Assembly: GCA_012270065.1 (NCBI GenBank)
Contig: JAAXJB010000047.1
Location: 1-64,000, forward strand
Source of the DNA: Rubripirellula sp.
GTDB taxonomy: Bacteria > Planctomycetota > Planctomycetia > Pirellulales > Pirellulaceae
Direction: 5' to 3'
DNA: 64,000 bases
Positions 1 to 64,000 of the stretch are shown in pieces. Under the pieces are notes generated by a model, which worked only from the letters and a program-made list of their open reading frames with translations, was not told the DNA's origin and ran no database searches. Position numbers and translations under genes: made by a program. The first letter of the stretch is position 1. The number at the start of each line of letters is the position of its first letter.

Positions 1-90
1 TTCGTGAAACCGCCGTCCATCGGGTCGATGCTGGCACCGTTGCCGACGGCCCTACTCCAGATCTCGGGGGTGGCGATTACCTGCTTGTGT

Positions 91-1674
91 TCAAGGGTTC
101 TCGCGACGCACTTTCAAGAGTTCTGGATAGGTCTGATCCTCATCCCCGTATTGCTGTTTGAGTTCCTGCAGCCGGCTTTTCATGAACCGTACAACCGAGG
201 CATATTCGGGATTGTTGTAGACATTGTTGGTTTCCTGGGGATCGAGCTTGAGATCGTACAATTCCCATCCGGGAGTGGACGGTTCAAAATCACCTTTTCC
301 CAAATTCGCATCCAGCGGCAATCCATAGAAGAACGCCAGCTTGTACCGATCAGTGCGGACTCCATAGTGCCCGGGGATGTGATGATGAGCCAGATGCATC
401 CAATAGCGATAATAGATTGCATCACGCCACTGTTGCGGTTCATTGCCCGTGAGAATCGTACGCAGGCTTTTCCCCTGCATCTTGCTGATTTCTGATTCTG
501 CGCTGGTTTCTGAAAAGTCGAGGAATGTCTGCGCGAAATCAAGATTCGAACAGAGTTGTGCGTCATTGACCGCGCCAGCAGGAATCACACCCGGCAGTCG
601 GGCAAGAAATGGCATTTGCAAACATTCTTCGTAAATCCAACGCTTGTCAAAGTAATCATGTTCACCGAGAAACATTCCCTGATCAGCCGTGTAGATCACC
701 AGTGTGTTTTCAGCGAGCCCGGTTCTATCCAGATAGTCAAGGACACGTCCGACGTTTTCGTCGACCGCTTTAACGCAGCCAAGGTAATCATGAAGGTACT
801 TCTGGTACGCCGCTTTGCCTTTTTCCTTGTCGGTCATCCCGGATAGATTGATTGATCCAGCTGGCCAATCCGGTTTTTGTACATCCGCTACCATCGTCCG
901 GCGTGGGTGCAGTCTGCTCGTGATGGAGGTTCCCATCATCCTTGTCGCAGAAGAACGGTGGGAGAAATCTTCCCACAGAGTTTCAGGTTCAGGTATTTCT
1001 ACATCAGCGAGATAATTTTTGTGCCGGTTGGCTGGCTCCCATTTCCCATGAGGAGCCTTGTGGTGCAGCATCATGAAAAACGGCTTTTTGTCATCACGCT
1101 GGTCGAGCCATTCCATCGCATAGTCGGTTACAAGATCGGTGTAATAACCTTTCGTGCGCTGAGCTTTTTTATTGACACGTGATGTGTAAGCAACGCCGTC
1201 CGTCGATGCGACAAAAACCGGGTTGTGGTACAACCCCTGACCCGGACCCACTTTCCAGTAATCGAAACCCCATGGTGGTGAACGGAGATGCCATTTACCA
1301 ATCAATGCAGTTTGATAGCCGGACTGTCTCAGGATTTCAGCAACATTGGGTATCCCCTTGTCGGGACCCGGAAAAGCATCCACCAATGTTTTCACACCGT
1401 TAACATGCGAATGCTGCCCTGAAAGGATGACTGCACGACTGGGCGTGCAGATGGAGTTGGTGACAAAGCACTTCGTCAGCTTCATTCCCTCCTTGGCAAG
1501 GCGATCAATGTTGGGAGTCGGCGCGACTGCCGCGAGTCTGCCACCGTAGGCGCTGATGGCATTGCATGCGTGATCATCAGACATGATGAACAGGATGTTA
1601 GGGCGTTCGGCAGCCATGCCCGCAGAAACCAACATGAACAGGTACGTGAGTGGCAGAAGATACAGGTATTTCAT
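91..1674 (-). CDS. Secreted sulfatase (alkaline phosphatase superfamily)
   Basis: Arylsulfatase-type hydrolase that would cleave sulfate esters, probably from sulfated polysaccharides, outside the cytoplasm. The mature protein opens with the family start RPNILFIMSDDHACNA, whose paired Asp residues bind metal. The formylglycine signature C-T-P-S-R follows about 55 residues into the mature protein, so the Cys should be converted to formylglycine. HGKW and GKWHL motifs are also present. I start at ATG 1674, giving a standard signal peptide (MKYLYLLPLTYLFMLVSAG then A-A-E); an in-frame GTG at 1704 adds ten residues before it. No Shine-Dalgarno is obvious. At about 527 residues it is full length. 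It is divergent from the PSCyt/DUF1553 gene at 2042, a common planctomycete neighbourhood. Substrate cannot be told from sequence. Confidence 0.93.
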   Translation of the reverse strand: MKYLYLLPLTYLFMLVSAGMAAERPNILFIMSDDHACNAISAYGGRLAAVAPTPNIDRLAKEGMKLTKCFVTNSICTPSRAVILSGQHSHVNGVKTLVDAFPGPDKGIPNVAEILRQSGYQTALIGKWHLRSPPWGFDYWKVGPGQGLYHNPVFVASTDGVAYTSRVNKKAQRTKGYYTDLVTDYAMEWLDQRDDKKPFFMMLHHKAPHGKWEPANRHKNYLADVEIPEPETLWEDFSHRSSATRMMGTSITSRLHPRRTMVADVQKPDWPAGSINLSGMTDKEKGKAAYQKYLHDYLGCVKAVDENVGRVLDYLDRTGLAENTLVIYTADQGMFLGEHDYFDKRWIYEECLQMPFLARLPGVIPAGAVNDAQLCSNLDFAQTFLDFSETSAESEISKMQGKSLRTILTGNEPQQWRDAIYYRYWMHLAHHHIPGHYGVRTDRYKLAFFYGLPLDANLGKGDFEPSTPGWELYDLKLDPQETNNVYNNPEYASVVRFMKSRLQELKQQYGDEDQTYPELLKVRRENP

Positions 1675-1704
1675 GTAGGGAACTTGTTGAAATGTGGTTT
1701 CCAC

Positions 1705-2041
1705 GGATAACGCTGCAGCGTTGTTTGACTACCTGACAGTGTAACTTCCCCGATCATTTTGCAGAAGCAATTTGCTTTGAGTTGGAAGCAATCGTGGAGT
1801 GAAATGAACATCCATGGAGAGAAAGTGCCAAACGGCGGTGGAACGATTTCTTGGTGTGAGAATCAACAACCGGGAGAAGTTGACCGATTCCGGTTGGGAT
1901 GAGCGATCCCATGAATCTCATCGTGATACCAGGGATTCACACCGAAAAGCCTTTCCACTGGCTCGATCGTGGCATTAAACTGAGTGACCCACCACCATAC
2001 TGATTGCTTCCAGCCCACCTTCATTCTGTCCGGTATTTGCC
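1705..2041. other. Divergent intergenic region
   Basis: About 340-370 bases between the divergent sulfatase and PSCyt/DUF1553 genes. It must hold both promoters, but I see no convincing -35/-10 pair, operator repeat or RNA gene. Confidence 0.4.
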
Positions 2042-5000
2042 GTGTTCTGTTTGCGAAGTCTGCACAAAACTGAATTGGTAACTATGGCCGTCATGGCGGC
2101 GTGGTGCGGACTTGCTTTCAACGCGATCAATGCTTGTGCTGATCAAGCTCGCGAACAGACCGATTTTTTTGAAAAGAAAATCCGGCCAGTGCTTGTCAAA
2201 CATTGCTATGAATGCCACGCCAGTGATTCAGAAGAAATTGGGGGCAAATTGTTGCTCGATTCTCGAGCGGGAATGATCACTGGTGGTGAATCGGGTTCGG
2301 TGATCACATCGGGAAAGCCTGAAGAGAGTCTTTTGATGCAGGCATTGCGCTACGATGGTATCGAAATGCCACCCAGTGGAAGATTGCCGGAATCGGTGTT
2401 GGGTGATTTCGCAAAGTGGATCGAGCAGGGTGCAATGGATCCCAGGACAGGTGCCTCCGTGCGTCGAGCGTCCGATAGTGAAGATCTTGACGCATTGTGG
2501 TCATTTCAGCCCAGATCCACCCCTGCTGTACCGGCGGTTCTGGATCAGTCGTGGCCCCGTGGTCCAATGGATCAGTTTGTACTTGCCCGAATCGAAGCAG
2601 CGGACTTGAAGCCAGCAGCGGATGCTACACCCCACGTGCTTGTTCGTCGCTTGTACTTTGATTTGACGGGCTTACGTCCCACAACAGAACAGGTCGCGGA
2701 CTTTGTGCAGCATCACGAGCGTGACCCGGGAGGCGCTGTTGAAAATCTGGTTGATCGTCTACTCGCCGATCCCCAGTTCGGAATCCGTTGGGGAAGACAC
2801 TGGTTGGATGTGGCACGATACGGAGAATCCAATGGGGATGATGGTCTGGGAAGAAATGCGACGTTTCCGCATGCGTGGCGGTATCGGGATTACGTTATCA
2901 ATGCAATGAATCGCGATTTTGGTTATGACGGTTTTCTGCGGGAACAGCTGGCTGGTGATCTGTTGAAAGCGAACACAGCTGAAGAACGAAACCGACATCT
3001 CGTGGCGACCGGTTTTCTGGCATTGGGATCAAAACCCGCCTCTGCGATGAATTCCAATTTTGCCATGGATGTCGTCGATGACCAGATCAATGTAGTCAGC
3101 ACGGGTGTGCTGGGACTGAGCGTGGCGTGCGCACGTTGCCATGACCACAAACACGATCCGATTCCAACTCGTGACTACTATGCACTGGCTGGTATTTTTT
3201 CCAGCACCCAGACACTGTACGGGGCAGCCGGTAACGAAAAGCTGACCGCACCACCAACGGATTTGCATCCATTGAGATCCAGGCTGGAGGTTGTCCAGAA
3301 ACAACCTGATCGAAGCAAGAAACCAGAATTTGCAGCCGGCTATCAGGATGTGATTGAATCGTTCAAGCCAGTGATCAGCGAGTCGCTGACAGCGTCTCCC
3401 GAAAATCTGAAACCTGTTTCAGAAGTTTCTTTCAGTGAAACCGGGTTTGCCAGTCTGAAGGAGACTGCCCTGCATGGTGAATTCAAGGATGAAGCGATTT
3501 CATACAGCATTTCATTCTGGTTCCGTAATACGCTGAAGAATGATGCACGACCCATCACGACTTATCTGTTTTCCAGAGCAGAATTGGGTAACAAAGCTTT
3601 GCCAGGAGATCATCTGGGGATTGGCGGGAAACATGAAAAAGCAGTAACTGGGAAGTTATTCATTTTCAATGGAAACGAGAAGAAAACATCAATCAAAGGT
3701 TCGACCGTCATTCCTCCGGATACATGGAACCATGTTGTTCTGGTGAGGCGTGGCGGAAAGGTTGAGGTGTTTTTGAATGGTCAACTGGAATTGGCTGGCT
3801 CATTGGAGCCGATGTTTGGGAAATCACGCCAATTCAGTCTTGGTAGAAGAAGCGACAAGTTTGCTCCCCTTCAAGGGAATGTCGGTCAGTTCGCAGCTTA
3901 TCCACGAGCACTCGATCGCAAGTCTGCCGAAAGTCTGCACACAGCATCAGGGCAACCCAAAGGAATCGTCCCGATTCCCGTGGATGGCTATGCAATGGGA
4001 GTGCGAGAGGGTTCGAAGCCAGCAGATATCAAGATCCATATCAATGGAGATGGTGCAAAAAAAGGAGCTTTGGTGCCTCGGGGAGTATTGACTGCTTATC
4101 AGGCACTTCCTGAAGACGTTGCAAGTCAGTTTGATCATGGGACGTTCACCATCCCTGATGGTTCGAGCGGTCGTTCAGAACTGGTCGAGTGGTTGATACG
4201 TGATGACCATCCCCATACGTCCAGAGTCATGGTCAACCGGATATGGATGCATTTGATGGGACGTGGCATTGTGGCAACGCCGGACGACTTCGGAGTCTAT
4301 GGCGCCCGACCTACTCATCCGGGCTTGCTTGATTACCTGGCTGAAACATTTGTGCGTCAGGATTGGTCGGTGAAGCAGATGATTCGCCAGATTGTGCTTT
4401 CAAGAACCTATCAACTGTCCAGCCAGCATGATGCGGATACTCTTGCCCAGGATCCTGATAACCGCTGGCTTGCCCGTCACGAAAGGCGAAGGCTTGATGC
4501 CGAGTCGCTGCGAGACAGCATTCTGCAGGTCACCGGCAGTCTTGATTACGCGCCGCAGCAGGGATCTGCCATCGAGAAGATCGACGCCTTGATCAATTGG
4601 CCACCCGGTGAAGCGACCAATCTCCATCGTGAATCAAATCATCGAAGTATTTATCTGTGCATGTTGAGGCATGCACCACCTGCCGAATTGGCCGCCTTTG
4701 ATCTGCCCGATGCCGTCGGTATCACGGGTCAGCGAGAGGTCACGACTTTACCGACCCAGACGCTTTTTCTGCTGAATAGTGACTTTGTGGTGTCGCAGAC
4801 CAGCACGTATGCGAATCAACTGATCGCGGGGCCTGGCCTTCAGAAAGGTGAACCAGTTACGGATCAGCTACGCGTGCGACAGGTGTTCCAGAGCTGTTTT
4901 CAGAGAATGCCCAGCGAGGTCGAGTTGCAGCAGGCGATGGATTATCTTGTCATGATTGACGGGCAACTCCAAATGACGGTAACGGATGCTGATCGACGTA

Positions 5001-5068
5001 GACAGGCTGTCTGGCAGAGCTTTTGTCAGGCAATGTTGATGACAAATGAATTTCGCTATGTGGATTGA
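2042..5068 (+). CDS. PSCyt1-DUF1549-LamG-like-DUF1553 haem-motif protein
   Basis: Large exported planctomycete protein of the PSCyt1/PSCyt2/PSD1 architecture. The family is proposed to act in extracellular or periplasmic polysaccharide catabolism, but its biochemistry is poorly known. Seen here: signal peptide, PSCyt1 with C55-Y-E-C58-H59, DUF1549 from about 170 with a second CxxCH at C363-A-R-C366-H, and DUF1553 from about 710 to the end ([16 protein letters not shown]). Between them, about 460-630, lies a LamG/concanavalin-like insert ([31 protein letters not shown]). The start is uncertain: GTG 2042 gives a charged n-region, while ATG 2084 begins just before the hydrophobic core; neither has a clear ribosome site. 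The stop lies just before the DUF1501 gene, so the two are a transcriptional pair. Confidence 0.92.
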
Positions 5069-5076
5069 TCACTGAC

Positions 5077-6417
5077 ATGATTTCCCGAAGACACATGCTG
5101 CAATCGGCCTCCTGCGGATTTGGATATCTGGCACTGCAGTCATCATTATGCAGGGCTGCGGAACCTGCAGCGAAGCCACCGGTCTTGTCTGACAGCATCA
5201 AGTCAGCTCGGGCAAAGCGTGTGATTTTTTTGTGCATGAGCGGCGGTCCGGCACAAATGGACACGTTTGACTACAAACCACAGACCGGCAAGAAGAAGCA
5301 TCCCGGTTCGGTTTTTCCGTTTCAGCAGTACGGTGAGAGTGGTTTGTGGATTTCGGATTTACTGCCCAAAACGGCCAAACATGCAGATCGACTTTGCGTG
5401 ATCAACGGAATGCACGCGGATACGGGAAACCATGCCCAATCGTTCCTGCAGTTGCATACAGGAGAGCGGTTACGCAAGCGGCCGAGTATGGGATCATGGA
5501 TCTCGTACGGTCTTGGAAGTGAGAACGAGAATCTTCCCAGTTTTATCAGTCTCAATGCCGCTAAACCCTCGGTGTACTCCAGCGCCTTTCTGCCAACTCA
5601 ATACGCCGGTACACCCATCGGGACGAATGGCGAGAACATGTCAGCAGCAACCATCCGGGATATCGCTGGCGAACATCTTCCGGCCTCTGCCAAACGAAAG
5701 CAACTCGATTTTGTGCAGCAGATGAATCGCAGCCACGCTTCCCAGCGTTCAGGGGACAAGCATCTTGAGGGTGTAATCGAGTCAATGGAACTGGCGTTCC
5801 GGATGCAGATGGCCGCTCCGGAACTGTTGGACTTGAGCAATGAGACCGCGGCGACGCTCGAGCGATATCGAGTCGGAAAAAAATTGTCGATCGGTACATG
5901 TCGGCCGACTGATTTTGGAAGGCAATGTTTACTTGCCCGTCGCTTTATCGAAGCTGGTGTTCGATTCATCGAGCTCAATCACGGTGGTTGGGATCAGCAC
6001 AAGAACCATCGACGTGACTTGAAGGCCAATTGTGATAGCACGGATGCACCCATTGCAGCTTTGTTGGAAGATCTGACATCACGCGGACTGATGGATGACA
6101 CACTGGTCGTGTGGGGTGGGGAATTCGGGCGGCCCGGTTTGACGCCGGATGACGGCAAAGATGAAACCGGTCACAACGCGAAAGGCTTTACCTTCTGGTT
6201 GGCTGGCGGTGGCGTCAAGTCAGGGTATGTCCACGGAAAGACGAGTGAAACGGGTGACAAGGCAGTCGAGGGGAAAGTCCACTTCCGTGATCTGCACGCT
6301 ACGATTCTGAATCTGATGGGCTTGGATCATCAGCACCTGAACTATCAGCATGAAGGTCGTCTGCACCGACTGACCGGTCCCGAAGAAGCAAAGGTAGTGA
6401 CCGACCTGTTTGCATGA
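5077..6417 (+). CDS. DUF1501 protein with Tat signal
   Basis: DUF1501 is an alkaline-phosphatase-fold family that accompanies DUF1553 proteins in planctomycetes; activity is unproven. The N-terminus has a twin-arginine signal ([20 protein letters not shown]), so it is probably exported folded. Family motifs visible are [60 protein letters not shown] and [16 protein letters not shown] start at ATG 5077; an in-frame TTG at 5065 would overlap the upstream stop by four bases. Either way it is almost certainly co-transcribed with the upstream PSCyt/DUF1553 gene. The length of about 447 residues is normal for the family. Confidence 0.92.
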
Positions 6418-6495
6418 TTGCTATTGGTGATGAACGAAAAACCTCGTGTGCTGGTCCAACACGTTGCAACCGTTCTCGGAAAGATAGGGGTTCAT

Positions 6496-9384
6496 TCATC
6501 GGTGGTGGTGAACGAAGGCTGGCAGCAGTTCTTTCGGCAGACTGGACAACATCTTTCCCATCCCCCTTTGATGTGCGGTTACCACGATGATCAGATTGAG
6601 TTCGGGTAACATCAGAAGAAACTGGCCACCAGCGCCGCGGCCGGATTTGCAATCGTAGGTCCGTTCTCCGATTTTCATGTCATGCCGCCACCAGAAATAA
6701 CCATAAGATGTACCTTGGGGGTTGGTGTGGATTCGATCGGTGGCTTGCTTCACATATTCGGCAGGAATCAGTTGTTCACCCTGCCATTTACCAGCGTTAC
6801 TGACAAGCATTCCCCACTTGAGCATGTCACGGGATCGCATGCTGCTTCCAGCGGCTGATTTCGGTAGCCCACTGACATCGTTTTGCCATGCAAAATTGGT
6901 GATTCCAAGTTTCGCCAGCAGTTCTTCCTTGATAAATTTCCGCGCTGAACCCGGCACAACAGTCTCCAGAACCTGCATGGCGATCGAAGGATCAGAGCTT
7001 TGATATTTGAAACCCGGTTCGTCAGATGAAATGGGATCGCTGTATTGCAGGTAGGCCTGAATCTGACCCTGTCCCATCATCAGTTTCGTGTTTTTTCTGA
7101 GGTCATTGGCTTTGGCCTGATCAAGCCGAATTCCAGACTTCATGTTCAGCGCTTGTGCAAGAGTGATCTGTTCTGCCCCGGCAATGATTTTGGATTGATC
7201 AATGTCCTTCAGAAAATTGATGACGGGTTGATTCAAATCTGACATCTTCAGGTACCCCAGCTGGATCGCTCTTCCGATCGCCAGTGCCGTGTAAGACTTG
7301 GTAATCGACATCTGATAATGGGGATAATTGATTCTGCCCCGGCGATAATAGGATTCAAAGAGTAGTCTGCCGTGTTGATGAATCAGCAGACTGTCAATTT
7401 CACCGTGCTTGCCTTCATGTATGTCAGCGGCGAATGCGAGAACACGCTGAGTTGAAGGTTCAGCAGTGTTCAGGCTGCCAGTTGCGATACCATCCATACG
7501 ATCTTCTGGCGATGTCGTGATGTAAGGTGTTTTCAGGTCAGGTATGTTTTTTTCCAGCGCGTAGGATATATCTTCTGCGCTCAGGTCCGTAATTTCGGGA
7601 GCCAGTCCTGCTTCATGATCAGCCGGTGGTTCCTTTGATTTTTGGCCTGTTTTGTCGCGAGGGAGCGAAGCATTCCTTTTCCCAACCTGCAACATTGCGG
7701 GCCGTTGCCAGTCTTTTGGTGTGTAGCCCTCGGGAGCCACAGGTTTGCTCACCTCGACGACCTCATCTTCAGGATCGAACAATGGCCAGGTGTCGCTGCG
7801 AAAGGGTGATGCGGGCAAACCTGCGCGGTTGTAAAGCAGATTTCGTCGAGATGGATTCATTGCCCACGCGTAGCGAACGGCAACGGGGGTTGCGATTTTG
7901 CTCGAGGAAACGATCACCTGATCGCCATCAATAACAGCGTCTGCCCAGTGCCATACCTGATCGTTACCGGCAATGGCAAAGGAATCCAGTTGTGTATCAC
8001 CGGAACCTGTCAGTTGATTGGCAGAAACCAGATCACTGCCACCGGTTTCGAAGCGGAGGATGATTTTGTTGCCATCGATTTTTTGATTTTGAAAGCGTGG
8101 CCCAGAACCAACCACGTCTCTCGAGTAAACATTTTCCAATGCGTAGAGTGCATGCCGGATACCAATCGGTCGTTTGTTTTTCGGGTGCAGCTGAATCGCG
8201 TCACCGGTGTCAATGGAAACCACAAGTCCCACATTGGATAATTGTTCGCTTGCCAAACGCATGGCTTCACGATTGACCGCCCACGGGGCTTTCAGTCCTT
8301 CGACGGGAGCAGTTTGTGCCGGGTTCCAGCTGGGGAGTTGTGTCAGAATGAATGGGAAATCATCAGCGACATGCCCCCCAGACAACTCGTGCCACGAAGA
8401 ACGGTAGTAAGTGATCAGTTTCTTGATCTGTTCGGAATAGTGTTCTGCTTGTGGAACATTCTTTGAATTCCTTTCGCCCTGGTACCATATTGCACCCCGG
8501 ATTCCATAAGGTCGAATCGGGTGAATCATTGCGTTGAAGATATGGCTGGGGTACTGGTGGCCCAGATTCGCAGGCTTGGTGATGAAAGGTGGTTGCAGTG
8601 GTTTCCACTGGTTTTTCATCGTTTCACCGGCGGCGATCTTCTGCTGATAGAGAATGAGCTCCTGTCTGTAGGTTTGGAGTGCCTCATCACGATCAAATCG
8701 CCTGGAATTCCTGTCCAGTTGTGCAATGTGCATTCTGGTGCGCTTGTCATTGCGTTGGATTTCGGCAGGCATCCAGCCCTCGATCGGTGTACCAGCGTAG
8801 GCTTGGACAATGATGCCGACAGGAACGTCGAGTGTTTGCTGAAGCGTCTTGCCAAAGTGGTACGAAACTGCGGACGTAGTGGCAGCAGTCTCGGGGGTGC
8901 AGGGAACCCATTCCGAGAGGCGGTCACGCGATTCCTCCAGCGGCTGGTGCCAGTGTTCGCGGGATGATTTGAAAATCCTGAAATTGGGAATGTTGGCATG
9001 TTTCGCTTCCGCGTCGCTATCGAAGCAGTTACCCAACGCCCAGCCCATGTTGGACTGTCCAGCGCAAAGCCATACTTCTCCGATGGCCACATCCATCAGG
9101 GAAACAGAATTCTTTCCACGGATGTGAAGTGAATGACCGGTGGAATGTGCTGGTGTTTCCAGAAAGATCTGCCATCGGCCCTCTTCGTTTGCTGCGGTTG
9201 TCACTTCGCTACCCCAGCTTGAGGTAACGGAGATCCTCTCTTCGGGATCAGCAAATCCCCAGATTGCATTGACCGATTTCTGTTGCAGCACCATGTGATC
9301 GCTGAAAAGATTTGGCAGTCTGATATCTGCCTTGGCAATCACATGAGGTAAGACAAGCAGAACAAGCGCAGTGAGTATTCGCAT
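6496..9384 (-). CDS. Sialate O-acetylesterase / class C beta-lactamase-like fusion
   Basis: A two-domain secreted hydrolase. The N-terminal half is a sialate O-acetylesterase/SASA family domain: ADIRLPNLFSDHMVLQQ at its start, then CAGQSNM with the nucleophile Ser (S120 counting from ATG 9411), IWYQGERN, and a C-terminal beta domain ending near MNPSRRNLLYNRAGLPASPF. After a charged, Pro-rich linker, the second half is a serine hydrolase of the beta-lactamase/D-alanyl-D-alanine peptidase superfamily with S702-I-T-K705 as the SxxK motif (same numbering) and GYFWWRHD near the end. ATG 9384 starts a clean signal peptide (MRILTALVLLVLPHVIAKA); ATG 9411 adds nine residues. The fusion suggests de-esterification of an acetylated glycan coupled to a second ester or amide cleavage (inference). 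It converges on the DUF1501 gene. Confidence 0.9.
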   Translation of the reverse strand: MRILTALVLLVLPHVIAKADIRLPNLFSDHMVLQQKSVNAIWGFADPEERISVTSSWGSEVTTAANEEGRWQIFLETPAHSTGHSLHIRGKNSVSLMDVAIGEVWLCAGQSNMGWALGNCFDSDAEAKHANIPNFRIFKSSREHWHQPLEESRDRLSEWVPCTPETAATTSAVSYHFGKTLQQTLDVPVGIIVQAYAGTPIEGWMPAEIQRNDKRTRMHIAQLDRNSRRFDRDEALQTYRQELILYQQKIAAGETMKNQWKPLQPPFITKPANLGHQYPSHIFNAMIHPIRPYGIRGAIWYQGERNSKNVPQAEHYSEQIKKLITYYRSSWHELSGGHVADDFPFILTQLPSWNPAQTAPVEGLKAPWAVNREAMRLASEQLSNVGLVVSIDTGDAIQLHPKNKRPIGIRHALYALENVYSRDVVGSGPRFQNQKIDGNKIILRFETGGSDLVSANQLTGSGDTQLDSFAIAGNDQVWHWADAVIDGDQVIVSSSKIATPVAVRYAWAMNPSRRNLLYNRAGLPASPFRSDTWPLFDPEDEVVEVSKPVAPEGYTPKDWQRPAMLQVGKRNASLPRDKTGQKSKEPPADHEAGLAPEITDLSAEDISYALEKNIPDLKTPYITTSPEDRMDGIATGSLNTAEPSTQRVLAFAADIHEGKHGEIDSLLIHQHGRLLFESYYRRGRINYPHYQMSITKSYTALAIGRAIQLGYLKMSDLNQPVINFLKDIDQSKIIAGAEQITLAQALNMKSGIRLDQAKANDLRKNTKLMMGQGQIQAYLQYSDPISSDEPGFKYQSSDPSIAMQVLETVVPGSARKFIKEELLAKLGITNFAWQNDVSGLPKSAAGSSMRSRDMLKWGMLVSNAGKWQGEQLIPAEYVKQATDRIHTNPQGTSYGYFWWRHDMKIGERTYDCKSGRGAGGQFLLMLPELNLIIVVTAHQRGMGKMLSSLPKELLPAFVHHHR

Positions 9385-9698
9385 GACAGGGAGTGACACA
9401 ATTGGGACCATGGAAAAAAGTGCTCAACTGCCATTTTAGCAGCGACCCGAAGCTTTCACGTTTTGATAAGAGTGGTGTTGTGACTGATCGGGCCTGCTGA
9501 GCTTCAAGGCATGCAGTGGTTGCTGCCTGATATCCGACGGGAAAATCGCAGGCGACGCCCGTTTTGCAGACGTCTGGTTCACATTGTAGGGATTGTGCGG
9601 CAACTCGTTTGGCAAAAATCGTTCAAAGTCTCTCTGTGATGCTGGATACGTCCTAGAGTTCAACAGTTTCTGGTCTTTGGGTAGTCGGAGAGTTTTGC
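9385..9698. other. Divergent intergenic region
   Basis: Spacer between the divergent esterase fusion and the Tyr/Gly-rich secreted protein. No convincing gene, repeat or RNA. The only clear signal is a GGAG ribosome site at 9687-9690 for the plus-strand gene. Confidence 0.4.
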
Positions 9699-10619
9699 AT
9701 GTTGCGTTTGTTGATCATCACGTCTGTCAGTTTCATTGCCCTGCATCACAACCCGGCGGAGGCACAGATCTTCGGCCGATGGAAAAATTCTTCGCGGGGA
9801 GCAAAGCTTCAGCGTTACGAGAGTCAACGTCCACTCACGACGGCAGATCATAGAGAACGCTCTTCCAGAACCTCTTCGGGACTGGATATTCGTATTGGGG
9901 TGGGGACGTTTCCCGGTTATGGCTACTACCCCGGCTTCGGTGCAGTCGGGTACCTCGACCCATACCGTTTTGATGGTTTCGGGTATGACCCTTACCGCTA
10001 CGGTCGTTTTGAAGCCCCGGATCTTCTGAATGACCCGTATTTCAGGGAGCGATATCGGTACGACAGCAAGTATCCAGGCCGATATCGCGTTCCAAAAGTT
10101 CCCAGCAGCAGCTCGGCGATTGGATTGGCGGAACTTTATGGGTTCAGATCAGAACTGGATCCCCGACGCAACAGTTCCATTCCATTTGATTCGGACACAG
10201 CAAACCACAGTTTGTTGAAGGTTACCGAGACACTTGCCAAGGGTTTGGAAGTCAGTGAGTACGGTGAGGCGTGGCTTGAATATCTGAATCCCCGCCAAAT
10301 CCCTGCGTTGATTTCTGAAAGAAAGACAGACGAATTACAGGAACTCCTGTCGCATTACGATGGTGTTGTTGCCAATCCGGAACTCAAATACATCAGCGTG
10401 ACACCAGGTTTTGCAGAGACACGGGATCTATTGAGAAGCGTTCTTGGTCGTTCAATCGATCAGATGGAAGAACGAGCCATTCGTGTTACACCGACCCTGG
10501 CAGTTCCAATCGATTCGGGGTCGGTCAGTCCTGCTGAAACTCTGCCAACACCGCAGCCGACTGTTGAACAGCAGCCGGATGAACAGCAGCCGGATTTGAA
10601 CCCAGCCAATGGGCGATGA
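9699..10619 (+). CDS. Secreted hypothetical protein with Tyr/Gly-rich segment
   Basis: Not recognised as a named family. It has a signal peptide (MLRLLIITSVSFIALHHNPAEA followed by QIFGRW). Residues about 65-130 are rich in Gly, Tyr, Phe and Asp (for example FPGYGYYPGFGAVGYLDPYR), which looks like a flexible or surface-exposed low-complexity tract. The second half is an ordinary folded-looking region (LLKVTETLAKGLEVSEYGEAWLEYL, DELQELLSHYDGV) and the tail is Pro/Gln-rich (PQPTVEQQPDEQQPDLNP). Start ATG 9699 is supported by GGAG eight bases upstream. It stands alone between the esterase fusion and the peroxidase. Similar tracts are common in planctomycete exported proteins; no function is assigned. 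Confidence 0.8.
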   Translation: MLRLLIITSVSFIALHHNPAEAQIFGRWKNSSRGAKLQRYESQRPLTTADHRERSSRTSSGLDIRIGVGTFPGYGYYPGFGAVGYLDPYRFDGFGYDPYRYGRFEAPDLLNDPYFRERYRYDSKYPGRYRVPKVPSSSSAIGLAELYGFRSELDPRRNSSIPFDSDTANHSLLKVTETLAKGLEVSEYGEAWLEYLNPRQIPALISERKTDELQELLSHYDGVVANPELKYISVTPGFAETRDLLRSVLGRSIDQMEERAIRVTPTLAVPIDSGSVSPAETLPTPQPTVEQQPDEQQPDLNPANGR

Positions 10620-11121
10620 GCGAATCGAAGCTGGCCTGAAAGACCTTCGTTGCGGGATGCATACGGGTGTTGCCTTCTGCATGCTGTGCTCTGATTGACG
10701 CGGGATGTTTTCTTGACGGCTGTTTGGATGGCACAACGTCTGAAGGCGACTCTGACGGGTGAACGCACTGTTTTGGATCATTGCATCGTCATGCTACGTG
10801 CAGACATACCGGCCAGAACTGATGAAGCAAGCTGAAATCCTTTTCACTTGGCCGGATTGACAGGCCGAATCAAGTCCCGCGCGAACCGTGATTAAAGACT
10901 GAATCATTACAGATCAGTGATTACTCTGCTAACTCTGGTCGGCCGATGTTCGGACTCCTTACCGGCGTGCTGTAAAGAACCGGCAGTCGGATGAGTCTTT
11001 TTGGCAAACACGACGCAGCGCATATCTGTGGTTGAAAGGTCAGCCTGTATACTGAGCCTGTCCATCGATCAGAATCATGATTTGAAAGTCATTTACGGAA
11101 ACAGGTTGGCAAGGTAAGCAA
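10620..11121. other. Intergenic region without recognised content
   Basis: About 500 bases before the cytochrome c peroxidase gene. Short open frames exist on both strands but none looks protein-like or has a ribosome site. No tRNA or convincing terminator; a weak inverted repeat around 10848-10877 is too interrupted to call. Confidence 0.4.
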
Positions 11122-12402
11122 ATGAATCATCCGTTGAACAAGTGGATATTCTTTTATGCCGTTTGTGTGTTTTCTGGTTCACCGTCGACAGATGCAGTGG
11201 CGTGTGAGCCTGTTGACGTTCAGGTGCAACGCGAGTCGGTTGGTGTTCCCGTGGCGGCAAGAATCGGCAAGAAAATATTTCTGGACACTGGCTTGTCACG
11301 TCCGGCAGGACAAGGATGTATTTCCTGCCATCGGCCTGCAGAGGCATTCGCTGATCCGCGCCCTGTTTCGCCTGGTGCTGTCAATGGTCGCAAGGGCAGA
11401 CGCAATGCGCCTTCGTTGATGTATGCCGCATTGATTCCCAGTTTTGCGTACGAGGATCTGTTCACAGAAGACGGACGTGAGATTTATGCGTATGAAGGTG
11501 GTCTGTTTCATGACGGCAGAGCACGTGACCTGTTCGAACAGGTGCAGCAGCCCTTCTTCAATCCCAACGAAATGAATCTGACTGACCCCACAGAACTTGC
11601 AAGCAGACTCCGACGGGCAGCTTACGCCGCAGAGTTTGAAAAATGGATCGGGCATGAGCGTTGGAACGATGACCGTCAACTGACGTACCATGCGTTTCGT
11701 GCCCTGGTAGAGTTTCTCAAGGAACCGATGTTTCGACCATTTGATGCACGAATCGACGAGTACCTGGCAGGAAATGAAGATGCTTTGTCAGCTGCCGAAC
11801 TTCGGGGGTTGGAAGTGTTTCGAGGGGCTGGGAAGTGTGCAGACTGTCACTTTCTTGAACCAACCAGTTGGACACCTGCTTTGTTGAGCGATTTTGGTTA
11901 TGACAATCTTGGTGTCCCTTCCCAAGGCGCTAAGGATCCAGGATTGGGTGAAAGAATGGGCGTCGAGGCCATGGGGCAGTTTCGCGCACCATCCTTGCGG
12001 AACGTCGAACTGACCGGGCCGTACATGCACAACGGGGCGATTGCGACCTTGCAGGAGGTGATGGAGTTTTACAACAAGCGGGATGTGGAACTCGAACGTT
12101 GGGGGGCAACGGACTATCCCGAGACCGTCAATCGCGAAGACATGGGCAAGTTGAATCTGACAGATCAACAGGTCAAAGATCTGGTGGCGCTGATGAGCGC
12201 TTTCACCGATCAAAGTCTGCTGCAAAGGCAACCCGGCCAGATCTTTCCGGACACGCCATCTGACGTTCCCTCCACTGCGGCACGAAGACTCTTCTTTCCT
12301 GATTGGACGCAACGCTTGCATCCCGCATTTCCAGGGGTGGTCGATGAGACCCGCACTTTGACGTTGCAACCAGTCGAGCCAGCGAAACGCGGCAAAAAAT
12401 AA
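11122..12402 (+). CDS. Di-haem cytochrome c peroxidase family protein
   Basis: Member of the di-haem CcpA/MauG superfamily: c-type haem proteins outside the cytoplasm that reduce hydrogen peroxide or carry out related oxidations. Two haem-attachment motifs are present, C66-I-S-C69-H70 (GCISCHRPAEAF) and C239-A-D-C242-H243 (GKCADCHFLEP), plus the conserved RAPSLRNVELTGPYMHNG motif, which supplies distal residues in the family. The N-terminus (KWIFFYAVCVFSGSPSTDAVA) is a signal peptide. Length, 426 residues, fits the family, with a 30-40 residue basic tail of unclear role. AAGGT precedes ATG 11122 by about eight bases. It is monocistronic and may help protect or supply the local haem-motif proteins (inference). 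Confidence 0.9.
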   Translation: MNHPLNKWIFFYAVCVFSGSPSTDAVACEPVDVQVQRESVGVPVAARIGKKIFLDTGLSRPAGQGCISCHRPAEAFADPRPVSPGAVNGRKGRRNAPSLMYAALIPSFAYEDLFTEDGREIYAYEGGLFHDGRARDLFEQVQQPFFNPNEMNLTDPTELASRLRRAAYAAEFEKWIGHERWNDDRQLTYHAFRALVEFLKEPMFRPFDARIDEYLAGNEDALSAAELRGLEVFRGAGKCADCHFLEPTSWTPALLSDFGYDNLGVPSQGAKDPGLGERMGVEAMGQFRAPSLRNVELTGPYMHNGAIATLQEVMEFYNKRDVELERWGATDYPETVNREDMGKLNLTDQQVKDLVALMSAFTDQSLLQRQPGQIFPDTPSDVPSTAARRLFFPDWTQRLHPAFPGVVDETRTLTLQPVEPAKRGKK

Positions 12403-12936
12403 TGGAAATCCAGTCGTCATAGGAGCTCTGCTGCTGAAAGCTCCACCGATGTTGTGCACTTCGTTCGTGCCGGGAAATTGGAAAGAATCCCGGGGATGCT
12501 TGCCAGGATCTCGTTGATCCAGAAGCTCATGAATCCACGCACCCTATCCGGCTGCAGGGATGGTCCTTGCCGTAAAAATACCTTGTCAGGTTGACCAAGG
12601 CAGAAGACTCAAGATGCCGATAAGTACTGCAAGCGTCGATCCGCACGGCGAAGTCCCTTGTTGCGAACAGGAGCATTTGGCTTTTTCGTTCGTAAACCGT
12701 TTGCCAGTATGCAGTTGCGTGGGAATCGGGTCAGGATTAAAATAAATGGAACCTTTCAGGCATCCTAAAGAAGGGCGATTCCCACTAACCAACCGCTTTT
12801 TCTTGCCTGAAAGGGTGCCTGCCTCGGCAATGCCGGAATCTTATCGGATGCCTTCGTCGTCGTCCGTGAGACTGTTGATTTTCCAAATTTCCTGTCAGGC
12901 GTTTTACGAAACGTCCATCTTGTTGAAAGATTGAAC
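12403..12936. other. Intergenic region upstream of DUF1552 operon
   Basis: About 530 bases. The notable content is a long inverted repeat (12752-12814, listed separately). Small open frames on both strands are not convincing. The sequence just before ATG 12937 has no strong ribosome site. Confidence 0.4.
12752..12814. repeat. 11-bp perfect inverted repeat with 41-base spacer
   Basis: CCTTTCAGGCA at 12752-12762 is exactly complementary to TGCCTGAAAGG at 12804-12814. It lies 120-185 bases before the DUF1552 start. It could form an RNA stem-loop in the leader or be a paired protein-binding site; there is no T-run after it, so a terminator is less likely. Confidence 0.5.
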
Positions 12937-14256
12937 ATGCTGAATCGAAGAAAGCTTCTCAAGAGTGTTGCTACCGGTGTTGGCGCCGCATTCAGTTCAT
13001 CGATGACAGGGCAATCCCTTTTTGCATCTTCAAGCAGTGGCACCTCCGCCAAACGTGTCATTTTTTTCATGCAGAATCAGGGTTTTGATCCCAAGACTTG
13101 TATCCCCGAGGGGATGAAAGAGAGTGGGTCGCTTGCAAAGGTAAAATTGCCGGAACCGATCAGCGCGCTTGAGCCTTACAAGGAGCGTTTGCACATCATC
13201 AACGGTTTGCATGGAGTGCACACCAGTCCTTCGCATAGCGCTTTCTTCGGCGCTCTGGGTGGATACCGTGGGGGCGACGGTGTGCCACCGAGTGGACCGA
13301 CGATTGACCATGAACTTGGAAAAGTGTTGCCGGAAACGCTCTTGCCGCACCTTTGTATCGGAATGGATTCGCTTGAAAATATGAAGGCCAAGCCCACGCT
13401 GGCAACGTTGTCGGCCAGTGGTGCAGGCCAACCTATCTTCATGCATTCCAATCCAAATCATCTTTACCAGATGTTGTACGGTGGCATCTCAACTGGAAAC
13501 ATTCAACTGCAACACGAAGCACGTTCGAATCTCTTCAATCAGATTGAACGACTGGCAGCATCAAAGGGTAAGTCGTTGCCATTGAACGACCAGCGAAGGT
13601 ACGGGCAGTACGTTCAGGGGTTTGAGGATGTCAACGGTTTGAGGGAGCGATTGGACACAGTTTCTGATCATCTACGAAAGTTTGCACCTGAGGTCGATGA
13701 CCGTTACAGCAATCCCGAGTTTGAAACCGACTGGCATGACGTCCTGTTGGATCTCGGTATTTCCGCAGTTACGTCGGGAATTACAAATACGCTCACGATT
13801 GGTTCGGGACGTGGTGAGATTTTTGGTTCGTGGAAGGGTGTCGGTGTCGAACAGCAGGGTCACAACCTTGGGCATATGAATCAGGCTGGCAATCCAATTT
13901 GGGTCAAGATCCGCCAATACAACAGTCGTATGCTGGTCAGGATCATGCAGGCTCTGGAAAGTGTTCCAGAGGGGAATGGCACGATGATGGACAATACACT
14001 GATCGTTTACACCAGCAACAATGCCGACAAGCAGCATACCAATGGTGCGAATTGGCCGGTCATGCTGTTGGGTAATTGTGATGGTGCATTCAAAACCGGA
14101 TGTTTCACCCAGTTGGATGGAAAGCGTCCAATCAATGCCCTTTACACATCAATTTTGCGAGCTGCTGGCCAAAGTGTTGATCGTTTCAACATGAGCGATC
14201 AGTTGGCAAAGAAATTTGATACAGACAGTGGTCCCGTCAAAGAATTGATGATATGA
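12937..14256 (+). CDS. DUF1552 protein with Tat signal
   Basis: DUF1552 (HXXSHH) proteins are planctomycete-type exported proteins of the same broad fold as DUF1501, usually encoded beside DUF1592-type haem-motif proteins; function unproven. The N-terminus has a twin-arginine signal ([17 protein letters not shown]). The family motif region is visible as [18 protein letters not shown], and later [30 protein letters not shown] and MLLGNC. I start at ATG 12937; an in-frame TTG lies at 12931. The stop codon overlaps the start of the DUF1592 gene by four bases, so translation is probably coupled. Confidence 0.92.
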
Positions 14257-16751
14257 GCAAGTTCAATGTAGTGTTGGTACTGGCTTTGTTGTGGAGTCCC
14301 TTCGCGACTGTACGGGCTGAAACCTACACGCCAGGGAAAACGGTTCAAAAAGACTTCAAGAGTTTCGCCAAGTCATTTCTGGACCAGCACTGTACCGATT
14401 GTCACGGAGCAACCGACCCGGAAGGCAATCTTTCGCTGGTTGATCTGGGCCCGGTTGATGAGATCAACTCAGCCGTATGGAAAAGTGTTTGGGCGCAAGT
14501 CACGCTCAAAGAGATGCCGCCCCGTGATGCGTCTGACGTGGGTGTTATCGAGCGGTTGGAGTTTTCTGATTGGATTGTTTCAGAGCTCAAGCGGGTCATG
14601 CGTGACAAGGGCGGATTTCGGGCTCATCTCGATCCTGATAAAGGCAACTTCGTGGATCATGAGTTGCTGTTTGGCAAGCTGCCACAGGGCATCAAGCTTG
14701 TTCCCACCTCGTCACCGGCAAGAATCTGGCGGGTGACTCCACAGGAACACATGACTCGTTTGAATGCGTTGATCAACAAGGAGCCTGACTTCAATCCGGA
14801 AAAACCAGGCCTTCGGACTCAGGGTGACGTTGTTCCAACCAATCATGGTGGAGAACTGAAACTCTATTTTGGTACCGACCGGATCATCCAGTGGCAGGGC
14901 GGCACCGTTGCCTATGCAACAGCGGTCAAGAGTGCGCCTGCCATTCTTTCTTCGGCTCGAGCGCATGGGCTCGAGAATTATCCCGATTTCTATACCGTCA
15001 ACAGTGCGGAAGCAACTCAGATTCTTGGGGTAGCGGGCGACATCATCCGTTACATGGCATGGGGGCCGCTGAGTATCGCCCAACCCTATCAGATTACTGA
15101 CGATCCAAAATCGATCGCGGACAAGATGAAGGGTGACATTCGTGGATTGCCCAGCAGCATTGTCTACAGCACGAAAGTCATGCGACCGTTGACACCGATC
15201 CAGAGTCTGTTTGAAGCCGAACAGCTTGGTGATGATGAGATCCGGAAATCGGTCAGGTTTCTGTTTGAAGCGTTATGCTTTCGGGTGCCCACCAGACAGG
15301 AAGAAGACGAGTATTTCGAAATCGTCAAACAGACGGTCGATAAAATTGGCAAGGATGAGGGATTGGTTCTGGGCCTGTCATCCATTTTTCTTGACCGGGA
15401 TGCGCTGTTCCGACCGGAACTGGTCGAGAGCGGCAAAGTTGACCAGTACGGTCGGGTGATGCTGCAGGATTGGGAATTGGGTTTGGCAGTCAATCATGCA
15501 TTGCGTTACCTGCAACCGGATGATCAGTTGCGACAGGCCATCATTGATGGGCGAATGCGAACCAAAGAAGACGTCAAACGCGAAGTCGAGCGGATGTTGT
15601 CGGATGACAGTATCCGTAAACCACGGATTCTGAGATTCTTCCGGGATTACTTTGATTACGACCTTGCGGGTTACATTTGCAAAGACACCAAAGCACTGGG
15701 TGAAACGGGAGCAGCGGCAGGCACGTCCCATTACAGGGCAATGTTCGATGCAACGGCAAGCTCGGATCGATTGATCGAATTGGTCCTTGAAGATGATCAG
15801 GAAGTACTCAAGCAGTTGCTGACCACAGGAAAGGTGGTTGCGAGCCGGGGAGACAATGTTTACTTCGGTCAACGGCGCAGCAAGGAAGAGGAACAAGCCT
15901 CGGTTGCACTTGCCAGGAAAGTTGCTGCGGAACTTGCAGCCAAAGAAGCGGCTGAAAAAGAGGCATGGTTGAAGGCCAATCCCGGTAAGAAGCCACCCAA
16001 GCCAAACAAGAAAAAGAGGGCTCCCAAGGTCAACCACAAAGTGGAGGAAGCCAAGCTCGGTGGACCCAAAATCTATGCGCGTGTCAGTCGGAGAAGTTTC
16101 GGAGCTGGAACGATGAAACCCGATCGTACGTTGTCCGAAGTGTCGTTGGATCAACGGCGCGGAATTCTCACTCACCCAACGTGGCTTGTTTCACATTCTG
16201 ACGCCATGGATAACCATGCCATCCGCCGTGGTCGGTGGATTCGTGAGCGATTACTCGGAGGAGGTATTCCAGATGTACCGATCACTGTGGATGCCATGTT
16301 GCCAGATGAGCCGGGCAAAACCCTGCGTGAGCGTATGCAGGTGACACGCGAAAACTACTGTTGGACCTGCCACAAAAAGATGGATCCGCTGGGTTTGCCC
16401 TTCGAGATGTACAACCATGCGGGTCTGTATCGAACCACAGAACTTGGACAGGATGTGAATACTGCAGGGGAGATCATCGATTCCGGTGACCCGAAACTTG
16501 ACGGTAAAGTTGCCAATGCAATTGAGCTGATTGACAGGCTGGCCGCCAGTGAACGTGCGGAACAGGTTTTTGTAAGGCATGCGTTCCGCTTCTGGATGGG
16601 GAGAAATGAGAATCTCAACGATGCTCCTGTCTTGCAGGAAGCGCATCGCGCATACAGGGATAGCGGCGGCAGCATGAAGGCTCTGATCATTTCATTGTTG
16701 ACCTCGGATGCGTTTCTCTATCGCACACGGGCAGAACAGGCCAGTGGCTGA
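14253..16751 (+). CDS. DUF1592/DUF1588/DUF1585 haem-motif protein (PSD4-PSCyt3-PSD2 type)
   Basis: Exported planctomycete protein with a signal peptide ([22 protein letters not shown]), an N-terminal haem-type motif C47-T-D-C50-H51, central PSD4-like region, and a PSCyt3 motif C703-W-T-C706-H followed by [16 protein letters not shown]. The C-terminal PSD2 region ends in [11 protein letters not shown]. Residues about 556-598 are an Ala/Lys/Glu-rich charged segment, probably a surface helix inserted into the domain. At 832 residues it is full length. It overlaps the DUF1552 stop by ATGA. The pair is thought to work together on an extracellular substrate (inference from constant co-occurrence, not shown biochemically). 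Confidence 0.92.
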
Positions 16752-16959
16752 ATCATTTGCCTGTTGGATTCGAACTCCTGTTTGGATTTGACCACCTGAT
16801 ACTGTTGGATCAGGCAGAGTCACAGAAAATTTTCACCAGTGAGCATTGTCACAGGTTGATTTTTTCTGCTGACTTCCGTCTCCACCCGGTGAGCGGATCG
16901 AAGTATCATTTTTCCCGTATTATTCACCCTGAAGGTGGGATCGAAAGAAAGAAATAGGC

Positions 16960-17145
16960 ATGCGAAAACTGTTTGTCTGCTTGATTTACATCACCGGTTT
17001 AGCTGGCTTTGTGGCAGCTGCCGCAGGGGGGTTGCGGGTATTCAATCATGGCCGCGAATTTGCCGGACAGTTTTCACTGGCGCTCGGCATGATTCTGATG
17101 TGCGGTGCATTCAGCTTGATTCGTGTGATTCAACCGCGCCAGTAG
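16960..17145 (+). CDS. Small two-helix membrane protein
   Basis: A 61-residue protein with two hydrophobic segments, about residues 4-26 (FVCLIYITGLAGFVAAAAGG) and 39-57 (FSLALGMILMCGAFSLIRVI), joined by a short polar turn and ending in basic residues. A purine-rich GAAAGAAA precedes ATG 16960 at a normal distance, supporting translation. No family recognised. It sits alone between the DUF1592 gene and the convergent FG-GAP gene. Confidence 0.6.
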   Translation: MRKLFVCLIYITGLAGFVAAAAGGLRVFNHGREFAGQFSLALGMILMCGAFSLIRVIQPRQ

Positions 17146-17327
17146 AATTGAATCACGAAACGCACCGCAACATTGATTTCCAAGGGCGGCAAGTCGGCGG
17201 TCATCACGGGATGTTGTGACGCTTTGAATTTTACCGTGTGCTGCTTCCGGCCCGTTGTCTGTTGCATCTGGATGTCGCACCAAATCTGGTGCATGAAAGA
17301 TCAGTGTTCGGAGGTCGGGTTACCGTG

Positions 17328-18524
17328 TCACCGACTCGGGTTCTCGTACCAGAAGACACCGAGGTCGTGAACTTCTTCACAGGTAATCAAATCCAGATCG
17401 CCGTCACCATCAAGATCGAGCATCTCAATTCGATCAAATTTTCTTCCTCGTTGGTCGCTGATGGCATGATCAATCCAGCCGGTTGAGCTGTTTTCTTTCC
17501 AGCTGACAGCGACCATGTCATCCTTTTCGCGTTGCGATTCAGAAGTGGTCACAAGATCCGGACGGTGGTCTCCGTTGATGTCTGCAATCGCAACCCCCTT
17601 GCCAGCTTTCAATCCGAATGGCAGAGGCAGGGTTGTTTCTTTCCAGGCATTACCCTTGTCCGCTTTGCAGCAGACCAATTCACCGTCAAGTGTTGCACAA
17701 ACGATCGTCGGAACCTTGTCAGTGGGCGAGAGTTTTCCAGTGGTAAGAAACATCACCTGTTTGTCCTTGGCACCAATGAGTTGGCGTTTCCATGTCGTCG
17801 AGGTTTGCCCGGGATTTTTAAGCCAGTAGATTCCTGCCTGTTTTCCGAAACGATCCGAATAGAGGATGTCGGAATGATTGTCTCCGTCGAGGTCAACGGA
17901 TTGAATTGACATGATCCAACTGGCTTGGGCCAGCGGGTGCAATTTCCATGCAGCTGTGTCTCTTGAGTTTTTCGGGTTTTCAAGCCATCCGATGATGGCT
18001 TCATTGTTCTTCGATCCGACCACCAGATCAACTTTGCCATCACTGTTGACGTCCATTGGAAGAGCAAACATCCATCGTCGCCCCTTTGACTCAGGAAAAG
18101 ATTCTGTTTTCCATGCCTTCTGCAGCAGAAAACTGTCTTCCGATTCGGGTGCCCAGTGAACGAATACTTCATTGATTTTTCCTTCTGCGCACGACACCAC
18201 ATCGATCGCTCCATCACCGTCGAGATCCGCGGGAACGGCATCTTCTACACCTCTGACTGATCCGACAGTGACAGAGGGCCAAGCCTCGCGGGCTTTTTCA
18301 GGACCAGGGTTCAAATAGATCGCAACGGCGCCACCTTCCTCCCAGCCTGTGGTGATGTCCAAACGGCCGTCGTGGTTGACATCCAGCAGACGAACACCGT
18401 CAGCCCCCCGTTTTCCGGCGACCCGATTACTGGAATCGATGGTGTGTCTGTTCCATGTTTGGGCGACCAGACTGCCTGAGGAAGCAAAAATACCAAGGCA
18501 AAGCAAAACACATGAAAGTCGCAT
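17328..18524 (-). CDS. Secreted FG-GAP/VCBS-repeat beta-propeller protein
   Basis: Exported repeat protein (signal peptide MRLSCVLLCLGIFASSGSLVA then QTWNRHTID). At least six repeats carry a calcium-binding-like D-x-D/N-x-D-G pattern: DVNHDGRLDI, DLDGDGAIDV, DVNSDGKVDL, DLDGDNHSDI, DINGDHRPDL, DLDGDGDLDL. This is the VCBS/FG-GAP pattern that forms integrin-like beta-propellers, usually used for binding rather than catalysis. It ends in FWYENPSR. Length 398 is typical of the stand-alone planctomycete form. The start is supported by an unusually long Shine-Dalgarno match (listed separately). It converges on the small membrane protein and is divergent from the second sulfatase. Confidence 0.88.
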   Translation of the reverse strand: MRLSCVLLCLGIFASSGSLVAQTWNRHTIDSSNRVAGKRGADGVRLLDVNHDGRLDITTGWEEGGAVAIYLNPGPEKAREAWPSVTVGSVRGVEDAVPADLDGDGAIDVVSCAEGKINEVFVHWAPESEDSFLLQKAWKTESFPESKGRRWMFALPMDVNSDGKVDLVVGSKNNEAIIGWLENPKNSRDTAAWKLHPLAQASWIMSIQSVDLDGDNHSDILYSDRFGKQAGIYWLKNPGQTSTTWKRQLIGAKDKQVMFLTTGKLSPTDKVPTIVCATLDGELVCCKADKGNAWKETTLPLPFGLKAGKGVAIADINGDHRPDLVTTSESQREKDDMVAVSWKENSSTGWIDHAISDQRGRKFDRIEMLDLDGDGDLDLITCEEVHDLGVFWYENPSR

Positions 18525-18528
18525 GGGT

Positions 18529-18536
18529 GATCACCT
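18529..18536 (-). promoter_or_regulatory. Extended Shine-Dalgarno, AGGTGATC
   Basis: AGGTGATC directly upstream of ATG 18524 can pair over eight bases with the conserved 16S rRNA 3' end (GATCACCT). The gene for the beta-lactamase-like protein at 36959 has a related AAGGGTGATC site. Most genes in the window lack such a site. Confidence 0.6.
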
Positions 18537-18721
18537 TTCTGACGCGATTAATATCGGAATCAAGTGAGCATCATAGGGAAATCAACTTGAGTTGTGAAAT
18601 CAGTTATAACGTCCAATCGTGATACCATCACGTTGTTGAGATTGCTGGTGTGCGGCCGTGTCGGCAAGAAGGTAGGCCGACCGTCTGGTGCATCATTTGC
18701 CGCGAGTCATCAAAGTGGTGC

Positions 18722-18819
18722 CGAGCAGTTCAGAGCCAGAGCAGGGCAGAGCAGGGCAGGGCCGAGCAGAGCAGGGCCGAGCAGAGCCAGAGCAGGGCAG
18801 AGCAGGGCAGAGCAGGGTG
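18722..18819 (+). repeat. 5/10-bp GAGCA-GGGCA tandem repeat
   Basis: About 95 bases made almost entirely of the pentamers GAGCA, GGGCA, GAGCC and GGGCC, with clear decamers GAGCAGGGCA. Occasional six-base units (GAGCCA) break the period, so it is not a coding repeat. It lies between the divergent FG-GAP and sulfatase genes, ending about 95 bases before the sulfatase ATG. It is a purine-rich minisatellite; function unknown. Confidence 0.9.
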
Positions 18820-18913
18820 GTGAATTACCATGCAAAGGAGACTATTCAGGATTGTTTGAGTTTGTCCTGAATCGTTTGAATGTCGTTTGAACTCTTTCCC
18901 AGGTGAGTTTTCA

Positions 18914-20464
18914 ATGTTGATGAACATTTTGCGAACCGTTTCTCTGGCGATTGCGGTCTGCTTTGGTATGCCAGTGATGGCGGCCAGCGTACCCAATGTT
19001 GTTTTGATCTATGCCGATGATCTCGGTTACGGAGATGTTCAATGTTACAACCCGGCACGGGGAAAAATAAAGACACCTCACATTGATCGATTGGCCACGG
19101 AGGGGATGCGATTCATGGATGCGCATTCTTCCTCCGGTGTTTGTTCACCTTCACGCTATACCATTTTGACCGGGCGTTATCACTGGAGATCGCGATTGCA
19201 ATCAGGCATTGTCGGGTTGTGGGGCGAACCACTGATTGGCCCGAAACGACTTACGATTGGTGGTCTGGCCAAGCAGCATGGTTATGACACGATCGCGATC
19301 GGTAAATGGCATTTGGGCTGGTCTTGGCCAATCCCGGAGGGACGCGCCCGGCAATTCAAGGCTGGGCCGGGTAAGGGTGAAGTCCATCAGGAAACGCGGG
19401 CTGTTTGGCAGGAGGTTTTTTCGAAACCGATCAAGGGCGGTCCGACCGCGGTGGGATTCGACCAGTATTTTGGGACGGATGTTCCCAATTGGCCTCCTTA
19501 TTGTTTCATTGAAAACGACCGCACGCTGGGAATTCCGACCGAGTATCTGTCGCAAACATTGATTGGCAACAACCAGGCAAGTAAGCAAGGGCCTGCGTTG
19601 AAGGATTGGACTTTGGAGCCGATTCTTCCCACCCTCGCAACTCGGGCAGTGGCATTCATCCAGTCACGTTCTGAAACCGAGACACCGTTTCTGCTGTACA
19701 TGCCTTTGACTTCACCGCACACACCCTTGTCCGTGAATGAAGAGTGGAAAGGTAAAAGCGGATTGGGACTTTACGCCGATTTTGTGATGGAAACTGATCA
19801 CATTGTGGGGCAGGTCACGAAGGCATTGGAGAATGCTGGTCTCGCTGAAAATACCCTGGTCATTTTCACGAGCGATAATGGTTGTGCTCCCTATATCGGA
19901 GTTGCAAATCTGGAAAAGCAAGGTCATTATCCAAGTGGACCGCTGCGTGGTTACAAGGCTGACGCATGGGAAGGTGGACATCGCGTCCCTTTCATTGTTC
20001 GATGGCCGGGTGAAGTGGCGGCAGGGAGCGTTTGCCATCAGTTGGTTCATCAAGCTGATGTCATGGCAACCTTGGCTGAGATCACTGGTGCGACTTTGCC
20101 ACCGGATCAGGGAGAGGACAGTTTCAGCATTCTTTCACTATTGCATGGCAATGATAAACCAGTTCGAACAACTTCGATCAGTTGTTCGATACGGGGTGTT
20201 CCCAGTTTGCGCGAAGGGTCATGGAAATACATTGCTGCACCTGGATCTGGGGGCTGGGGAAAGGGCGGAAATCAAAGTCAGCCAGTACAACTCTATGATC
20301 TGGATAATGATCTCGGCGAGAAAAACAATCTGGCTGACAAATCTCCCGAGCAGCTTGAACACATGAAGGATTTATTGGAGAAACTGATCATCAGGGGAAG
20401 AAGTACGCCCGGACCCGGGCAACCCAATGATGTGCGTGTACGGCGCTATCCGGCTAAGCAGTAG
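18914..20464 (+). CDS. Secreted sulfatase
   Basis: Second arylsulfatase-type enzyme. After the signal peptide (ILRTVSLAIAVCFGMPVMAAS) comes PNVVLIYADDLGYGDVQCYN with the metal-binding Asp pair, then the formylglycine motif C-S-P-S-R (Cys about 77 residues after the start), HWRSRLQ, GKWHLGW, and the C-terminal LYDLDNDLGEKNNLAD typical of family ends. Full length (about 516 residues). AGGTGA at 18901-18906 sits eight bases before ATG 18914, which decides the start; ATG 18920 is the next possible. It precedes, after a 390-base gap, the second PSCyt/DUF1553 + DUF1501 pair. Sulfatase plus DUF1553 neighbours suggests use of a sulfated polymer (inference). Confidence 0.94.
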   Translation: MLMNILRTVSLAIAVCFGMPVMAASVPNVVLIYADDLGYGDVQCYNPARGKIKTPHIDRLATEGMRFMDAHSSSGVCSPSRYTILTGRYHWRSRLQSGIVGLWGEPLIGPKRLTIGGLAKQHGYDTIAIGKWHLGWSWPIPEGRARQFKAGPGKGEVHQETRAVWQEVFSKPIKGGPTAVGFDQYFGTDVPNWPPYCFIENDRTLGIPTEYLSQTLIGNNQASKQGPALKDWTLEPILPTLATRAVAFIQSRSETETPFLLYMPLTSPHTPLSVNEEWKGKSGLGLYADFVMETDHIVGQVTKALENAGLAENTLVIFTSDNGCAPYIGVANLEKQGHYPSGPLRGYKADAWEGGHRVPFIVRWPGEVAAGSVCHQLVHQADVMATLAEITGATLPPDQGEDSFSILSLLHGNDKPVRTTSISCSIRGVPSLREGSWKYIAAPGSGGWGKGGNQSQPVQLYDLDNDLGEKNNLADKSPEQLEHMKDLLEKLIIRGRSTPGPGQPNDVRVRRYPAKQ

Positions 20465-20854
20465 ATGTCAATGGAACGACAGAGACAAATGCGTCACCTG
20501 ACAGCGAGCTGCTTTTATCATCCTGCATTCATCATTACTGCATCAACGAGACGCTGTGCCCCGAAGCTCGGAGCATCTCGCATGACCACCATTGATGCCA
20601 TGTGCAGGCGTGGTCAATTGCGAGCATGAGGCCCACATCACCCAATTCATGTGAATGACAGAGGCACTGATCAAAAGATGCTCAGAATTTCCAGTGGTGG
20701 CCACACGGCAAACGTTACAGATGCAGGAAATCATGCACTTCGGGAGAAAAATGGGACGATGGGCGCGGGAACGGGGGTAACCTGTCGGTTATCATGACAC
20801 TGAGTACCGTTTTCGGTAGTTGCTTCCCACCAACCATTTGCACCCTCCTCCCTC
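20465..20854. other. Intergenic region without recognised content
   Basis: 390 bases between the sulfatase and the PSCyt/DUF1553 gene. Both strands have only short, unconvincing open frames; I see no terminator hairpin with a T-run, repeat or RNA gene. Confidence 0.35.
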
Positions 20855-23800
20855 ATGTTTTTGCAGACGATGATGTTGCGCCCATCGCAAAAAACACTTG
20901 TCGTGATTTTCTGTCTTCACGTGAGTTTCCACTGTCACTCTGTATTTGCTGATGGACTGACTTACGAGCAACACATTCGACCCATTTTTCGGGCCCATTG
21001 TTTTGATTGCCATGGGGCCACTGAGGATCTGGAAGGTGAGCTCGATTTGCGGCAGGTCCGTTTGATGAAACGAGGCGGAGTCAGTGGACCGGTGATTGAA
21101 TTAAAAGAGCCTGGCAGCAGTTTGTTGTTAACACGGATTCAAGATGGCGAGATGCCGCCCGGTGAGGTGAAGGTATCGGCAGAGGAGATCGAGGTAATTC
21201 GACAGTGGATTCAGCAGGGTGCTCCTACTGCACGACCAGAAGCGGCTGATATAGGCATGGGGCTTGGCGTTACACCAGAGGAACGGGCGCACTGGGCTTA
21301 TCAACCAATTCAGCAGAATCTGGTTATCCCGGATACTGTCATGTCACTTGATAAAAGCAGGTTCAGAAATTCCATTGACCTGCTGGTGCAATGGCGGATC
21401 CAGGAAACTGGACGTGGGAAAATTCTTGACCAGGCAGACCGTCCAACACTGATCAAGCGAGCATATTTTGACTTGCTGGGTTTACCACCTGCACCAGAGC
21501 AGATCACAGAATGGGTAAACGATTCGCGAGAAGACTGGTACGAACATTTATTGACTGCTTTGCTGAGCACGCCAGCCTACGGTGAACGCTGGGGTAGACA
21601 TTGGCTGGACGTAGCCGGGTATGCCGATTCCGAGGGGTACACCAATAAAGATGTTGAACGGCCATGGGCCTGGAAATATCGCGATTGGGTAATTCGTTCC
21701 CTGAACGACGACAAGCCTTTTGACGAGTTCATCACCGAGCAACTCGCTGGAGATGAACTCGCTGGTCCTCTCGAAGGTGATTTGTCGGAGAAGCAGATTG
21801 AGTTGTTGACTGCGACCGGGTATTTGCGAATGGCAGCAGACGGAACTGGTAGTGGTGCGAACGATGACGCAGCGCGAAATCAGGTAATGACTGATACGCT
21901 AAAAATTGTCGGCACTTCACTTTTTGGTCTGAGTGTTCAGTGCGCGCAATGTCATGATCACCGCTATGATCCGATTCCCCAGTCGGATTACTACGCACTA
22001 CGTGCAGTTTTTGAACCAGCGCTGGATTGGAAAGCCTGGAAGACACCCAGTGCCCGGCGCGTGTCACTCTATACCGCCGAGGATCGATCCAGAGCTGCAG
22101 AAATTGAAGCACAGGCAAAGAAAGTAGCGGATCAAAAAGCTGCCACGCTGGCTGAATACATGAAGCAGGCATTGGATACGGAACTGGCAAAGTACGAGGA
22201 GCCGCTGCGCACAGAGTTGCGCGTCGCGTACCAGACTTCGGCGAAAGATCGAACACCCCAGCAGCATCAGAAACTCAAGGCCCATCCCAGCGTGAACATC
22301 ACGCCAGGAAACCTTTATCAATACATTCCTGACTCCAAGCCGAAGTTGGCGACTTTTGACGAGGAGATCAAGAAGATTCGCGCGACCAAGCCAGCCGAGC
22401 AGTTCATTCGTGCGCTGGTTGAACCTGCCAACCATGTGCCGGAAACCAGGCTGTTTCATCGCGGTGATTCTGCGCAGCCCCGGCAGGCGGTTGGTCCGGG
22501 ATCGTTGACAGTGCTGTCTGCTGATGGAAAAAGACCGGAGTTTTCCATGGATGACACATCGCTGCCTTCCACCGGTCGACGTTTGGCTTTCGCTCGCTGG
22601 CTTACCAGTCAAGACAATCCGTTGTTGGCAAAAGTCATTGCCAATCGGATCTGGATGCATCACTTCGGGCAAGGACTTGTTGCAACCCCTGCTGATTTCG
22701 GAAAACTCGGAACCCAACCTGGTGATGCACGGCTGTTGGACTGGCTTGCGAAGGAGTTTGTGGACGGTGGCTGGAGTCTGAAACGGCTGCACCACCTGAT
22801 CATGAGCTCCGCTGTCTATCGACAGCGAGTGGGGTTGGAGGATTCCGTATTTCATGAACGCAGGCTACGACGCCTTGAAGCAGAGACGATTCGGGACCGG
22901 ATGCTTGCCGCAAGTGGAAGCCTCGATCAGACCTTGTACGGACCACCGCTGAAAATCAAGGAAGATGACACCGGTCAGGTGATTGTTGAGGGGGAACAGT
23001 TCCGGCGAAGTCTGTACATCCAGACACGCCGAAGTCGCCCGGTCGGCATGCTGCAGACCTTTGACGCTCCTGTCATGGAAACCAACTGTGAAGTCCGTCC
23101 CTCGTCGACAGTGGCGACACAATCTCTGGTTCTTTTGAATGGAAAATTCATCCTTGACCAGGCAGGCAAGCTTGCTGATCGCGTGTCGCGCGAGCCTGCG
23201 AAACCTACGGAGGCTCAACTCGGGTTGACTGTTGAGTTGGAAAATCGAAAGCCGATGTGGCAGTATGGATATGGTTGGTACGATCAGTCAGTGAAGCCAA
23301 CCACAACGTTCCAGCGGTTACAGCATTGGACCGGATCCCAATGGCAGGCAGGTAATGAACTGCCGGATTCCGAGTTGGGTTACACGCTTCTGCGTGCAAC
23401 GGGCGGACATCCCGGAAGTGGTAGAAATGCTGTGATCCGCAGATGGACTTCTCCTGCTACCGGGTTTGTGACGATTGAAGGTTTGCTCTCTCATCCCTCA
23501 GAAAATGGAGATGGTGTCCGCGGTCGCATTGTTTCCGGTACCGGGGGGATCTTGCGTGGAGAATGGGTTGTCCATCACTCAAGCACGCCAACGTTGGTTG
23601 AACGATTTGCAGTTTCGGCTGGTGAAACCATTGATTTCATCACTGATTGCCGCGAGGGAACCAATACAGATTCCTATGACTGGAAGACGACAATCGTTCT
23701 CGCTCGTCAGGGTGGAGATGAACAGACGATCGTGTCAGAGAAGTGTTTTCGTGGTCCGATGCAGTCAGCAACCCATTTGACAGGTCAGGTCATTCGCGCA

Positions 23801-23992
23801 TGGGAACTGGCTTACGGTCGTCAGCCAGCGGATGACGAACTGGTACTGGCAGCGGAGTTCCTGAAACAGCAGATGGAACTGCTTGAATCATCAGCAGACC
23901 ATCTGAAAGAAGGTCGTTCCGTGGTGGAGCAGGCCATGCGTACCTTGTGCCACTCACTGTTTGCGTCCAATGAGTTCCTGTATGTGGAGTAG
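20855..23992 (+). CDS. PSCyt1-DUF1549-DUF1553 protein with C-terminal jelly-roll-like insert
   Basis: Exported haem-motif protein of the PSCyt1/PSCyt2/PSD1 family. Seen: signal peptide (TLVVIFCLHVSFHCHSVFA), PSCyt1 motif C49-F-D-C52-H53, DUF1549 with C363-A-Q-C366-H (CAQCHDHRYDP), a Lys/Ala/Glu helical segment about 410-470, and DUF1553 from about 570 (VIANRIWMHHFGQGLVATPADFG). Within the C-terminal part, about 800-950, is an extra beta-rich domain (MWQYGYGWYDQSV, GFVTIEGLLSHP, AGETIDFITDCREGTN) resembling carbohydrate-binding jelly rolls; after it the DUF1553 end resumes (AWELAYGRQPADDE ... FASNEFLYVE). ATG 20855 is followed by nearby ATGs at 20870 and 20873; no ribosome site decides among them. 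The DUF1501 gene follows after 65 bases. Confidence 0.92.
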   Translation: MFLQTMMLRPSQKTLVVIFCLHVSFHCHSVFADGLTYEQHIRPIFRAHCFDCHGATEDLEGELDLRQVRLMKRGGVSGPVIELKEPGSSLLLTRIQDGEMPPGEVKVSAEEIEVIRQWIQQGAPTARPEAADIGMGLGVTPEERAHWAYQPIQQNLVIPDTVMSLDKSRFRNSIDLLVQWRIQETGRGKILDQADRPTLIKRAYFDLLGLPPAPEQITEWVNDSREDWYEHLLTALLSTPAYGERWGRHWLDVAGYADSEGYTNKDVERPWAWKYRDWVIRSLNDDKPFDEFITEQLAGDELAGPLEGDLSEKQIELLTATGYLRMAADGTGSGANDDAARNQVMTDTLKIVGTSLFGLSVQCAQCHDHRYDPIPQSDYYALRAVFEPALDWKAWKTPSARRVSLYTAEDRSRAAEIEAQAKKVADQKAATLAEYMKQALDTELAKYEEPLRTELRVAYQTSAKDRTPQQHQKLKAHPSVNITPGNLYQYIPDSKPKLATFDEEIKKIRATKPAEQFIRALVEPANHVPETRLFHRGDSAQPRQAVGPGSLTVLSADGKRPEFSMDDTSLPSTGRRLAFARWLTSQDNPLLAKVIANRIWMHHFGQGLVATPADFGKLGTQPGDARLLDWLAKEFVDGGWSLKRLHHLIMSSAVYRQRVGLEDSVFHERRLRRLEAETIRDRMLAASGSLDQTLYGPPLKIKEDDTGQVIVEGEQFRRSLYIQTRRSRPVGMLQTFDAPVMETNCEVRPSSTVATQSLVLLNGKFILDQAGKLADRVSREPAKPTEAQLGLTVELENRKPMWQYGYGWYDQSVKPTTTFQRLQHWTGSQWQAGNELPDSELGYTLLRATGGHPGSGRNAVIRRWTSPATGFVTIEGLLSHPSENGDGVRGRIVSGTGGILRGEWVVHHSSTPTLVERFAVSAGETIDFITDCREGTNTDSYDWKTTIVLARQGGDEQTIVSEKCFRGPMQSATHLTGQVIRAWELAYGRQPADDELVLAAEFLKQQMELLESSADHLKEGRSVVEQAMRTLCHSLFASNEFLYVE

Positions 23993-24043
23993 AACCATGC
24001 CGAAGGTGATGATTTGGAATTGTCTCACTTCAGTTATCAATCG

Positions 24044-24050
24044 AAAGGAG
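24044..24050 (+). promoter_or_regulatory. Ribosome site AAAGGAG deciding a GTG start
   Basis: AAAGGAG lies seven bases before GTG 24058. Without it the first in-frame ATG would be well inside the Tat signal, so this site fixes the start of the DUF1501 protein. Confidence 0.75.
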
Positions 24051-24057
24051 CGAAGCA

Positions 24058-25494
24058 GTGAACGGTTCACGTCGTGAATTTCTGCAGCAGCAGGCGATGG
24101 GTGTAGGTTCTCTTGCGCTGGCGTGGTTGCTGCAACAGGAAAACGCATCAGCAAAATTGAAGAAGATCTCAGCTCAGTCAGAAGTATTTGATCTCAAACC
24201 GAAAGCACCCCATCATCCTCCCAAAGCGAAGGCGATGATATCGCTATTTCAACATGGGGGCCCATCGCACATGGATTTGACAGATCCTAAACCGGAATTG
24301 AGCCGGTTTGATGGAACGGATTACAAGGAAGACATCGCATACAGTTTTGTCAATGAAGCAAGCAAGAAGTTGATGGGGACCCGCTGGAAATTTGCCAAAC
24401 ATGGTGAGTGTGGCACAGAGTTTTCCGAATTGCTGCCGCATACAGCAAGCATTGCGGATGACATTTGCCTGATTCGGAGCATGCACACGGGGGCGAATGG
24501 CCACGAAGTTTCCATCCGGTATTTCCATGGTGGAATTCCTGGTGTGCTCGGAAGAGCGCATTTTGCTTCCTGGTTGCTCTACGGTTTAGGGTCAGAAACT
24601 GAGAACCTGCCTGCGTACATGGTGTTGACTGATCCGGGCGGACATCCTGTGGACGGAATCAATAACTGGTCCAGTGGTTTCATGCCGGCTTTGTATCAAG
24701 GCACAGTGGTGAGGCCCAAAGAACCGCGGATTCTCAATTTGCAGCCTCCAGCACATCTGCAGGGACGTCCCCAGCAGCAAGGCCTTGATTTCCTGCAGAC
24801 GTTGAACCGACGGCATGCCAAGCGATTTCCGGGCGAAAATGATCTGGAAGCCAGAATTGCAAGTTATGAACTTGCCGCGCGGATGCAGACTTCAGCCCAT
24901 GAAGCTTTGGATGTCTCGAAGGAAACCAGGGCGACTCACGAAATGTACGGTTTGAATGATGAAGAAACCCGAGAATACGGAACGCGCTGTTTGATCGCGC
25001 GGCGACTCGTCGAACGGGGTGTCCGTTTTGTTCAGCTGTTTCTGGCGGGACAACCGTGGGACAACCACAGCAATCTTGGCAAAACATTACCGAGTGCCTG
25101 TCGTAAGACAGACAAGCCGGCAGCGGCCCTGGTCAAAGACTTGAAGCAGCGGGGAATGCTGGATGAAGTCCTAGTGCATTGGGGAGGTGAAATTGGTCGT
25201 CTACCAGTAACACAGAATCAGGGCGCACCTGAAAAACATGGACGGGATCACAACGGACAGGGGTTCAGTATCTGGCTCGCAGGAGGTGGAATCAAACCAG
25301 GAATGGTTCATGGCGCAACGGATGATTTTGGTCATCGAGCGATAGAAAACATTGTGACTCCCAACGACTACCAGGCAACTCTCATGCATCTGTTCGGATT
25401 GCAGTGGGACAAGCTTGTATTCAATCACGCGGGCCGGGAGGAAGTGATCACTGCTGGAAGAAATGCGAAAGTGGTCACTGGGATTTTGAGCTGA
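24058..25494 (+). CDS. DUF1501 protein
   Basis: Second DUF1501 protein, paired with the PSCyt/DUF1553 gene 65 bases upstream. GTG start with a strong ribosome site. The N-terminus carries a twin-arginine-like signal (SRREFLQQQAMGVGSLALAWLL). Motifs: ISLFQHGGPSHMDLTDPKP, GEFSELLPHTASIADD-like segment, SWLLYGLGSETENLPAYM, RLVERGVRFVQLF, VHWGGEIGRLP, GRDHNGQGFSIWLAGGG and a YQATLMHLFGL end. In place of the usual GGWDxH motif it has AGQPWDNHSN, still keeping W-D-N/x-H. Full length at 478 residues. Confidence 0.92.
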   Translation: MNGSRREFLQQQAMGVGSLALAWLLQQENASAKLKKISAQSEVFDLKPKAPHHPPKAKAMISLFQHGGPSHMDLTDPKPELSRFDGTDYKEDIAYSFVNEASKKLMGTRWKFAKHGECGTEFSELLPHTASIADDICLIRSMHTGANGHEVSIRYFHGGIPGVLGRAHFASWLLYGLGSETENLPAYMVLTDPGGHPVDGINNWSSGFMPALYQGTVVRPKEPRILNLQPPAHLQGRPQQQGLDFLQTLNRRHAKRFPGENDLEARIASYELAARMQTSAHEALDVSKETRATHEMYGLNDEETREYGTRCLIARRLVERGVRFVQLFLAGQPWDNHSNLGKTLPSACRKTDKPAAALVKDLKQRGMLDEVLVHWGGEIGRLPVTQNQGAPEKHGRDHNGQGFSIWLAGGGIKPGMVHGATDDFGHRAIENIVTPNDYQATLMHLFGLQWDKLVFNHAGREEVITAGRNAKVVTGILS

Positions 25495-25553
25495 CAGTGG
25501 ATGAAAGCATGCAAGTGATGGTGATGGATTGATGGTAACTGACCAGCGCGTGC

Positions 25554-26978
25554 TTACTGCTGATCAACAAAACGGAACGAGTACAGATCGCCGTTGCGAA
25601 TGGTGAATTTCAGTTTCACAGTGCGTCCGGCCAGTGACTGTAAAGACGGGTTTTCTTTCCACGATACGAACTGCGAAATGGAATCACCGGTCAGCGGTTG
25701 GCAATCGTTCGTTGAGAAACCGGGAATCGGCTTTCCATCATGATCCTGTATTTCAACCAGGATTGATCCGGTTTCAGCAGTCACCAGATTCAATTCCAGC
25801 TTTTTACCTTCGAAGGTGAGTGTCCGTGTTGTGAAATGCCCCGTTCTTGCCTCAGCATGAGCTGAAACAAAGCCATCCACCCGATAACTGAAACGTCGAA
25901 CGCGACTGTCGGGGCCAGTGTAGTATGCCTCGGTTGCATACAACGAATATTCCCTTTGATTTCCGGGCAATTGCACCATGCCCCATGTCATGTAATTGCT
26001 GCGGTTCCCTTGTCGGTCCTGTAGAGCCGTTTCAGGAATGACTGGTTTCTGCCAACGTTTGAAATGGAGTCCATCGCGACTTGTCATCAAAATGGGTTCG
26101 ACACGTTGCCCCTGATCCGGCAGATATCGCGTTGGGAACCCAATGAGAAGGTGGGGCGCGCGTGGGTAACGCTGAATGGCATTCGTGTAGAGGTGTTCTC
26201 TTCGTGGTTCAGAATACTTCAGACCAATCGGGTCAGTCCAATTCAGGAAATCGGAGGAGGTGCATGTCATGATGTCGCGGACTCCACCATTGAACCAGCG
26301 ATGATAATCACGGTACGTGTTGGCGACTTCGTCATAGAACGCAAGGTTCTGCGAGTCGAAAGCACCCTTGGTGATGACAGGGGTATCTTGCATCAATTTC
26401 CAATGCAGACCATCCGGGGATTGAAATGCGAATAAACCATGTTTGGATGATTTGTCACCAGGTCGCAATGAGCGTCCGCGTCCCAGAGCTTTGTATCTTG
26501 CTTCAGGCTTGCATTTTGGGTTGGTGTCCTTGAAGGGCGTGAAGTTATGAGTACCTACCCCATCCCAGATGATGTTGTTGGCTGTTGATCCATCGAACTC
26601 ACAGATTCCGAGTTCCGGTTTTTGCCAGTGGATTCCGTCTTCACTCTCTGCATAACAAACCACTTCAGGGTGTGTTGCCTTTTTCGCTTTTTCGTCCCAA
26701 TGAGACCCGCGATAATACATCCGGTATTTATCACCATCCTGGAAAATGGTGTAGTACGCGCACGTATTTCCTTCCCAGGGTCTGTCAGTGACCAGAACAA
26801 CTTCCTCCGGTTCCGGTTGGTGCAGACGGAAGACAATTCCATCTGCTTCCTGAATCAAATGGTCATCAGTCAGCAGTTCTCGCTGCTGTCCAATTGCAAT
26901 GGGTTCGTCGCCGCGTGCAACGTGAGAATGAAACGGCACATGGAGTGTCATGAACAATAAAATTAGAACTCGATACAT
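25554..26978 (-). CDS. Secreted glycosidase-like five-bladed beta-propeller protein
   Basis: Exported protein (signal peptide MYRVLILLFMTLHVPFHSHVARG) resembling the GH43/GH32-type beta-propeller proteins common in planctomycetes. Evidence is the pattern of blades: RPWEGNTCAYYTIFQDGDKY, RMYYRGSHW, VVCYAESEDGIHWQKPELG, KHGLFAFQSPDGLHWKL, MTSRDGLHFKRW, and a C-terminal beta-sandwich (FTTRTLTFEGKKLELN, GSILVEIQDHDGKPIPGFS). The acidic catalytic residues cannot be assigned with confidence, so enzymatic activity is unproven. It is convergent with the second DUF1501 gene and fits the glycan-degrading neighbourhood. Confidence 0.82.
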   Translation of the reverse strand: MYRVLILLFMTLHVPFHSHVARGDEPIAIGQQRELLTDDHLIQEADGIVFRLHQPEPEEVVLVTDRPWEGNTCAYYTIFQDGDKYRMYYRGSHWDEKAKKATHPEVVCYAESEDGIHWQKPELGICEFDGSTANNIIWDGVGTHNFTPFKDTNPKCKPEARYKALGRGRSLRPGDKSSKHGLFAFQSPDGLHWKLMQDTPVITKGAFDSQNLAFYDEVANTYRDYHRWFNGGVRDIMTCTSSDFLNWTDPIGLKYSEPRREHLYTNAIQRYPRAPHLLIGFPTRYLPDQGQRVEPILMTSRDGLHFKRWQKPVIPETALQDRQGNRSNYMTWGMVQLPGNQREYSLYATEAYYTGPDSRVRRFSYRVDGFVSAHAEARTGHFTTRTLTFEGKKLELNLVTAETGSILVEIQDHDGKPIPGFSTNDCQPLTGDSISQFVSWKENPSLQSLAGRTVKLKFTIRNGDLYSFRFVDQQ

Positions 26979-27236
26979 GATCTTGCCACATGGAAATCGG
27001 GGGAGACATTTTGCCTGTATTGCCGAGGATCATATGAATGTATCGCATTCGGTTGTTGTGGTGTGATTTGGCTGGATTCAGCCTGGCTGGAGGCAGAATA
27101 ACATCACAGAATTGTCAAACACCATGAGGTCATTGGTCCTTCTCAACTGCGCAAGAACAGCATCATCACGAGATCCGCAGAAATGATGTGATCAAGGGTC
27201 CTGAACAGTTTGAGTGACTGAAAGATGCAAGCACTT

Positions 27237-28610
27237 TTAGCCGATATTGACTACTTGCTGCGGCGACTGTTCCAGTGCTTCCATGGCAATGGGCAGAAAC
27301 TCCGGGCTGTCATGTAGCAACTCTTCCAGATGTTGTCTGGGATTCTCACACCAGCGCGAATAACCCTTGGTAAAAAGACCAGCAAATTCGTAATCACATG
27401 CTTTCAATGCTTTGATGAAGCTACGGTCGATCGAGGGCAGAACATAATCAGGCACCTTATCAACAGTGGTGAGTGCATGGACACCGGCGAAGACCACGTG
27501 CCTTACATCGTCCTCTACCATATTGGCGGCTGCATCAATCGTGGAACCATCAACCCGATTGATGGTTGTCAGTGCACACATCGCTTTGGCACGTATTTCG
27601 TCATCACGATGATCAACCAGCATTCGAATCTGATCAGCGACTGAATCACTGATTTCATTGCCTTGGCCAGATGCCAGACGTTCGGTAGCACTGATTGCGT
27701 GAAGGGTGGTTGATCTTTCTGTTGATCGGAGTTTTTCCAGTAAAGCAGATTGCTGATCCTGTGTCAGTTCCTGCTCGCTGTTTGCATGCCGGATAGCAAT
27801 GATCTGCGTTGAGGCAGAGGGATGCCTCATCAATTCCCACCATTGGTCTTGGGATTGATCCAGCCGGTTTTGCTTTGCCTGTGGTTCAAAGAATGTATCG
27901 TTGGTCTTCGACAGGTATTTCAGTGAACGTTTCATTGGACGTTTGACTTCAGCATGCAGGTCCTGGATCCAATCGGGTGCTGATTGCTGCCGGGTCCATG
28001 CTGCAAGCGCATTGGCATAAGCAAGCGACTGAATGTTCAAAAATGGCGGAGGTGCAACTTGCCATTGTGTTGAATCCCAGAAGCTGGGTGCTTTTTTTAT
28101 CAACAGGAGATTACTGCGGAGAACTCCCAGCCCCGTTCCGATCACCGCCAGCTCTACCAGTTCGGGAAAATGGGGTTGAGCGAATGTGGTTTGATAAAGC
28201 AGATCATTCACGACCCCATGAATGAGCGTCGCAATTACCAGAGGTGGGTCTTCCTCCAGTGTCATGTTCAGATTGATCACCCGTTGTTTCGCATCGTAGT
28301 TGCCCGGCAGACCGCCGAGTTCGGCACAGGAGCCGCCGCCTCAGCCACCGCCACTGCCGCAATCAGCCGGTTTCTGGGGATCCAGTTGCACTTGGATTTC
28401 TTGTGAATCATGTGAAAGGTGTTGCCCGAGAAAATCGATGATTTGCCTGTTGTTCATGGCTTGTGAATGAAACAGATCAAGCAGTGATTCACGATTGAGC
28501 ACGGGTAAATGAAAACGCTCGAAGCCAAGGCACTCGGCCAGTTGCTGCAGATGGAATTCAATTCTCGATTTTTCACCAACATTCACGTTAGGCTTGGCTG
28601 TGAAGAGCAT
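27237..28610 (-). CDS. Candidate selenoprotein: one reading frame interrupted by a single TGA; degenerate HEXXH-type protein with HEAT-like tail
   Basis: Two open segments in the same frame (28610-28344 and 28340-27237) are separated only by TGA at 28343-28341. Read through, they give 457 residues. The start is ATG 28610 with AGGAG ten bases upstream. Residues 1-80 look like an ordinary folded domain (LLFTAKPNVNVGEK-type start, FHLQQLAECLGFERF). Residues 84-95 are C-G-S-G-G-G-(TGA)-G-G-G-S-C. The next part resembles a conserved bacterial family in which VATLAHELGH is a HEXXH zinc motif; here it is VIATLIHGVVND, with H131-G-V-V-N135, so the zinc site is lost. The second half has helical repeats like HEAT (LVDHRDDEIRAKAMCALTTI). 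With the downstream hairpin, selenocysteine at 90 is plausible; a nonsense mutation of a Gly or Cys codon is the alternative. The frame is intact and protein-like on both sides. Confidence 0.75.
28303..28319 (-). promoter_or_regulatory. Candidate bacterial SECIS hairpin
   Basis: In the transcript, CUCGGC (28319-28314) pairs with GCCGGG (28308-28303): six base pairs including one U-G, closing the five-base loop GGUCU (28313-28309). The loop starts 27 nt after the UGA at 28343-28341. Known bacterial SECIS elements have a short stem and a G- or GU-containing apical loop about 16-37 nt after UGA; E. coli fdhF has AGGUCU between GC pairs. A competing small hairpin GCCG-AACU-CGGC overlaps it, and the local GC-rich glycine codons make chance stems likely, so this is suggestive only. 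Confidence 0.5.
28341..28343 (-). other. In-frame TGA, candidate selenocysteine codon
   Basis: TGA at codon 90 of the 27237-28610 gene, flanked by three glycine codons on each side and by cysteines at 84 and 95. No other stop interrupts the 457-codon frame. Confidence 0.6.
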
Positions 28611-29288
28611 GGTGGAACGTCTCCTGGCTGGTGACGAAGCAATGAAGCGGGCGGGTATCAAGGCAAGCGTACAGTAATGGCCGGAATGAAACAGCGCGGA
28701 TTCTCGTTCAAGTTCACTGGTGCGGATAAATGCTGGTTGTTGTCCGCTCAGACACGTTGGAAGGGTTTGGTCGACCCAAATATCGGGTTGTACTCAGATT
28801 CCGAGTTAGGACTGGCCTATCTTGAGCAAGGCCAGATGGGTGTCAGTGGCTTTGCCATCTGAATCCGTCGAGGTAAGCAGTATTTGGGTGAGTTTGGCTG
28901 CATTTAAAATGTGCAGCAAAGTCAAAAACTGGGATGAAACGTTCGTTGGGACATTGCCACCGCAGCAATTGTTGGAGTAGTTCGGACTGACTGGGAGAGG
29001 GGCTCACTGTTGTCAAAAATCGATGCGGAGCTTGGTAAGTTTGGTGGTCAATCCATGAATGCTTGCATACGGAGTGTGCGGAACCCCTGCTTGTTACTGT
29101 TTGAGATTAGTCGCATTTTCACACAGGATAGGGGTTCATCTGAACCGCTGCTCGTCGTGGGTACCACGGGCAATCTTTGGAAATGCGGCTGAATTGACAC
29201 GTACGAGCGGATAGTTAGGGTTGGCAATTTGCCAGCATATCGAACATACTCTCAACTCTCCCAGGATTCCTCCCAAATAGAGTTGAAG
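28611..29288. other. Divergent intergenic region
   Basis: About 680 bases between the candidate selenoprotein gene and the peptide transporter. It contains the AGGAG ribosome site (28621-28625, minus strand). Two roughly 60-codon plus-strand frames (28677-28862 and 29010-29192) exist but lack ribosome sites and family resemblance; I do not call them. No RNA gene or repeat seen. Confidence 0.4.
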
Positions 29289-30866
29289 ATGAGTGATCAG
29301 AATCAAGATGGCGATGGTATTCAGCCTGAGTCAAATCATTATGATGCTTCGCATGATGTGGAATATGATCATGAACCGGCGGACGCCGTTCCACCGGGCG
29401 AGCTGAAAACCAGGCAACCGGCAGGTTTGTGGGTTCTCTTCATCACTGAAATGTGGGAGCGGTTCAGTTATTACGGGATGCGGGCGTTGCTCGTCCTCTA
29501 CTTGATGGCGTCCACCAAGGACATGATCAAGGACGAAAAAACGGGTGAAATGGTCAACAATTTCAATCCCGGGTTTGGCTGGAGCGAAGACGATGCATAT
29601 TGGCTGTATGGGATCTACACTTCGGCTGTCTATCTGACGCCGATCTTTGGCGGGTGGCTGGCGGATAAGCTGCTAGGGACTCACCGGTCGATGCTGCTGG
29701 GCGGATGGATCATTGCTGCCGGACACATCACATTGGCGTTCACCGAATATTTCGGCATCACGGCCGGTGAAGCGGTGACAATGCAAACCAGTCCGGGAGC
29801 TCTCATCACTTTTGTGACAGGCTTGGCATTGATTGTGATTGGCACCGGTTTCTTCAAGCCGTGTGTTAGCGTGATGGTGGGACAGTTGTATGGTGAAAAA
29901 GATTCACGCCGTGATTCAGGATTCACCATTTTCTACATGGGGATCAACCTGGGAGCGTTTTTATCACCTTTGGTTGCAGGAACTTTGGGAGAAAAAGTTG
30001 GCTGGCACTGGGGGTTTGGGTCGGCCGCAGTGGGAATGATCTTGGGCTTGCTCTGTTATCAGTTTTTGCGTCCGAAGTACTTGGCGGGGATCGGTCTTTC
30101 ACCGCGTGAAGAGCGGAACCAGCCAGTCTTCTCGGAGGTTGACGAAGTAGAGTTAAAACGCCCACTCAACTCGGTGGACTGGCAGCGATTGGCCGTCATT
30201 TTGGTTCTGGCCTGTATCGGCAACATTTTCTTCTGGGCTGTCTTTGAGCAAGCAGGTAGTTCGCTGAACGTGTTTGCCTTAGAGAACACGAATCGCGTCA
30301 TCGCGGGGTACGAGTTCCCGGCGACGTGGTATCAGTCCGTCAACGCGTTGACGATTGTCATCTGTGCCCCGTTTTTTGCGATGCTATGGGTGTGGTTGGA
30401 TAGGAATAATGCCAATCCATCGACGCCTGTGAAGTTTGTCCTTGGTTTGTGGTTACTTGGGCTGTCTTTCATTGCCATGGTGTTTGGATCGATGGAGTCT
30501 GAAGGCGGTAATCTTGCGGGGCCTCAATGGTTATTCATTACTTACATCGGCTGTACTTGGGCGGAATTGTGCCTGTCGCCGGTCGGGCTTTCAGCGGTGA
30601 CCAAGCTCGCCCCCCTCAAACTACAATCGCTGATGATGGGGGTTTGGTTTTTGTCGTTCTCCCTAGCGAATTACCTGGGGGCAGCGATGGCGAGGGTTTC
30701 CACATGGTTCAAGCCTGGCGAGGACGGCGAACCGCCTGAAATGTCATTCTTTATTGAAGGACTTCCGGGTTTCTTTTTGTTGCTCGCGTTGCTGCCGGTT
30801 GTGGCAGGAGTCGTACTTGTTTTGATCACACCGATCTTAAAACGTATGATGCACGGCGTGAAATAG
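29289..30866 (+). CDS. POT/PTR2 family proton-coupled peptide transporter
   Basis: Inner-membrane oligopeptide/H+ symporter of the major facilitator superfamily. The POT signature is complete: ITEMWERFSYYGMRALLVLYL near the first helix (ExxERFxYYG, with the proton-coupling residues), then GGWLADKLLGTHRSMLLGG between helices 2 and 3, and FYMGINLGAFLSPLVAGTLGE in helix 5. About 12-14 hydrophobic segments follow. The N-terminal about 60 residues are acidic and soluble (SDQNQDGDGIQPESNHYDASHD), longer than in most homologues. I choose ATG 29289 (MSDQNQ) over an upstream frame start at 29229. A strong hairpin follows the stop. It could import peptides released by exported peptidases such as the M28 protein at 35 kb (inference). 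Confidence 0.93.
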   Translation: MSDQNQDGDGIQPESNHYDASHDVEYDHEPADAVPPGELKTRQPAGLWVLFITEMWERFSYYGMRALLVLYLMASTKDMIKDEKTGEMVNNFNPGFGWSEDDAYWLYGIYTSAVYLTPIFGGWLADKLLGTHRSMLLGGWIIAAGHITLAFTEYFGITAGEAVTMQTSPGALITFVTGLALIVIGTGFFKPCVSVMVGQLYGEKDSRRDSGFTIFYMGINLGAFLSPLVAGTLGEKVGWHWGFGSAAVGMILGLLCYQFLRPKYLAGIGLSPREERNQPVFSEVDEVELKRPLNSVDWQRLAVILVLACIGNIFFWAVFEQAGSSLNVFALENTNRVIAGYEFPATWYQSVNALTIVICAPFFAMLWVWLDRNNANPSTPVKFVLGLWLLGLSFIAMVFGSMESEGGNLAGPQWLFITYIGCTWAELCLSPVGLSAVTKLAPLKLQSLMMGVWFLSFSLANYLGAAMARVSTWFKPGEDGEPPEMSFFIEGLPGFFLLLALLPVVAGVVLVLITPILKRMMHGVK

Positions 30867-30882
30867 AATAAAGGCCTTTTAA

Positions 30883-30912
30883 ATGGAGAGAAGGCTTGAT
30901 CCTTCTCTCCAT
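30883..30912 (+). terminator. Stem-loop after the POT gene
   Basis: ATGGAGAGAAGG (30883-30894) pairs perfectly with CCTTCTCTCCAT (30901-30912) around a six-base loop CTTGAT, starting 16 bases after the transporter stop. There is no long T-run after it, so intrinsic termination may be weak; it may instead protect the 3' end. Confidence 0.65.
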
Positions 30913-31188
30913 GCCTTACCTCACAGGTGATGTCGTTGTAAGCATGTAAGTGAGATGCAGCGGCTCATGTTCGAGACGCTGGTGACTGGCCGCCCTGAGT
31001 GGCCTCGTGTGATGATTTTATGATCTGGTGGGTAATGCAAGGAAGCTGATTTCAATCACAAAATGCGATGCACGTAACGAGTGCCAGTCCGTTTCTTGGA
31101 TATACTGTTCTGACACATGTGATTCTGGATGTTGACTGAACGAATTCGGTTTGGATGAAATCATTTAAAGAAACAGGGATTGAGATCA
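30913..31188. other. Spacer before EF-hand gene
   Basis: No gene seen. The AGGGA ribosome site at 31175-31179 precedes ATG 31189. A TATACT at 31101-31106 resembles a -10 box but lacks a good -35 partner. Confidence 0.35.
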
Positions 31189-31947
31189 ATGCGTCATACA
31201 TTTTCATTTTCCGTATTGTTCCTTGCCTGTCTGGTCACCGGGTTTGCCGCTGGGCAAGAGCGTGACCAGCCACGGGGGCAAGAACGCGATCAGCCACGCG
31301 AAGGGGAGAGGATGGATCGCGAGATTCGCTTTCAACCTCAAAATGAGCGTGAGCGTGCGCTTTGGATGATGATTCAGCAATTGCGTTCGGAAGTCTCGCA
31401 GCTGAGGCAGGAGCTGGGAAATCGTGATCGACCGACTGGTTTGAGGGATAATCCTTCACGCAATTCAAGCGAGAGGATGCGACGTGAGGGGGATGCGCCA
31501 CGTGAGAGCGCGCGAGAGCGAGACGGTGCACCTCTTTCGCGATCATCAAACGATCCCCTCATGAGGCAGGCGACACGAATTTTCGCAGCCTATGACAAGA
31601 ACCGTGACCAGCGGGTTTCCTTCGATGAGTGGTTGGCAATGCGTGAGGGAGAGATGACATCTGAGCGCCGTGCTCGGGAGATGGGATTCTTTTCACAGCA
31701 GGCAGGCGACGATCGCATGATCACGATAGAGGAGTTTTATCTTGCGATGGTAGCGAGGCAACGTGGAGCGAATGCACGCGAATCGGGACCGCGCGATGCT
31801 CGTCCACGCGAATCGGGACCGCGTGATGCTGGTCCACGCGAATCTGGTCCACGCGAATCTGGACCGCGCGATGCTGGTTCACGCGAATCTGGTCCGCGTG
31901 ATGCTGGTCCCCGCGAGGGATCGACTCGCGTACGCGATGGTGGTTAG
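31189..31947 (+). CDS. Secreted EF-hand protein with Arg/Pro/Gly-rich repeat tail
   Basis: Exported protein (signal peptide RHTFSFSVLFLACLVTGFAAG). The N-terminal part is highly charged with a coiled-coil-like segment (NERERALWMMIQQLRSEVSQLRQELGN). One good EF-hand loop is present (Y-D-K-N-R-D-Q-R-V-S-F-D-E), followed by a second, degenerate one (DDRMITIEEF). The last about 60 residues are a tandem repeat of the ten-residue unit RESGPRDAGP with variants, encoded by 30-base DNA repeats. Start ATG 31189 has AGGGA nine bases upstream; a TTG at 31180 is possible. Planctomycetes have many such charged EF-hand proteins; calcium binding is likely but the role is unknown. It precedes the sigma factor-STN fusion. 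Confidence 0.82.
   Translation: MRHTFSFSVLFLACLVTGFAAGQERDQPRGQERDQPREGERMDREIRFQPQNERERALWMMIQQLRSEVSQLRQELGNRDRPTGLRDNPSRNSSERMRREGDAPRESARERDGAPLSRSSNDPLMRQATRIFAAYDKNRDQRVSFDEWLAMREGEMTSERRAREMGFFSQQAGDDRMITIEEFYLAMVARQRGANARESGPRDARPRESGPRDAGPRESGPRESGPRDAGSRESGPRDAGPREGSTRVRDGG
31783..31914 (+). repeat. 30-bp coding tandem repeats
   Basis: Four to five imperfect copies of a 30-base unit (core CGCGAATCGGGACCGCGTGA), some half-length, encoding RESGPRDAGP. They expand or contract in frame. Prone to slippage; copy number may vary between strains. Confidence 0.85.
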
Positions 31948-32002
31948 TCACCCGGAATATCTTCAAAGCGGGGGTTTGGTTTTAGGCGGGCCTCCAAACG
32001 AT

Positions 32003-32054
32003 GAGGGTAACGATCAAGGCGCGGCGTGGTTCGCCCGTGTTTATCGTTACCCTC
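32003..32054 (+). repeat. 12-bp perfect inverted repeat with inner hairpin
   Basis: GAGGGTAACGAT (32003-32014) is exactly complementary to ATCGTTACCCTC (32043-32054). Inside the 28-base loop is a smaller stem GGCG-TGGTT-CGCC (32023-32035). It lies 55 bases after the EF-hand stop and 150 before the sigma factor start. It may act as a terminator-like or leader structure; no T-run follows. Confidence 0.6.
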
Positions 32055-32204
32055 TCCTGTGTTTGGCACCGGTGTCGAGCGGCAAGCCTGTTGGCAGAAC
32101 GGGATCAGGCTGTGGTCTCAAGCTGTTGTTGCATCGTGAATTGATGAAGAAATTCAGAAAAAATGCGCGCCGGCCGGCTCTGCCAACGCACTACATTGAT
32201 AGTT

Positions 32205-34187
32205 ATGGGAGATTTAACAGAAACGACCGTTGCTGCGACCTCCGATGAAATCCGGGAAGAATGGTCTTTCGGGTTGCCGGATGCCGAGTTGTTGCAGGCA
32301 TGGACGCAGGACAGACAGCAGGCAGCGCTCGCCGAATTGATCAGACGTTACAGCTTGATGGTGTTGTCAGTTTGCCGGCAGGGTTGCGCGAGTGAAAGTG
32401 ATGCCGACGACGCATTTCAGACAACGTTTCTGTTTTTGGCTCGAAATGGTGGAAGTATACGGCACCCGGAGAGATTACCCGGCTGGTTGCATCGTGTCGC
32501 GCAGCGAGCTGCCGTGGCAACGTGGAAAAAGAACCGGCTTCGGCGTGAACCCATGGGTGAACATCCTGCCGTCCTTGATGATCCCCTGGATCACCTGAGC
32601 CACCGGCACGAGGCAGTCATTCTGAATGAGGAACTTGCTGATCTTCCTGACAAGTATCGGGCAGTGATTGTCCTGCATCATTATGAGGCAACTCCCATTC
32701 CGGAACTTGCTGTTCATTTTGGTACGACGGTTGGCGTGATTCGAGGGCGACTTCAACGTGGCAAGAAACTGCTCGCGTCCAAACTGAGACAACGTGGTTT
32801 GGTTCCGGCGGTTGCTTTTGCCAGTCTGACTGCCGGAACCGTTCACCACACCAGTGCGGCGGAAGCCGTCTCGAGACTTCTTACAAAGATGGAGGGCACG
32901 GAAATACCGCAGTCACCCATCGACTCTTCTCTTCTTCAGTCTCTTCTCTATCAAGGATTTTCAAAAATGTCTGTTTCAATGAAAGGTACCATGATCGTGG
33001 GGACTTTGGTCTTTGCATGTGTGATTGTTTCCCAGTGCGTGGGTGAGGGGCAACACTCTGCGGCAGAGAATCGAGAAGATACGCCGCACGCGATTCAGTT
33101 TCCGACAAAGGTCACAACGCATGCTCCAGACAACCCACCGGTAGCCATCAATGTTGATACATCGCATTCAGGTGCATTGGCACAGGGCATGGGGATTGGT
33201 GGTGATGTAAGTGCCATGGGTGGCCCCATGGGCGGCTTTCCGCAACTTCCGAAGCAAGGGGGAGCCTCACGTGCCATGTGGAAGGTCGATAGCAAGACGG
33301 CTGAAAAAGCGCGGCAGGCGATGGACAGTAGCTACAGTTTTGACGTCGATGTACCCCTTTCAGATTTGGCGAGAGCCTTGGGGGATGTCATTGGTCAGCC
33401 GGTGTTGTTGAATGAACGGGCTGTGGCAGAAGCAAAACAGAACATGGATACACCCATCAAGTATGCACGGGACATGATTTGTCTCAGAGCTGCAATGCGA
33501 CAGATGTTGAGACCACTCGGCATGAAAGCGAGTATCGAGAACGACGGAATTGTGATCACCGCTGATCATGCTGTGCTGGCCAAGCAAGGCATTGGTACCG
33601 ATGCGTGGATCAATGTCGATGAAGAAATGGAACGTGAATTTTCCGACAAGCTCGAAAGCAAAGGATCATTTGAGTGGATTGAAACACCGTTGAGTGAATG
33701 TGTTGAACTGCTTGCAAAGGATTACGAGCTCAACATGATCATCCGGGCTCATGAACTGGAAAACATCGGTTTGACAGCGGAAGAGCCGATTACGCTGAAA
33801 TTGAGCAACGTTTCTCTCCGAGATGCCATGTATGAAATGCTTTCATCACTTGATCTGACTTTGACAGTGAGCGGTGGATTGATCGTGATCACAACTCTTG
33901 ATGCAGCAGATCAAAAACCGCTTTCCAGACTCTACTGGCTCGATGGTACGGGTCTTACTCACGATCAAGTGATTGAGATCATTCAAACGACGGTGTCGCC
34001 AGACACGTGGGAAGCTCTTGGGGGGCCTTCTTCGATCTCGGCTTTCGTCAACCCACGCGTTGGATTAATGATCTCGACCAAATACACCATTCACAAGGAG
34101 ATTGAGAGGATACTCAAAACTCTGCGGGATTCGCAGTTCACATCGGATCCTGTCGAAGTGGTAGAAAAGCAGGAATCAAAACCCTGA
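32205..34187 (+). CDS. ECF sigma factor fused to membrane anchor and periplasmic STN-like repeats (ECF01-Gob-like)
   Basis: An RNA polymerase sigma factor joined to a large exported tail. Numbering from ATG 32205: sigma-70 region 2 about 30-110 (DADDAFQTTFLFLAR, LPGWLHRVAQRAA), region 4 about 138-195 (LPDKYRAVIVLHHYE, GTTVGVIRGRLQRGKKLL), one membrane helix about 262-279 (TMIVGTLVFACVIVSQCV), a Gly/Met-rich linker, then two related domains about 378-460 and 495-575 of the secretin/TonB N-terminus type (SFDVDVPLSDLARALGDVIG; FEWIETPLSECVELLAKDYELN). Long C-terminal extensions on ECF01-Gob sigma factors are known in planctomycetes; the two STN-like units suggest it senses an envelope signal directly. 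Start choice is uncertain: an ATG-less upstream extension to 32163 is open. No separate anti-sigma gene is adjacent. Confidence 0.88.
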   Translation: MGDLTETTVAATSDEIREEWSFGLPDAELLQAWTQDRQQAALAELIRRYSLMVLSVCRQGCASESDADDAFQTTFLFLARNGGSIRHPERLPGWLHRVAQRAAVATWKKNRLRREPMGEHPAVLDDPLDHLSHRHEAVILNEELADLPDKYRAVIVLHHYEATPIPELAVHFGTTVGVIRGRLQRGKKLLASKLRQRGLVPAVAFASLTAGTVHHTSAAEAVSRLLTKMEGTEIPQSPIDSSLLQSLLYQGFSKMSVSMKGTMIVGTLVFACVIVSQCVGEGQHSAAENREDTPHAIQFPTKVTTHAPDNPPVAINVDTSHSGALAQGMGIGGDVSAMGGPMGGFPQLPKQGGASRAMWKVDSKTAEKARQAMDSSYSFDVDVPLSDLARALGDVIGQPVLLNERAVAEAKQNMDTPIKYARDMICLRAAMRQMLRPLGMKASIENDGIVITADHAVLAKQGIGTDAWINVDEEMEREFSDKLESKGSFEWIETPLSECVELLAKDYELNMIIRAHELENIGLTAEEPITLKLSNVSLRDAMYEMLSSLDLTLTVSGGLIVITTLDAADQKPLSRLYWLDGTGLTHDQVIEIIQTTVSPDTWEALGGPSSISAFVNPRVGLMISTKYTIHKEIERILKTLRDSQFTSDPVEVVEKQESKP

Positions 34188-34294
34188 TCGACGGCGGGAG
34201 GTCTATTGTGTGGGCCCGGAAATCGCCTGGATTCGGTCATCACGTGCAAGGTGTGATGATCGGCCAACCTGTTGCTTCCATGCCCTCATATTCA

Positions 34295-34729
34295 TCACTC
34301 GTCAGGAATAGTCTCCAACGCGTCACGCTGGCAAAGTTTGCCTGCAAGGACGCCCATGGGAATGTAAGCCACCAGAAGGTCCAGACCGATGAACCAGAGC
34401 GGACCGCCAACCATGATGACCATCGAGATACCGCCTGCGAGAAAAAAGAAAGCGATCAGGATTGCGAACGTCATTGGGTGACTGGCAGCGATCCGAGCGG
34501 CCAAGGCAGCACCCGACAGTGTACCCAGGGCGTGCGCCAAAAACGGAAAAACAAAGTTCTGGGGGGGCAGCAGTTTGATGTTCTCCTGCAGGTTGGTCAG
34601 GTCAGCGGTGTCAATGCCGGGTGGGTTCGGGATGAGCAAGCCACCGATCAATACCAGTCCCATGTTGACCACGCTGCCAATCATCAAACCAACGAAGACA
34701 GCAAGTATGTTTTGTAGGATTCTTTTCAT
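34295..34729 (-). CDS. Four-helix membrane protein
   Basis: Small integral membrane protein of unknown function with four hydrophobic segments: ILAVFVGLMIGSVVNMGLVL, PFLAHALGTLSGAALAARIAA, TFAILIAFFFLAGGISMVIM and WFIGLDLLVAYIPMGVLAGK. The architecture occurs in hypothetical proteins of Bacteroidota and Planctomycetota. ATG 34729 (MKRILQN) fits the first helix; an upstream start at 34783 would add 18 polar residues. It is downstream of, and same-strand with, the M28 peptidase (gap 65 bases), so it may be in its transcript. Confidence 0.75.
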   Translation of the reverse strand: MKRILQNILAVFVGLMIGSVVNMGLVLIGGLLIPNPPGIDTADLTNLQENIKLLPPQNFVFPFLAHALGTLSGAALAARIAASHPMTFAILIAFFFLAGGISMVIMVGGPLWFIGLDLLVAYIPMGVLAGKLCQRDALETIPDE

Positions 34730-34794
34730 GAGTGACAGTCTTTGTTGTTGGTTGACACCAAAGTGTTTCAGGGTTGTCAGCAATTTTTCCGGCG

Positions 34795-35649
34795 TTATAG
34801 ACCTGCGATCGCGTTGTAAGTGCAGGAAACAACTTCCTGCATTCGATCAAAATTCAGCGTGTCAATGTCGTCGCTCATGCGGTGGTAGTGTGGATTCCTC
34901 AGAAACGACGTGTCATTGATCATCAAAGCCGGAATATCAAACTTCCAATAGCTCTGCTGGTCCGACATCCCCGCAAGATCCTCTACCATGGGATCGTCAA
35001 TGAGCTGGATATCAATCTTTGCATTGGTTTTCATCAGGTGAAAAATCCGCTGGTTGAAATCATGATATTCGTGTTTTCCAACCACGGCGATGAAATCAGC
35101 TTTTTTGGGGTAAACTGCTGCTAGTTCGGGAACAGGATAATATTGGTCCTGGTCGCTGAAAAAACCGATCATTTCGAAATTGATCATCCCGATCAGATCC
35201 TCTTTCACGTTCTTGATCGAGTTTGCATGAACGTAGGATCCCATGTCCTGCGTTCCATAGTACGGTGGTTCTTCGAGGCTGTATGCAACAAAGTCGATTC
35301 GATAATCGAGGTCTGGTTTTGAGTCAGCTACAAGGCGTGCGGATTCCAGCAATCCGGCAACAGCACTTGCGTTATCATCAGCTCCTGGCTGATCTCCACA
35401 GACATCGTAGTGTGCGCCCACGATAAGACGACGTTGTTTTGCAGAATTGTACGTTGCAATCACATTGCGGTAGGCCAGTCCGTTGACCATATAGGGCTGT
35501 TCTTCGTTTTCCAGGCCGTACTGCCCGAATGCCTGTTGCAGGTAATCACAAACCTGGTCGAGTGAATCGCGGTTGCGGTGATTCCGGAAAGGCCGCAGTT
35601 CGGTCAGGAATTTGACGTGCTGGTACAGCAGGTTTCGATCAGCGGTCAT
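34795..35649 (-). CDS. M28 family zinc aminopeptidase-like protein
   Basis: Metallopeptidase with the M28 (aminopeptidase Y/S) pattern. Zinc-site residues appear as H80 in LIVGAHYD, the bridging Asp in GADDNASAVAGLLESAR (D91/D92), the catalytic Glu pair E126-E127 in AYSLEEPPYYGTQ, the Glu/Asp region INFEMIGFF, and a late His in PHYHRMSDDIDTL. All expected ligands are present, so it is probably active. There is no obvious signal peptide (start MTADRNLLYQ), so it may be cytoplasmic. It is followed by the four-helix protein and preceded, 110 bases away, by the beta-lactamase-like gene on the same strand. Confidence 0.9.
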   Translation of the reverse strand: MTADRNLLYQHVKFLTELRPFRNHRNRDSLDQVCDYLQQAFGQYGLENEEQPYMVNGLAYRNVIATYNSAKQRRLIVGAHYDVCGDQPGADDNASAVAGLLESARLVADSKPDLDYRIDFVAYSLEEPPYYGTQDMGSYVHANSIKNVKEDLIGMINFEMIGFFSDQDQYYPVPELAAVYPKKADFIAVVGKHEYHDFNQRIFHLMKTNAKIDIQLIDDPMVEDLAGMSDQQSYWKFDIPALMINDTSFLRNPHYHRMSDDIDTLNFDRMQEVVSCTYNAIAGL

Positions 35650-35759
35650 GGCAGGCTTCTGGTGTTTGCAATTGTGTTGGAGGAGTCGGACAGGATTGGA
35701 TGGATTGCATTTTCAACAAACGTCAGAAGGGCTGTTGATTTGACTTTCAAGAAATCAAA

Positions 35760-36959
35760 TCAGTCGGCTTGTTCCGTGATTGCCTTCGCAAGAGAAGAAT
35801 AGATGGCGGTGCTGATGCCAGCCGGATCACAGCCTTGGGTGTTGCACATGACCACAATGCCATGCTTGCGTCGTGGATAGATGACCATTCGAGTCCGGGT
35901 TTCGTCTTGTGAGCCACCGTGTGAAATCTTGAGCGTACTGCCGCTGTTGGATACGACCACCCCTAAACCGTAGCTGGTTTCCTTTCCCTTGCTTGTATGC
36001 TGCCGTGTCCACATTCTGTCTGACATCGATCGTTCGATGAGTTGTGATGAAGCCAAAGCGTTGGCGAATTTGGCGAAATCCTTGATGTTGGATTTGTAAC
36101 CTCCTGCACCATGCTTCCAGAAGTGTGCGTAGTCTGGGACTTGACGAGGTGTTCCATTCTCGACGTTATAGGCAAGTGTCCACTTGGCCTGACTATCTGT
36201 TGGCAGGTCAAGTTGAAACGAATTCATGGCCAAGGGCTGAATGATCCTGTTTTCGAGTTGCGATGCAATGGGGCTTTGACCAGCGGATTGCACAACTGCA
36301 GTGAGCAGTACATATGCGTAAGAGGAATAGGAGATCTGTGATCCGGGTTCATATATAAGTGGTGACATGATGAATCGATCAAGACTCTTGACCGGATTCA
36401 ATTCCTCAAGCCGGTTGTTTTTACCGGCGGAATCTGATGTCTTTCCTGTGGGTATGATTTGCCCGTTGGAATAGTGCGGGATTCCACTTTGGTGGCATAA
36501 CAGCTGTCTGGTGGTGATTTGCTGCATTTGCTCCGGTAAGTGCGGGCAGTAGGTAACAATCGGCTTATCAATGTCCAACTGATTTCGTTGCGTCAATTGC
36601 AGTGCCGCAATTGCGATGAGAGGTTTTGAATTGGACGCCCAATTGAAAATTGTTTCATCGGTGACTGGGGTGTGTGAATTGAGGTCCGCCCAGCCGTAGC
36701 CTTGTGTATAGACGATCTTTGCATTCTGAATGATGCCAATGGCCGCACCGACAATTTGCTGTTTTTTCATTTCAGCGTGAACTGCCTCATCCACGGCCTT
36801 GCTGTATGCGAAACCATCTTCGCCGCTGGATACCAGTGGGTTTGTCAATGCCAGAAGTAAGGTGATGAGCCAAAGGCGGTAGGCTGTGATTCGACCAGAA
36901 GTAAAAGCAAACGTCAGAATCATGCTTCTGGAAGGTGATCTGGTTTGTTTGTGTGACAT
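35760..36959 (-). CDS. Class C beta-lactamase-like serine hydrolase
   Basis: Exported member of the beta-lactamase/D-Ala-D-Ala carboxypeptidase superfamily. The SxxK motif is S109-N-S-K112 (NWASNSKPLIA). The usual second motif Y-x-N is Y211-S-S213 (SYSSYAYVLL), with Ser instead of Asn. A third, HGG (LKISHGGSQDE), replaces KTG. The signal segment AYRLWLITLLLALTNPLVSSG follows a 25-residue basic lead. ATG 36959 has AAGGGTGATC upstream. Such proteins are more often esterases or peptidases than drug-resistance enzymes. It heads a minus-strand run with the M28 peptidase and a membrane protein. Confidence 0.9.
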   Translation of the reverse strand: MSHKQTRSPSRSMILTFAFTSGRITAYRLWLITLLLALTNPLVSSGEDGFAYSKAVDEAVHAEMKKQQIVGAAIGIIQNAKIVYTQGYGWADLNSHTPVTDETIFNWASNSKPLIAIAALQLTQRNQLDIDKPIVTYCPHLPEQMQQITTRQLLCHQSGIPHYSNGQIIPTGKTSDSAGKNNRLEELNPVKSLDRFIMSPLIYEPGSQISYSSYAYVLLTAVVQSAGQSPIASQLENRIIQPLAMNSFQLDLPTDSQAKWTLAYNVENGTPRQVPDYAHFWKHGAGGYKSNIKDFAKFANALASSQLIERSMSDRMWTRQHTSKGKETSYGLGVVVSNSGSTLKISHGGSQDETRTRMVIYPRRKHGIVVMCNTQGCDPAGISTAIYSSLAKAITEQAD

Positions 36960-37328
36960 GCGATCACCCTTTCTCCTTGCTTCTGGTGCAGGCAGTAATG
37001 AATTTCTGTTAATTGCTTCTCACGAAAAACAGAATGTTGATCATGGGGCCACTATACGTGTTACTACTCTGAGCAGATGAAAAAAATCACGGCTGCTGGG
37101 GAAGAACCTGCAAAAACAGAATGGGCGTTTCCAAACCCGAAACGGGAATGTGTTGAGAGCGGTTGAGATGGAAGGATTTCAGGATGTGTGATGTTGATCA
37201 TCCAGTGTATCCAGCAGGGTCTGCAACTGGTGAGAGGATTGCGAGGAACTGGTCAGAGTGAGGAGCTGGTTTGGGAATTGTGAGGTAGAATGACCAAGAG
37301 ACTACCAGTCATGCTACTGCGTCGTTTT
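36960..37328. other. Intergenic region without recognised content
   Basis: 370 bases between two same-strand genes. Apart from the ribosome site next to 36959 I see no gene, RNA, repeat or clear terminator. Confidence 0.35.
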
Positions 37329-37826
37329 TCATTCTGATTCCGTTTTGAATAAGCGAAATCCGCGTTTGCGGTAGTTTTCAAGCGCGTGTCTGTGGTCATT
37401 GCTGCATGTGTGCACCCACACGCGCTGGGTGTCGGGTTGATTCCATGCAGCTTTGACCGCGGCGGTGAGCATCATGCTCCCCAAACCGTTTCCGATGTAA
37501 TTGGGGAGTAGTCCGAAATATACGATTTCGACGTTACCGTTATGTTGGGCTTCCAGTTCAAAATAGCCCGCCCGTTCTCCCTTCCAATGCGCGAGCCACG
37601 TTGTCAAGTTGTCACGAGCAACATAATCCCGCCACTCCTGGTCACTCCATGGAAGTCGATCTGTCCATTGCCACTTGGCACCGACTTCCCGGTAGAGCTG
37701 TTGATTGAGTTTAGAGTCGGCCGGTTTTACCAAAGTCGTGGTGAAATCCGCTGAACCTTCTTTTGGCGTGAAATCGCTTTGATCGCGCATTTCCAGATGG
37801 AATATCTTGATGGTATTGTCTGGCAT
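37329..37826 (-). CDS. GNAT family N-acetyltransferase
   Basis: Single-domain acetyl-CoA-dependent acetyltransferase. Motif A is present as VEIVYFGLLPNYIGNGLGSMMLTAAVKAA, in which PNYIGNGLG is the R/Q-x-x-G-x-G/A-type pyrophosphate loop with its first Arg replaced. It ends NYRKRGFRLFKTES, the usual beta-strand after motif B (ALENYRKRGF). The N-terminal half (WSDQEWRDYVARDNLTTWLA, GYFELEAQ) fits the substrate side. Substrate unknown. ATG 37826 is chosen; GTG 37832 is two codons earlier. About 165 residues, complete. Confidence 0.85.
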   Translation of the reverse strand: MPDNTIKIFHLEMRDQSDFTPKEGSADFTTTLVKPADSKLNQQLYREVGAKWQWTDRLPWSDQEWRDYVARDNLTTWLAHWKGERAGYFELEAQHNGNVEIVYFGLLPNYIGNGLGSMMLTAAVKAAWNQPDTQRVWVHTCSNDHRHALENYRKRGFRLFKTESE

Positions 37827-37904
37827 TGCCACGGATTCGGTTTGGGAGAGATGAATACTCGAAAGATGGGGACTTGGTTACCGAGTCTGTTTTTTACTTA
37901 CAAC

Positions 37905-38459
37905 TCATTGGCTGTTTTTCTTCTCAAGAAGAGATTCGATGCGGACAAGCGTGTCCCGAATTTCGCTCAATATCGCGTCGCCACTTGCATCCAACTGTTT
38001 GTTATCGGTTTGTGTCGTCTCGACGGTTGCTTGGGTTACTGACTGCGATTCCCGCTGATTGAGAACGGATTCCCGAAAGTCAGGGGCCTGCACAATACCC
38101 GTTAGGGAAACCAGTGAACCGACCCCCGATTGGCCCGCAGTTTCCACGGTCAAAGTATGCAGATCAAAGAATCGCATGATTGGCCCTTGGACCATTCCCA
38201 TATCAGTGATTTTTTCAAGTGGAATGGTTTTCTCCACCCGTACAAAAATTCCCTTGCGTACTTTGAGTGCTTTATCAGTCAAGACACACTCCATTCGAGC
38301 CAGATAACGTCGCGTGATTGCATAGCCGATTGGGAACCACAACAGCAGCAATGGAATACCGACAATCGTCATTGTGAAGACAACAGCGCCGCTGAGAAGC
38401 CAGTAGGTGCAAACCTTGGGACTGAATTCCGCCCGCTGGATGATGTTTTCGTTGGACAT
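37905..38459 (-). CDS. Bacterial PH-domain (YdbS/YdbT-type) membrane protein
   Basis: Two hydrophobic segments (YWLLSGAVVFTMTIVGIPLLLLWFPIGY, probably a hairpin) are followed by a bPH2-type domain: RRYLARMECVLTDKALKVRKGIFVRVEKTIPLEKITDMGMVQGPIMRFFDLHTLTVETAG matches the family course (quoted pieces: YLARMECVLTDKALKVRKGI, KTIPLEKITDM, FFDLHTLTVETAG). The C-terminal about 55 residues are polar with a possible coiled coil (SEIRDTLVRIESLLEKKN). Start ATG 38459 (MSNENI) is preferred to an upstream frame extension to 38555. Function unknown; such domains often scaffold envelope proteins. Confidence 0.85.
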   Translation of the reverse strand: MSNENIIQRAEFSPKVCTYWLLSGAVVFTMTIVGIPLLLLWFPIGYAITRRYLARMECVLTDKALKVRKGIFVRVEKTIPLEKITDMGMVQGPIMRFFDLHTLTVETAGQSGVGSLVSLTGIVQAPDFRESVLNQRESQSVTQATVETTQTDNKQLDASGDAILSEIRDTLVRIESLLEKKNSQ

Positions 38460-38952
38460 GAGTTGATCAGTCGTTGTGAGAAGAGAAATGATTCGTCCGG
38501 ATTCTATCTGAGAAGCATTCCAGGTTTTACCCCGCATCCGCGAATGCGCATTCAAACGTTGGGGTCAATTTGAAATCGACATGCAGATCGTCAAGGGATC
38601 CTTGGTTGCCTGCCAATGTTCGCGGCATTGTAGCAGTGGCAGACCCCTCTGACTCGTTTGTACATTCTTGTGCCTGCGAAACCAGTACTGAGTGTCAGGT
38701 CAGTACCACTGTTGATTCCATCAAGCAACCGAGCGGAGCGGTCGTCAGACGCGGAGAGTGGAGCTCAGGAAGACCGAAGACCTGCGAGAGATAAGGCGGT
38801 GAGAGAGGGTATTTTGGTTGCAAGCTGTCGCGCCGTCATGGGCGGATTCTTGGCAAACTGAGCTTGCCGCCAATTGTGCATCACGATTATGAACACATGC
38901 CAGTGAGTCATGTCCATCACCTCGCAATTCGAGAGACATCGAAGGTTTGTCC
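38460..38952. other. Divergent intergenic region
   Basis: About 490 bases between the PH-domain gene and the first glycosyltransferase. It contains the 12-base palindrome GAATGCGCATTC near 38544-38555. GAAGG at 38941-38945 is the likely ribosome site for the glycosyltransferase. No other gene or RNA seen. Confidence 0.35.
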
Positions 38953-40278
38953 TTGCAGCGGCAAAAACGAGCTTTGAGCATCGATATGCTCAACACAGCC
39001 ACAGCTGGGGGAGCAGCGGTAGCAGCGGATCGCTTGCATCGCGGTTTGCTAGCATTGGGTGTGGAGAGTTGCCTGTGGCACAAGCCGACACGCAGTGGGG
39101 TTTCGAATGATGCGTTTGCAGGTCAGCCGCTGGATTTGGCCGTCCCAAGGTGGCGTCATCCATTCGTTTCTTTGGCGACGAAGGTACGTGATCGTCGTGC
39201 GCTGAAAGATCGCCCGCCTGGACTTGAGCTTTATACCACGCCTTGGCGTGGAACCACGACTTGCTTTGACAAGTCGCAATTGAAGGGTGATGTGCTGCAT
39301 CTGCATTGGGTCAATCGCTGGTTGGACTGGCAGAGTTTTTTTCAATCGCTGCCAGAACAACACCCTGTGGTGTGGACTCTCCATGATATGAATCCGATCA
39401 CAGGCGGATGTCATCACGCAGACCTTTGTGATGGTTTTCAATCCGGGTGTGGGAACTGTCCCCAGTTATCTGTCAGGCAACGCGGGATGACGGATATTTC
39501 AAGCCAGGGATTCGAACTCAAACATCGGGCTTACCGCCGAAAGAATTTACACATCGTTACGCCCAGTCGCTGGTTAGAAAATCAGGCGAGACGGAGTTTG
39601 CTTACCGTGGATGCAACGGTTCAGACCATTTACAACGGTTTGGATCTCAAGCAATTTTCACCTGGTGATCGCGGTTCGGCGCGGCGCGAATTGGGGATCC
39701 CCGAAGATTCGACCGTGGTTGCGTTCGGGGCTGCTTCGCTTGGGAATCGGCGCAAGGGTGCGCAGGAGTTCTATGAAGCCATATCATCATTGCCTGGGTC
39801 ATCCAAAGTTGTCTGTCTTGGATTTGGGGATCCTGCACAGATGCCATCGAATTCCGGGTCTGTCGACTTTCGGTCCACTGGCTTTCTACGGACACCAGAA
39901 GAGCTGGTACGTGTTTATTCAGCGTCTGACTTTTTTGTAATGCCGTCACTTGGTGAGAATATGCCCCAGACGGTGGTGGAGGCGATGGCCTGCGGAATAC
40001 CCACGGTTGCATTTTCAGTCGGTGGAATTCCTGAGATTGTACGTCCTGGTGAAACAGGTTTACTGGCGGCTTTGCAGGATTGCAGCGAACTTGCCCGACA
40101 CATTCAGTGGATGATCGATCATCCTGCCGAACGATTGGAAATGGGTTTGCGGAGTCGAATGCTCGTCTGCGACGAATTTGATCTGGACCGCCAAACGGGG
40201 AAATATCTACGTTTATATGAGCAGGCCAGCCAAGCGGCGTGGTTTTCCGCCAGCCCAGAAATGCTTCGCAGTGCCTGA
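38953..40278 (+). CDS. GT4-family glycosyltransferase
   Basis: Retaining glycosyltransferase with a GT-B fold, family GT4, probably in extracellular or surface polysaccharide synthesis at the cytoplasmic membrane. N-terminal domain: LSIDMLNTATAGGAAVAADR (first beta strand and glycine-rich loop), then LHWVNRWLDW and LHDMNPITGGCHHADLCDGF with CGNCPQL, a Cys pattern seen in WcaC-like enzymes. C-terminal donor domain: NGLDLKQFSPGD and GENMPQTVVEAMACGIPTV with the E-x7-E motif, then GGIPEIV. No ATG lies before the first beta strand, so a TTG start is needed: TTG 38953 sits seven bases after GAAGG; TTG 38947 is the alternative. A GT2-like gene follows after 178 bases on the same strand. Confidence 0.88.
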   Translation: MQRQKRALSIDMLNTATAGGAAVAADRLHRGLLALGVESCLWHKPTRSGVSNDAFAGQPLDLAVPRWRHPFVSLATKVRDRRALKDRPPGLELYTTPWRGTTTCFDKSQLKGDVLHLHWVNRWLDWQSFFQSLPEQHPVVWTLHDMNPITGGCHHADLCDGFQSGCGNCPQLSVRQRGMTDISSQGFELKHRAYRRKNLHIVTPSRWLENQARRSLLTVDATVQTIYNGLDLKQFSPGDRGSARRELGIPEDSTVVAFGAASLGNRRKGAQEFYEAISSLPGSSKVVCLGFGDPAQMPSNSGSVDFRSTGFLRTPEELVRVYSASDFFVMPSLGENMPQTVVEAMACGIPTVAFSVGGIPEIVRPGETGLLAALQDCSELARHIQWMIDHPAERLEMGLRSRMLVCDEFDLDRQTGKYLRLYEQASQAAWFSASPEMLRSA

Positions 40279-40456
40279 CTTCCGGGTTACCTGATTTACG
40301 GAAGACATGAAGCGATTCGGATCTGGCAGCAGCTTGAGACCGCAGAGATCAGTTTTCAGCATGATTCCTGCATGAACCGGTCAAAGCAGTAGTTGGCTGA
40401 AGGATTCCAACAGCGGTGGTATTGAGATTCCCGACCTGAAACAGAAAGTCCACGGA

Positions 40457-41413
40457 ATGCAGATCACAAATTGCCAGCCCACGCTGGAGACACCTGTGGC
40501 GATGTTTGTGTTCAATCGTCCAGATGTGACTGATCGCGTTTTCGCCGAGGTGCGTCGAGCGCAGCCACGCCGGTTGTTCATCATTGGCGATGGAGCCCGT
40601 GGTGACCGGGACGGTGAGTTGGAGCGCGTCACGTTGACGCGAGATATTGTCAATCGTGTCGATTGGAAATGTGATCTGCAGACACTCTTTGCCGACCAGA
40701 ACATGGGTTGTAAAAAGCGGGTGTCCAGTGGCCTGGAGTGGGTTTTCCAACAGGTGGAAGACGCAATCATTCTTGAGGACGACTGCCTTCCTCACCCAAG
40801 TTTCTTCGGCTACTGTCAGGAACTGCTTGAAGTCTATCGCGACGACAAACGGGTTGGTGCAATCAGTGGCAACAATTTCCAGAATGGCATCAGTCGCACA
40901 CCGCACAGCTATTACTTTTCCAAGTATTTCCACTGTTGGGGCTGGGCTTCATGGCGTCGGACATGGAAAAACTTTGATCTGAATTTCGAGACATGGCCAG
41001 CGTTTCGTGATCAGGATGGACTGGCGACGGTCGCAGACTCGGCAACCGAGTCGTGGTACTGGACAAACCTGTTCAATCAACAGCATGCTGGTGGGACAAA
41101 CATCAGCAGTTGGGCATATCCATGGCTCTACAGTGCGTGGGCACAGAACGCGCTGACGATTCTTCCGGATGTCAATCTGATCAGCAACATCGGTTTTACG
41201 GGTGATGGTACCCATTGCAATGATTCTGACTCCAAGTTTGCCAATCTTCCGGTGCATGACATTGGGAAACTGGATCATCCGGACACCGTTTTCAGGTGCG
41301 TTGAAGCAGACAGGTATACCTTCGGCCGGAACTACTATCGGGATTCGATTTCACGCCGTGCCCGGCGAATGTGTCGTCAGGTACTCAAAGGCGCCAGACG
41401 GGCTGCAGCCTGA
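40457..41413 (+). CDS. GT2-like glycosyltransferase (HlpA-like)
   Basis: GT-A fold protein of the type sometimes labelled hemolytic protein HlpA-like. It opens TPVAMFVFNRPDVTDRVFAEV, typical of that family. The metal-binding D-x-D-like motif is AIILEDDCLPHPSFF. Then comes KYFHCWGWASWRRTWKNFD, strongly conserved in the family, and a C-terminal basic helix (RDSISRRARRMCRQVLKGARR). Length 318 is normal. No signal peptide or membrane helix. It probably acts with the GT4 protein upstream on one surface polymer (inference from adjacency). Confidence 0.87.
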   Translation: MQITNCQPTLETPVAMFVFNRPDVTDRVFAEVRRAQPRRLFIIGDGARGDRDGELERVTLTRDIVNRVDWKCDLQTLFADQNMGCKKRVSSGLEWVFQQVEDAIILEDDCLPHPSFFGYCQELLEVYRDDKRVGAISGNNFQNGISRTPHSYYFSKYFHCWGWASWRRTWKNFDLNFETWPAFRDQDGLATVADSATESWYWTNLFNQQHAGGTNISSWAYPWLYSAWAQNALTILPDVNLISNIGFTGDGTHCNDSDSKFANLPVHDIGKLDHPDTVFRCVEADRYTFGRNYYRDSISRRARRMCRQVLKGARRAAA

Positions 41414-41507
41414 TCTCAATCAGGATTTGCACTGCGATAAATCGAGGGCACGAACCTCCGTGATTTCGACATCACGGAGCAGCTTGCTGGATGAGGCAAG
41501 TCGATCT

Positions 41508-41581
41508 GGAACAGGCAGGGCAACCCGGAACAGGTAGGGCAAACCGGAACAGGCAGGGCAATCCGGAACAGGTGTGGTCCG
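41508..41581 (+). repeat. 19-bp tandem repeat, 3.8 copies
   Basis: Three copies of a 19-base unit (consensus GGAACAGGCAGGGCAAYCC, starting at 41508, 41527 and 41546) and a partial fourth from 41565. Units differ at only a few positions. Nineteen is not a multiple of three, so it is non-coding. It lies between the convergent stops of the GT2-like and kinase genes. Confidence 0.92.
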
Positions 41582-41589
41582 AAGCCGGT

Positions 41590-44500
41590 TCATTTGGTGC
41601 TGTAGGCTTCCGTTTCGAGCCATTGAGTCATCGTTTTGAAGACTTCATGCGCGCTGATGATGTGGTGTGCTGAAAAAAGGACGTGCTTTTTGTTGGCACT
41701 ACCCAGATCGTTGAACATCGGTTTCTGTGAAGTTTCGACTGGAAAAACCTGATCGGAGGTTCCATTCATCATCAGCACTGGCTGTTTCACTTCGGGCGTG
41801 AAGTGAAAGGCCTGGATTTCGGGGCGGTTCTTATGCCACTTTGTGTATCCACCGGATAGCAAAACAGCTGCTTGATATCGAGTGTCGGTCGCCAACGCCA
41901 TGGGGCCCCGAAGAGCTCCATTACTCAGGCCAAAGTAGACAATCCGCTTGGGATCAACATCTTCGCGTGTGAGCAGATAATCGACGACCCTTGATCCATC
42001 TTTGGTGACAGCAATGTAGTCATCCCTCGCCCGGATCGGTGTGCTTTGAAACTGTTGGCCAATGGTGTTTCCCGACCATCTTTCATACGTGCCCTGATAA
42101 ACCGGAAAGCATACGATCCGTCCACTGTTTGCCAGACGTTTCAGTAAGCTGACGTGGGGCTCTTTTTCAACTTTGAGTTCCCTGCCGTTTTCCCATGCTG
42201 ATACACCCGGCACAAAGATGATGGTTTCCATGCTCCCCTGGGCTTGTTCGGGAATCAATAAATGGACTTTGAACCGTTCGCTGTTATAAGCGGCATTGAT
42301 TTCAACCACATCATGCCGGAATTTCCTGTTGATTCCTGTCTGGGTATTCGACGATTTGATCGTCCGTCCCAATGGTAAGTCATGGTCGTAAAGATACATG
42401 GCCCGAAGCCTCTCAAATGGTTCACGTTCGGGTCCCAGGTCGAGGCTCTTTGGTTTGGCTACGCTCGCCAGTATGTTTCCACCAGGTTCCAGTCCGTCTG
42501 GATATCGAACACAGCGGAAGCCGTTTTGTGGACTGCGATCCCATGGCGAGGTACTGAATGATTCGTTGAAAGAGTAATACGGTGATGTCCAGTCACCGCC
42601 AAGTGCATATTGATGTCCGTGATCATCGGCTGTTCGGCACCATTCGCGTACATTTCCGGCCAGATCCAGTGCGTCGAAACGGCCAACACCGGTCATGATT
42701 CCGCATGCTTTCGGTCCTGCACTGAGGAAGTTTCCTGCTGCGGCCATGATTCCCGGCTGGTCGGAGTCGGCAGCCCATTTCCAGTGATGCAGAGTCGGCA
42801 GGTCCTTGGAGCAGAATCTTGCATAGGCATTCGCTTCAAACCAACTGACACCACCCACCGGATAATTTCCTTGCCCTTTCGGATAGTGACCATTTTGCCA
42901 GAGGGCTGGTCCTGGTTGACCGGTTTGGTCAACGAAAGACTTCACGGCTTGAGCCCAGCCAAGCGTTTTTCCGTCCTGTTGGAAAATCAGACCATCCCAG
43001 AGGGCAGCATTCTGATATCCACCTGCATCCACGAAGGTTTGAAATTGTTCATTTGATACTTCCAGTTTATCGATCCAGAATTCATTCAGAATCATGTCCT
43101 GCTGTTTTTCCTTACCGCAGATCCAGACCATGTCTTGTTGCTGATCCTGATTCCGGACGAGATAACGGCACGCAGAAGTCTTGAATGCTTGTGGTACCTT
43201 CAGCTGTAATTCCCTTGTGACATACCCCGTTTTTTCAAACCGTATCCGTATGGGGCCCTTCGGTATCGGGATGTCAATCAACGGAGTCATGCCCAGAGTC
43301 AACCACTGACCTTGCTCAGAAGTGGCGTCACGGATTCTGACAGTCGTTCCATTTGGCAGCTGGTCAAAACTGGTGGTCAGCATGAGATCACTCATGATGT
43401 CCTGGAACAGGGAATCCGACTTGATGCTGGGTCCGAGGGATTGAATCATCTGGTAGGCAGCAACGGACTGTTGATCATTCATCAGTTGCAGAAGTTGTGG
43501 GGCGATGATTTCCCGTGCTTCTTTCAGCTCTTTTGCCTGTTCAAGGGTTTTTTCCAACTCAGTGGAAGTCAATGCGAGCTGCAACTCCTGACTTTGACGT
43601 TGCCTGTTCTCGCGGTAAACCACGATACTTGTCAGTGAGACGATGAGAAACAGCACAAAACTGATGATGCTTGTGTATACCTGATATCTGTGTCTGTTGA
43701 TGAATAGAGAGGTCTTACGGATCAAAGACGGTGGTCGAGCTTCGATGGGAAGATCATTTCGAAATCGTTCAATGTCATCAGATAGGGACTTGGCTGTTGG
43801 ATAACGACTATCCGGCTCTTTTTCCAGACATTTGGCTACAATCCAATTCAGTTCATGGCCAGTACACTGGGCGAGTTCGGCAGGGGTAGTCTGACGGTTT
43901 TCAGCAAGTCGCTGCAGGTTATCTGATAATTGAATGCTCCGTCTCAAATCACTCGGAATACTCTCTCGGGTAATCGTCAGGTGATCCTCCAAAGTTTCCG
44001 CGGCGGAGAATTCTGCGGACAGGGGGATATCACCACAGACAAGCTCATGCAAGACCGTGCCCAGAGAGTAGATGTCAGAGCGGGTGTCGATGTCACTCTG
44101 GTTTGCGGATGCCTGCTCAGGACTCATGTACCCCAAAGTGCCAATGATTTGATTGGCCTGCGTGATTGGGTTTTCCGAGGGCGCATCCGTCAGATGTGAT
44201 TTCGCGACACCAAAGTCAATGAGTTTCGGAACAGGGTGGTGATTGTACTCCGTGATCAGAATGTTCGAGGGTTTCAGGTCGCGATGGATGATGCCACGGT
44301 AGTGTGCATGTTGAACACCCTGACAGACCTGCTGAAAGAGTTGTAGACGTTCGTCCAACGATAACTGATGGTCGTCGCAATACTGTGTGATCGGTATTCC
44401 ATCAACCAGCTCCATGACAACGAAAGGTTGGGCATTGGCGATCGAACCGGCAGTATAGACAGCAGCAATGTTGGGATGATGTAAGCTGGCCATGCAGTGG

Positions 44501-44883
44501 CGTTCCGCTTCGAAACGCTTCATTGCCTGTTCATCCAACAACGAAGTTCTCAGGATCTTCAGTGCTACCTTGCGGTGGACGGGTTGCAATTGTTCCGCGA
44601 GATAGACAATCCCCATCCCGCCTTCACCGATCTTTTCAAGAATCGAGTACCCCGGTATCTGAGGCAGCTCGCAGTTTGGCAGCTGGGAAGAGTCACGGGT
44701 TTCTGCATGAACACCGGAATCGAGCAGAGAACAATCTTCCTGATCTGCGATCAACAGGTTCTGCATTCTTGCCCGCAGCGTTGTGTTGTCCCCGCAAACC
44801 TGATTCAGATAGAGCGCTCGGAGATGTTCAGATTCAATTTCGGTGGCAACACGGAAGATCTTTTCTTCGTCCGGTGTCGACAT
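41590..44883 (-). CDS. Ser/Thr kinase - TM - PEGA - SUMF1-like - alpha/beta hydrolase protein
   Basis: A 1097-residue multi-domain membrane protein. Hanks-type kinase about 80-375: GEGGMG loop 87-92, K109 (VALK), HRD 200-202 with K204 and N207, DFG 223-225, and SPEQA; all catalytic residues are present. Membrane helix about 402-424, then a coiled coil to about 460. PEGA domain about 508-565. SUMF1/FGE-like domain about 597-796 (FWIDKLEVSNEQF, YPVGGVSWFEANAYARF, ALDLAGNVREWC, NGFRCVRYP); it lacks the two active-site Cys of true formylglycine-generating enzyme. C-terminal alpha/beta hydrolase about 870-1097 with nucleophile elbow G-L-S987-N-G, D1044 (GTSDQVFP) and H1079. The ECF sigma gene 114 bases upstream is its usual partner. 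Confidence 0.93.
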   Translation of the reverse strand: MSTPDEEKIFRVATEIESEHLRALYLNQVCGDNTTLRARMQNLLIADQEDCSLLDSGVHAETRDSSQLPNCELPQIPGYSILEKIGEGGMGIVYLAEQLQPVHRKVALKILRTSLLDEQAMKRFEAERHCMASLHHPNIAAVYTAGSIANAQPFVVMELVDGIPITQYCDDHQLSLDERLQLFQQVCQGVQHAHYRGIIHRDLKPSNILITEYNHHPVPKLIDFGVAKSHLTDAPSENPITQANQIIGTLGYMSPEQASANQSDIDTRSDIYSLGTVLHELVCGDIPLSAEFSAAETLEDHLTITRESIPSDLRRSIQLSDNLQRLAENRQTTPAELAQCTGHELNWIVAKCLEKEPDSRYPTAKSLSDDIERFRNDLPIEARPPSLIRKTSLFINRHRYQVYTSIISFVLFLIVSLTSIVVYRENRQRQSQELQLALTSTELEKTLEQAKELKEAREIIAPQLLQLMNDQQSVAAYQMIQSLGPSIKSDSLFQDIMSDLMLTTSFDQLPNGTTVRIRDATSEQGQWLTLGMTPLIDIPIPKGPIRIRFEKTGYVTRELQLKVPQAFKTSACRYLVRNQDQQQDMVWICGKEKQQDMILNEFWIDKLEVSNEQFQTFVDAGGYQNAALWDGLIFQQDGKTLGWAQAVKSFVDQTGQPGPALWQNGHYPKGQGNYPVGGVSWFEANAYARFCSKDLPTLHHWKWAADSDQPGIMAAAGNFLSAGPKACGIMTGVGRFDALDLAGNVREWCRTADDHGHQYALGGDWTSPYYSFNESFSTSPWDRSPQNGFRCVRYPDGLEPGGNILASVAKPKSLDLGPEREPFERLRAMYLYDHDLPLGRTIKSSNTQTGINRKFRHDVVEINAAYNSERFKVHLLIPEQAQGSMETIIFVPGVSAWENGRELKVEKEPHVSLLKRLANSGRIVCFPVYQGTYERWSGNTIGQQFQSTPIRARDDYIAVTKDGSRVVDYLLTREDVDPKRIVYFGLSNGALRGPMALATDTRYQAAVLLSGGYTKWHKNRPEIQAFHFTPEVKQPVLMMNGTSDQVFPVETSQKPMFNDLGSANKKHVLFSAHHIISAHEVFKTMTQWLETEAYSTK

Positions 44884-44997
44884 GAGTCAATTCTCCCAAT
44901 CTGTTCACCCTCATATTCTGATGAACGGAAGCCCCTGGTTACTGGGAGTCAGTGCGATCAATGGAAACAAAATCATCAGAAAAAAATGGATGAAAAG

Positions 44998-45615
44998 TCA
45001 ATCAGCTGGCAAGTCCGAGGCGTTTCCCTCCATGTTGACCTTCAACCATGCCCTGGCGAACCGCCAATCCTGATCTGCTGTCGAGGTCGAGATATCCAGA
45101 ACATTCGCCGCTTCCCGGTTGGAAAGCCCTGTAAAAAACCGCAGTTCTACGAGTTTTGCTTTACGTGGATGAGCGTCGGCAAGAGCGGTCAATGCTTCGT
45201 TGAGGGTCAAGAGTTCCGTTGGACTTGGGGTCAATTCCTGTTCCAGTTCGTATCGCTGCACACGATTGAATTCACCGCCACCCCTCAATGATTTTTTTCG
45301 GCGAGCCTGCTCAATCAGGATTCTGCGCATTGCAGTGGAAGCCGCACCGAAAAAATGACCTCGACTGTTCCACTTTTGAGCGTTCTCTTTTTTCGTCAGC
45401 CGAAGATAAGCTTCGTGTACCAGCGCAGTCGGTTGGAGAGTCTGTCCGGCTGGTTCAGCAGCCAACCTTGATTCAGCCAATTTTCGCAGTTCGGCATAAA
45501 CAAGTGGCAGTAAATCAGCAGACGCCTCCTGCGTGTCATCCTGCATGCGCTCAAGAGCAGATTCAATCTTGTTTTCCTGAGTCTGTTGCGGCTCAAGGAG
45601 AGTGGATTCGGACAT
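44998..45615 (-). CDS. ECF sigma factor (planctomycete ECF, kinase-associated)
   Basis: Sigma-70 family transcription factor, ECF type, with region 2 (LLPLVYAELRKLAESRLAAEPAGQTLQPTALVHEAYLRLTK read in pieces: LVYAELRKLAESRLAAE, QPTALVHEAYLRL) and region 4 (RKAKLVELRFFTGLSNREAA, VLDISTSTADQDWRFARAWL). This type is the Sig-70_X6-like group, often encoded next to a Ser/Thr kinase. The kinase gene follows 114 bases downstream on the same strand, so kinase signalling may control this sigma factor (inference from known associations). ATG 45615 gives 205 residues, the normal size. No anti-sigma factor is visible nearby. Confidence 0.93.
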   Translation of the reverse strand: MSESTLLEPQQTQENKIESALERMQDDTQEASADLLPLVYAELRKLAESRLAAEPAGQTLQPTALVHEAYLRLTKKENAQKWNSRGHFFGAASTAMRRILIEQARRKKSLRGGGEFNRVQRYELEQELTPSPTELLTLNEALTALADAHPRKAKLVELRFFTGLSNREAANVLDISTSTADQDWRFARAWLKVNMEGNASDLPAD

Positions 45616-46083
45616 CAGTGTTTCTTACTCATTGCGGGGGGGAGGGTTGTGCAAAAAAGCGAGGACTGAAATTCGGGTGTTCCGCGCTGCGGCAGCAGCC
45701 AACTCTGGCAAATCACTGTAATTGATACCGGACCGGTTGTGTGATCAAAAGTGGTTGCAATGCAATCCGATCTCATGTTGCGACAGGTTCAGTTGGATTT
45801 GCATCTGAATGAGAAAATCGAGCCCAAATCCGGTAGCAACCAAATCTGCAGAATTTCGCCCCGCTGATGCAGGTTCAACTCGTTTCTCGTATGGTTGATT
45901 TGATCTGCTGTCAGGCACGCGTCACGGCCAGTTTCAGAAGAGCCTGTCACACGGATTTGCGAGCGCTACCGGAGGTTTTTGCGTCCAACAGTATGGTTCG
46001 ATCATGACGAAATGGCTGGATTCGCGGTTGTCGCTGTTCATGCAAATCAATCCAAACGAACTGGAGAGATCGCCAGTCTCCCA
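45616..46083. other. Intergenic region without recognised content
   Basis: About 470 bases between the sigma factor and the convergent-side end of the nuclease gene. Short frames on both strands are unconvincing. No tRNA, repeat or terminator with a T-run seen. Confidence 0.35.
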
Positions 46084-46725
46084 CTAGCCCTTGCAGAGGC
46101 CACACGGTCTTCCTTCATTGGGACCGCAGGGGCGTCCGCGTTTTGTGTTTCGGTAGTTTTTGCAACTCGAGTTGTGACGGACCCCCGATGACAGATTCAA
46201 CCAGTAACCCGCTTCCGGGGCTTGAACCGATCTGCTGCCAGTGGACGAAGTTTGTCCAGTGCGTCTGAAATCCCATGGAGCAATGGGGTTACTGTCGGCC
46301 CACAGCCCAAGCTTTGTTTTCCGAGCCTGTGTTTCAAGATTCGCTAGCCGCTGTTCGTCATTGTAATACTTGTAATGCCACGCCCATCCATCTTGAATCA
46401 TCTTCGCGTTCACATCCGTATTCTCATGATGGATGATGCCAAGAATTCTGCCGTACCTGTCAGTGCCTGTTTTATTGAGCTGAATGACTTTTCCATGAAC
46501 CATCGCGGCAAGTGCCTGTTTTGATCTGTTGCCAAAACTCTGTTTTGTTTCCGGTGCATCGATCCCATAGAGGCGAACTTTCAGCGGCTTCCGATTCACC
46601 AGCAGGGTGACGGTATCACCATCGGTAACCCCCACCACCTTTCCGGTGAGTTGTTCCGAGATGGTGGGTGGCTTGGCGAGTGCGAGGCTTGAGCCAATGA
46701 GCAGAATCAGTGCTATGAATCGCAT
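46084..46725 (-). CDS. Secreted thermonuclease (SNase family) with Cys-rich tail
   Basis: Staphylococcal nuclease-like, calcium-dependent DNase/RNase. Signal peptide MRFIALILLIGSSLALA at ATG 46725; a longer frame to 46815 has no ribosome site. Active-site pattern is complete: VTDGDTVTL (calcium Asp), VRLYGIDAPE (catalytic Arg and Glu) and DRYGRILG (second Arg). The C-terminal about 45 residues form a second small Cys-rich module (VRHNSSCKNYRNT, GRPCG, PCGLCKG), typical of a common bacterial variant and perhaps a metal or DNA-binding knob. The short 10-bp repeat at 46771-46800 is in its leader. It may scavenge nucleic acid outside the cell. Confidence 0.92.
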   Translation of the reverse strand: MRFIALILLIGSSLALAKPPTISEQLTGKVVGVTDGDTVTLLVNRKPLKVRLYGIDAPETKQSFGNRSKQALAAMVHGKVIQLNKTGTDRYGRILGIIHHENTDVNAKMIQDGWAWHYKYYNDEQRLANLETQARKTKLGLWADSNPIAPWDFRRTGQTSSTGSRSVQAPEAGYWLNLSSGVRHNSSCKNYRNTKRGRPCGPNEGRPCGLCKG

Positions 46726-47326
46726 TGCGGATGGGGGGGCTGAGGCTTGTTGGGACTTGAGCTCATTCGAGCGTCTGGGCTGTTCTGGGCTGTTCTGGGC
46801 AGGGAGACAGCACACTGGATTTTAAACGACGACAGAATTCACTTCTACCGGAACAAGTGATGAACCTGCCTCAGGACCATGTTGTCGATCCGGAGCATCT
46901 TTTCACCGGGGTTGATCTGAATTCCGGGATGCCGGTTCTCTTAGGTTGTGCGTGTGTTGTCGAATCACAGAAATATAGTCTGACTCTCTTTGCAGTGAAT
47001 CGATGGCCGTCGCTTTCCGATGGATCGGCGGTGAAACTGTTCCGGTTTCTGCGAATCATTTCATTTGCTGCACCGGGCTTTCGTACCCATCCGATATTGC
47101 CGTGCAACCAATTTACCTGCTACGTTCCCTGAGTTAGGGCAATCACGTTTGGTCAAGTGAATCACGACATTTGGTTCGTGTGACGGTAACTGCATCCAGA
47201 TTCAAGAGATAGAAGAACGCGCTGATGTGGGTGTAAAAATACACGTTGCCCAAAAGTAATTTTGGGGCTGCCGGGTTTCGGAAAGCAGCAGTGCTACTGA
47301 GGGCCAACATTCGAAGGTCAAGGAAC
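46726..47326. other. Divergent intergenic region
   Basis: About 600 bases. It holds the 10-bp repeat at 46771-46800 and a 91-codon plus-strand frame (46857-47132) that is not convincing: no ribosome site and no family resemblance. GAAGG at 47313-47317 is the likely ribosome site for the next gene. Confidence 0.35.
46771..46800 (+). repeat. 10-bp tandem repeat, three copies
   Basis: GCGTCTGGGC followed by two perfect TGTTCTGGGC units. It lies 46-75 bases upstream of the nuclease start, on the template side of its leader. Confidence 0.7.
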
Positions 47327-48067
47327 GTGGTCGATCAAGGAAAAACTTTGGCAGATATTGAGCAGAGTGAGGACAAATCTTCCATCATTTCCCAGTTCGT
47401 TCAGGCGGCTCTTGGCTGTCCAGGTAGATTTGTGACCTATGGCATCGTCACGTTCGTGTTGGGACAGGCACTTTACAAAGTTCTGCTGTCCCGTGGACCT
47501 GAAACACTCGGTCAGGAGAACGGGCTGGTTGAACAGCTTCAAGTGGGTCTGGCAATGAGTGCATCCATTGCCTTTTTTTTCGCAGCATTCAAATCGACTT
47601 ATGGGAAAGCAGGTTTGATCTTTTGCGGAGCCTTGGCCGGATACGCAGCTGGACGCGAGTGCGATCAATGGCTTGAGAATTATTTATTCAACGATGCTTA
47701 CAAATACCTGATCGGGATGCCGCTCCTGATCTTCATTCTCGTCGCAACATGGATTCATCGCCGTACCGTTCTCTCTGATTCAGTTACTCTTTCGCGCACA
47801 CCTGCAATCACCATGTTTGGCATCGCGGGTGTTTACCTCTGTGCGGTCTGTCAAATATTTGATCGCCCGGATTTTTGGGCCGGGATCAGCGATCACCCCA
47901 ATGCCATGGTGACCAAAATGCTGGTCGAAGAATTTTCAGAGGTTTTTGGTTACCTGCTGATCGCTTTTGCAGGCGTTGAAGCAGTCCTGGATTCCTTGAC
48001 GCGGTACTCCTTTGAGGGTCATGAGTCATTGGAAACACGTGCCTCTGGTTTGCCAGAACAGGAATGA
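47327..48067 (+). CDS. Polytopic membrane protein, unknown function
   Basis: About 246 residues with roughly six hydrophobic segments: FVTYGIVTFVLGQALYKVLL, LQVGLAMSASIAFFFAAF, KAGLIFCGALAGYAAG, LIGMPLLIFILVATWIH, ITMFGIAGVYLCAVCQIF and VFGYLLIAFAGVEAVLDSL. No named family recognised. I start at GTG 47327, nine bases after GAAGG; a TTG at 47246 would add 27 basic residues. A short hairpin follows the stop (48084-48103). The conserved-looking EEFSEVFGYLL segment may help a later search. Confidence 0.7.
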   Translation: MVDQGKTLADIEQSEDKSSIISQFVQAALGCPGRFVTYGIVTFVLGQALYKVLLSRGPETLGQENGLVEQLQVGLAMSASIAFFFAAFKSTYGKAGLIFCGALAGYAAGRECDQWLENYLFNDAYKYLIGMPLLIFILVATWIHRRTVLSDSVTLSRTPAITMFGIAGVYLCAVCQIFDRPDFWAGISDHPNAMVTKMLVEEFSEVFGYLLIAFAGVEAVLDSLTRYSFEGHESLETRASGLPEQE

Positions 48068-48394
48068 TCAGGTTGCTAGCTTTGTCATGAATTTTTTCAT
48101 GACCCAGCTCCTGTCACAAGTGGCGAGTCCTCGTGATCACTGGACAGCTTCTCATAGGACATTGCGCTAATTTGCTAGCGTTTTGGACGTTGGATGCCTT
48201 CCATGTATCGTCCGTGAAATGGATGGATCAGGCACAGAATGGAAATTTGCGACTTTTCCACGGGCATCGTCAACACTTTAGAGTGACTGATGCAGCATGA
48301 TTCATCTTGAATTGGCATATCTGTTTCCGTAGTCTCCGATGACGTGAGAATCCGTAGATGGACCCAATTCCTTCGAGTGCAGCATTTCTTTCCC
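48068..48394. other. Intergenic region
   Basis: 327 bases before the kinase-like gene. It contains the short terminator-like hairpin at 48084-48103. No gene seen on either strand. Confidence 0.35.
48084..48103 (+). terminator. Short stem-loop after membrane-protein gene
   Basis: GTCATGA (48084-48090) pairs with TCATGAC (48097-48103) around ATTTTT. It starts 17 bases after the stop. The stem is only seven pairs and the T-run is in the loop, so termination activity is uncertain. Confidence 0.4.
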
Positions 48395-50488
48395 ATGACG
48401 ACTCAACCGGAACCTGTGAACAACGCCGATGACGCACCGACGGTTGTTCCGCTTGATGTCAAAGTGCTACGTACGCTCGGTCATGGACGCGCAGCACGTG
48501 CCCAACTGGTTGAAGCGTTGATGCCAGATGGTGAGAAGATTCGCTGTGTTGAGAAGGTCTTCGCCCCTGGGTTATTGACTCGCGTCATTTATCGTCTTTC
48601 TTTTCAGGCTCCGTTCGCCTACCAGAATAATCGTGACGCCATTTTGGCAAGTTTTTATCGCCGTCGCGTGGCGTCAGCTGTTTTGGCAAATTCAAACATT
48701 GATGCCAGGATAGCGAAACCGCTTTATGTTCGATTCGATGAGGATTCGAGGGCATGGGTTCTGGCGGCTGAATGGATACAAGGTCGAGGGATCAAACCTG
48801 CTCCTGCTGATTCGAAATCAGTATGGCGACGTTTCTCCTTTTTTCGTTCAAAACAGCAGAAAGAACAATCGCAAACGGCGGAAATCGACACGCTGGTTTC
48901 GACCATGCATGAGCTGGAAGCAATGCTTGATGAATGCGGACTTGTTGGTTCCGGTTGGCAAGTGGCACCTCGTGCTCTGGTTTCAACTGCAAACCTTCTC
49001 CGTGTTGGTGAACGATATACGATCATTGATTTGGAGTCAGGAATACCAGCAGTTCTGGTTCCTCATTATCTGCTTGGTGGTTTCAAGCGAGCAGAGCTTC
49101 CTCCATTTGATGATTTGGATGCTGACAAACTCAGGCAATGGTGCGAGGTTCATCACAAAGAGCTTCTGTTTCGGATAGGACCTGAAGCTGTGGAACGCTT
49201 TGGAAAAGACGTTCATTGGCTGGTGGAGCACACGCATCGTTGGAAAGAATCTGAACTCGCCTTCTTTCGTCGGCCATGGCGTCTGATGCGTCGCGCCGGG
49301 ATTCATGCATACCAGCAAGAGTGCCTGCGAAGTTGGGAGCAGAACGGGATCGTTGACCCAGAGACCAGGAAGATAATTTCCGGGAAGCACATTCAAAAAC
49401 GGCTGATCTGGTATGCAGGACTCCTTCCGTCTTTTGCAGGCAGGTTCTGTTCCCGATTCTTGGGGAATCGTGAATATCGGCATGAACTCAAATTGTGCTT
49501 TGGCAGCCGACAACTTCGTGATGAGCGTTGGCAAAGTTTGATCGACCGGCATCAGCAAAATTGGGTCCAAGCTGGCCGTATCCGATCGCAGCCGAGGATG
49601 ACCAGAACCCGGTTCCTGCTGCATGCGGTTCTCAGAAAAATCACCCCCGTGGGGCTTCACCGTTTTCTTTCGGATTCCGATCAACGCCGGGATCTTGCTG
49701 TCAGTTTTTTGCTTCTGCTATCGAGTCCTCGATATCAATCCTTTTTCGGCCAGAAACGCGTGGAAGGTTCCATTGAGCGCTGGGAGCAGGCGGGACGAAT
49801 CAGTCACGCCGAGGCGGAAGCATTACGAGCTGACCTCTCTGGTAATGAGGTACGCGCCTACACTCGCGGCTTTGGCATGCATCTGGGGCTCAAAGCATTG
49901 GGGCCTTTGATATTGCCGGCGAAATTCGGCGGCGTGGCAGCATTCATGGCCAGTGGTAATCTCTGGTTCCTGCTGCCGTTGGTTTTCACACCTGCGTTGC
50001 GGACGATCGTGACGTTGGTCAATTGGTGGTCCACCCGACACGACCAGATACCCCATGGCGAAGCTCTTGTCATGGGTTTCTTGCCAACGCTTGGGTCTCT
50101 CGCATTTCCCCTGCAAATGTTTTCCGCGCGGCCTCAACTGTCGACGTTTTTGATTCGTGATGGGGCATCCAAGTTGGGTAAGCGTGTTCCGATTTACGGT
50201 GGTGGCGACTCGCGAACCGAAATTGCACTGATCCGCAGTACCGACTGGATCATTGCCATGATGGAAGCTTTATCGAGTATCAGTAAGCGTTTCTGGTCAT
50301 CCAAGCCTGCCAAGGCACCTGATCAAATGAATGAGCCTTCTTCCAATGTCAAGCTGCGAAGAACGCGATGGGGGCGTTGGATTGATCGACAGACTGCACA
50401 GTATCTGACACGTGAAGCAGTTTTGTCGGGCAAGACATCGGCCAAGTCGAACAATGATGCTGATACCCGACAGAACATTGCTTCCTGA
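48395..50488 (+). CDS. Kinase-like protein with C-terminal membrane region
   Basis: Large protein without a confident family. Numbering from an upstream frame start (48344): 40-240 looks like a protein-kinase or lipopolysaccharide-kinase fold: LRTLGHGRAARAQLVE (glycine loop position), CVEKVF with K71 as the possible VAIK lysine, WVLAAEWIQG (hinge), ALVSTANLL (catalytic-loop Asn position) and TIIDLESG with D229 as the DFG-like Asp. A standard HRD is missing, so catalysis is doubtful. The middle is basic and helical. The last third has two or three membrane segments (GGVAAFMASGNLWFLLPLVF, MGFLPTLGSLAFPLQMF). I start at ATG 48395 (MTTQPEP), which follows the divergent-looking leader. Nearest gene on the other side is the membrane protein at 50.7 kb, convergent. 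Confidence 0.7.
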   Translation: MTTQPEPVNNADDAPTVVPLDVKVLRTLGHGRAARAQLVEALMPDGEKIRCVEKVFAPGLLTRVIYRLSFQAPFAYQNNRDAILASFYRRRVASAVLANSNIDARIAKPLYVRFDEDSRAWVLAAEWIQGRGIKPAPADSKSVWRRFSFFRSKQQKEQSQTAEIDTLVSTMHELEAMLDECGLVGSGWQVAPRALVSTANLLRVGERYTIIDLESGIPAVLVPHYLLGGFKRAELPPFDDLDADKLRQWCEVHHKELLFRIGPEAVERFGKDVHWLVEHTHRWKESELAFFRRPWRLMRRAGIHAYQQECLRSWEQNGIVDPETRKIISGKHIQKRLIWYAGLLPSFAGRFCSRFLGNREYRHELKLCFGSRQLRDERWQSLIDRHQQNWVQAGRIRSQPRMTRTRFLLHAVLRKITPVGLHRFLSDSDQRRDLAVSFLLLLSSPRYQSFFGQKRVEGSIERWEQAGRISHAEAEALRADLSGNEVRAYTRGFGMHLGLKALGPLILPAKFGGVAAFMASGNLWFLLPLVFTPALRTIVTLVNWWSTRHDQIPHGEALVMGFLPTLGSLAFPLQMFSARPQLSTFLIRDGASKLGKRVPIYGGGDSRTEIALIRSTDWIIAMMEALSSISKRFWSSKPAKAPDQMNEPSSNVKLRRTRWGRWIDRQTAQYLTREAVLSGKTSAKSNNDADTRQNIAS

Positions 50489-50698
50489 GTGGAACTTTTC
50501 AAGTTGATGATTCTGCACTCATGGGATCAGTACTCCATGAATCAGCCGGCGGAGTAGCCAAGATCCAATGAACCTTCCATGGTTTCTAAACATCACTTGA
50601 TTTGATGTCATGGCCTCTGCTTTGTGGGATCAACCAGTATCGTGAATTTGGATGAATTCGCGCGTACTTGGCCACCTGTTTCCAGTTTCATTGCCAGT

Positions 50699-51223
50699 TC
50701 AGACCGGAGGGTCTGTAGCGGTATCAGCCGGTGCGGTACCGACTCGGCAGACCCAACGCCCCAGAATTCTCAGCCCTGAGCACATGGCAGCAATCGCGAT
50801 GGAAGATGGGGCGAGATATAACATGGAATGGGCTCCTGCCCAGATGAGCAATCCGATCCAACCAAGGGTCAAGAGGATACCAATTGGCGTGATGATTCCC
50901 ACGACTGCCATGCGTTTGAAAAAAGAGATGGAAGCATTGTCGGGTAGAAGAAACAGGCCCAGTATCAGCGCAAGCACCGCAAAAAGCATGGCCGTTGCTA
51001 TGACCACCAACTGGATCGGGAGCGACATGATATTTTCTGGCAGTATCCATCCGGCACATAAAAAGATAAGACTGATTGGGATGGTTACGGCAAGCAGGTC
51101 TGTGGTTGTAATGTTGACGAGAGTGAAGGATTCGGATTCGCCACGCCGGAAGAAGGGCTCAAAGATGACCCAGCCAATCACTCCGGAGATTGCGAAGTAC
51201 GGTACGGCAAAAATCTCCAACAT
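50699..51223 (-). CDS. Polytopic membrane protein, unknown function
   Basis: About 174 residues with four to five hydrophobic segments: FAVPYFAISGVIGWVIF, DLLAVTIPISLIFLCAGWIL, LVVIATAMLFAVLALILGLF, AVVGIITPIGILLTLGWIGLLIW and APSSIAIAAMCSGL. The opposite strand also has a long open frame here, but only this strand gives a coherent membrane protein. ATG 51223 (MLEIFAV) is preferred; an upstream TTG would add 38 polar residues. No family recognised. Convergent with the kinase-like gene. Confidence 0.65.
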   Translation of the reverse strand: MLEIFAVPYFAISGVIGWVIFEPFFRRGESESFTLVNITTTDLLAVTIPISLIFLCAGWILPENIMSLPIQLVVIATAMLFAVLALILGLFLLPDNASISFFKRMAVVGIITPIGILLTLGWIGLLIWAGAHSMLYLAPSSIAIAAMCSGLRILGRWVCRVGTAPADTATDPPV

Positions 51224-51698
51224 CTTCAATCCAATTTGGAAGCTCGTGTTTGTCCGTGAGTTCAGGAAAATGTTGGCCGTGGCCGCCCCAGCTTTTGTGC
51301 CATTTGCTCGACTGGCACGTGGAGCAGGTTTGTTCAACGTCAGACCGCTCGTACCGGTCTGTCATGCTTCGAGGAACCTGCGTGAGTGCAACGTAACACA
51401 GGATGTTTCGAGTCAAGATCTTTAGTTTGCTCTCTCGGGGAACTAAAGACGCCAAGGGAAGCAAAATCCATCCGCTCCCCGGGTAACCATAAGCAGCTTG
51501 GCAAGTCTGGCGTTTGATTCTTCCAGCAAAACCGGAAAACCTGACGGGCATTTCTGCGGGAAGCACCGACAAAGCCCCAATCTCTCTTCGACGTCTGCTC
51601 GAAGAACAGGAGGCACTGCGGCATGCAGTGAGCTTGCTTTGCCCGTTGGCTTGCATGGCGACATGAAGCCGCAGGTGGTCAGAATCATACTGGTAAAT
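51224..51698. other. Intergenic region with one hairpin
   Basis: 475 bases. TCTTTAGTT (51419-51427) pairs with AACTAAAGA (51441-51449) around a 13-base loop: a nine-pair stem between the sigma factor and membrane-protein genes, both on the minus strand. Otherwise nothing recognised; a 166-codon minus-strand frame (51159-51656) lacks protein character. Confidence 0.4.
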
Positions 51699-52289
51699 TC
51701 AGCTCGACCACTGTGATCGAATCAGCAGGATTTTCCGTCGGACGGATTCTTCGACGCACCCAAGTTTCTCGGCGATTTCCCTGTTGGTGTGACCTTCCAT
51801 TTTCCAGATGGCGATACGTTGCAGATCTTCCCGAAGAGAATCAAGTAATTCTTCGCAGACAACACCGAATTCATGCGCGAACTGTGGCGTAGGATCAGGT
51901 GGATCACCATAACCGTCACCTTGGGCATCGAGAAAAGCAGAGTGTCCACGCACCTTGCCATCGCCACGTCTTTGCCGCTTCTGATATTTGACGTGGTCAA
52001 GAATCTTGTTGTCAGTGATGGTAACCAGAACTCGCCAAAGACTTTCTCGATCCTGAATCTCCGGCAGCTTACCCGTTTCCAAGGCACGAAACAGTGCCGC
52101 TAGAGCCATGGTCGCAAGATCTTCTTCATCCGAAACGCGACGATCCCGTGCGGAAAGGCGTGCTCTCGCTAAACGGACGAGCCGCTCATAATAACGCAGC
52201 CACAGTTGTTGATAGCCTGTTGAGTCACCCACGCGGGCCTGATCCAGCCACTCGGTGATTGACAACGATTCATGAGTATGATCTTCCAT
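51699..52289 (-). CDS. ECF sigma factor
   Basis: Second kinase-associated ECF sigma factor. Region 2: YQQLWLRYYERLVRLARARL, EEDLATMALAALFRAL. Linker (VKYQKRQRRGDGKV). Region 4: LLDSLREDLQRIAIWKMEGHTNREIAEKLGCVEESVRRKI in pieces (LQRIAIWKMEGHTNREIAE, EESVRRKILLIR). Start ATG 52289 (MEDHTHES) is preferred over 52313. Divergent from the kinase gene at 52436, a pairing seen repeatedly in planctomycetes. Related to the ECF53-like type by its charged linker (tentative). Confidence 0.9.
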   Translation of the reverse strand: MEDHTHESLSITEWLDQARVGDSTGYQQLWLRYYERLVRLARARLSARDRRVSDEEDLATMALAALFRALETGKLPEIQDRESLWRVLVTITDNKILDHVKYQKRQRRGDGKVRGHSAFLDAQGDGYGDPPDPTPQFAHEFGVVCEELLDSLREDLQRIAIWKMEGHTNREIAEKLGCVEESVRRKILLIRSQWSS

Positions 52290-52435
52290 GCAGATCTCAG
52301 GGTGCGAAACCATACTGGGCGCGATTGACCAAGGTTACTGATGAATGAGAGTGCCGTACAGTTATCGCCCCGACATTTGAATTCATGTTAATATCAGTTA
52401 TCCCTGATGTCTGCCGCCTGCCTGGCACAATTGGC

Positions 52436-54142
52436 ATGAAGCAATATATACCCGACAACGAGATAGATCTGCTTTGCGACCAGTACGAGGAGGAATTGCA
52501 GGATGGAAAGAATCCTTCGATTAGCCTCTACCTGGATCGTATCGACAAGTCACGACAGCCCATTTTGCTGTACTGGCTGGTGACAGTCGATTTACAGTTT
52601 TCAAGCAAAGCCTCTCAACCACAGCTTGAAAAAGTTGATGGATTGCGAAGAACATTTTTTCAATATCGGGACGTCGTTGACGAAGCGGCATCGGCATGTG
52701 GTGTGGCAGAAAATGGACTCCCCACAATTCCCGGTTACCGAATCAAGCGACATGTCAAAAGTGGCGGGCAGGCTGCGGTCTTTCATGCGACGCAGAATCG
52801 AACCGGTCAGGATGTTGCGATCAAGTTGGTGTCAGCCGGTTCATTGGATGCGATCTCGGAATCGCATCGAATTCGCATTGTCTCCCGGCTTGAAAACGAA
52901 ATCCGTACGGTGGCCGGCCTCAACCACCCGAGTATCGTGAAAATCTTTGATGCCGGGGAGTGTGAGGCGGGATTTTTCTATGTGATGCAGTGGGTCGACG
53001 GGGGTAGCCTCGCGGATCGCCGAACAATCAGTCAAGTTGATGCGGCGAAAGTAATTCGAGCGGTCGCCGCTGCTTTGGCAGAAGCACATACTTCAGGTGT
53101 GCTTCATCTTGATGTGAAACCCCACAATATTCTGATCGACGCCAATACCGGGCAACCTTTGCTCGCTGATTTTGGTCTTGCTCGCCTGGAAAGTGAAGTG
53201 ACCGAATCCACTGCCATTGCCGGGACACTCGGGTACATGGCGCCTGAGCAGGCCAAAGGGGAGTTGCTGGATACAAGGACAGATGTTTATGGCCTGGGAG
53301 CAACTTTCTACGAATTATTGACAGGGCAGAAGATCTGTCAGGCTGTGTCGTTGCCATACGATGAATCAGAGCGTGACGCATGGATACCGAAGTCGCCACG
53401 GGAACTGCGCAGTGACATTAATCCCGAACTCGACCGGATCTGTACCACATGTTTGCACTTTGACTCTGAAGCACGTTACCAGAACTGTCACGAAGTGGCA
53501 GCGGCCCTCGACCGTTTTACTCTCACTGAGGACGGACGCCACATTGCACGCATCGGTGCCAGAACTCTGGTCGCGAGCCCACTGTTTTTCATCACCAATC
53601 TATTTGTGATGCTTCAGATCCATTATGGCTGGATGAATCAGGGAATCCACGAGGCCGTGATCTGGATCACCATGTTTTCGATGTATGCAGTTGTGTTTTT
53701 TGTTATCGGATCCGGTAGCAGGTTCGACAGGTATTCATCGGAGTACCTCGCGGTGGAAAGCTTGTGGGCTGTTTGGGTGGCAAAGTTTTTTGCGGCGATG
53801 GTGATTGCCATTTCGCTGCGTCTGATGAGTGAGTCCCAGCAGACGATTCTGATGTGCTATCCGATGTTTTCTGCTTTGACCGGCTTGGTACTGGCAACGA
53901 TGGCTCCCCGGTACTGGCGCGGGTTGTATGTTTTCGCCGCCGTTGCGTGGGCTACCGCACTCGTCCTGATGTGGACGATCATGGAAAACCTGATCGTCGC
54001 CCCAGCGGTTTACGGTGGATTGGCGACGATCCTGACCATCATTTGGGGGATGAAGTTGAGACAACTCTCGCGTGAGCAAAAAGCACCTTTGGTTGATTCG
54101 GAACCGGCAACAACGATCGCAATCAGTGCTAGAAGTCAGTGA
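52436..54142 (+). CDS. Membrane Ser/Thr protein kinase
   Basis: Hanks-type kinase with an N-terminal about 95-residue helical domain and a C-terminal membrane region. Numbered from an upstream ATG at 52385: glycine loop HVKSGGQAAVF about 123-133, K147 (VAIK), HLD 241-243 in place of HRD with K245 and N248 kept, ADFG 261-264, and GTLGYMAPEQAKG. The HLD change (Arg to Leu) is tolerated in some kinases. After about 395 there are five to six hydrophobic segments (ASPLFFITNLFVMLQIHYG, VIWITMFSMYAVVFFVIG, WVAKFFAAMVIAISL, GLYVFAAVAWATALVL, GGLATILTIIWGM), so the kinase is anchored from its C-terminal side. I start at ATG 52436 (MKQYIP). Divergent ECF sigma gene upstream is a likely partner. Confidence 0.9.
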   Translation: MKQYIPDNEIDLLCDQYEEELQDGKNPSISLYLDRIDKSRQPILLYWLVTVDLQFSSKASQPQLEKVDGLRRTFFQYRDVVDEAASACGVAENGLPTIPGYRIKRHVKSGGQAAVFHATQNRTGQDVAIKLVSAGSLDAISESHRIRIVSRLENEIRTVAGLNHPSIVKIFDAGECEAGFFYVMQWVDGGSLADRRTISQVDAAKVIRAVAAALAEAHTSGVLHLDVKPHNILIDANTGQPLLADFGLARLESEVTESTAIAGTLGYMAPEQAKGELLDTRTDVYGLGATFYELLTGQKICQAVSLPYDESERDAWIPKSPRELRSDINPELDRICTTCLHFDSEARYQNCHEVAAALDRFTLTEDGRHIARIGARTLVASPLFFITNLFVMLQIHYGWMNQGIHEAVIWITMFSMYAVVFFVIGSGSRFDRYSSEYLAVESLWAVWVAKFFAAMVIAISLRLMSESQQTILMCYPMFSALTGLVLATMAPRYWRGLYVFAAVAWATALVLMWTIMENLIVAPAVYGGLATILTIIWGMKLRQLSREQKAPLVDSEPATTIAISARSQ

Positions 54143-54260
54143 TTTACCGGGTTTTTGGTGTTTGTTGAAAAATCCACGAGATTGTGGTTGGGTTCACTCA
54201 CAGCGTGTCGTTTATCAGGTTGAACATCATTTCAACCATTGAGACCGTGAGCTGAACCAC

Positions 54261-55565
54261 ATGAGTGAGGTCACTATTCGAAGAAGACTCTCGAACCATG
54301 AACGTGGTTTTCACGATCTGGAAACACCTGAACGGAGGCAAATCGTAAGTGGTGTCGCCTTTCTTTCAGACAATATTCCCAGCGAGCTACTGTGGGAACG
54401 CATGGAAAAGTTTGTTCGGGCCAATCCACTTTTCCGATCCCGGGTTGTGGGCAACAACACGCCAGAGTGGAGGATGGATCGCTCGTTTGACTTGATGAAC
54501 CACTGTGATGAAACTTCCATCCACTTTGCGGGGACGGAACAGATCTTAAGTCATGTATCCAATGCAGCATCACACGGGCTTTCTGATGACCAGCCGCCGT
54601 GGCGAATATCCTTGATCCGTTTCGTCAATGGCAGTCAAGAGACAGAGCGTTGTGCTCTTGCCATTTGGGCTCATCATTCACTGCTGGATGGACTTCAGGG
54701 GATGAGCTTGTTGGATAGCCTGCTGGATGGTACCCATCGCCCGTTGGGAGAGCGAAAACCAGCATCGAATGATGATACAAAGTCGGATGAAGCCGCGCCG
54801 GAGGATCCGGTCGTCAGCAGCAGTTGCATTCGGAGTGTCACTGCGGAAATGCTTCGGCGACCACTGACAGGACCTCTTGCATCGACTGGATTTGCATCTG
54901 CAAAACGTACGACGTTGGCGTTCGAGTGGTCACGCCAGTCATTCCAAGCAGCGCGCAAAAGTATTACTGCGTCTTTTCAGGAGGTTCTGTTGGCAGTGCT
55001 CACGGACGGACTCGCCCGATACACGCAAGCCCGGCGACTGGAACGTAACGTCCGGGTGATTCTCCCATTGGGAAGATCCAAAAACCATCCTTCCGCGTCG
55101 GTCACGAATCGACATGATGTCGGGTACATCGAACTTCCAACCACTTCATGCGATACAAGTCGTCAATCCGACATCCGAAAGAATCTGCAACAACGCCAAC
55201 GTGATCAGGAACAGGGAATTTTCGCTTCAATACTCAGTTTCATGAACTGGCTGCCGAGGACAATACGCAGAGCAGTGGTTCGTCGTTATGCCCAGGGGGC
55301 GGATCTGCTGATCAGTCTGATTCCCGGTACCCGGGCGATTAGCACGCTTGCTGGTGCCAAAGTGACCGCACTCTACGCCCAGCCGGCGTTACCACCGAGG
55401 CACTCAGTAGCCATCGGTATCACCGTCAATCGTCAAAACGTCTGCCTTGCAGTGCAGTTTGATCCGAGCTGCATTGAGCAACCGCTGGAGTTGAAGGATT
55501 GCCTCGAAACGGCATATCAGAAAATCGTTCTCGGGGGTGCCGGCAGGAACGAAGGCAAAAATTAA
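54261..55565 (+). CDS. Wax ester synthase/diacylglycerol acyltransferase-like protein
   Basis: Member of the WS/DGAT (condensation-domain-like) superfamily. The catalytic HHxxxDG motif is intact: H138-H139-S-L-L-D143-G144. The substrate-side N-terminal half (SGVAFLSDNIPSELLWERME, ANPLFRSRVVGN) and the C-terminal half (FQEVLLAVLTDGLARY, VRVILPLGRS, NRQNVCLAVQFDPSCIEQPL) follow the family course. Such enzymes join an acyl-CoA to a fatty alcohol or diacylglycerol to make storage lipid; the actual acceptor cannot be told. It begins 118 bases after the kinase stop and may be co-transcribed with it. Length 434 is slightly short for the family (about 450-480). Confidence 0.85.
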   Translation: MSEVTIRRRLSNHERGFHDLETPERRQIVSGVAFLSDNIPSELLWERMEKFVRANPLFRSRVVGNNTPEWRMDRSFDLMNHCDETSIHFAGTEQILSHVSNAASHGLSDDQPPWRISLIRFVNGSQETERCALAIWAHHSLLDGLQGMSLLDSLLDGTHRPLGERKPASNDDTKSDEAAPEDPVVSSSCIRSVTAEMLRRPLTGPLASTGFASAKRTTLAFEWSRQSFQAARKSITASFQEVLLAVLTDGLARYTQARRLERNVRVILPLGRSKNHPSASVTNRHDVGYIELPTTSCDTSRQSDIRKNLQQRQRDQEQGIFASILSFMNWLPRTIRRAVVRRYAQGADLLISLIPGTRAISTLAGAKVTALYAQPALPPRHSVAIGITVNRQNVCLAVQFDPSCIEQPLELKDCLETAYQKIVLGGAGRNEGKN

Positions 55566-56012
55566 AAAGATGCCATTTCGGTGGCTGCTACTTGCCATGC
55601 CTTCTTTATTTGGGCCGTTGGTACATTCAGCCGGAAAAGATGTTGCGTGATCTTTTCGAGTTGCCCACGAATTCTGTTTTGAGTTGCTAAGTGGGTATCG
55701 AATGCAGAGCAAAACATCCCATATCGAATCAAGCTGTCGCCGGCATCGATACGAAAAGCTGAATGAAAAATGGCACAGGGCAAATCAAGTATCGAGTGAA
55801 CACATGCGTGTGACAGGTTGTCTTGACTGGATGTTCATCAAGAAAGAGCCATGGTCTCGTTGATAGAAACTCATACAAAACCTGTCAGGTGGTGATCCTC
55901 AGCAGGTTCCGACAGAGGTTGAGCTGCCTACAGAATTTTCTGCTTTCGAGACGGGTGGTGATTTTCGTGCTACCATGGTCGAACTTCAAATTCGCCCAAT
56001 TCTTATGCGCAA
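55566..56012. other. Intergenic region
   Basis: 447 bases before the third DUF1501 gene. A minus-strand frame (55562-55783, open further upstream without an ATG) reads in a protein-like way (DAGDSLIRYGMFCSAFD) but has no good start; it may be a decayed or very small gene. No RNA or repeat recognised. Confidence 0.35.
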
Positions 56013-57506
56013 ATGATGATCGCCAAGACAGAAGATCGAGAACTTTACAGGCAGGTCACGACACGTCGTGAATTATTGCGGAGCGGAGCCGCAGGGATTG
56101 GATCATTGGCGCTACATTCCATGCTGGCACCGGATGCACTTGCAGAGCAGGTGAAGAGCGGCGGTTTGCATTTTGCTCCGAAGGCAAAACGCATCATTTT
56201 TCTTTTCATGAATGGGGCTCCATCTCAACAGGATCTGTTCGATTACAAACCGGCAGTTGATAAATATCATGGACAGGAACTGTTCAAGACATTCGATACT
56301 GAGGCGGGAGAGTGGAGCGACGAGGGGTTTGTTGAAAAAACCCAGCGTCTGACCGGAATGACTTCCGGACAGAAGTCATTTCCCATTGCCAGATCCAAGT
56401 GGAAGTTTCAACAGCATGGCGAAAGCCGTGCATGGATCAGTGAGTTGCTGCCTCACACGGCAAAAATTGCAGATGATCTGTGTTTCGTAAAATCCATGAA
56501 TACCGAGGCAATCAATCATGACCCGGGTGTGACTTTTTTCCAAACCGGGCATCAGCAACCGGGCCGCCCCAGCATGGGTGCATGGATGAGTTATGGGCTT
56601 GGTTCTGCTAACGAGAATCTGCCTACGTTTTGTGTGCTCATTTCCAATGGCACGGGCAGACCAGGCAGTCAGCCGGTTTACTCAAAACTGTGGAGCAGTG
56701 GGTTTTTACCCAGCGTGCATCAGGGCGTGCAGTTTCGAGGTGGCGATACGCCAGTGCTGTATCTCAATAGCCAATCAGGTGAAACCGTCGATGCGAGACG
56801 TCGCATGATCGGGAGAATCGAAATGCTCAACCAACTGCAGTTGGATACCTTCGGTGACCCCGAGATTGCTACAAGGATTGCACAGTATGAGATGGCTTTC
56901 CGGATGCAGATGTCAGTTCCTGAAGCGACTGAGATCAACCAGGAACCGAAGCATATTCTCGATGCGTATGGACCAGAGTGCCAGACACCGGGAAAGTTCG
57001 CGGCGAACTGTCTCCTGGCTCGTCGATTGGCAGAAAGAGGCGTACGTTTCATTCAATTGTACCATCGGGGTTGGGATCAGCATGGCGGATTGCTGGCGGC
57101 GTTGCCCAAGCAATGCAGTGATGTTGATCAACCTCAGGCAGCTTTGATCCGTGATTTGAAGGATCGGGGAATGTTGGACGATACCCTCGTGATTTGGGGT
57201 GGCGAGTTCGGAAGAACAACGTACAGCCAGGGAAAAGCAGGAGACGCGGCCAACGGACGTGATCACCATCCTCGTTGTTTTACGTACTGGATGGCCGGCG
57301 GAGGGGTGAAGCCGGGTATGACTTACGGCGAAACAGATGTTGTTGGATACAACGTTGTGAAAGATCCTGTGCATGTTCATGACTTTCAAGCCACGGTGAT
57401 GCACTTGATGGGAATCGATCACGAAAAACTGACGTTCAAATATCAGGGACGCCGATTCCGACTGACTGATGTGCACGGGCGTGTTGTCAAGGAGATTTTG
57501 GCATGA
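56013..57506 (+). CDS. DUF1501 protein with Tat signal
   Basis: Third DUF1501 protein. Twin-arginine signal TTRRELLRSGAAGIGSLAL, then RIIFLFMNGAPSQQDLFDYKP, SMGAWMSYGLGSANENLPTF, LLARRLAERGVRFIQLYHRGWDQHGG, TLVIWGGEFGRTTYSQG and DHHPRCFTYWMAGGG; all family landmarks present. Unlike the other two pairs in the window, here the DUF1501 gene comes first; its stop overlaps the PSCyt/DUF1553 start by ATGA. ATG 56016 is an equally possible start. Full length at about 497 residues. Confidence 0.92.
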   Translation: MMIAKTEDRELYRQVTTRRELLRSGAAGIGSLALHSMLAPDALAEQVKSGGLHFAPKAKRIIFLFMNGAPSQQDLFDYKPAVDKYHGQELFKTFDTEAGEWSDEGFVEKTQRLTGMTSGQKSFPIARSKWKFQQHGESRAWISELLPHTAKIADDLCFVKSMNTEAINHDPGVTFFQTGHQQPGRPSMGAWMSYGLGSANENLPTFCVLISNGTGRPGSQPVYSKLWSSGFLPSVHQGVQFRGGDTPVLYLNSQSGETVDARRRMIGRIEMLNQLQLDTFGDPEIATRIAQYEMAFRMQMSVPEATEINQEPKHILDAYGPECQTPGKFAANCLLARRLAERGVRFIQLYHRGWDQHGGLLAALPKQCSDVDQPQAALIRDLKDRGMLDDTLVIWGGEFGRTTYSQGKAGDAANGRDHHPRCFTYWMAGGGVKPGMTYGETDVVGYNVVKDPVHVHDFQATVMHLMGIDHEKLTFKYQGRRFRLTDVHGRVVKEILA

Positions 57507-60500
57507 TTGCAGGATCTGTCATTCCAGAACGGCGACTTGTCCTGATGCGGATTGCTTGCACTGTTGGCAGCCGTTCAGGTGTACTTTGTTCCATCAAGAG
57601 ATCGCTTCATATACAAAAGTGTTTTTTGCTCATCCTGGTTTTTCTCGGTACGGCAAGGCTGAACGCAGAAGATACAGTTTCATTCAACAGGGACATTCGT
57701 CCCATCCTTTCGGATCGGTGTTTTGTTTGCCATGGTCCGGATTCTGCTGCACGTGAGGCGGATTTGCGATTCGATCAGGAGCAGAGTGCGAAGGGTGATG
57801 CGGAAGGCAGTGGCTCAGCAGCGATCATTCCAGGTGAGCCTGAGTCAAGCGAGATGATGGTGAGAATGCTCGAGTCCGATCCCGAGCTGAAAATGCCACC
57901 GCCTGAGTCCAATCTGACCATTACCGGGGAAGAAATCGCTTTGATTCGGCGGTGGATTACTCAAGGAGCCAAATGGGAAAAACACTGGTCCCTGATTCCA
58001 CCAGAAAAGAAGGCACTGCCGTCGATCAGAAACAGAGATTGGCCAAGAAATGCGATTGACCACTTCATTCTGAACCGGTTGGAGACCCTGGGCCTTGATC
58101 CTTCGGAAACCACGGGCAGAGAGCATTGGTTGCGACGGGTTACATTTGACCTGACAGGCTTGCCACCAACGATCCGCCAGCTGGATGAGTTTCTTGCCGA
58201 TGATTCTCAGAATGCGTATGAAGATGCCGTTGATCGACTATTGCAGTCAGATGCCTATGGCGAACGAATGGCACAGGAGTGGCTGGATGTTGCCAGATAT
58301 GGCGATACGGATGGACTGTTCGAGGACCATCCGCGGTCCATCTACCCATGGCGCGACTGGGTGATTGGTGCCTTCAATCAGAATCTGTCTTACCGTGATT
58401 TTATCTCATGGCAGGTTGCCGGTGATCTGATGCCCAATGCCACAATTGACCAGCGAGTGGCGACCGGTTTTCTGCGAAATAATCCTACTTCAAACGAAGG
58501 CGGGATCATTGCAGAGGATTACCGAGTGAAGTATCTGGTCGACCGGGTAAACACGACAGCCACGGCGATCATGGGGCTGACGTTGGAATGTGCACAGTGT
58601 CATGATCACAAATACGATCCGATGACGCAGCGGGAGTACTACCAATTTGCCGGTTTCTTCAACAGTCTTGTCGGCAATGGAAATACCAAGGGTGCGGCTG
58701 CTCCAACTCTACGGCGATACACGCAGGAACAGGCAGCCCGGATGCCAGTCATCGATGATGCGTTGACCAAAATCGAAGCCGAATTGAAGTCCACTCCCGA
58801 TGCATTGAAAGTGGACTTCGAAAAATGGGTGATGGAACTCGATCGCCCTGTGAACTGGATCAGCCTATCCGCCATACCAAACGTTGATATTCAACCGTTG
58901 GATGATTGGGTGATCGTGAAGAAAAAACCGGTTGAGGAAGAAAAGAAGTTGCCAGATCGCCCTACCATCAGGGGACGCTTTGTTCGATTGGAGATGCCCA
59001 AGGATCATGACGGCTTTTTGACAATTTCAGAAGTTCAGGTTTTTTCGGCCGGGAGTAACATTGCCCGTACCGGAAAAGCAACCCAATCGAGCGTTGGATA
59101 CAACTCACCTGCAAGCAAAGCAATCGATGGAAACCACAATGGCAGTTTTGCATCGTGTTCCTGCACAACTTCGGAACGTCACGCCTGGTGGGAACTGGAT
59201 TTGGGTGGTGAATTCGAGATTGATAGTGTTGCGGTATGGAATCGAACCGATTGCTGTCCGGAAAGGCTTGATCAACTTTCCATCAAGATCCTCGACAGCG
59301 AGCGTAATTCAACTGCCGAACGGCTTGTCACCAAATCCCAGCCGCGCAATGCACTTCCCGCGGATGCCGTTGATGCTGAATCGGGAGCACGCGAGTTTTT
59401 GATCGACTTGGCATTGCCATCGGAAGCAGAAAGCGCAGAGACAATCACTGCTTTTCAGCTTGAAAGCAAGACACCGCTGGTGGTGGAAATGGTTGGCGTG
59501 GAAGTTCATGGGGAGGGTCAAGATGGTCAGCCGCAGGTTTTGAAAACCACCGGTGATAAAACTCTGAAGTTGAATGGAAAGCCGGTGGTTGTTGGCCTTG
59601 AATTCCCATTCAAGTTGGATTTCAAGCAGACTTGCCGCCTGACATTGAAAACGACGGAGTTTGACGGAATCCGAATCAAGACCACATCGAACCCGACTGC
59701 TGCCCGTCGTGAATCCTTGCCAAAAGATTCCGCCAAGAGGTTGGAACACTTTCGCAGTGAGTGGATCGGATTCAGTGAAGCCCGAAAGCAACGGCAACAG
59801 TTACTGGACGAAAAAAAGAAGATTGATGCGGCTGCCCCGCTGACGATGATTGCCAGTGACATGTCGTCGGCTCGAGAAAACTATGTCCTGATGAGGGGTG
59901 AATATGACAATCGTGGTGACGTGATTTCAACTGCCGCACCAGCAAGTGTGATGCCTTATGCCGAAACACTTCCGAAGAATCGACTTGGATTGGCTCGCTG
60001 GTTAACGGATCCAAGCCATCCATTGACCGCACGTGTTGCCGTCAACCGTTACTGGCAGATGATTTTCGGTCGCGGAATCGTGAAGACTTCGGAAGATTTT
60101 GGGACACAGGGAGCTGCACCAACACATCAGGAATTACTCGATTATCTTGCCGTCGACTTCATCGAATCAGGCTGGGATGTAAAGCGTCTGCTACGCATGA
60201 TGGTTCTTTCTGAAACCTATCGACAGTCAAGTCGGCAATCTGCGCAGAATCGGAGGATCGATCCGGAGAACCAATGGCTTGCACGGGGTCCACGTCGTCG
60301 GCTGCCGGCAGAATTTGTTCGTGATCACGCGCTTTCGATCAGTGGTCTGTTGACGACCAAGATCGGGGGGCCCGGTGTACATCCCTATCAACCTGCAGAG
60401 CTGTTCGGCGCCAATGCGATTGGTTCATCGAATGCGAGGTTCACCCAAGGCACCGGGGACGATCTTTACCGGCGCAGCCTTTACACCTATTGGAAACGCC

Positions 60501-60928
60501 AGATTCCGGCGGCGAACATGAGAATTCTCGGTGCCGATGGGCGAACAACCTGCCGAACACGTCGGGAGCAAACCAATACTCCTCTGCAAGCGCTTGTATT
60601 GCTGAACGACCCCCAGTTCGTTGAAGCCGCCCGAATCATGGCAGGCCGAATCATTGTGGAAGGTGGGAATACTCCAAAGCAGCGATTGAGTTATGCCTTC
60701 CGATTGGCGACATCACGGAAAGTCACCGCACAGGAACGAGAGATTCTGGTGGATGAATATCAGGATCGGCTCAGGGTGTTCCAGGCAAATACCAAACTTG
60801 CTGAACAGTACCTGGAAGGGGGTGGTCAAATGCAGCCCGATGTCACCATCAGTCAAAGCGAATTGGCGGCCTACGCAGGCGTTTGCAGTCTGATTCTGAA
60901 TTTGGATGAGAGCATATCGTCCAATTGA
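57503..60928 (+). CDS. PSCyt1-DUF1549-discoidin-DUF1553 haem-motif protein
   Basis: Exported PSCyt1/PSCyt2/PSD1 protein, 1141 residues from ATG 57503. A hydrophobic signal-like segment (KCFLLILVFLGTARLNA) lies unusually far in (about 39-55), so ATG 57545 may be the true start, though 57503 overlaps the upstream stop as expected for coupling. PSCyt1 motif C73-F-V-C76-H77, DUF1549 with C363-A-Q-C366-H, then an insert about 495-610 of the F5/8-type C (discoidin) kind (GFLTISEVQVFSAG, ASKAIDGNHNGSF, WWELDLGGEFEIDSVAVWNR), then DUF1553 from about 825 (VAVNRYWQMIFGRGIVKTSEDFG). The discoidin insert probably binds a glycan, contrasting with the LamG-like and jelly-roll inserts of the other two copies. 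Confidence 0.92.
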   Translation: MIAGSVIPERRLVLMRIACTVGSRSGVLCSIKRSLHIQKCFLLILVFLGTARLNAEDTVSFNRDIRPILSDRCFVCHGPDSAAREADLRFDQEQSAKGDAEGSGSAAIIPGEPESSEMMVRMLESDPELKMPPPESNLTITGEEIALIRRWITQGAKWEKHWSLIPPEKKALPSIRNRDWPRNAIDHFILNRLETLGLDPSETTGREHWLRRVTFDLTGLPPTIRQLDEFLADDSQNAYEDAVDRLLQSDAYGERMAQEWLDVARYGDTDGLFEDHPRSIYPWRDWVIGAFNQNLSYRDFISWQVAGDLMPNATIDQRVATGFLRNNPTSNEGGIIAEDYRVKYLVDRVNTTATAIMGLTLECAQCHDHKYDPMTQREYYQFAGFFNSLVGNGNTKGAAAPTLRRYTQEQAARMPVIDDALTKIEAELKSTPDALKVDFEKWVMELDRPVNWISLSAIPNVDIQPLDDWVIVKKKPVEEEKKLPDRPTIRGRFVRLEMPKDHDGFLTISEVQVFSAGSNIARTGKATQSSVGYNSPASKAIDGNHNGSFASCSCTTSERHAWWELDLGGEFEIDSVAVWNRTDCCPERLDQLSIKILDSERNSTAERLVTKSQPRNALPADAVDAESGAREFLIDLALPSEAESAETITAFQLESKTPLVVEMVGVEVHGEGQDGQPQVLKTTGDKTLKLNGKPVVVGLEFPFKLDFKQTCRLTLKTTEFDGIRIKTTSNPTAARRESLPKDSAKRLEHFRSEWIGFSEARKQRQQLLDEKKKIDAAAPLTMIASDMSSARENYVLMRGEYDNRGDVISTAAPASVMPYAETLPKNRLGLARWLTDPSHPLTARVAVNRYWQMIFGRGIVKTSEDFGTQGAAPTHQELLDYLAVDFIESGWDVKRLLRMMVLSETYRQSSRQSAQNRRIDPENQWLARGPRRRLPAEFVRDHALSISGLLTTKIGGPGVHPYQPAELFGANAIGSSNARFTQGTGDDLYRRSLYTYWKRQIPAANMRILGADGRTTCRTRREQTNTPLQALVLLNDPQFVEAARIMAGRIIVEGGNTPKQRLSYAFRLATSRKVTAQEREILVDEYQDRLRVFQANTKLAEQYLEGGGQMQPDVTISQSELAAYAGVCSLILNLDESISSN

Positions 60929-61184
60929 TATGAAGTAGACGGAATCCGATTTGTCGCTTCATGGGGGGCCCAATAGTCTTGGATCGCGACGGGCTGCGGT
61001 GAATTCACTGACTTGACGCCGGTTGGTTGGCGCGTGCTGCATGGTCAGGAGCCAGCTTCTGAAACGGAAGTCATTGTGTCTGCTGTCGCCGTTATTCCAG
61101 CAATCAAGCTGGTCGTACATGCATTGGTGAAAAGGTGTATTGCAGCATGAATCAGATGACGTCCGCACACCCTCTTGCGAACGG

Positions 61185-62621
61185 TTACGCGATCAACAGT
61201 TCGTTCAGAGGACCAGTGACATCGAGATGCTGAAGATTGGAATCCAATTGGCCAAAGGTATCAGCAATTGGTAACCCGGCAGCATGCATCAGCGAAAGGT
61301 ACAGGTTGCCAACCGTGCGGTGTCCCTGATCGCCGTACTTGGGGTATTCGACATAACGTCCGGTTTTCAACTTTTTGTCCATTCCACCAAGAAGGATAAA
61401 TGGCCAGTCGTGCCCGGCGCAATGGTGGTCTCCTGAAGAACAGGACATGTAGACGATCATCGTGTTGTCGAGCATCGTTCCGTCCCCTTCCGGAATGCTG
61501 TCGAACTTATTCGCCATCTTGGCGATCTGGCGAAGATGCAACTTCTCAATCTCCATCCGAGCCTGATGTCCGCTCCAACCATTGGAAGCGGGATTTTCCT
61601 GCAGGTGTCCGATGGAATGGACTGAATTCGAGAGGCCGAGTTCCGAATATTTCACACCGAGCGTGTCTGGGCGAAGGGTAATCACGTTCGTCAGCCCGGA
61701 GATCAATGCCGCGGTCGCGATTTCAAAGTGGGATTCGATCCGGGCAGAGGGAGCCATCGAATCGTAGCGCTCGGTTGGTTCAGGTGCATTTTGTCGAATT
61801 CGATCCACGAGTCCCGCTTTTTTTTCCTCGATCTTTTTCAACGACTCGAAGGAATTCATGTAGAGTGCGAATCGTTCTTTTTCTTCTCCGGAAAGTTGTT
61901 TCTCAACACGCTTGGCATCTTCAGTCAGGAAATCCATCAGGTTTCCGCTCAGCGCGAGTTTCTTCTCGAGCTGTTCAGGACTGGCAACAGCAGCACCAAA
62001 GAGCTCAAGGAATGCTTTTCGCGGTGAACCCTGATAGGCAACTGGTTTGGCAGGGCCATATGCTGAAAGGTTGGGGTAGCAATAAGTGTCTTGAGGTTTC
62101 CAACCGGTTTCAAGCAACCGACCATTCATGGCCATCCCGTACATCGGATAGGGTCCAGCCGAAAGATGTTGGCCGAGTAGACAATCCAGGGATGGTGCGA
62201 CAGCAACTTTTTCCGAATCGTGCAGTGATAGGGTTCCGAAACCCTTCGTGTGATCGCCTCGAAAGCCGACACCTGAAAGGCTCTGAATGATTGTCAGGCG
62301 GTCTTTCAGGCCATCAAGCATTCTCAGTTTTTCAGGGAGTTGCCGGTCCGTCAGTGACACATCGACCAGTGGTCCCGGCCGTCGTCCTCGATTGCCGAGC
62401 TTCTTTTCATTCTCTGGGTCAATGAAGTGATTTTCGAGGCCATCGGGAACGAGGTTGAACTTGTCGATTCCGGAGGATTTCACCACAAAGACAAACCGCT
62501 TTGGCAGCGTCTTTTCGTCGCCGGCTGCGTGTGCCTGAATTGATCGCAAACATGATGCCATGGCGAGTGACATACCGCCAATTGAGACTTCTTTCAGGGC
62601 ACGCCGTCTTGAAACCAGCAT
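61185..62621 (-). CDS. DUF1552 protein with Tat signal
   Basis: Second DUF1552 protein in the window. Tat-type signal VSRRRALKEVSIGGMSLAMAS. Motif region GVGFRGDHTKGFGTLSLHDS, with H-T-x-G in the HXXSHH position, then SVHSIGHLQEN, IVYMSCSSGDHHCAGHDWP and FILLGG. Starts ATG 62621. It lies 57 bases after the end of the DUF1592-type gene on the same strand, an order opposite to the first pair (DUF1552 first). Convergent with the PSCyt/DUF1553 gene. About 478 residues, complete. Confidence 0.92.
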   Translation of the reverse strand: MLVSRRRALKEVSIGGMSLAMASCLRSIQAHAAGDEKTLPKRFVFVVKSSGIDKFNLVPDGLENHFIDPENEKKLGNRGRRPGPLVDVSLTDRQLPEKLRMLDGLKDRLTIIQSLSGVGFRGDHTKGFGTLSLHDSEKVAVAPSLDCLLGQHLSAGPYPMYGMAMNGRLLETGWKPQDTYCYPNLSAYGPAKPVAYQGSPRKAFLELFGAAVASPEQLEKKLALSGNLMDFLTEDAKRVEKQLSGEEKERFALYMNSFESLKKIEEKKAGLVDRIRQNAPEPTERYDSMAPSARIESHFEIATAALISGLTNVITLRPDTLGVKYSELGLSNSVHSIGHLQENPASNGWSGHQARMEIEKLHLRQIAKMANKFDSIPEGDGTMLDNTMIVYMSCSSGDHHCAGHDWPFILLGGMDKKLKTGRYVEYPKYGDQGHRTVGNLYLSLMHAAGLPIADTFGQLDSNLQHLDVTGPLNELLIA

Positions 62622-62678
62622 TGATTATTTCCTTCGTCGTGGACTCATGTCATGAGGCTGAAGTATACGTGATCGCCT

Positions 62679-64000
62679 TCAACGCCGGTATAGAAAAGAA
62701 TCGGAAGTGAGCAGTGAAACGATAAGAGATTTGAAACTTCCACCATGATTCAAATAGGCCTGTTCTGCCTCCATGAGAGTTTTCGAATCACTGAGCAATT
62801 CGTTTCTTCCCATGATGTATCGAAAAAGATGGCGAATGAATGATTGTCGGGCACGGGCAGAATGTCCGAGCCGTTGCATCATTTCAACCGCATTTTTTAC
62901 TTCGCCGTCGATTTTGGGGTCACCTGAAAAATCGATTCTTCCAGATGCATCAACATCGCGGGTCAACAGCTTTTGCTCTTTGAGTTTGCGTTCGAAATCA
63001 CCGTCCCGTCGGGTGTAAATCTCACCATTCTCGTCAAAGTAATGATGCGTTCGGTAGCGGCCCCAATCGTCAAACATCTCGAAAGGTTCACCAAGAGGGT
63101 TCATCTTGCGATGGCACTTCCAGCATCGGTCGGATCGAAGACTTTCCATCCGTTCCCGAAGCGTCTGGTGAGGGTCCGTTGGCACGGCAGCGTCGACGTC
63201 TGGTGGTACATCGCCTAGTACGCCGGCCAACAGGTGTTTGTACACCCAAATGCCACGATGGATCGGATCGTTGTCTTCATTCAGTGAATATGCCGCCAGC
63301 CATGCAGGGTGCGTCAGCATACCGGCACGCTGTTCCTTCGGCATCTGGAAAGGTTGTTCGAGCGGCCAATTCCATTTCTGCAATTCAATCCGGTTACTGC
63401 TCGGCAGATTGTACGGCTCAATGTAGATCAAATCTCCAATCCCGCGAGACTTTTGCGAGAATGGGTATCCCGGAAATGGGTACATCCCTTTGTCTATTGC
63501 TGTCTTGTACTTTGTGACCATCTTTTCCGCATCTTTGCGAGCCGATTCCAGTGCACGCGCAGCTTTTTCGGGCATGTCAACGAAATTGAAGTCACGTGCG
63601 ATTTGTTCCCGGCGGCGTTCGACCTGCTCCTCGACATATCCCGGATCCAGTACCTCAGCGACTTTCTCCTGGTAGTGCTCTTTTGCATATTCATTGCTGC
63701 CCGGATGAGCAATGAAATACTCACTCGTCGTCAACAATTCAGCAATGACGTCTTTGTCTTTCTTCAGAACATGCTCAATCAACATGCGAGCGTCATGAAT
63801 CAGCATGTCCGTATTCCACTGGGGAATCTTTTCCATTCGACGGCGGTCGTTGTCTTTGAATACGGTTCCCGCGCGGTGGAATCCAAAGAACTCATCAAAG
63901 AACCGCATGATGCGGGGAAGGTCTTTCCGATCCCAGTGTCCAGTTGTCAGTTGTTCGTCCAGCATTTGCTGAACCAGATTTGCCGTGTCTTTTTTCGTTT
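62679..64000 (-). CDS. DUF1592/DUF1588/DUF1585 haem-motif protein, cut by the window edge
   Basis: C-terminal part (about 440 residues) of a protein like the one at 14253-16751. The frame stays open to the right edge, so the N-terminus, signal peptide and first haem motif are outside. Visible: PSD4-like region (QRAGMLTHPAWLAAYSLNEDNDPIHRGIWVYKHLLAG in pieces: RAGMLTHPAWLAAYSLNED, HRGIWVYKHLLAG), PSCyt3 motif C-W-K-C-H (DRCWKCHRKMNPLGEPFEMF), and PSD2 end GSFKSLIVSLLTSDSFLYRR. Co-transcribed with the DUF1552 gene downstream. Confidence 0.9.
   Translation of the reverse strand, partial: TKKDTANLVQQMLDEQLTTGHWDRKDLPRIMRFFDEFFGFHRAGTVFKDNDRRRMEKIPQWNTDMLIHDARMLIEHVLKKDKDVIAELLTTSEYFIAHPGSNEYAKEHYQEKVAEVLDPGYVEEQVERRREQIARDFNFVDMPEKAARALESARKDAEKMVTKYKTAIDKGMYPFPGYPFSQKSRGIGDLIYIEPYNLPSSNRIELQKWNWPLEQPFQMPKEQRAGMLTHPAWLAAYSLNEDNDPIHRGIWVYKHLLAGVLGDVPPDVDAAVPTDPHQTLRERMESLRSDRCWKCHRKMNPLGEPFEMFDDWGRYRTHHYFDENGEIYTRRDGDFERKLKEQKLLTRDVDASGRIDFSGDPKIDGEVKNAVEMMQRLGHSARARQSFIRHLFRYIMGRNELLSDSKTLMEAEQAYLNHGGSFKSLIVSLLTSDSFLYRR

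Follow-up and report, generated by a model that had tools for sequence, protein, structure and literature searches.

In mammalian thioredoxin reductase, selenocysteine (Sec) and a partner cysteine are carried in the GCUG motif of a C-terminal arm, which is mobile and contains glycine. In bacterial selenoproteins, including FdhF of E. coli, the SECIS hairpin lies in the coding region right after the UGA, and selA, selB, selC and selD are found in the genome, as is the case for the locus described here. A 2026 inventory counts 119 prokaryotic selenoprotein families (PMC13188914). Peptidase-like selenoprotein candidates, a trypsin-like protease and MucD, are mentioned in the available portion of the GOS survey (PMC2398784), and the available portion of a further study describes selenoproteins in a Rhodopirellula and in one other planctomycete (PMC4807772).

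We analyzed a stretch of 64,000 nucleotides (the window), for which an earlier note had proposed a candidate selenoprotein at 27237-28610 without stating its strand. These coordinates were correct, and the gene lies on the minus strand; the plus strand of the same interval contains many stops. As the note had claimed, the single internal stop of the 457-codon frame is TGA at codon 90 (28343-28341), within the motif CGSGGG-(TGA)-GGGSC. The same codon becomes U120 when translation is begun 30 codons further upstream. The ribosome site that the note had judged good could be recognized as AGGAG, 10 nt before the ATG, and was retained in four of the six nearest orthologues (L012, L015, L016, and L035), with AAGAGG in its place in the other two (L013 and L014). 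At the level of the gene, the following features were assigned:

27237-28610, minus strand: selenoprotein gene of 457 codons, with ATG at 28610-28608 and stop TAA at 27239-27237
28621-28625, minus strand: probable ribosome-binding site AGGAG, recognized from the sequence
28341-28343, minus strand: UGA codon 90, very probably read as selenocysteine

When the ORFs of 10 loci were read by eye, no conserved partner was seen in the gene neighborhood. In one relative (L039), two overlapping ORFs are present upstream of the selenoprotein gene (8416-9623), and the first-transcribed of them resembles an ECF sigma factor on a by-eye reading. Positions 28611-29228 of the window resemble this stretch of L039 only at the two edges, one of 105 nt (74% alike) and one of 78 nt (96% alike), and an ECF-sigma-like ORF is no longer present there.

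An initial search of 60 genomes, including that of the window itself, returned 12 full-length members, of which 9 had one TGA and 3 had none. A profile search of 241 Pirellulaceae genomes, with family membership taken from the record titles, then yielded 51 full-length members, all of which were aligned; weak partial matches to other proteins, also returned by the orthologue searches, were left out of the counts. Aligned column 90 was occupied by TGA in 38 of the 51 orthologues and by a Cys codon (TGC or TGT) in the remaining 13, and by nothing else. Because TGA and Cys share the same column in this way, the TGA is not explained by chance or by a sequencing error. The 38 TGA genes represent 37 genomes, because one genome carries two copies; in this genome (G005, with copies L012 and L035), both copies have TGA, and a mixed assembly is possible. 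Sec forms reached down to 45% protein identity. Orthologues occurred in Rhodopirellula, Rubripirellula, Mariniblastus, and other Pirellulaceae or Planctomycetaceae, and in a phylum-wide sample of 392 genomes, a strong match (E up to 1e-25) was obtained in 1 genome only, that of the window. TGA served as the terminal stop in 15 of the 38 TGA-form genes, and a second internal TGA was found in none of them, which argues that it is not a general sense codon. The Cys forms showed GGGCCGG[GS]SC in 10 of 13 cases, and in 3 an extra Cys was located further upstream.

A degenerate DNA pattern of the motif matched the window's own genome solely at the selenoprotein gene, with 0 matches for the backward control. 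Among seven other genomes, the pattern had a second match elsewhere in G171, and the backward control had a match in G181. The second match in G171, a genome with the Sec form, is located on contig C130 (54564-54592), outside the selenoprotein family.

Purifying selection acts on the codons that follow the TGA. Their dN/dS was 0.07 to 0.13 in the eight close pairs, out of nine, for which it could be computed. Between the window and its six nearest relatives, it was 0.07 to 0.11 in four comparisons and saturated in two, as were most wider pairs. In a midpoint-rooted tree of the 51 proteins, in which position 90 of the Sec forms was masked as X, the Cys forms constituted a single clade (support, 100/100) nested among the Sec forms. 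One Sec/Cys change is therefore sufficient to explain the pattern.

Downstream of the UGA, a hairpin was identified that starts 21 nt after this codon:

28303-28319, minus strand: bacterial SECIS hairpin, with a 6-bp stem CUCGGC/GCCGGG, the loop GGUCU at 28313-28309, and a gap of 27 nt between UGA and loop

The spacing of 27 nt, the 5-nt loop beginning with GG, the 6-bp stem, and the energy of −8.5 kcal/mol all fit the published bacterial SECIS model as given in the accessible part of PMC13188914. However, across the 38 TGA genes, the bare 17-nt hairpin reached −7.5 kcal/mol in 25. The six-pair stem was complete in 34 of the TGA genes and incomplete in 4, versus complete in 1 of the 13 Cys genes. 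All 38 TGA genes had a loop of the form RGUYU (GGUCU in 23, AGUUU in 14, and AGUCU in 1), and the loop GGUCU was present in one Cys gene, a different one from that with the complete stem. In addition, codon 10 after the UGA ended in T in all 38 TGA genes (GGT in 23 and AGT in 15), with GGT making up 269 of 1,067 Gly codons elsewhere in these genes; the invariant T therefore points to a constraint beyond a protein-level explanation. Covariation was assessed on 35 distinct TGA sequences with 500 shuffles and slid controls. The score was 0.251 versus a shuffled mean of 0.139, none of the 500 shuffles scored as high, and the best slid version reached 0.127. Double changes were seen in three of the six stem pairs (as high in 4 of 500 shuffles), and 98.1% of the pair cells showed standard pairing. 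An Rfam search of the region gave chance-level matches and no SECIS match. In Rhodopirellula maiorica SM1, the Cys form (L044, the same gene as L061) retains all pairs of a SECIS-like stem, whose loop reads GGACU rather than GGUCU; this stem is apparently left over from a Sec ancestor.

In the genome of the window, selB and selA belong, together with a selD fusion, to a series of overlapping genes, and a tRNA-Sec with the anticodon TCA (UCA in the RNA) scoring 70.8 bits is also present. The selD part forms the C-terminal portion of a 715-residue protein (L116, 176-2323, contig C73), the N-terminal half of which, read by eye, resembles NADH dehydrogenase or FAD oxidoreductase. Across the 37 TGA-form genomes, selB over the cut-off was present in 32, tRNA-Sec (counted at 62 bits or more) in 33, both in 30, and at least one of them in 35. 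Neither was found in G186 and G192, which are 80% and 71% complete, respectively, and five TGA genomes showed one of the two only; among these five, G009 had two partial selB matches below the cut-off. In the 13 Cys-form genomes, selB never exceeded the cut-off, and no tRNA-Sec reached 62 bits. For 39 genomes, the match limits were tighter (E of 1e-52 and 1e-10), so that the counts there leave out weaker selB or tRNA-Sec matches. One Cys-form genome (G032) contained an 86-nt match to RF01852 of 49.8 bits, above the gathering score of 47. It was left out of the count and read as another long-arm tRNA, because matches of 46 to 53 bits and the same length accompany a better tRNA-Sec elsewhere. 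Since the 13 Cys forms make up one clade, the association between Cys and the machinery represents one event, not 13. The earlier note had held that the stop was unlikely to have arisen through chance decay. It had named orthologues with Cys or TGA at codon 90 and a genome with selA, selB, selC, and selD as support for its proposal, and Gly at this codon in orthologues as evidence against it. All 51 orthologues had TGA or Cys at this one column, Gly was found in 0 of 51, and all four sel genes are present.

These results make it nearly certain, as judged from sequence comparison, that codon 90, TGA, specifies selenocysteine. The hairpin after the UGA would be bound by SelB carrying Sec-tRNA (anticodon UCA), the ribosome would insert Sec, and the product would be a full-length protein of 457 residues. 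That Sec decoding goes together with the domain plan described below is also highly probable. This plan comprises the following features:

27876-28610, minus strand: N-terminal minigluzincin-like domain, residues 1-245, assigned from predicted structure and fold comparison
28314-28373, minus strand: residues 80-99, forming a flexible Gly/Sec/Cys loop that is inserted in comparison with distant homologues
28361-28359 and 28328-28326, minus strand: loop residues Cys84 and Cys95, flanking Sec90
28191-28247, minus strand: helix of residues 122-140, predicted counterpart of the HExxH helix, with the motif lost (HGVVN here)
27261-27875, minus strand: C-terminal HEAT/ARM-like solenoid, residues 246-450, assigned from profile and fold
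27396-27398, minus strand: Cys405, candidate resolving Cys

A full-length model, built from 19 sequences with Cys replacing Sec, had a mean pLDDT of 79.9, with values of <50 for residues 80-99, which hold position 90. Folded alone, the N-terminal domain had a mean pLDDT of 77.9. Its best match in VIA was abylysin (4jiu) with a Z of 9.3 and an rmsd of 2.5 over 99 residues, followed by jannalysin (8.4), SPRTN (8.3), selecase (8.3), BlaR1 (6.7), BepA (5.8), and IrrE (5.1, in a row standing among those of ACE2 and ERAP2); best Z scores between 7 and 8 are common even for unrelated models, so that values of 8 to 9 stand only moderately above background. Minigluzincins and SPRTN accounted for all seven rows over Z 7.5. 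SPRTN, BlaR1, BepA, and IrrE are metallopeptidases. Foldseek gave no match to the N-terminal domain with an E below 0.001, and its low-scoring rows (a mycobacterial regulator and nuclear receptors) were disregarded. The matches to PDB profiles were weak, with best E values of 0.29 (A4) and 0.017 (A5), and were taken to be due to chance. Given the Foldseek E values and the moderate Z scores, the fold assignment leans on the agreement among the top rows and on homologues that have HExxH.

Distant planctomycete homologues were aligned as a set of 9 picked from 12 fetched (alignment A5; L118, L119, and L122 were left out). They share the N-terminal domain (227 columns; hhalign probability, 99.7%; E, 5.5e-27) and have no counterpart of the Gly/Sec loop, and HEAT repeats were found in two of the three scanned. 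Among the 12 fetched, 3 were short, without the length for a solenoid, and 3 retain HExxH. The latter, L121, L125, and L127 (HEIGH, HEIAH, and HELSH, respectively), may be active minigluzincins; L127 also has HEAT repeats. Within the selenoprotein family itself, catalytic Glu at position 132 was present in 0 of 51 and HExxH absent from all 51 members, and Asp136, Pro149, and Glu150 were invariant in all 51. Most of the 31 invariant residues are located outside the loop, within the zincin-like and HEAT parts.

For the C-terminal part, profile scans of 19 members at E up to 0.01 detected Adaptin_N in 12 of them and HEAT_2 in 7; the window protein itself remained below the Pfam cut-off for a HEAT/ARM repeat. 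Fold comparison likewise indicated HEAT/ARM, with Z up to 14.5, although helical repeats easily reach high Z values. No enzyme domain at curated cut-off was found in sequence-profile scans of the window protein and the 19 members. No thioredoxin family appeared in the profile scans, and the motif is UGGGSC, compared with CxxU or UxxC in thioredoxin-fold selenoproteins. The fold lists show no thioredoxin fold, although such a fold may escape these lists. M3_fam_3 of NCBIfam, which matched 5 of the 19 members (best E, 5.3e-4), was judged to be chance or a likeness at the level of the fold; the M3 peptidases belong to the gluzincins. From the predicted model, we conclude that what appears to be a catalytically dead minigluzincin-like domain gained a Gly-rich Sec loop: a former peptidase domain of this type would have lost catalytic Glu and HExxH and acquired the loop between two strands of its sheet.

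For the function of the loop, we tentatively favor that of a mobile redox arm, at somewhat less than an even chance, with the partner held by the HEAT/ARM solenoid. The selenolate would attack a disulfide, a peroxide, or another oxidized or electrophilic group on the partner, and the resulting selenenylsulfide would be resolved by a Cys, which would be Cys95 in most members and possibly the invariant Cys405. This reading draws on the established chemistry of Sec, on the conservation of Cys residues, and on the flexibility of the Gly loop. Of the 38 Sec forms, 36 have Cys95 and 26 have a loop Cys upstream of position 90; all 13 Cys forms contain both. Neither Cys is thus obligatory, which weakens the suggestion of the earlier note that Cys84 and Cys95 could form selenenyl-sulfide or metal contacts with the Sec. 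Two of the 38 Sec forms (L103 and L107) have no loop Cys at all, so that a selenenylsulfide internal to the loop is not general. Apart from position 90, no Cys but Cys405 is conserved in all 51 members, which makes Cys405 a candidate alternative resolving partner. Overall, the protein could be a pseudopeptidase armed with Sec, in which a dead HExxH domain bears the Sec glycine arm, the solenoid presents or recognizes protein substrates, and Cys405 or Cys95 resolves; we regard this as plausible, if not quite an even bet. If true, it would represent a class of redox enzymes or sensors outside the thioredoxin fold. The redox arm is weakened by the two Sec forms without loop Cys, by the disorder of the loop in the model, and by the lack of conserved neighbors that would point to a substrate.

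The Sec loop might alternatively bind a metal or soft electrophile (such as Zn, Cu, Hg, As, or an Fe-S cluster) through Sec90, Cys95, and the upstream Cys, and the protein might act as a metal sensor, chaperone, or sink. Up to three S/Se ligands inside 12 residues, three loop Cys residues in all 13 Cys forms, and a host domain resembling zinc peptidases are consistent with such a site. However, the upstream Cys is missing in 12 of the 38 Sec forms and both loop Cys residues in 2, and a long glycine run is, in general, poorly suited to pre-ordering a metal site, which leaves this alternative rather unlikely. Unlikely, too, is a role mainly as a scaffold, in which partners would be assembled on the solenoid and on the dead zincin-like domain and Sec90 would do no more than sense oxidation and switch the assembly. 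The location of most invariant residues outside the loop, together with the lack of any enzyme domain reaching a curated cut-off by sequence, would suit a scaffold, but a pure sensor should seldom need Sec over Cys, yet Sec has been kept in 38 of 51 members; this last argument is general and not decisive.

Two further readings dispense with Sec altogether. That the TGA is a true stop in a decaying or split gene, yielding an 89-residue protein and perhaps a downstream one from GTG 28280 (an open frame of 347 codons), agrees with how standard gene calling would take the TGA, but is extremely improbable against the restriction of one column to TGA or Cys in all 51 members, the covarying SECIS, whose stem is incomplete in 12 of the 13 Cys genes, the purifying selection that acts before as well as after the TGA, the single unbroken frame of the Cys orthologues, and the presence of the Sec machinery. 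Hardly credible either is reading of the TGA as Trp, Gly, or Cys through suppression or a local code change without selenium, for although relatives without clear Sec machinery have Cys there, so that Cys works at position 90, TGA also ends 15 of the 38 genes and never recurs internally, and neither the SECIS nor the association with selB and tRNA-Sec would be accounted for. Gene decay, a split gene, and a code change were accordingly rejected on the conserved TGA/Cys column, SECIS, Sec machinery, and purifying selection.

With TGA read as Sec, the decoding appears to be of the known bacterial kind, and the family and its scaffold appear to be new. The 119-family inventory, in its accessible part, has no entry with this motif and domain plan, nor the scaffold, and word searches of its main text found no planctomycete and no HEAT (PMC13188914). 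The same held for word searches of the available parts of deep-Sep (PMC12013277), PMC5029168, and PMC2398784. NCBIfam gave no match to the window protein at E up to 1 and, for the 19 members, weak scattered matches in a few, none of them to a selenoprotein-named model. As far as the accessible part of the inventory and NCBIfam extend, this agrees with the statement in the earlier note that no selenoprotein family with this fold had been described. In the open-licence literature, no title on this selenoprotein family was found in planctomycete, Pirellulaceae, Rhodopirellula, HEAT repeat, or metallopeptidase contexts. The gene may be among the candidates in supplementary table S9 of PMC4807772, a study accessible in part. 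The locus would add a selenoprotein family from the Pirellulaceae, a group little examined for selenoproteins, and standard gene calling would truncate such genes at the UGA. A natural Sec form exists in Planctomycetes bacterium K23_9 (CP036526), and natural Cys forms exist in Rhodopirellula rubra CECT 8075, Rhodopirellula maiorica SM1, and Rubripirellula obstinata CECT 8602. These named strains therefore offer a direct test of the contribution of Sec on a scaffold that appears unlike thioredoxin.

Compared with the systems described above, the window hairpin has the same apical loop, GGUCU, as that of E. coli fdhF, with a distance between UGA and loop of 27 nt versus 18 nt in fdhF; the FdhF protein is unrelated to the window protein. 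The trypsin-like protease and MucD candidates of the GOS survey, compared by their description in its available part (PMC2398784), also have Sec in a protease-related protein, but belong to serine-protease folds. Like the arm of mammalian thioredoxin reductase, the window loop combines Sec and a partner Cys on a mobile, Gly-containing segment. In contrast to that arm, the Sec of the window protein is in an internal loop with the spacing UGGGSC, no flavin domain was seen, and the two proteins are unrelated. The fold of residues ∼40 to 180 appears to be shared with the minigluzincins (abylysin, 4jiu; jannalysin, 4jix; and selecase, 4qhf-4qhj) and with SPRTN, BlaR1, BepA, and IrrE, at VIA Z scores of 9.3 to 5.1, the highest of them moderately above background. 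Unlike the minigluzincins, the window family is devoid of HExxH and the catalytic Glu and has instead an inserted Gly/Sec loop and a HEAT/ARM domain.
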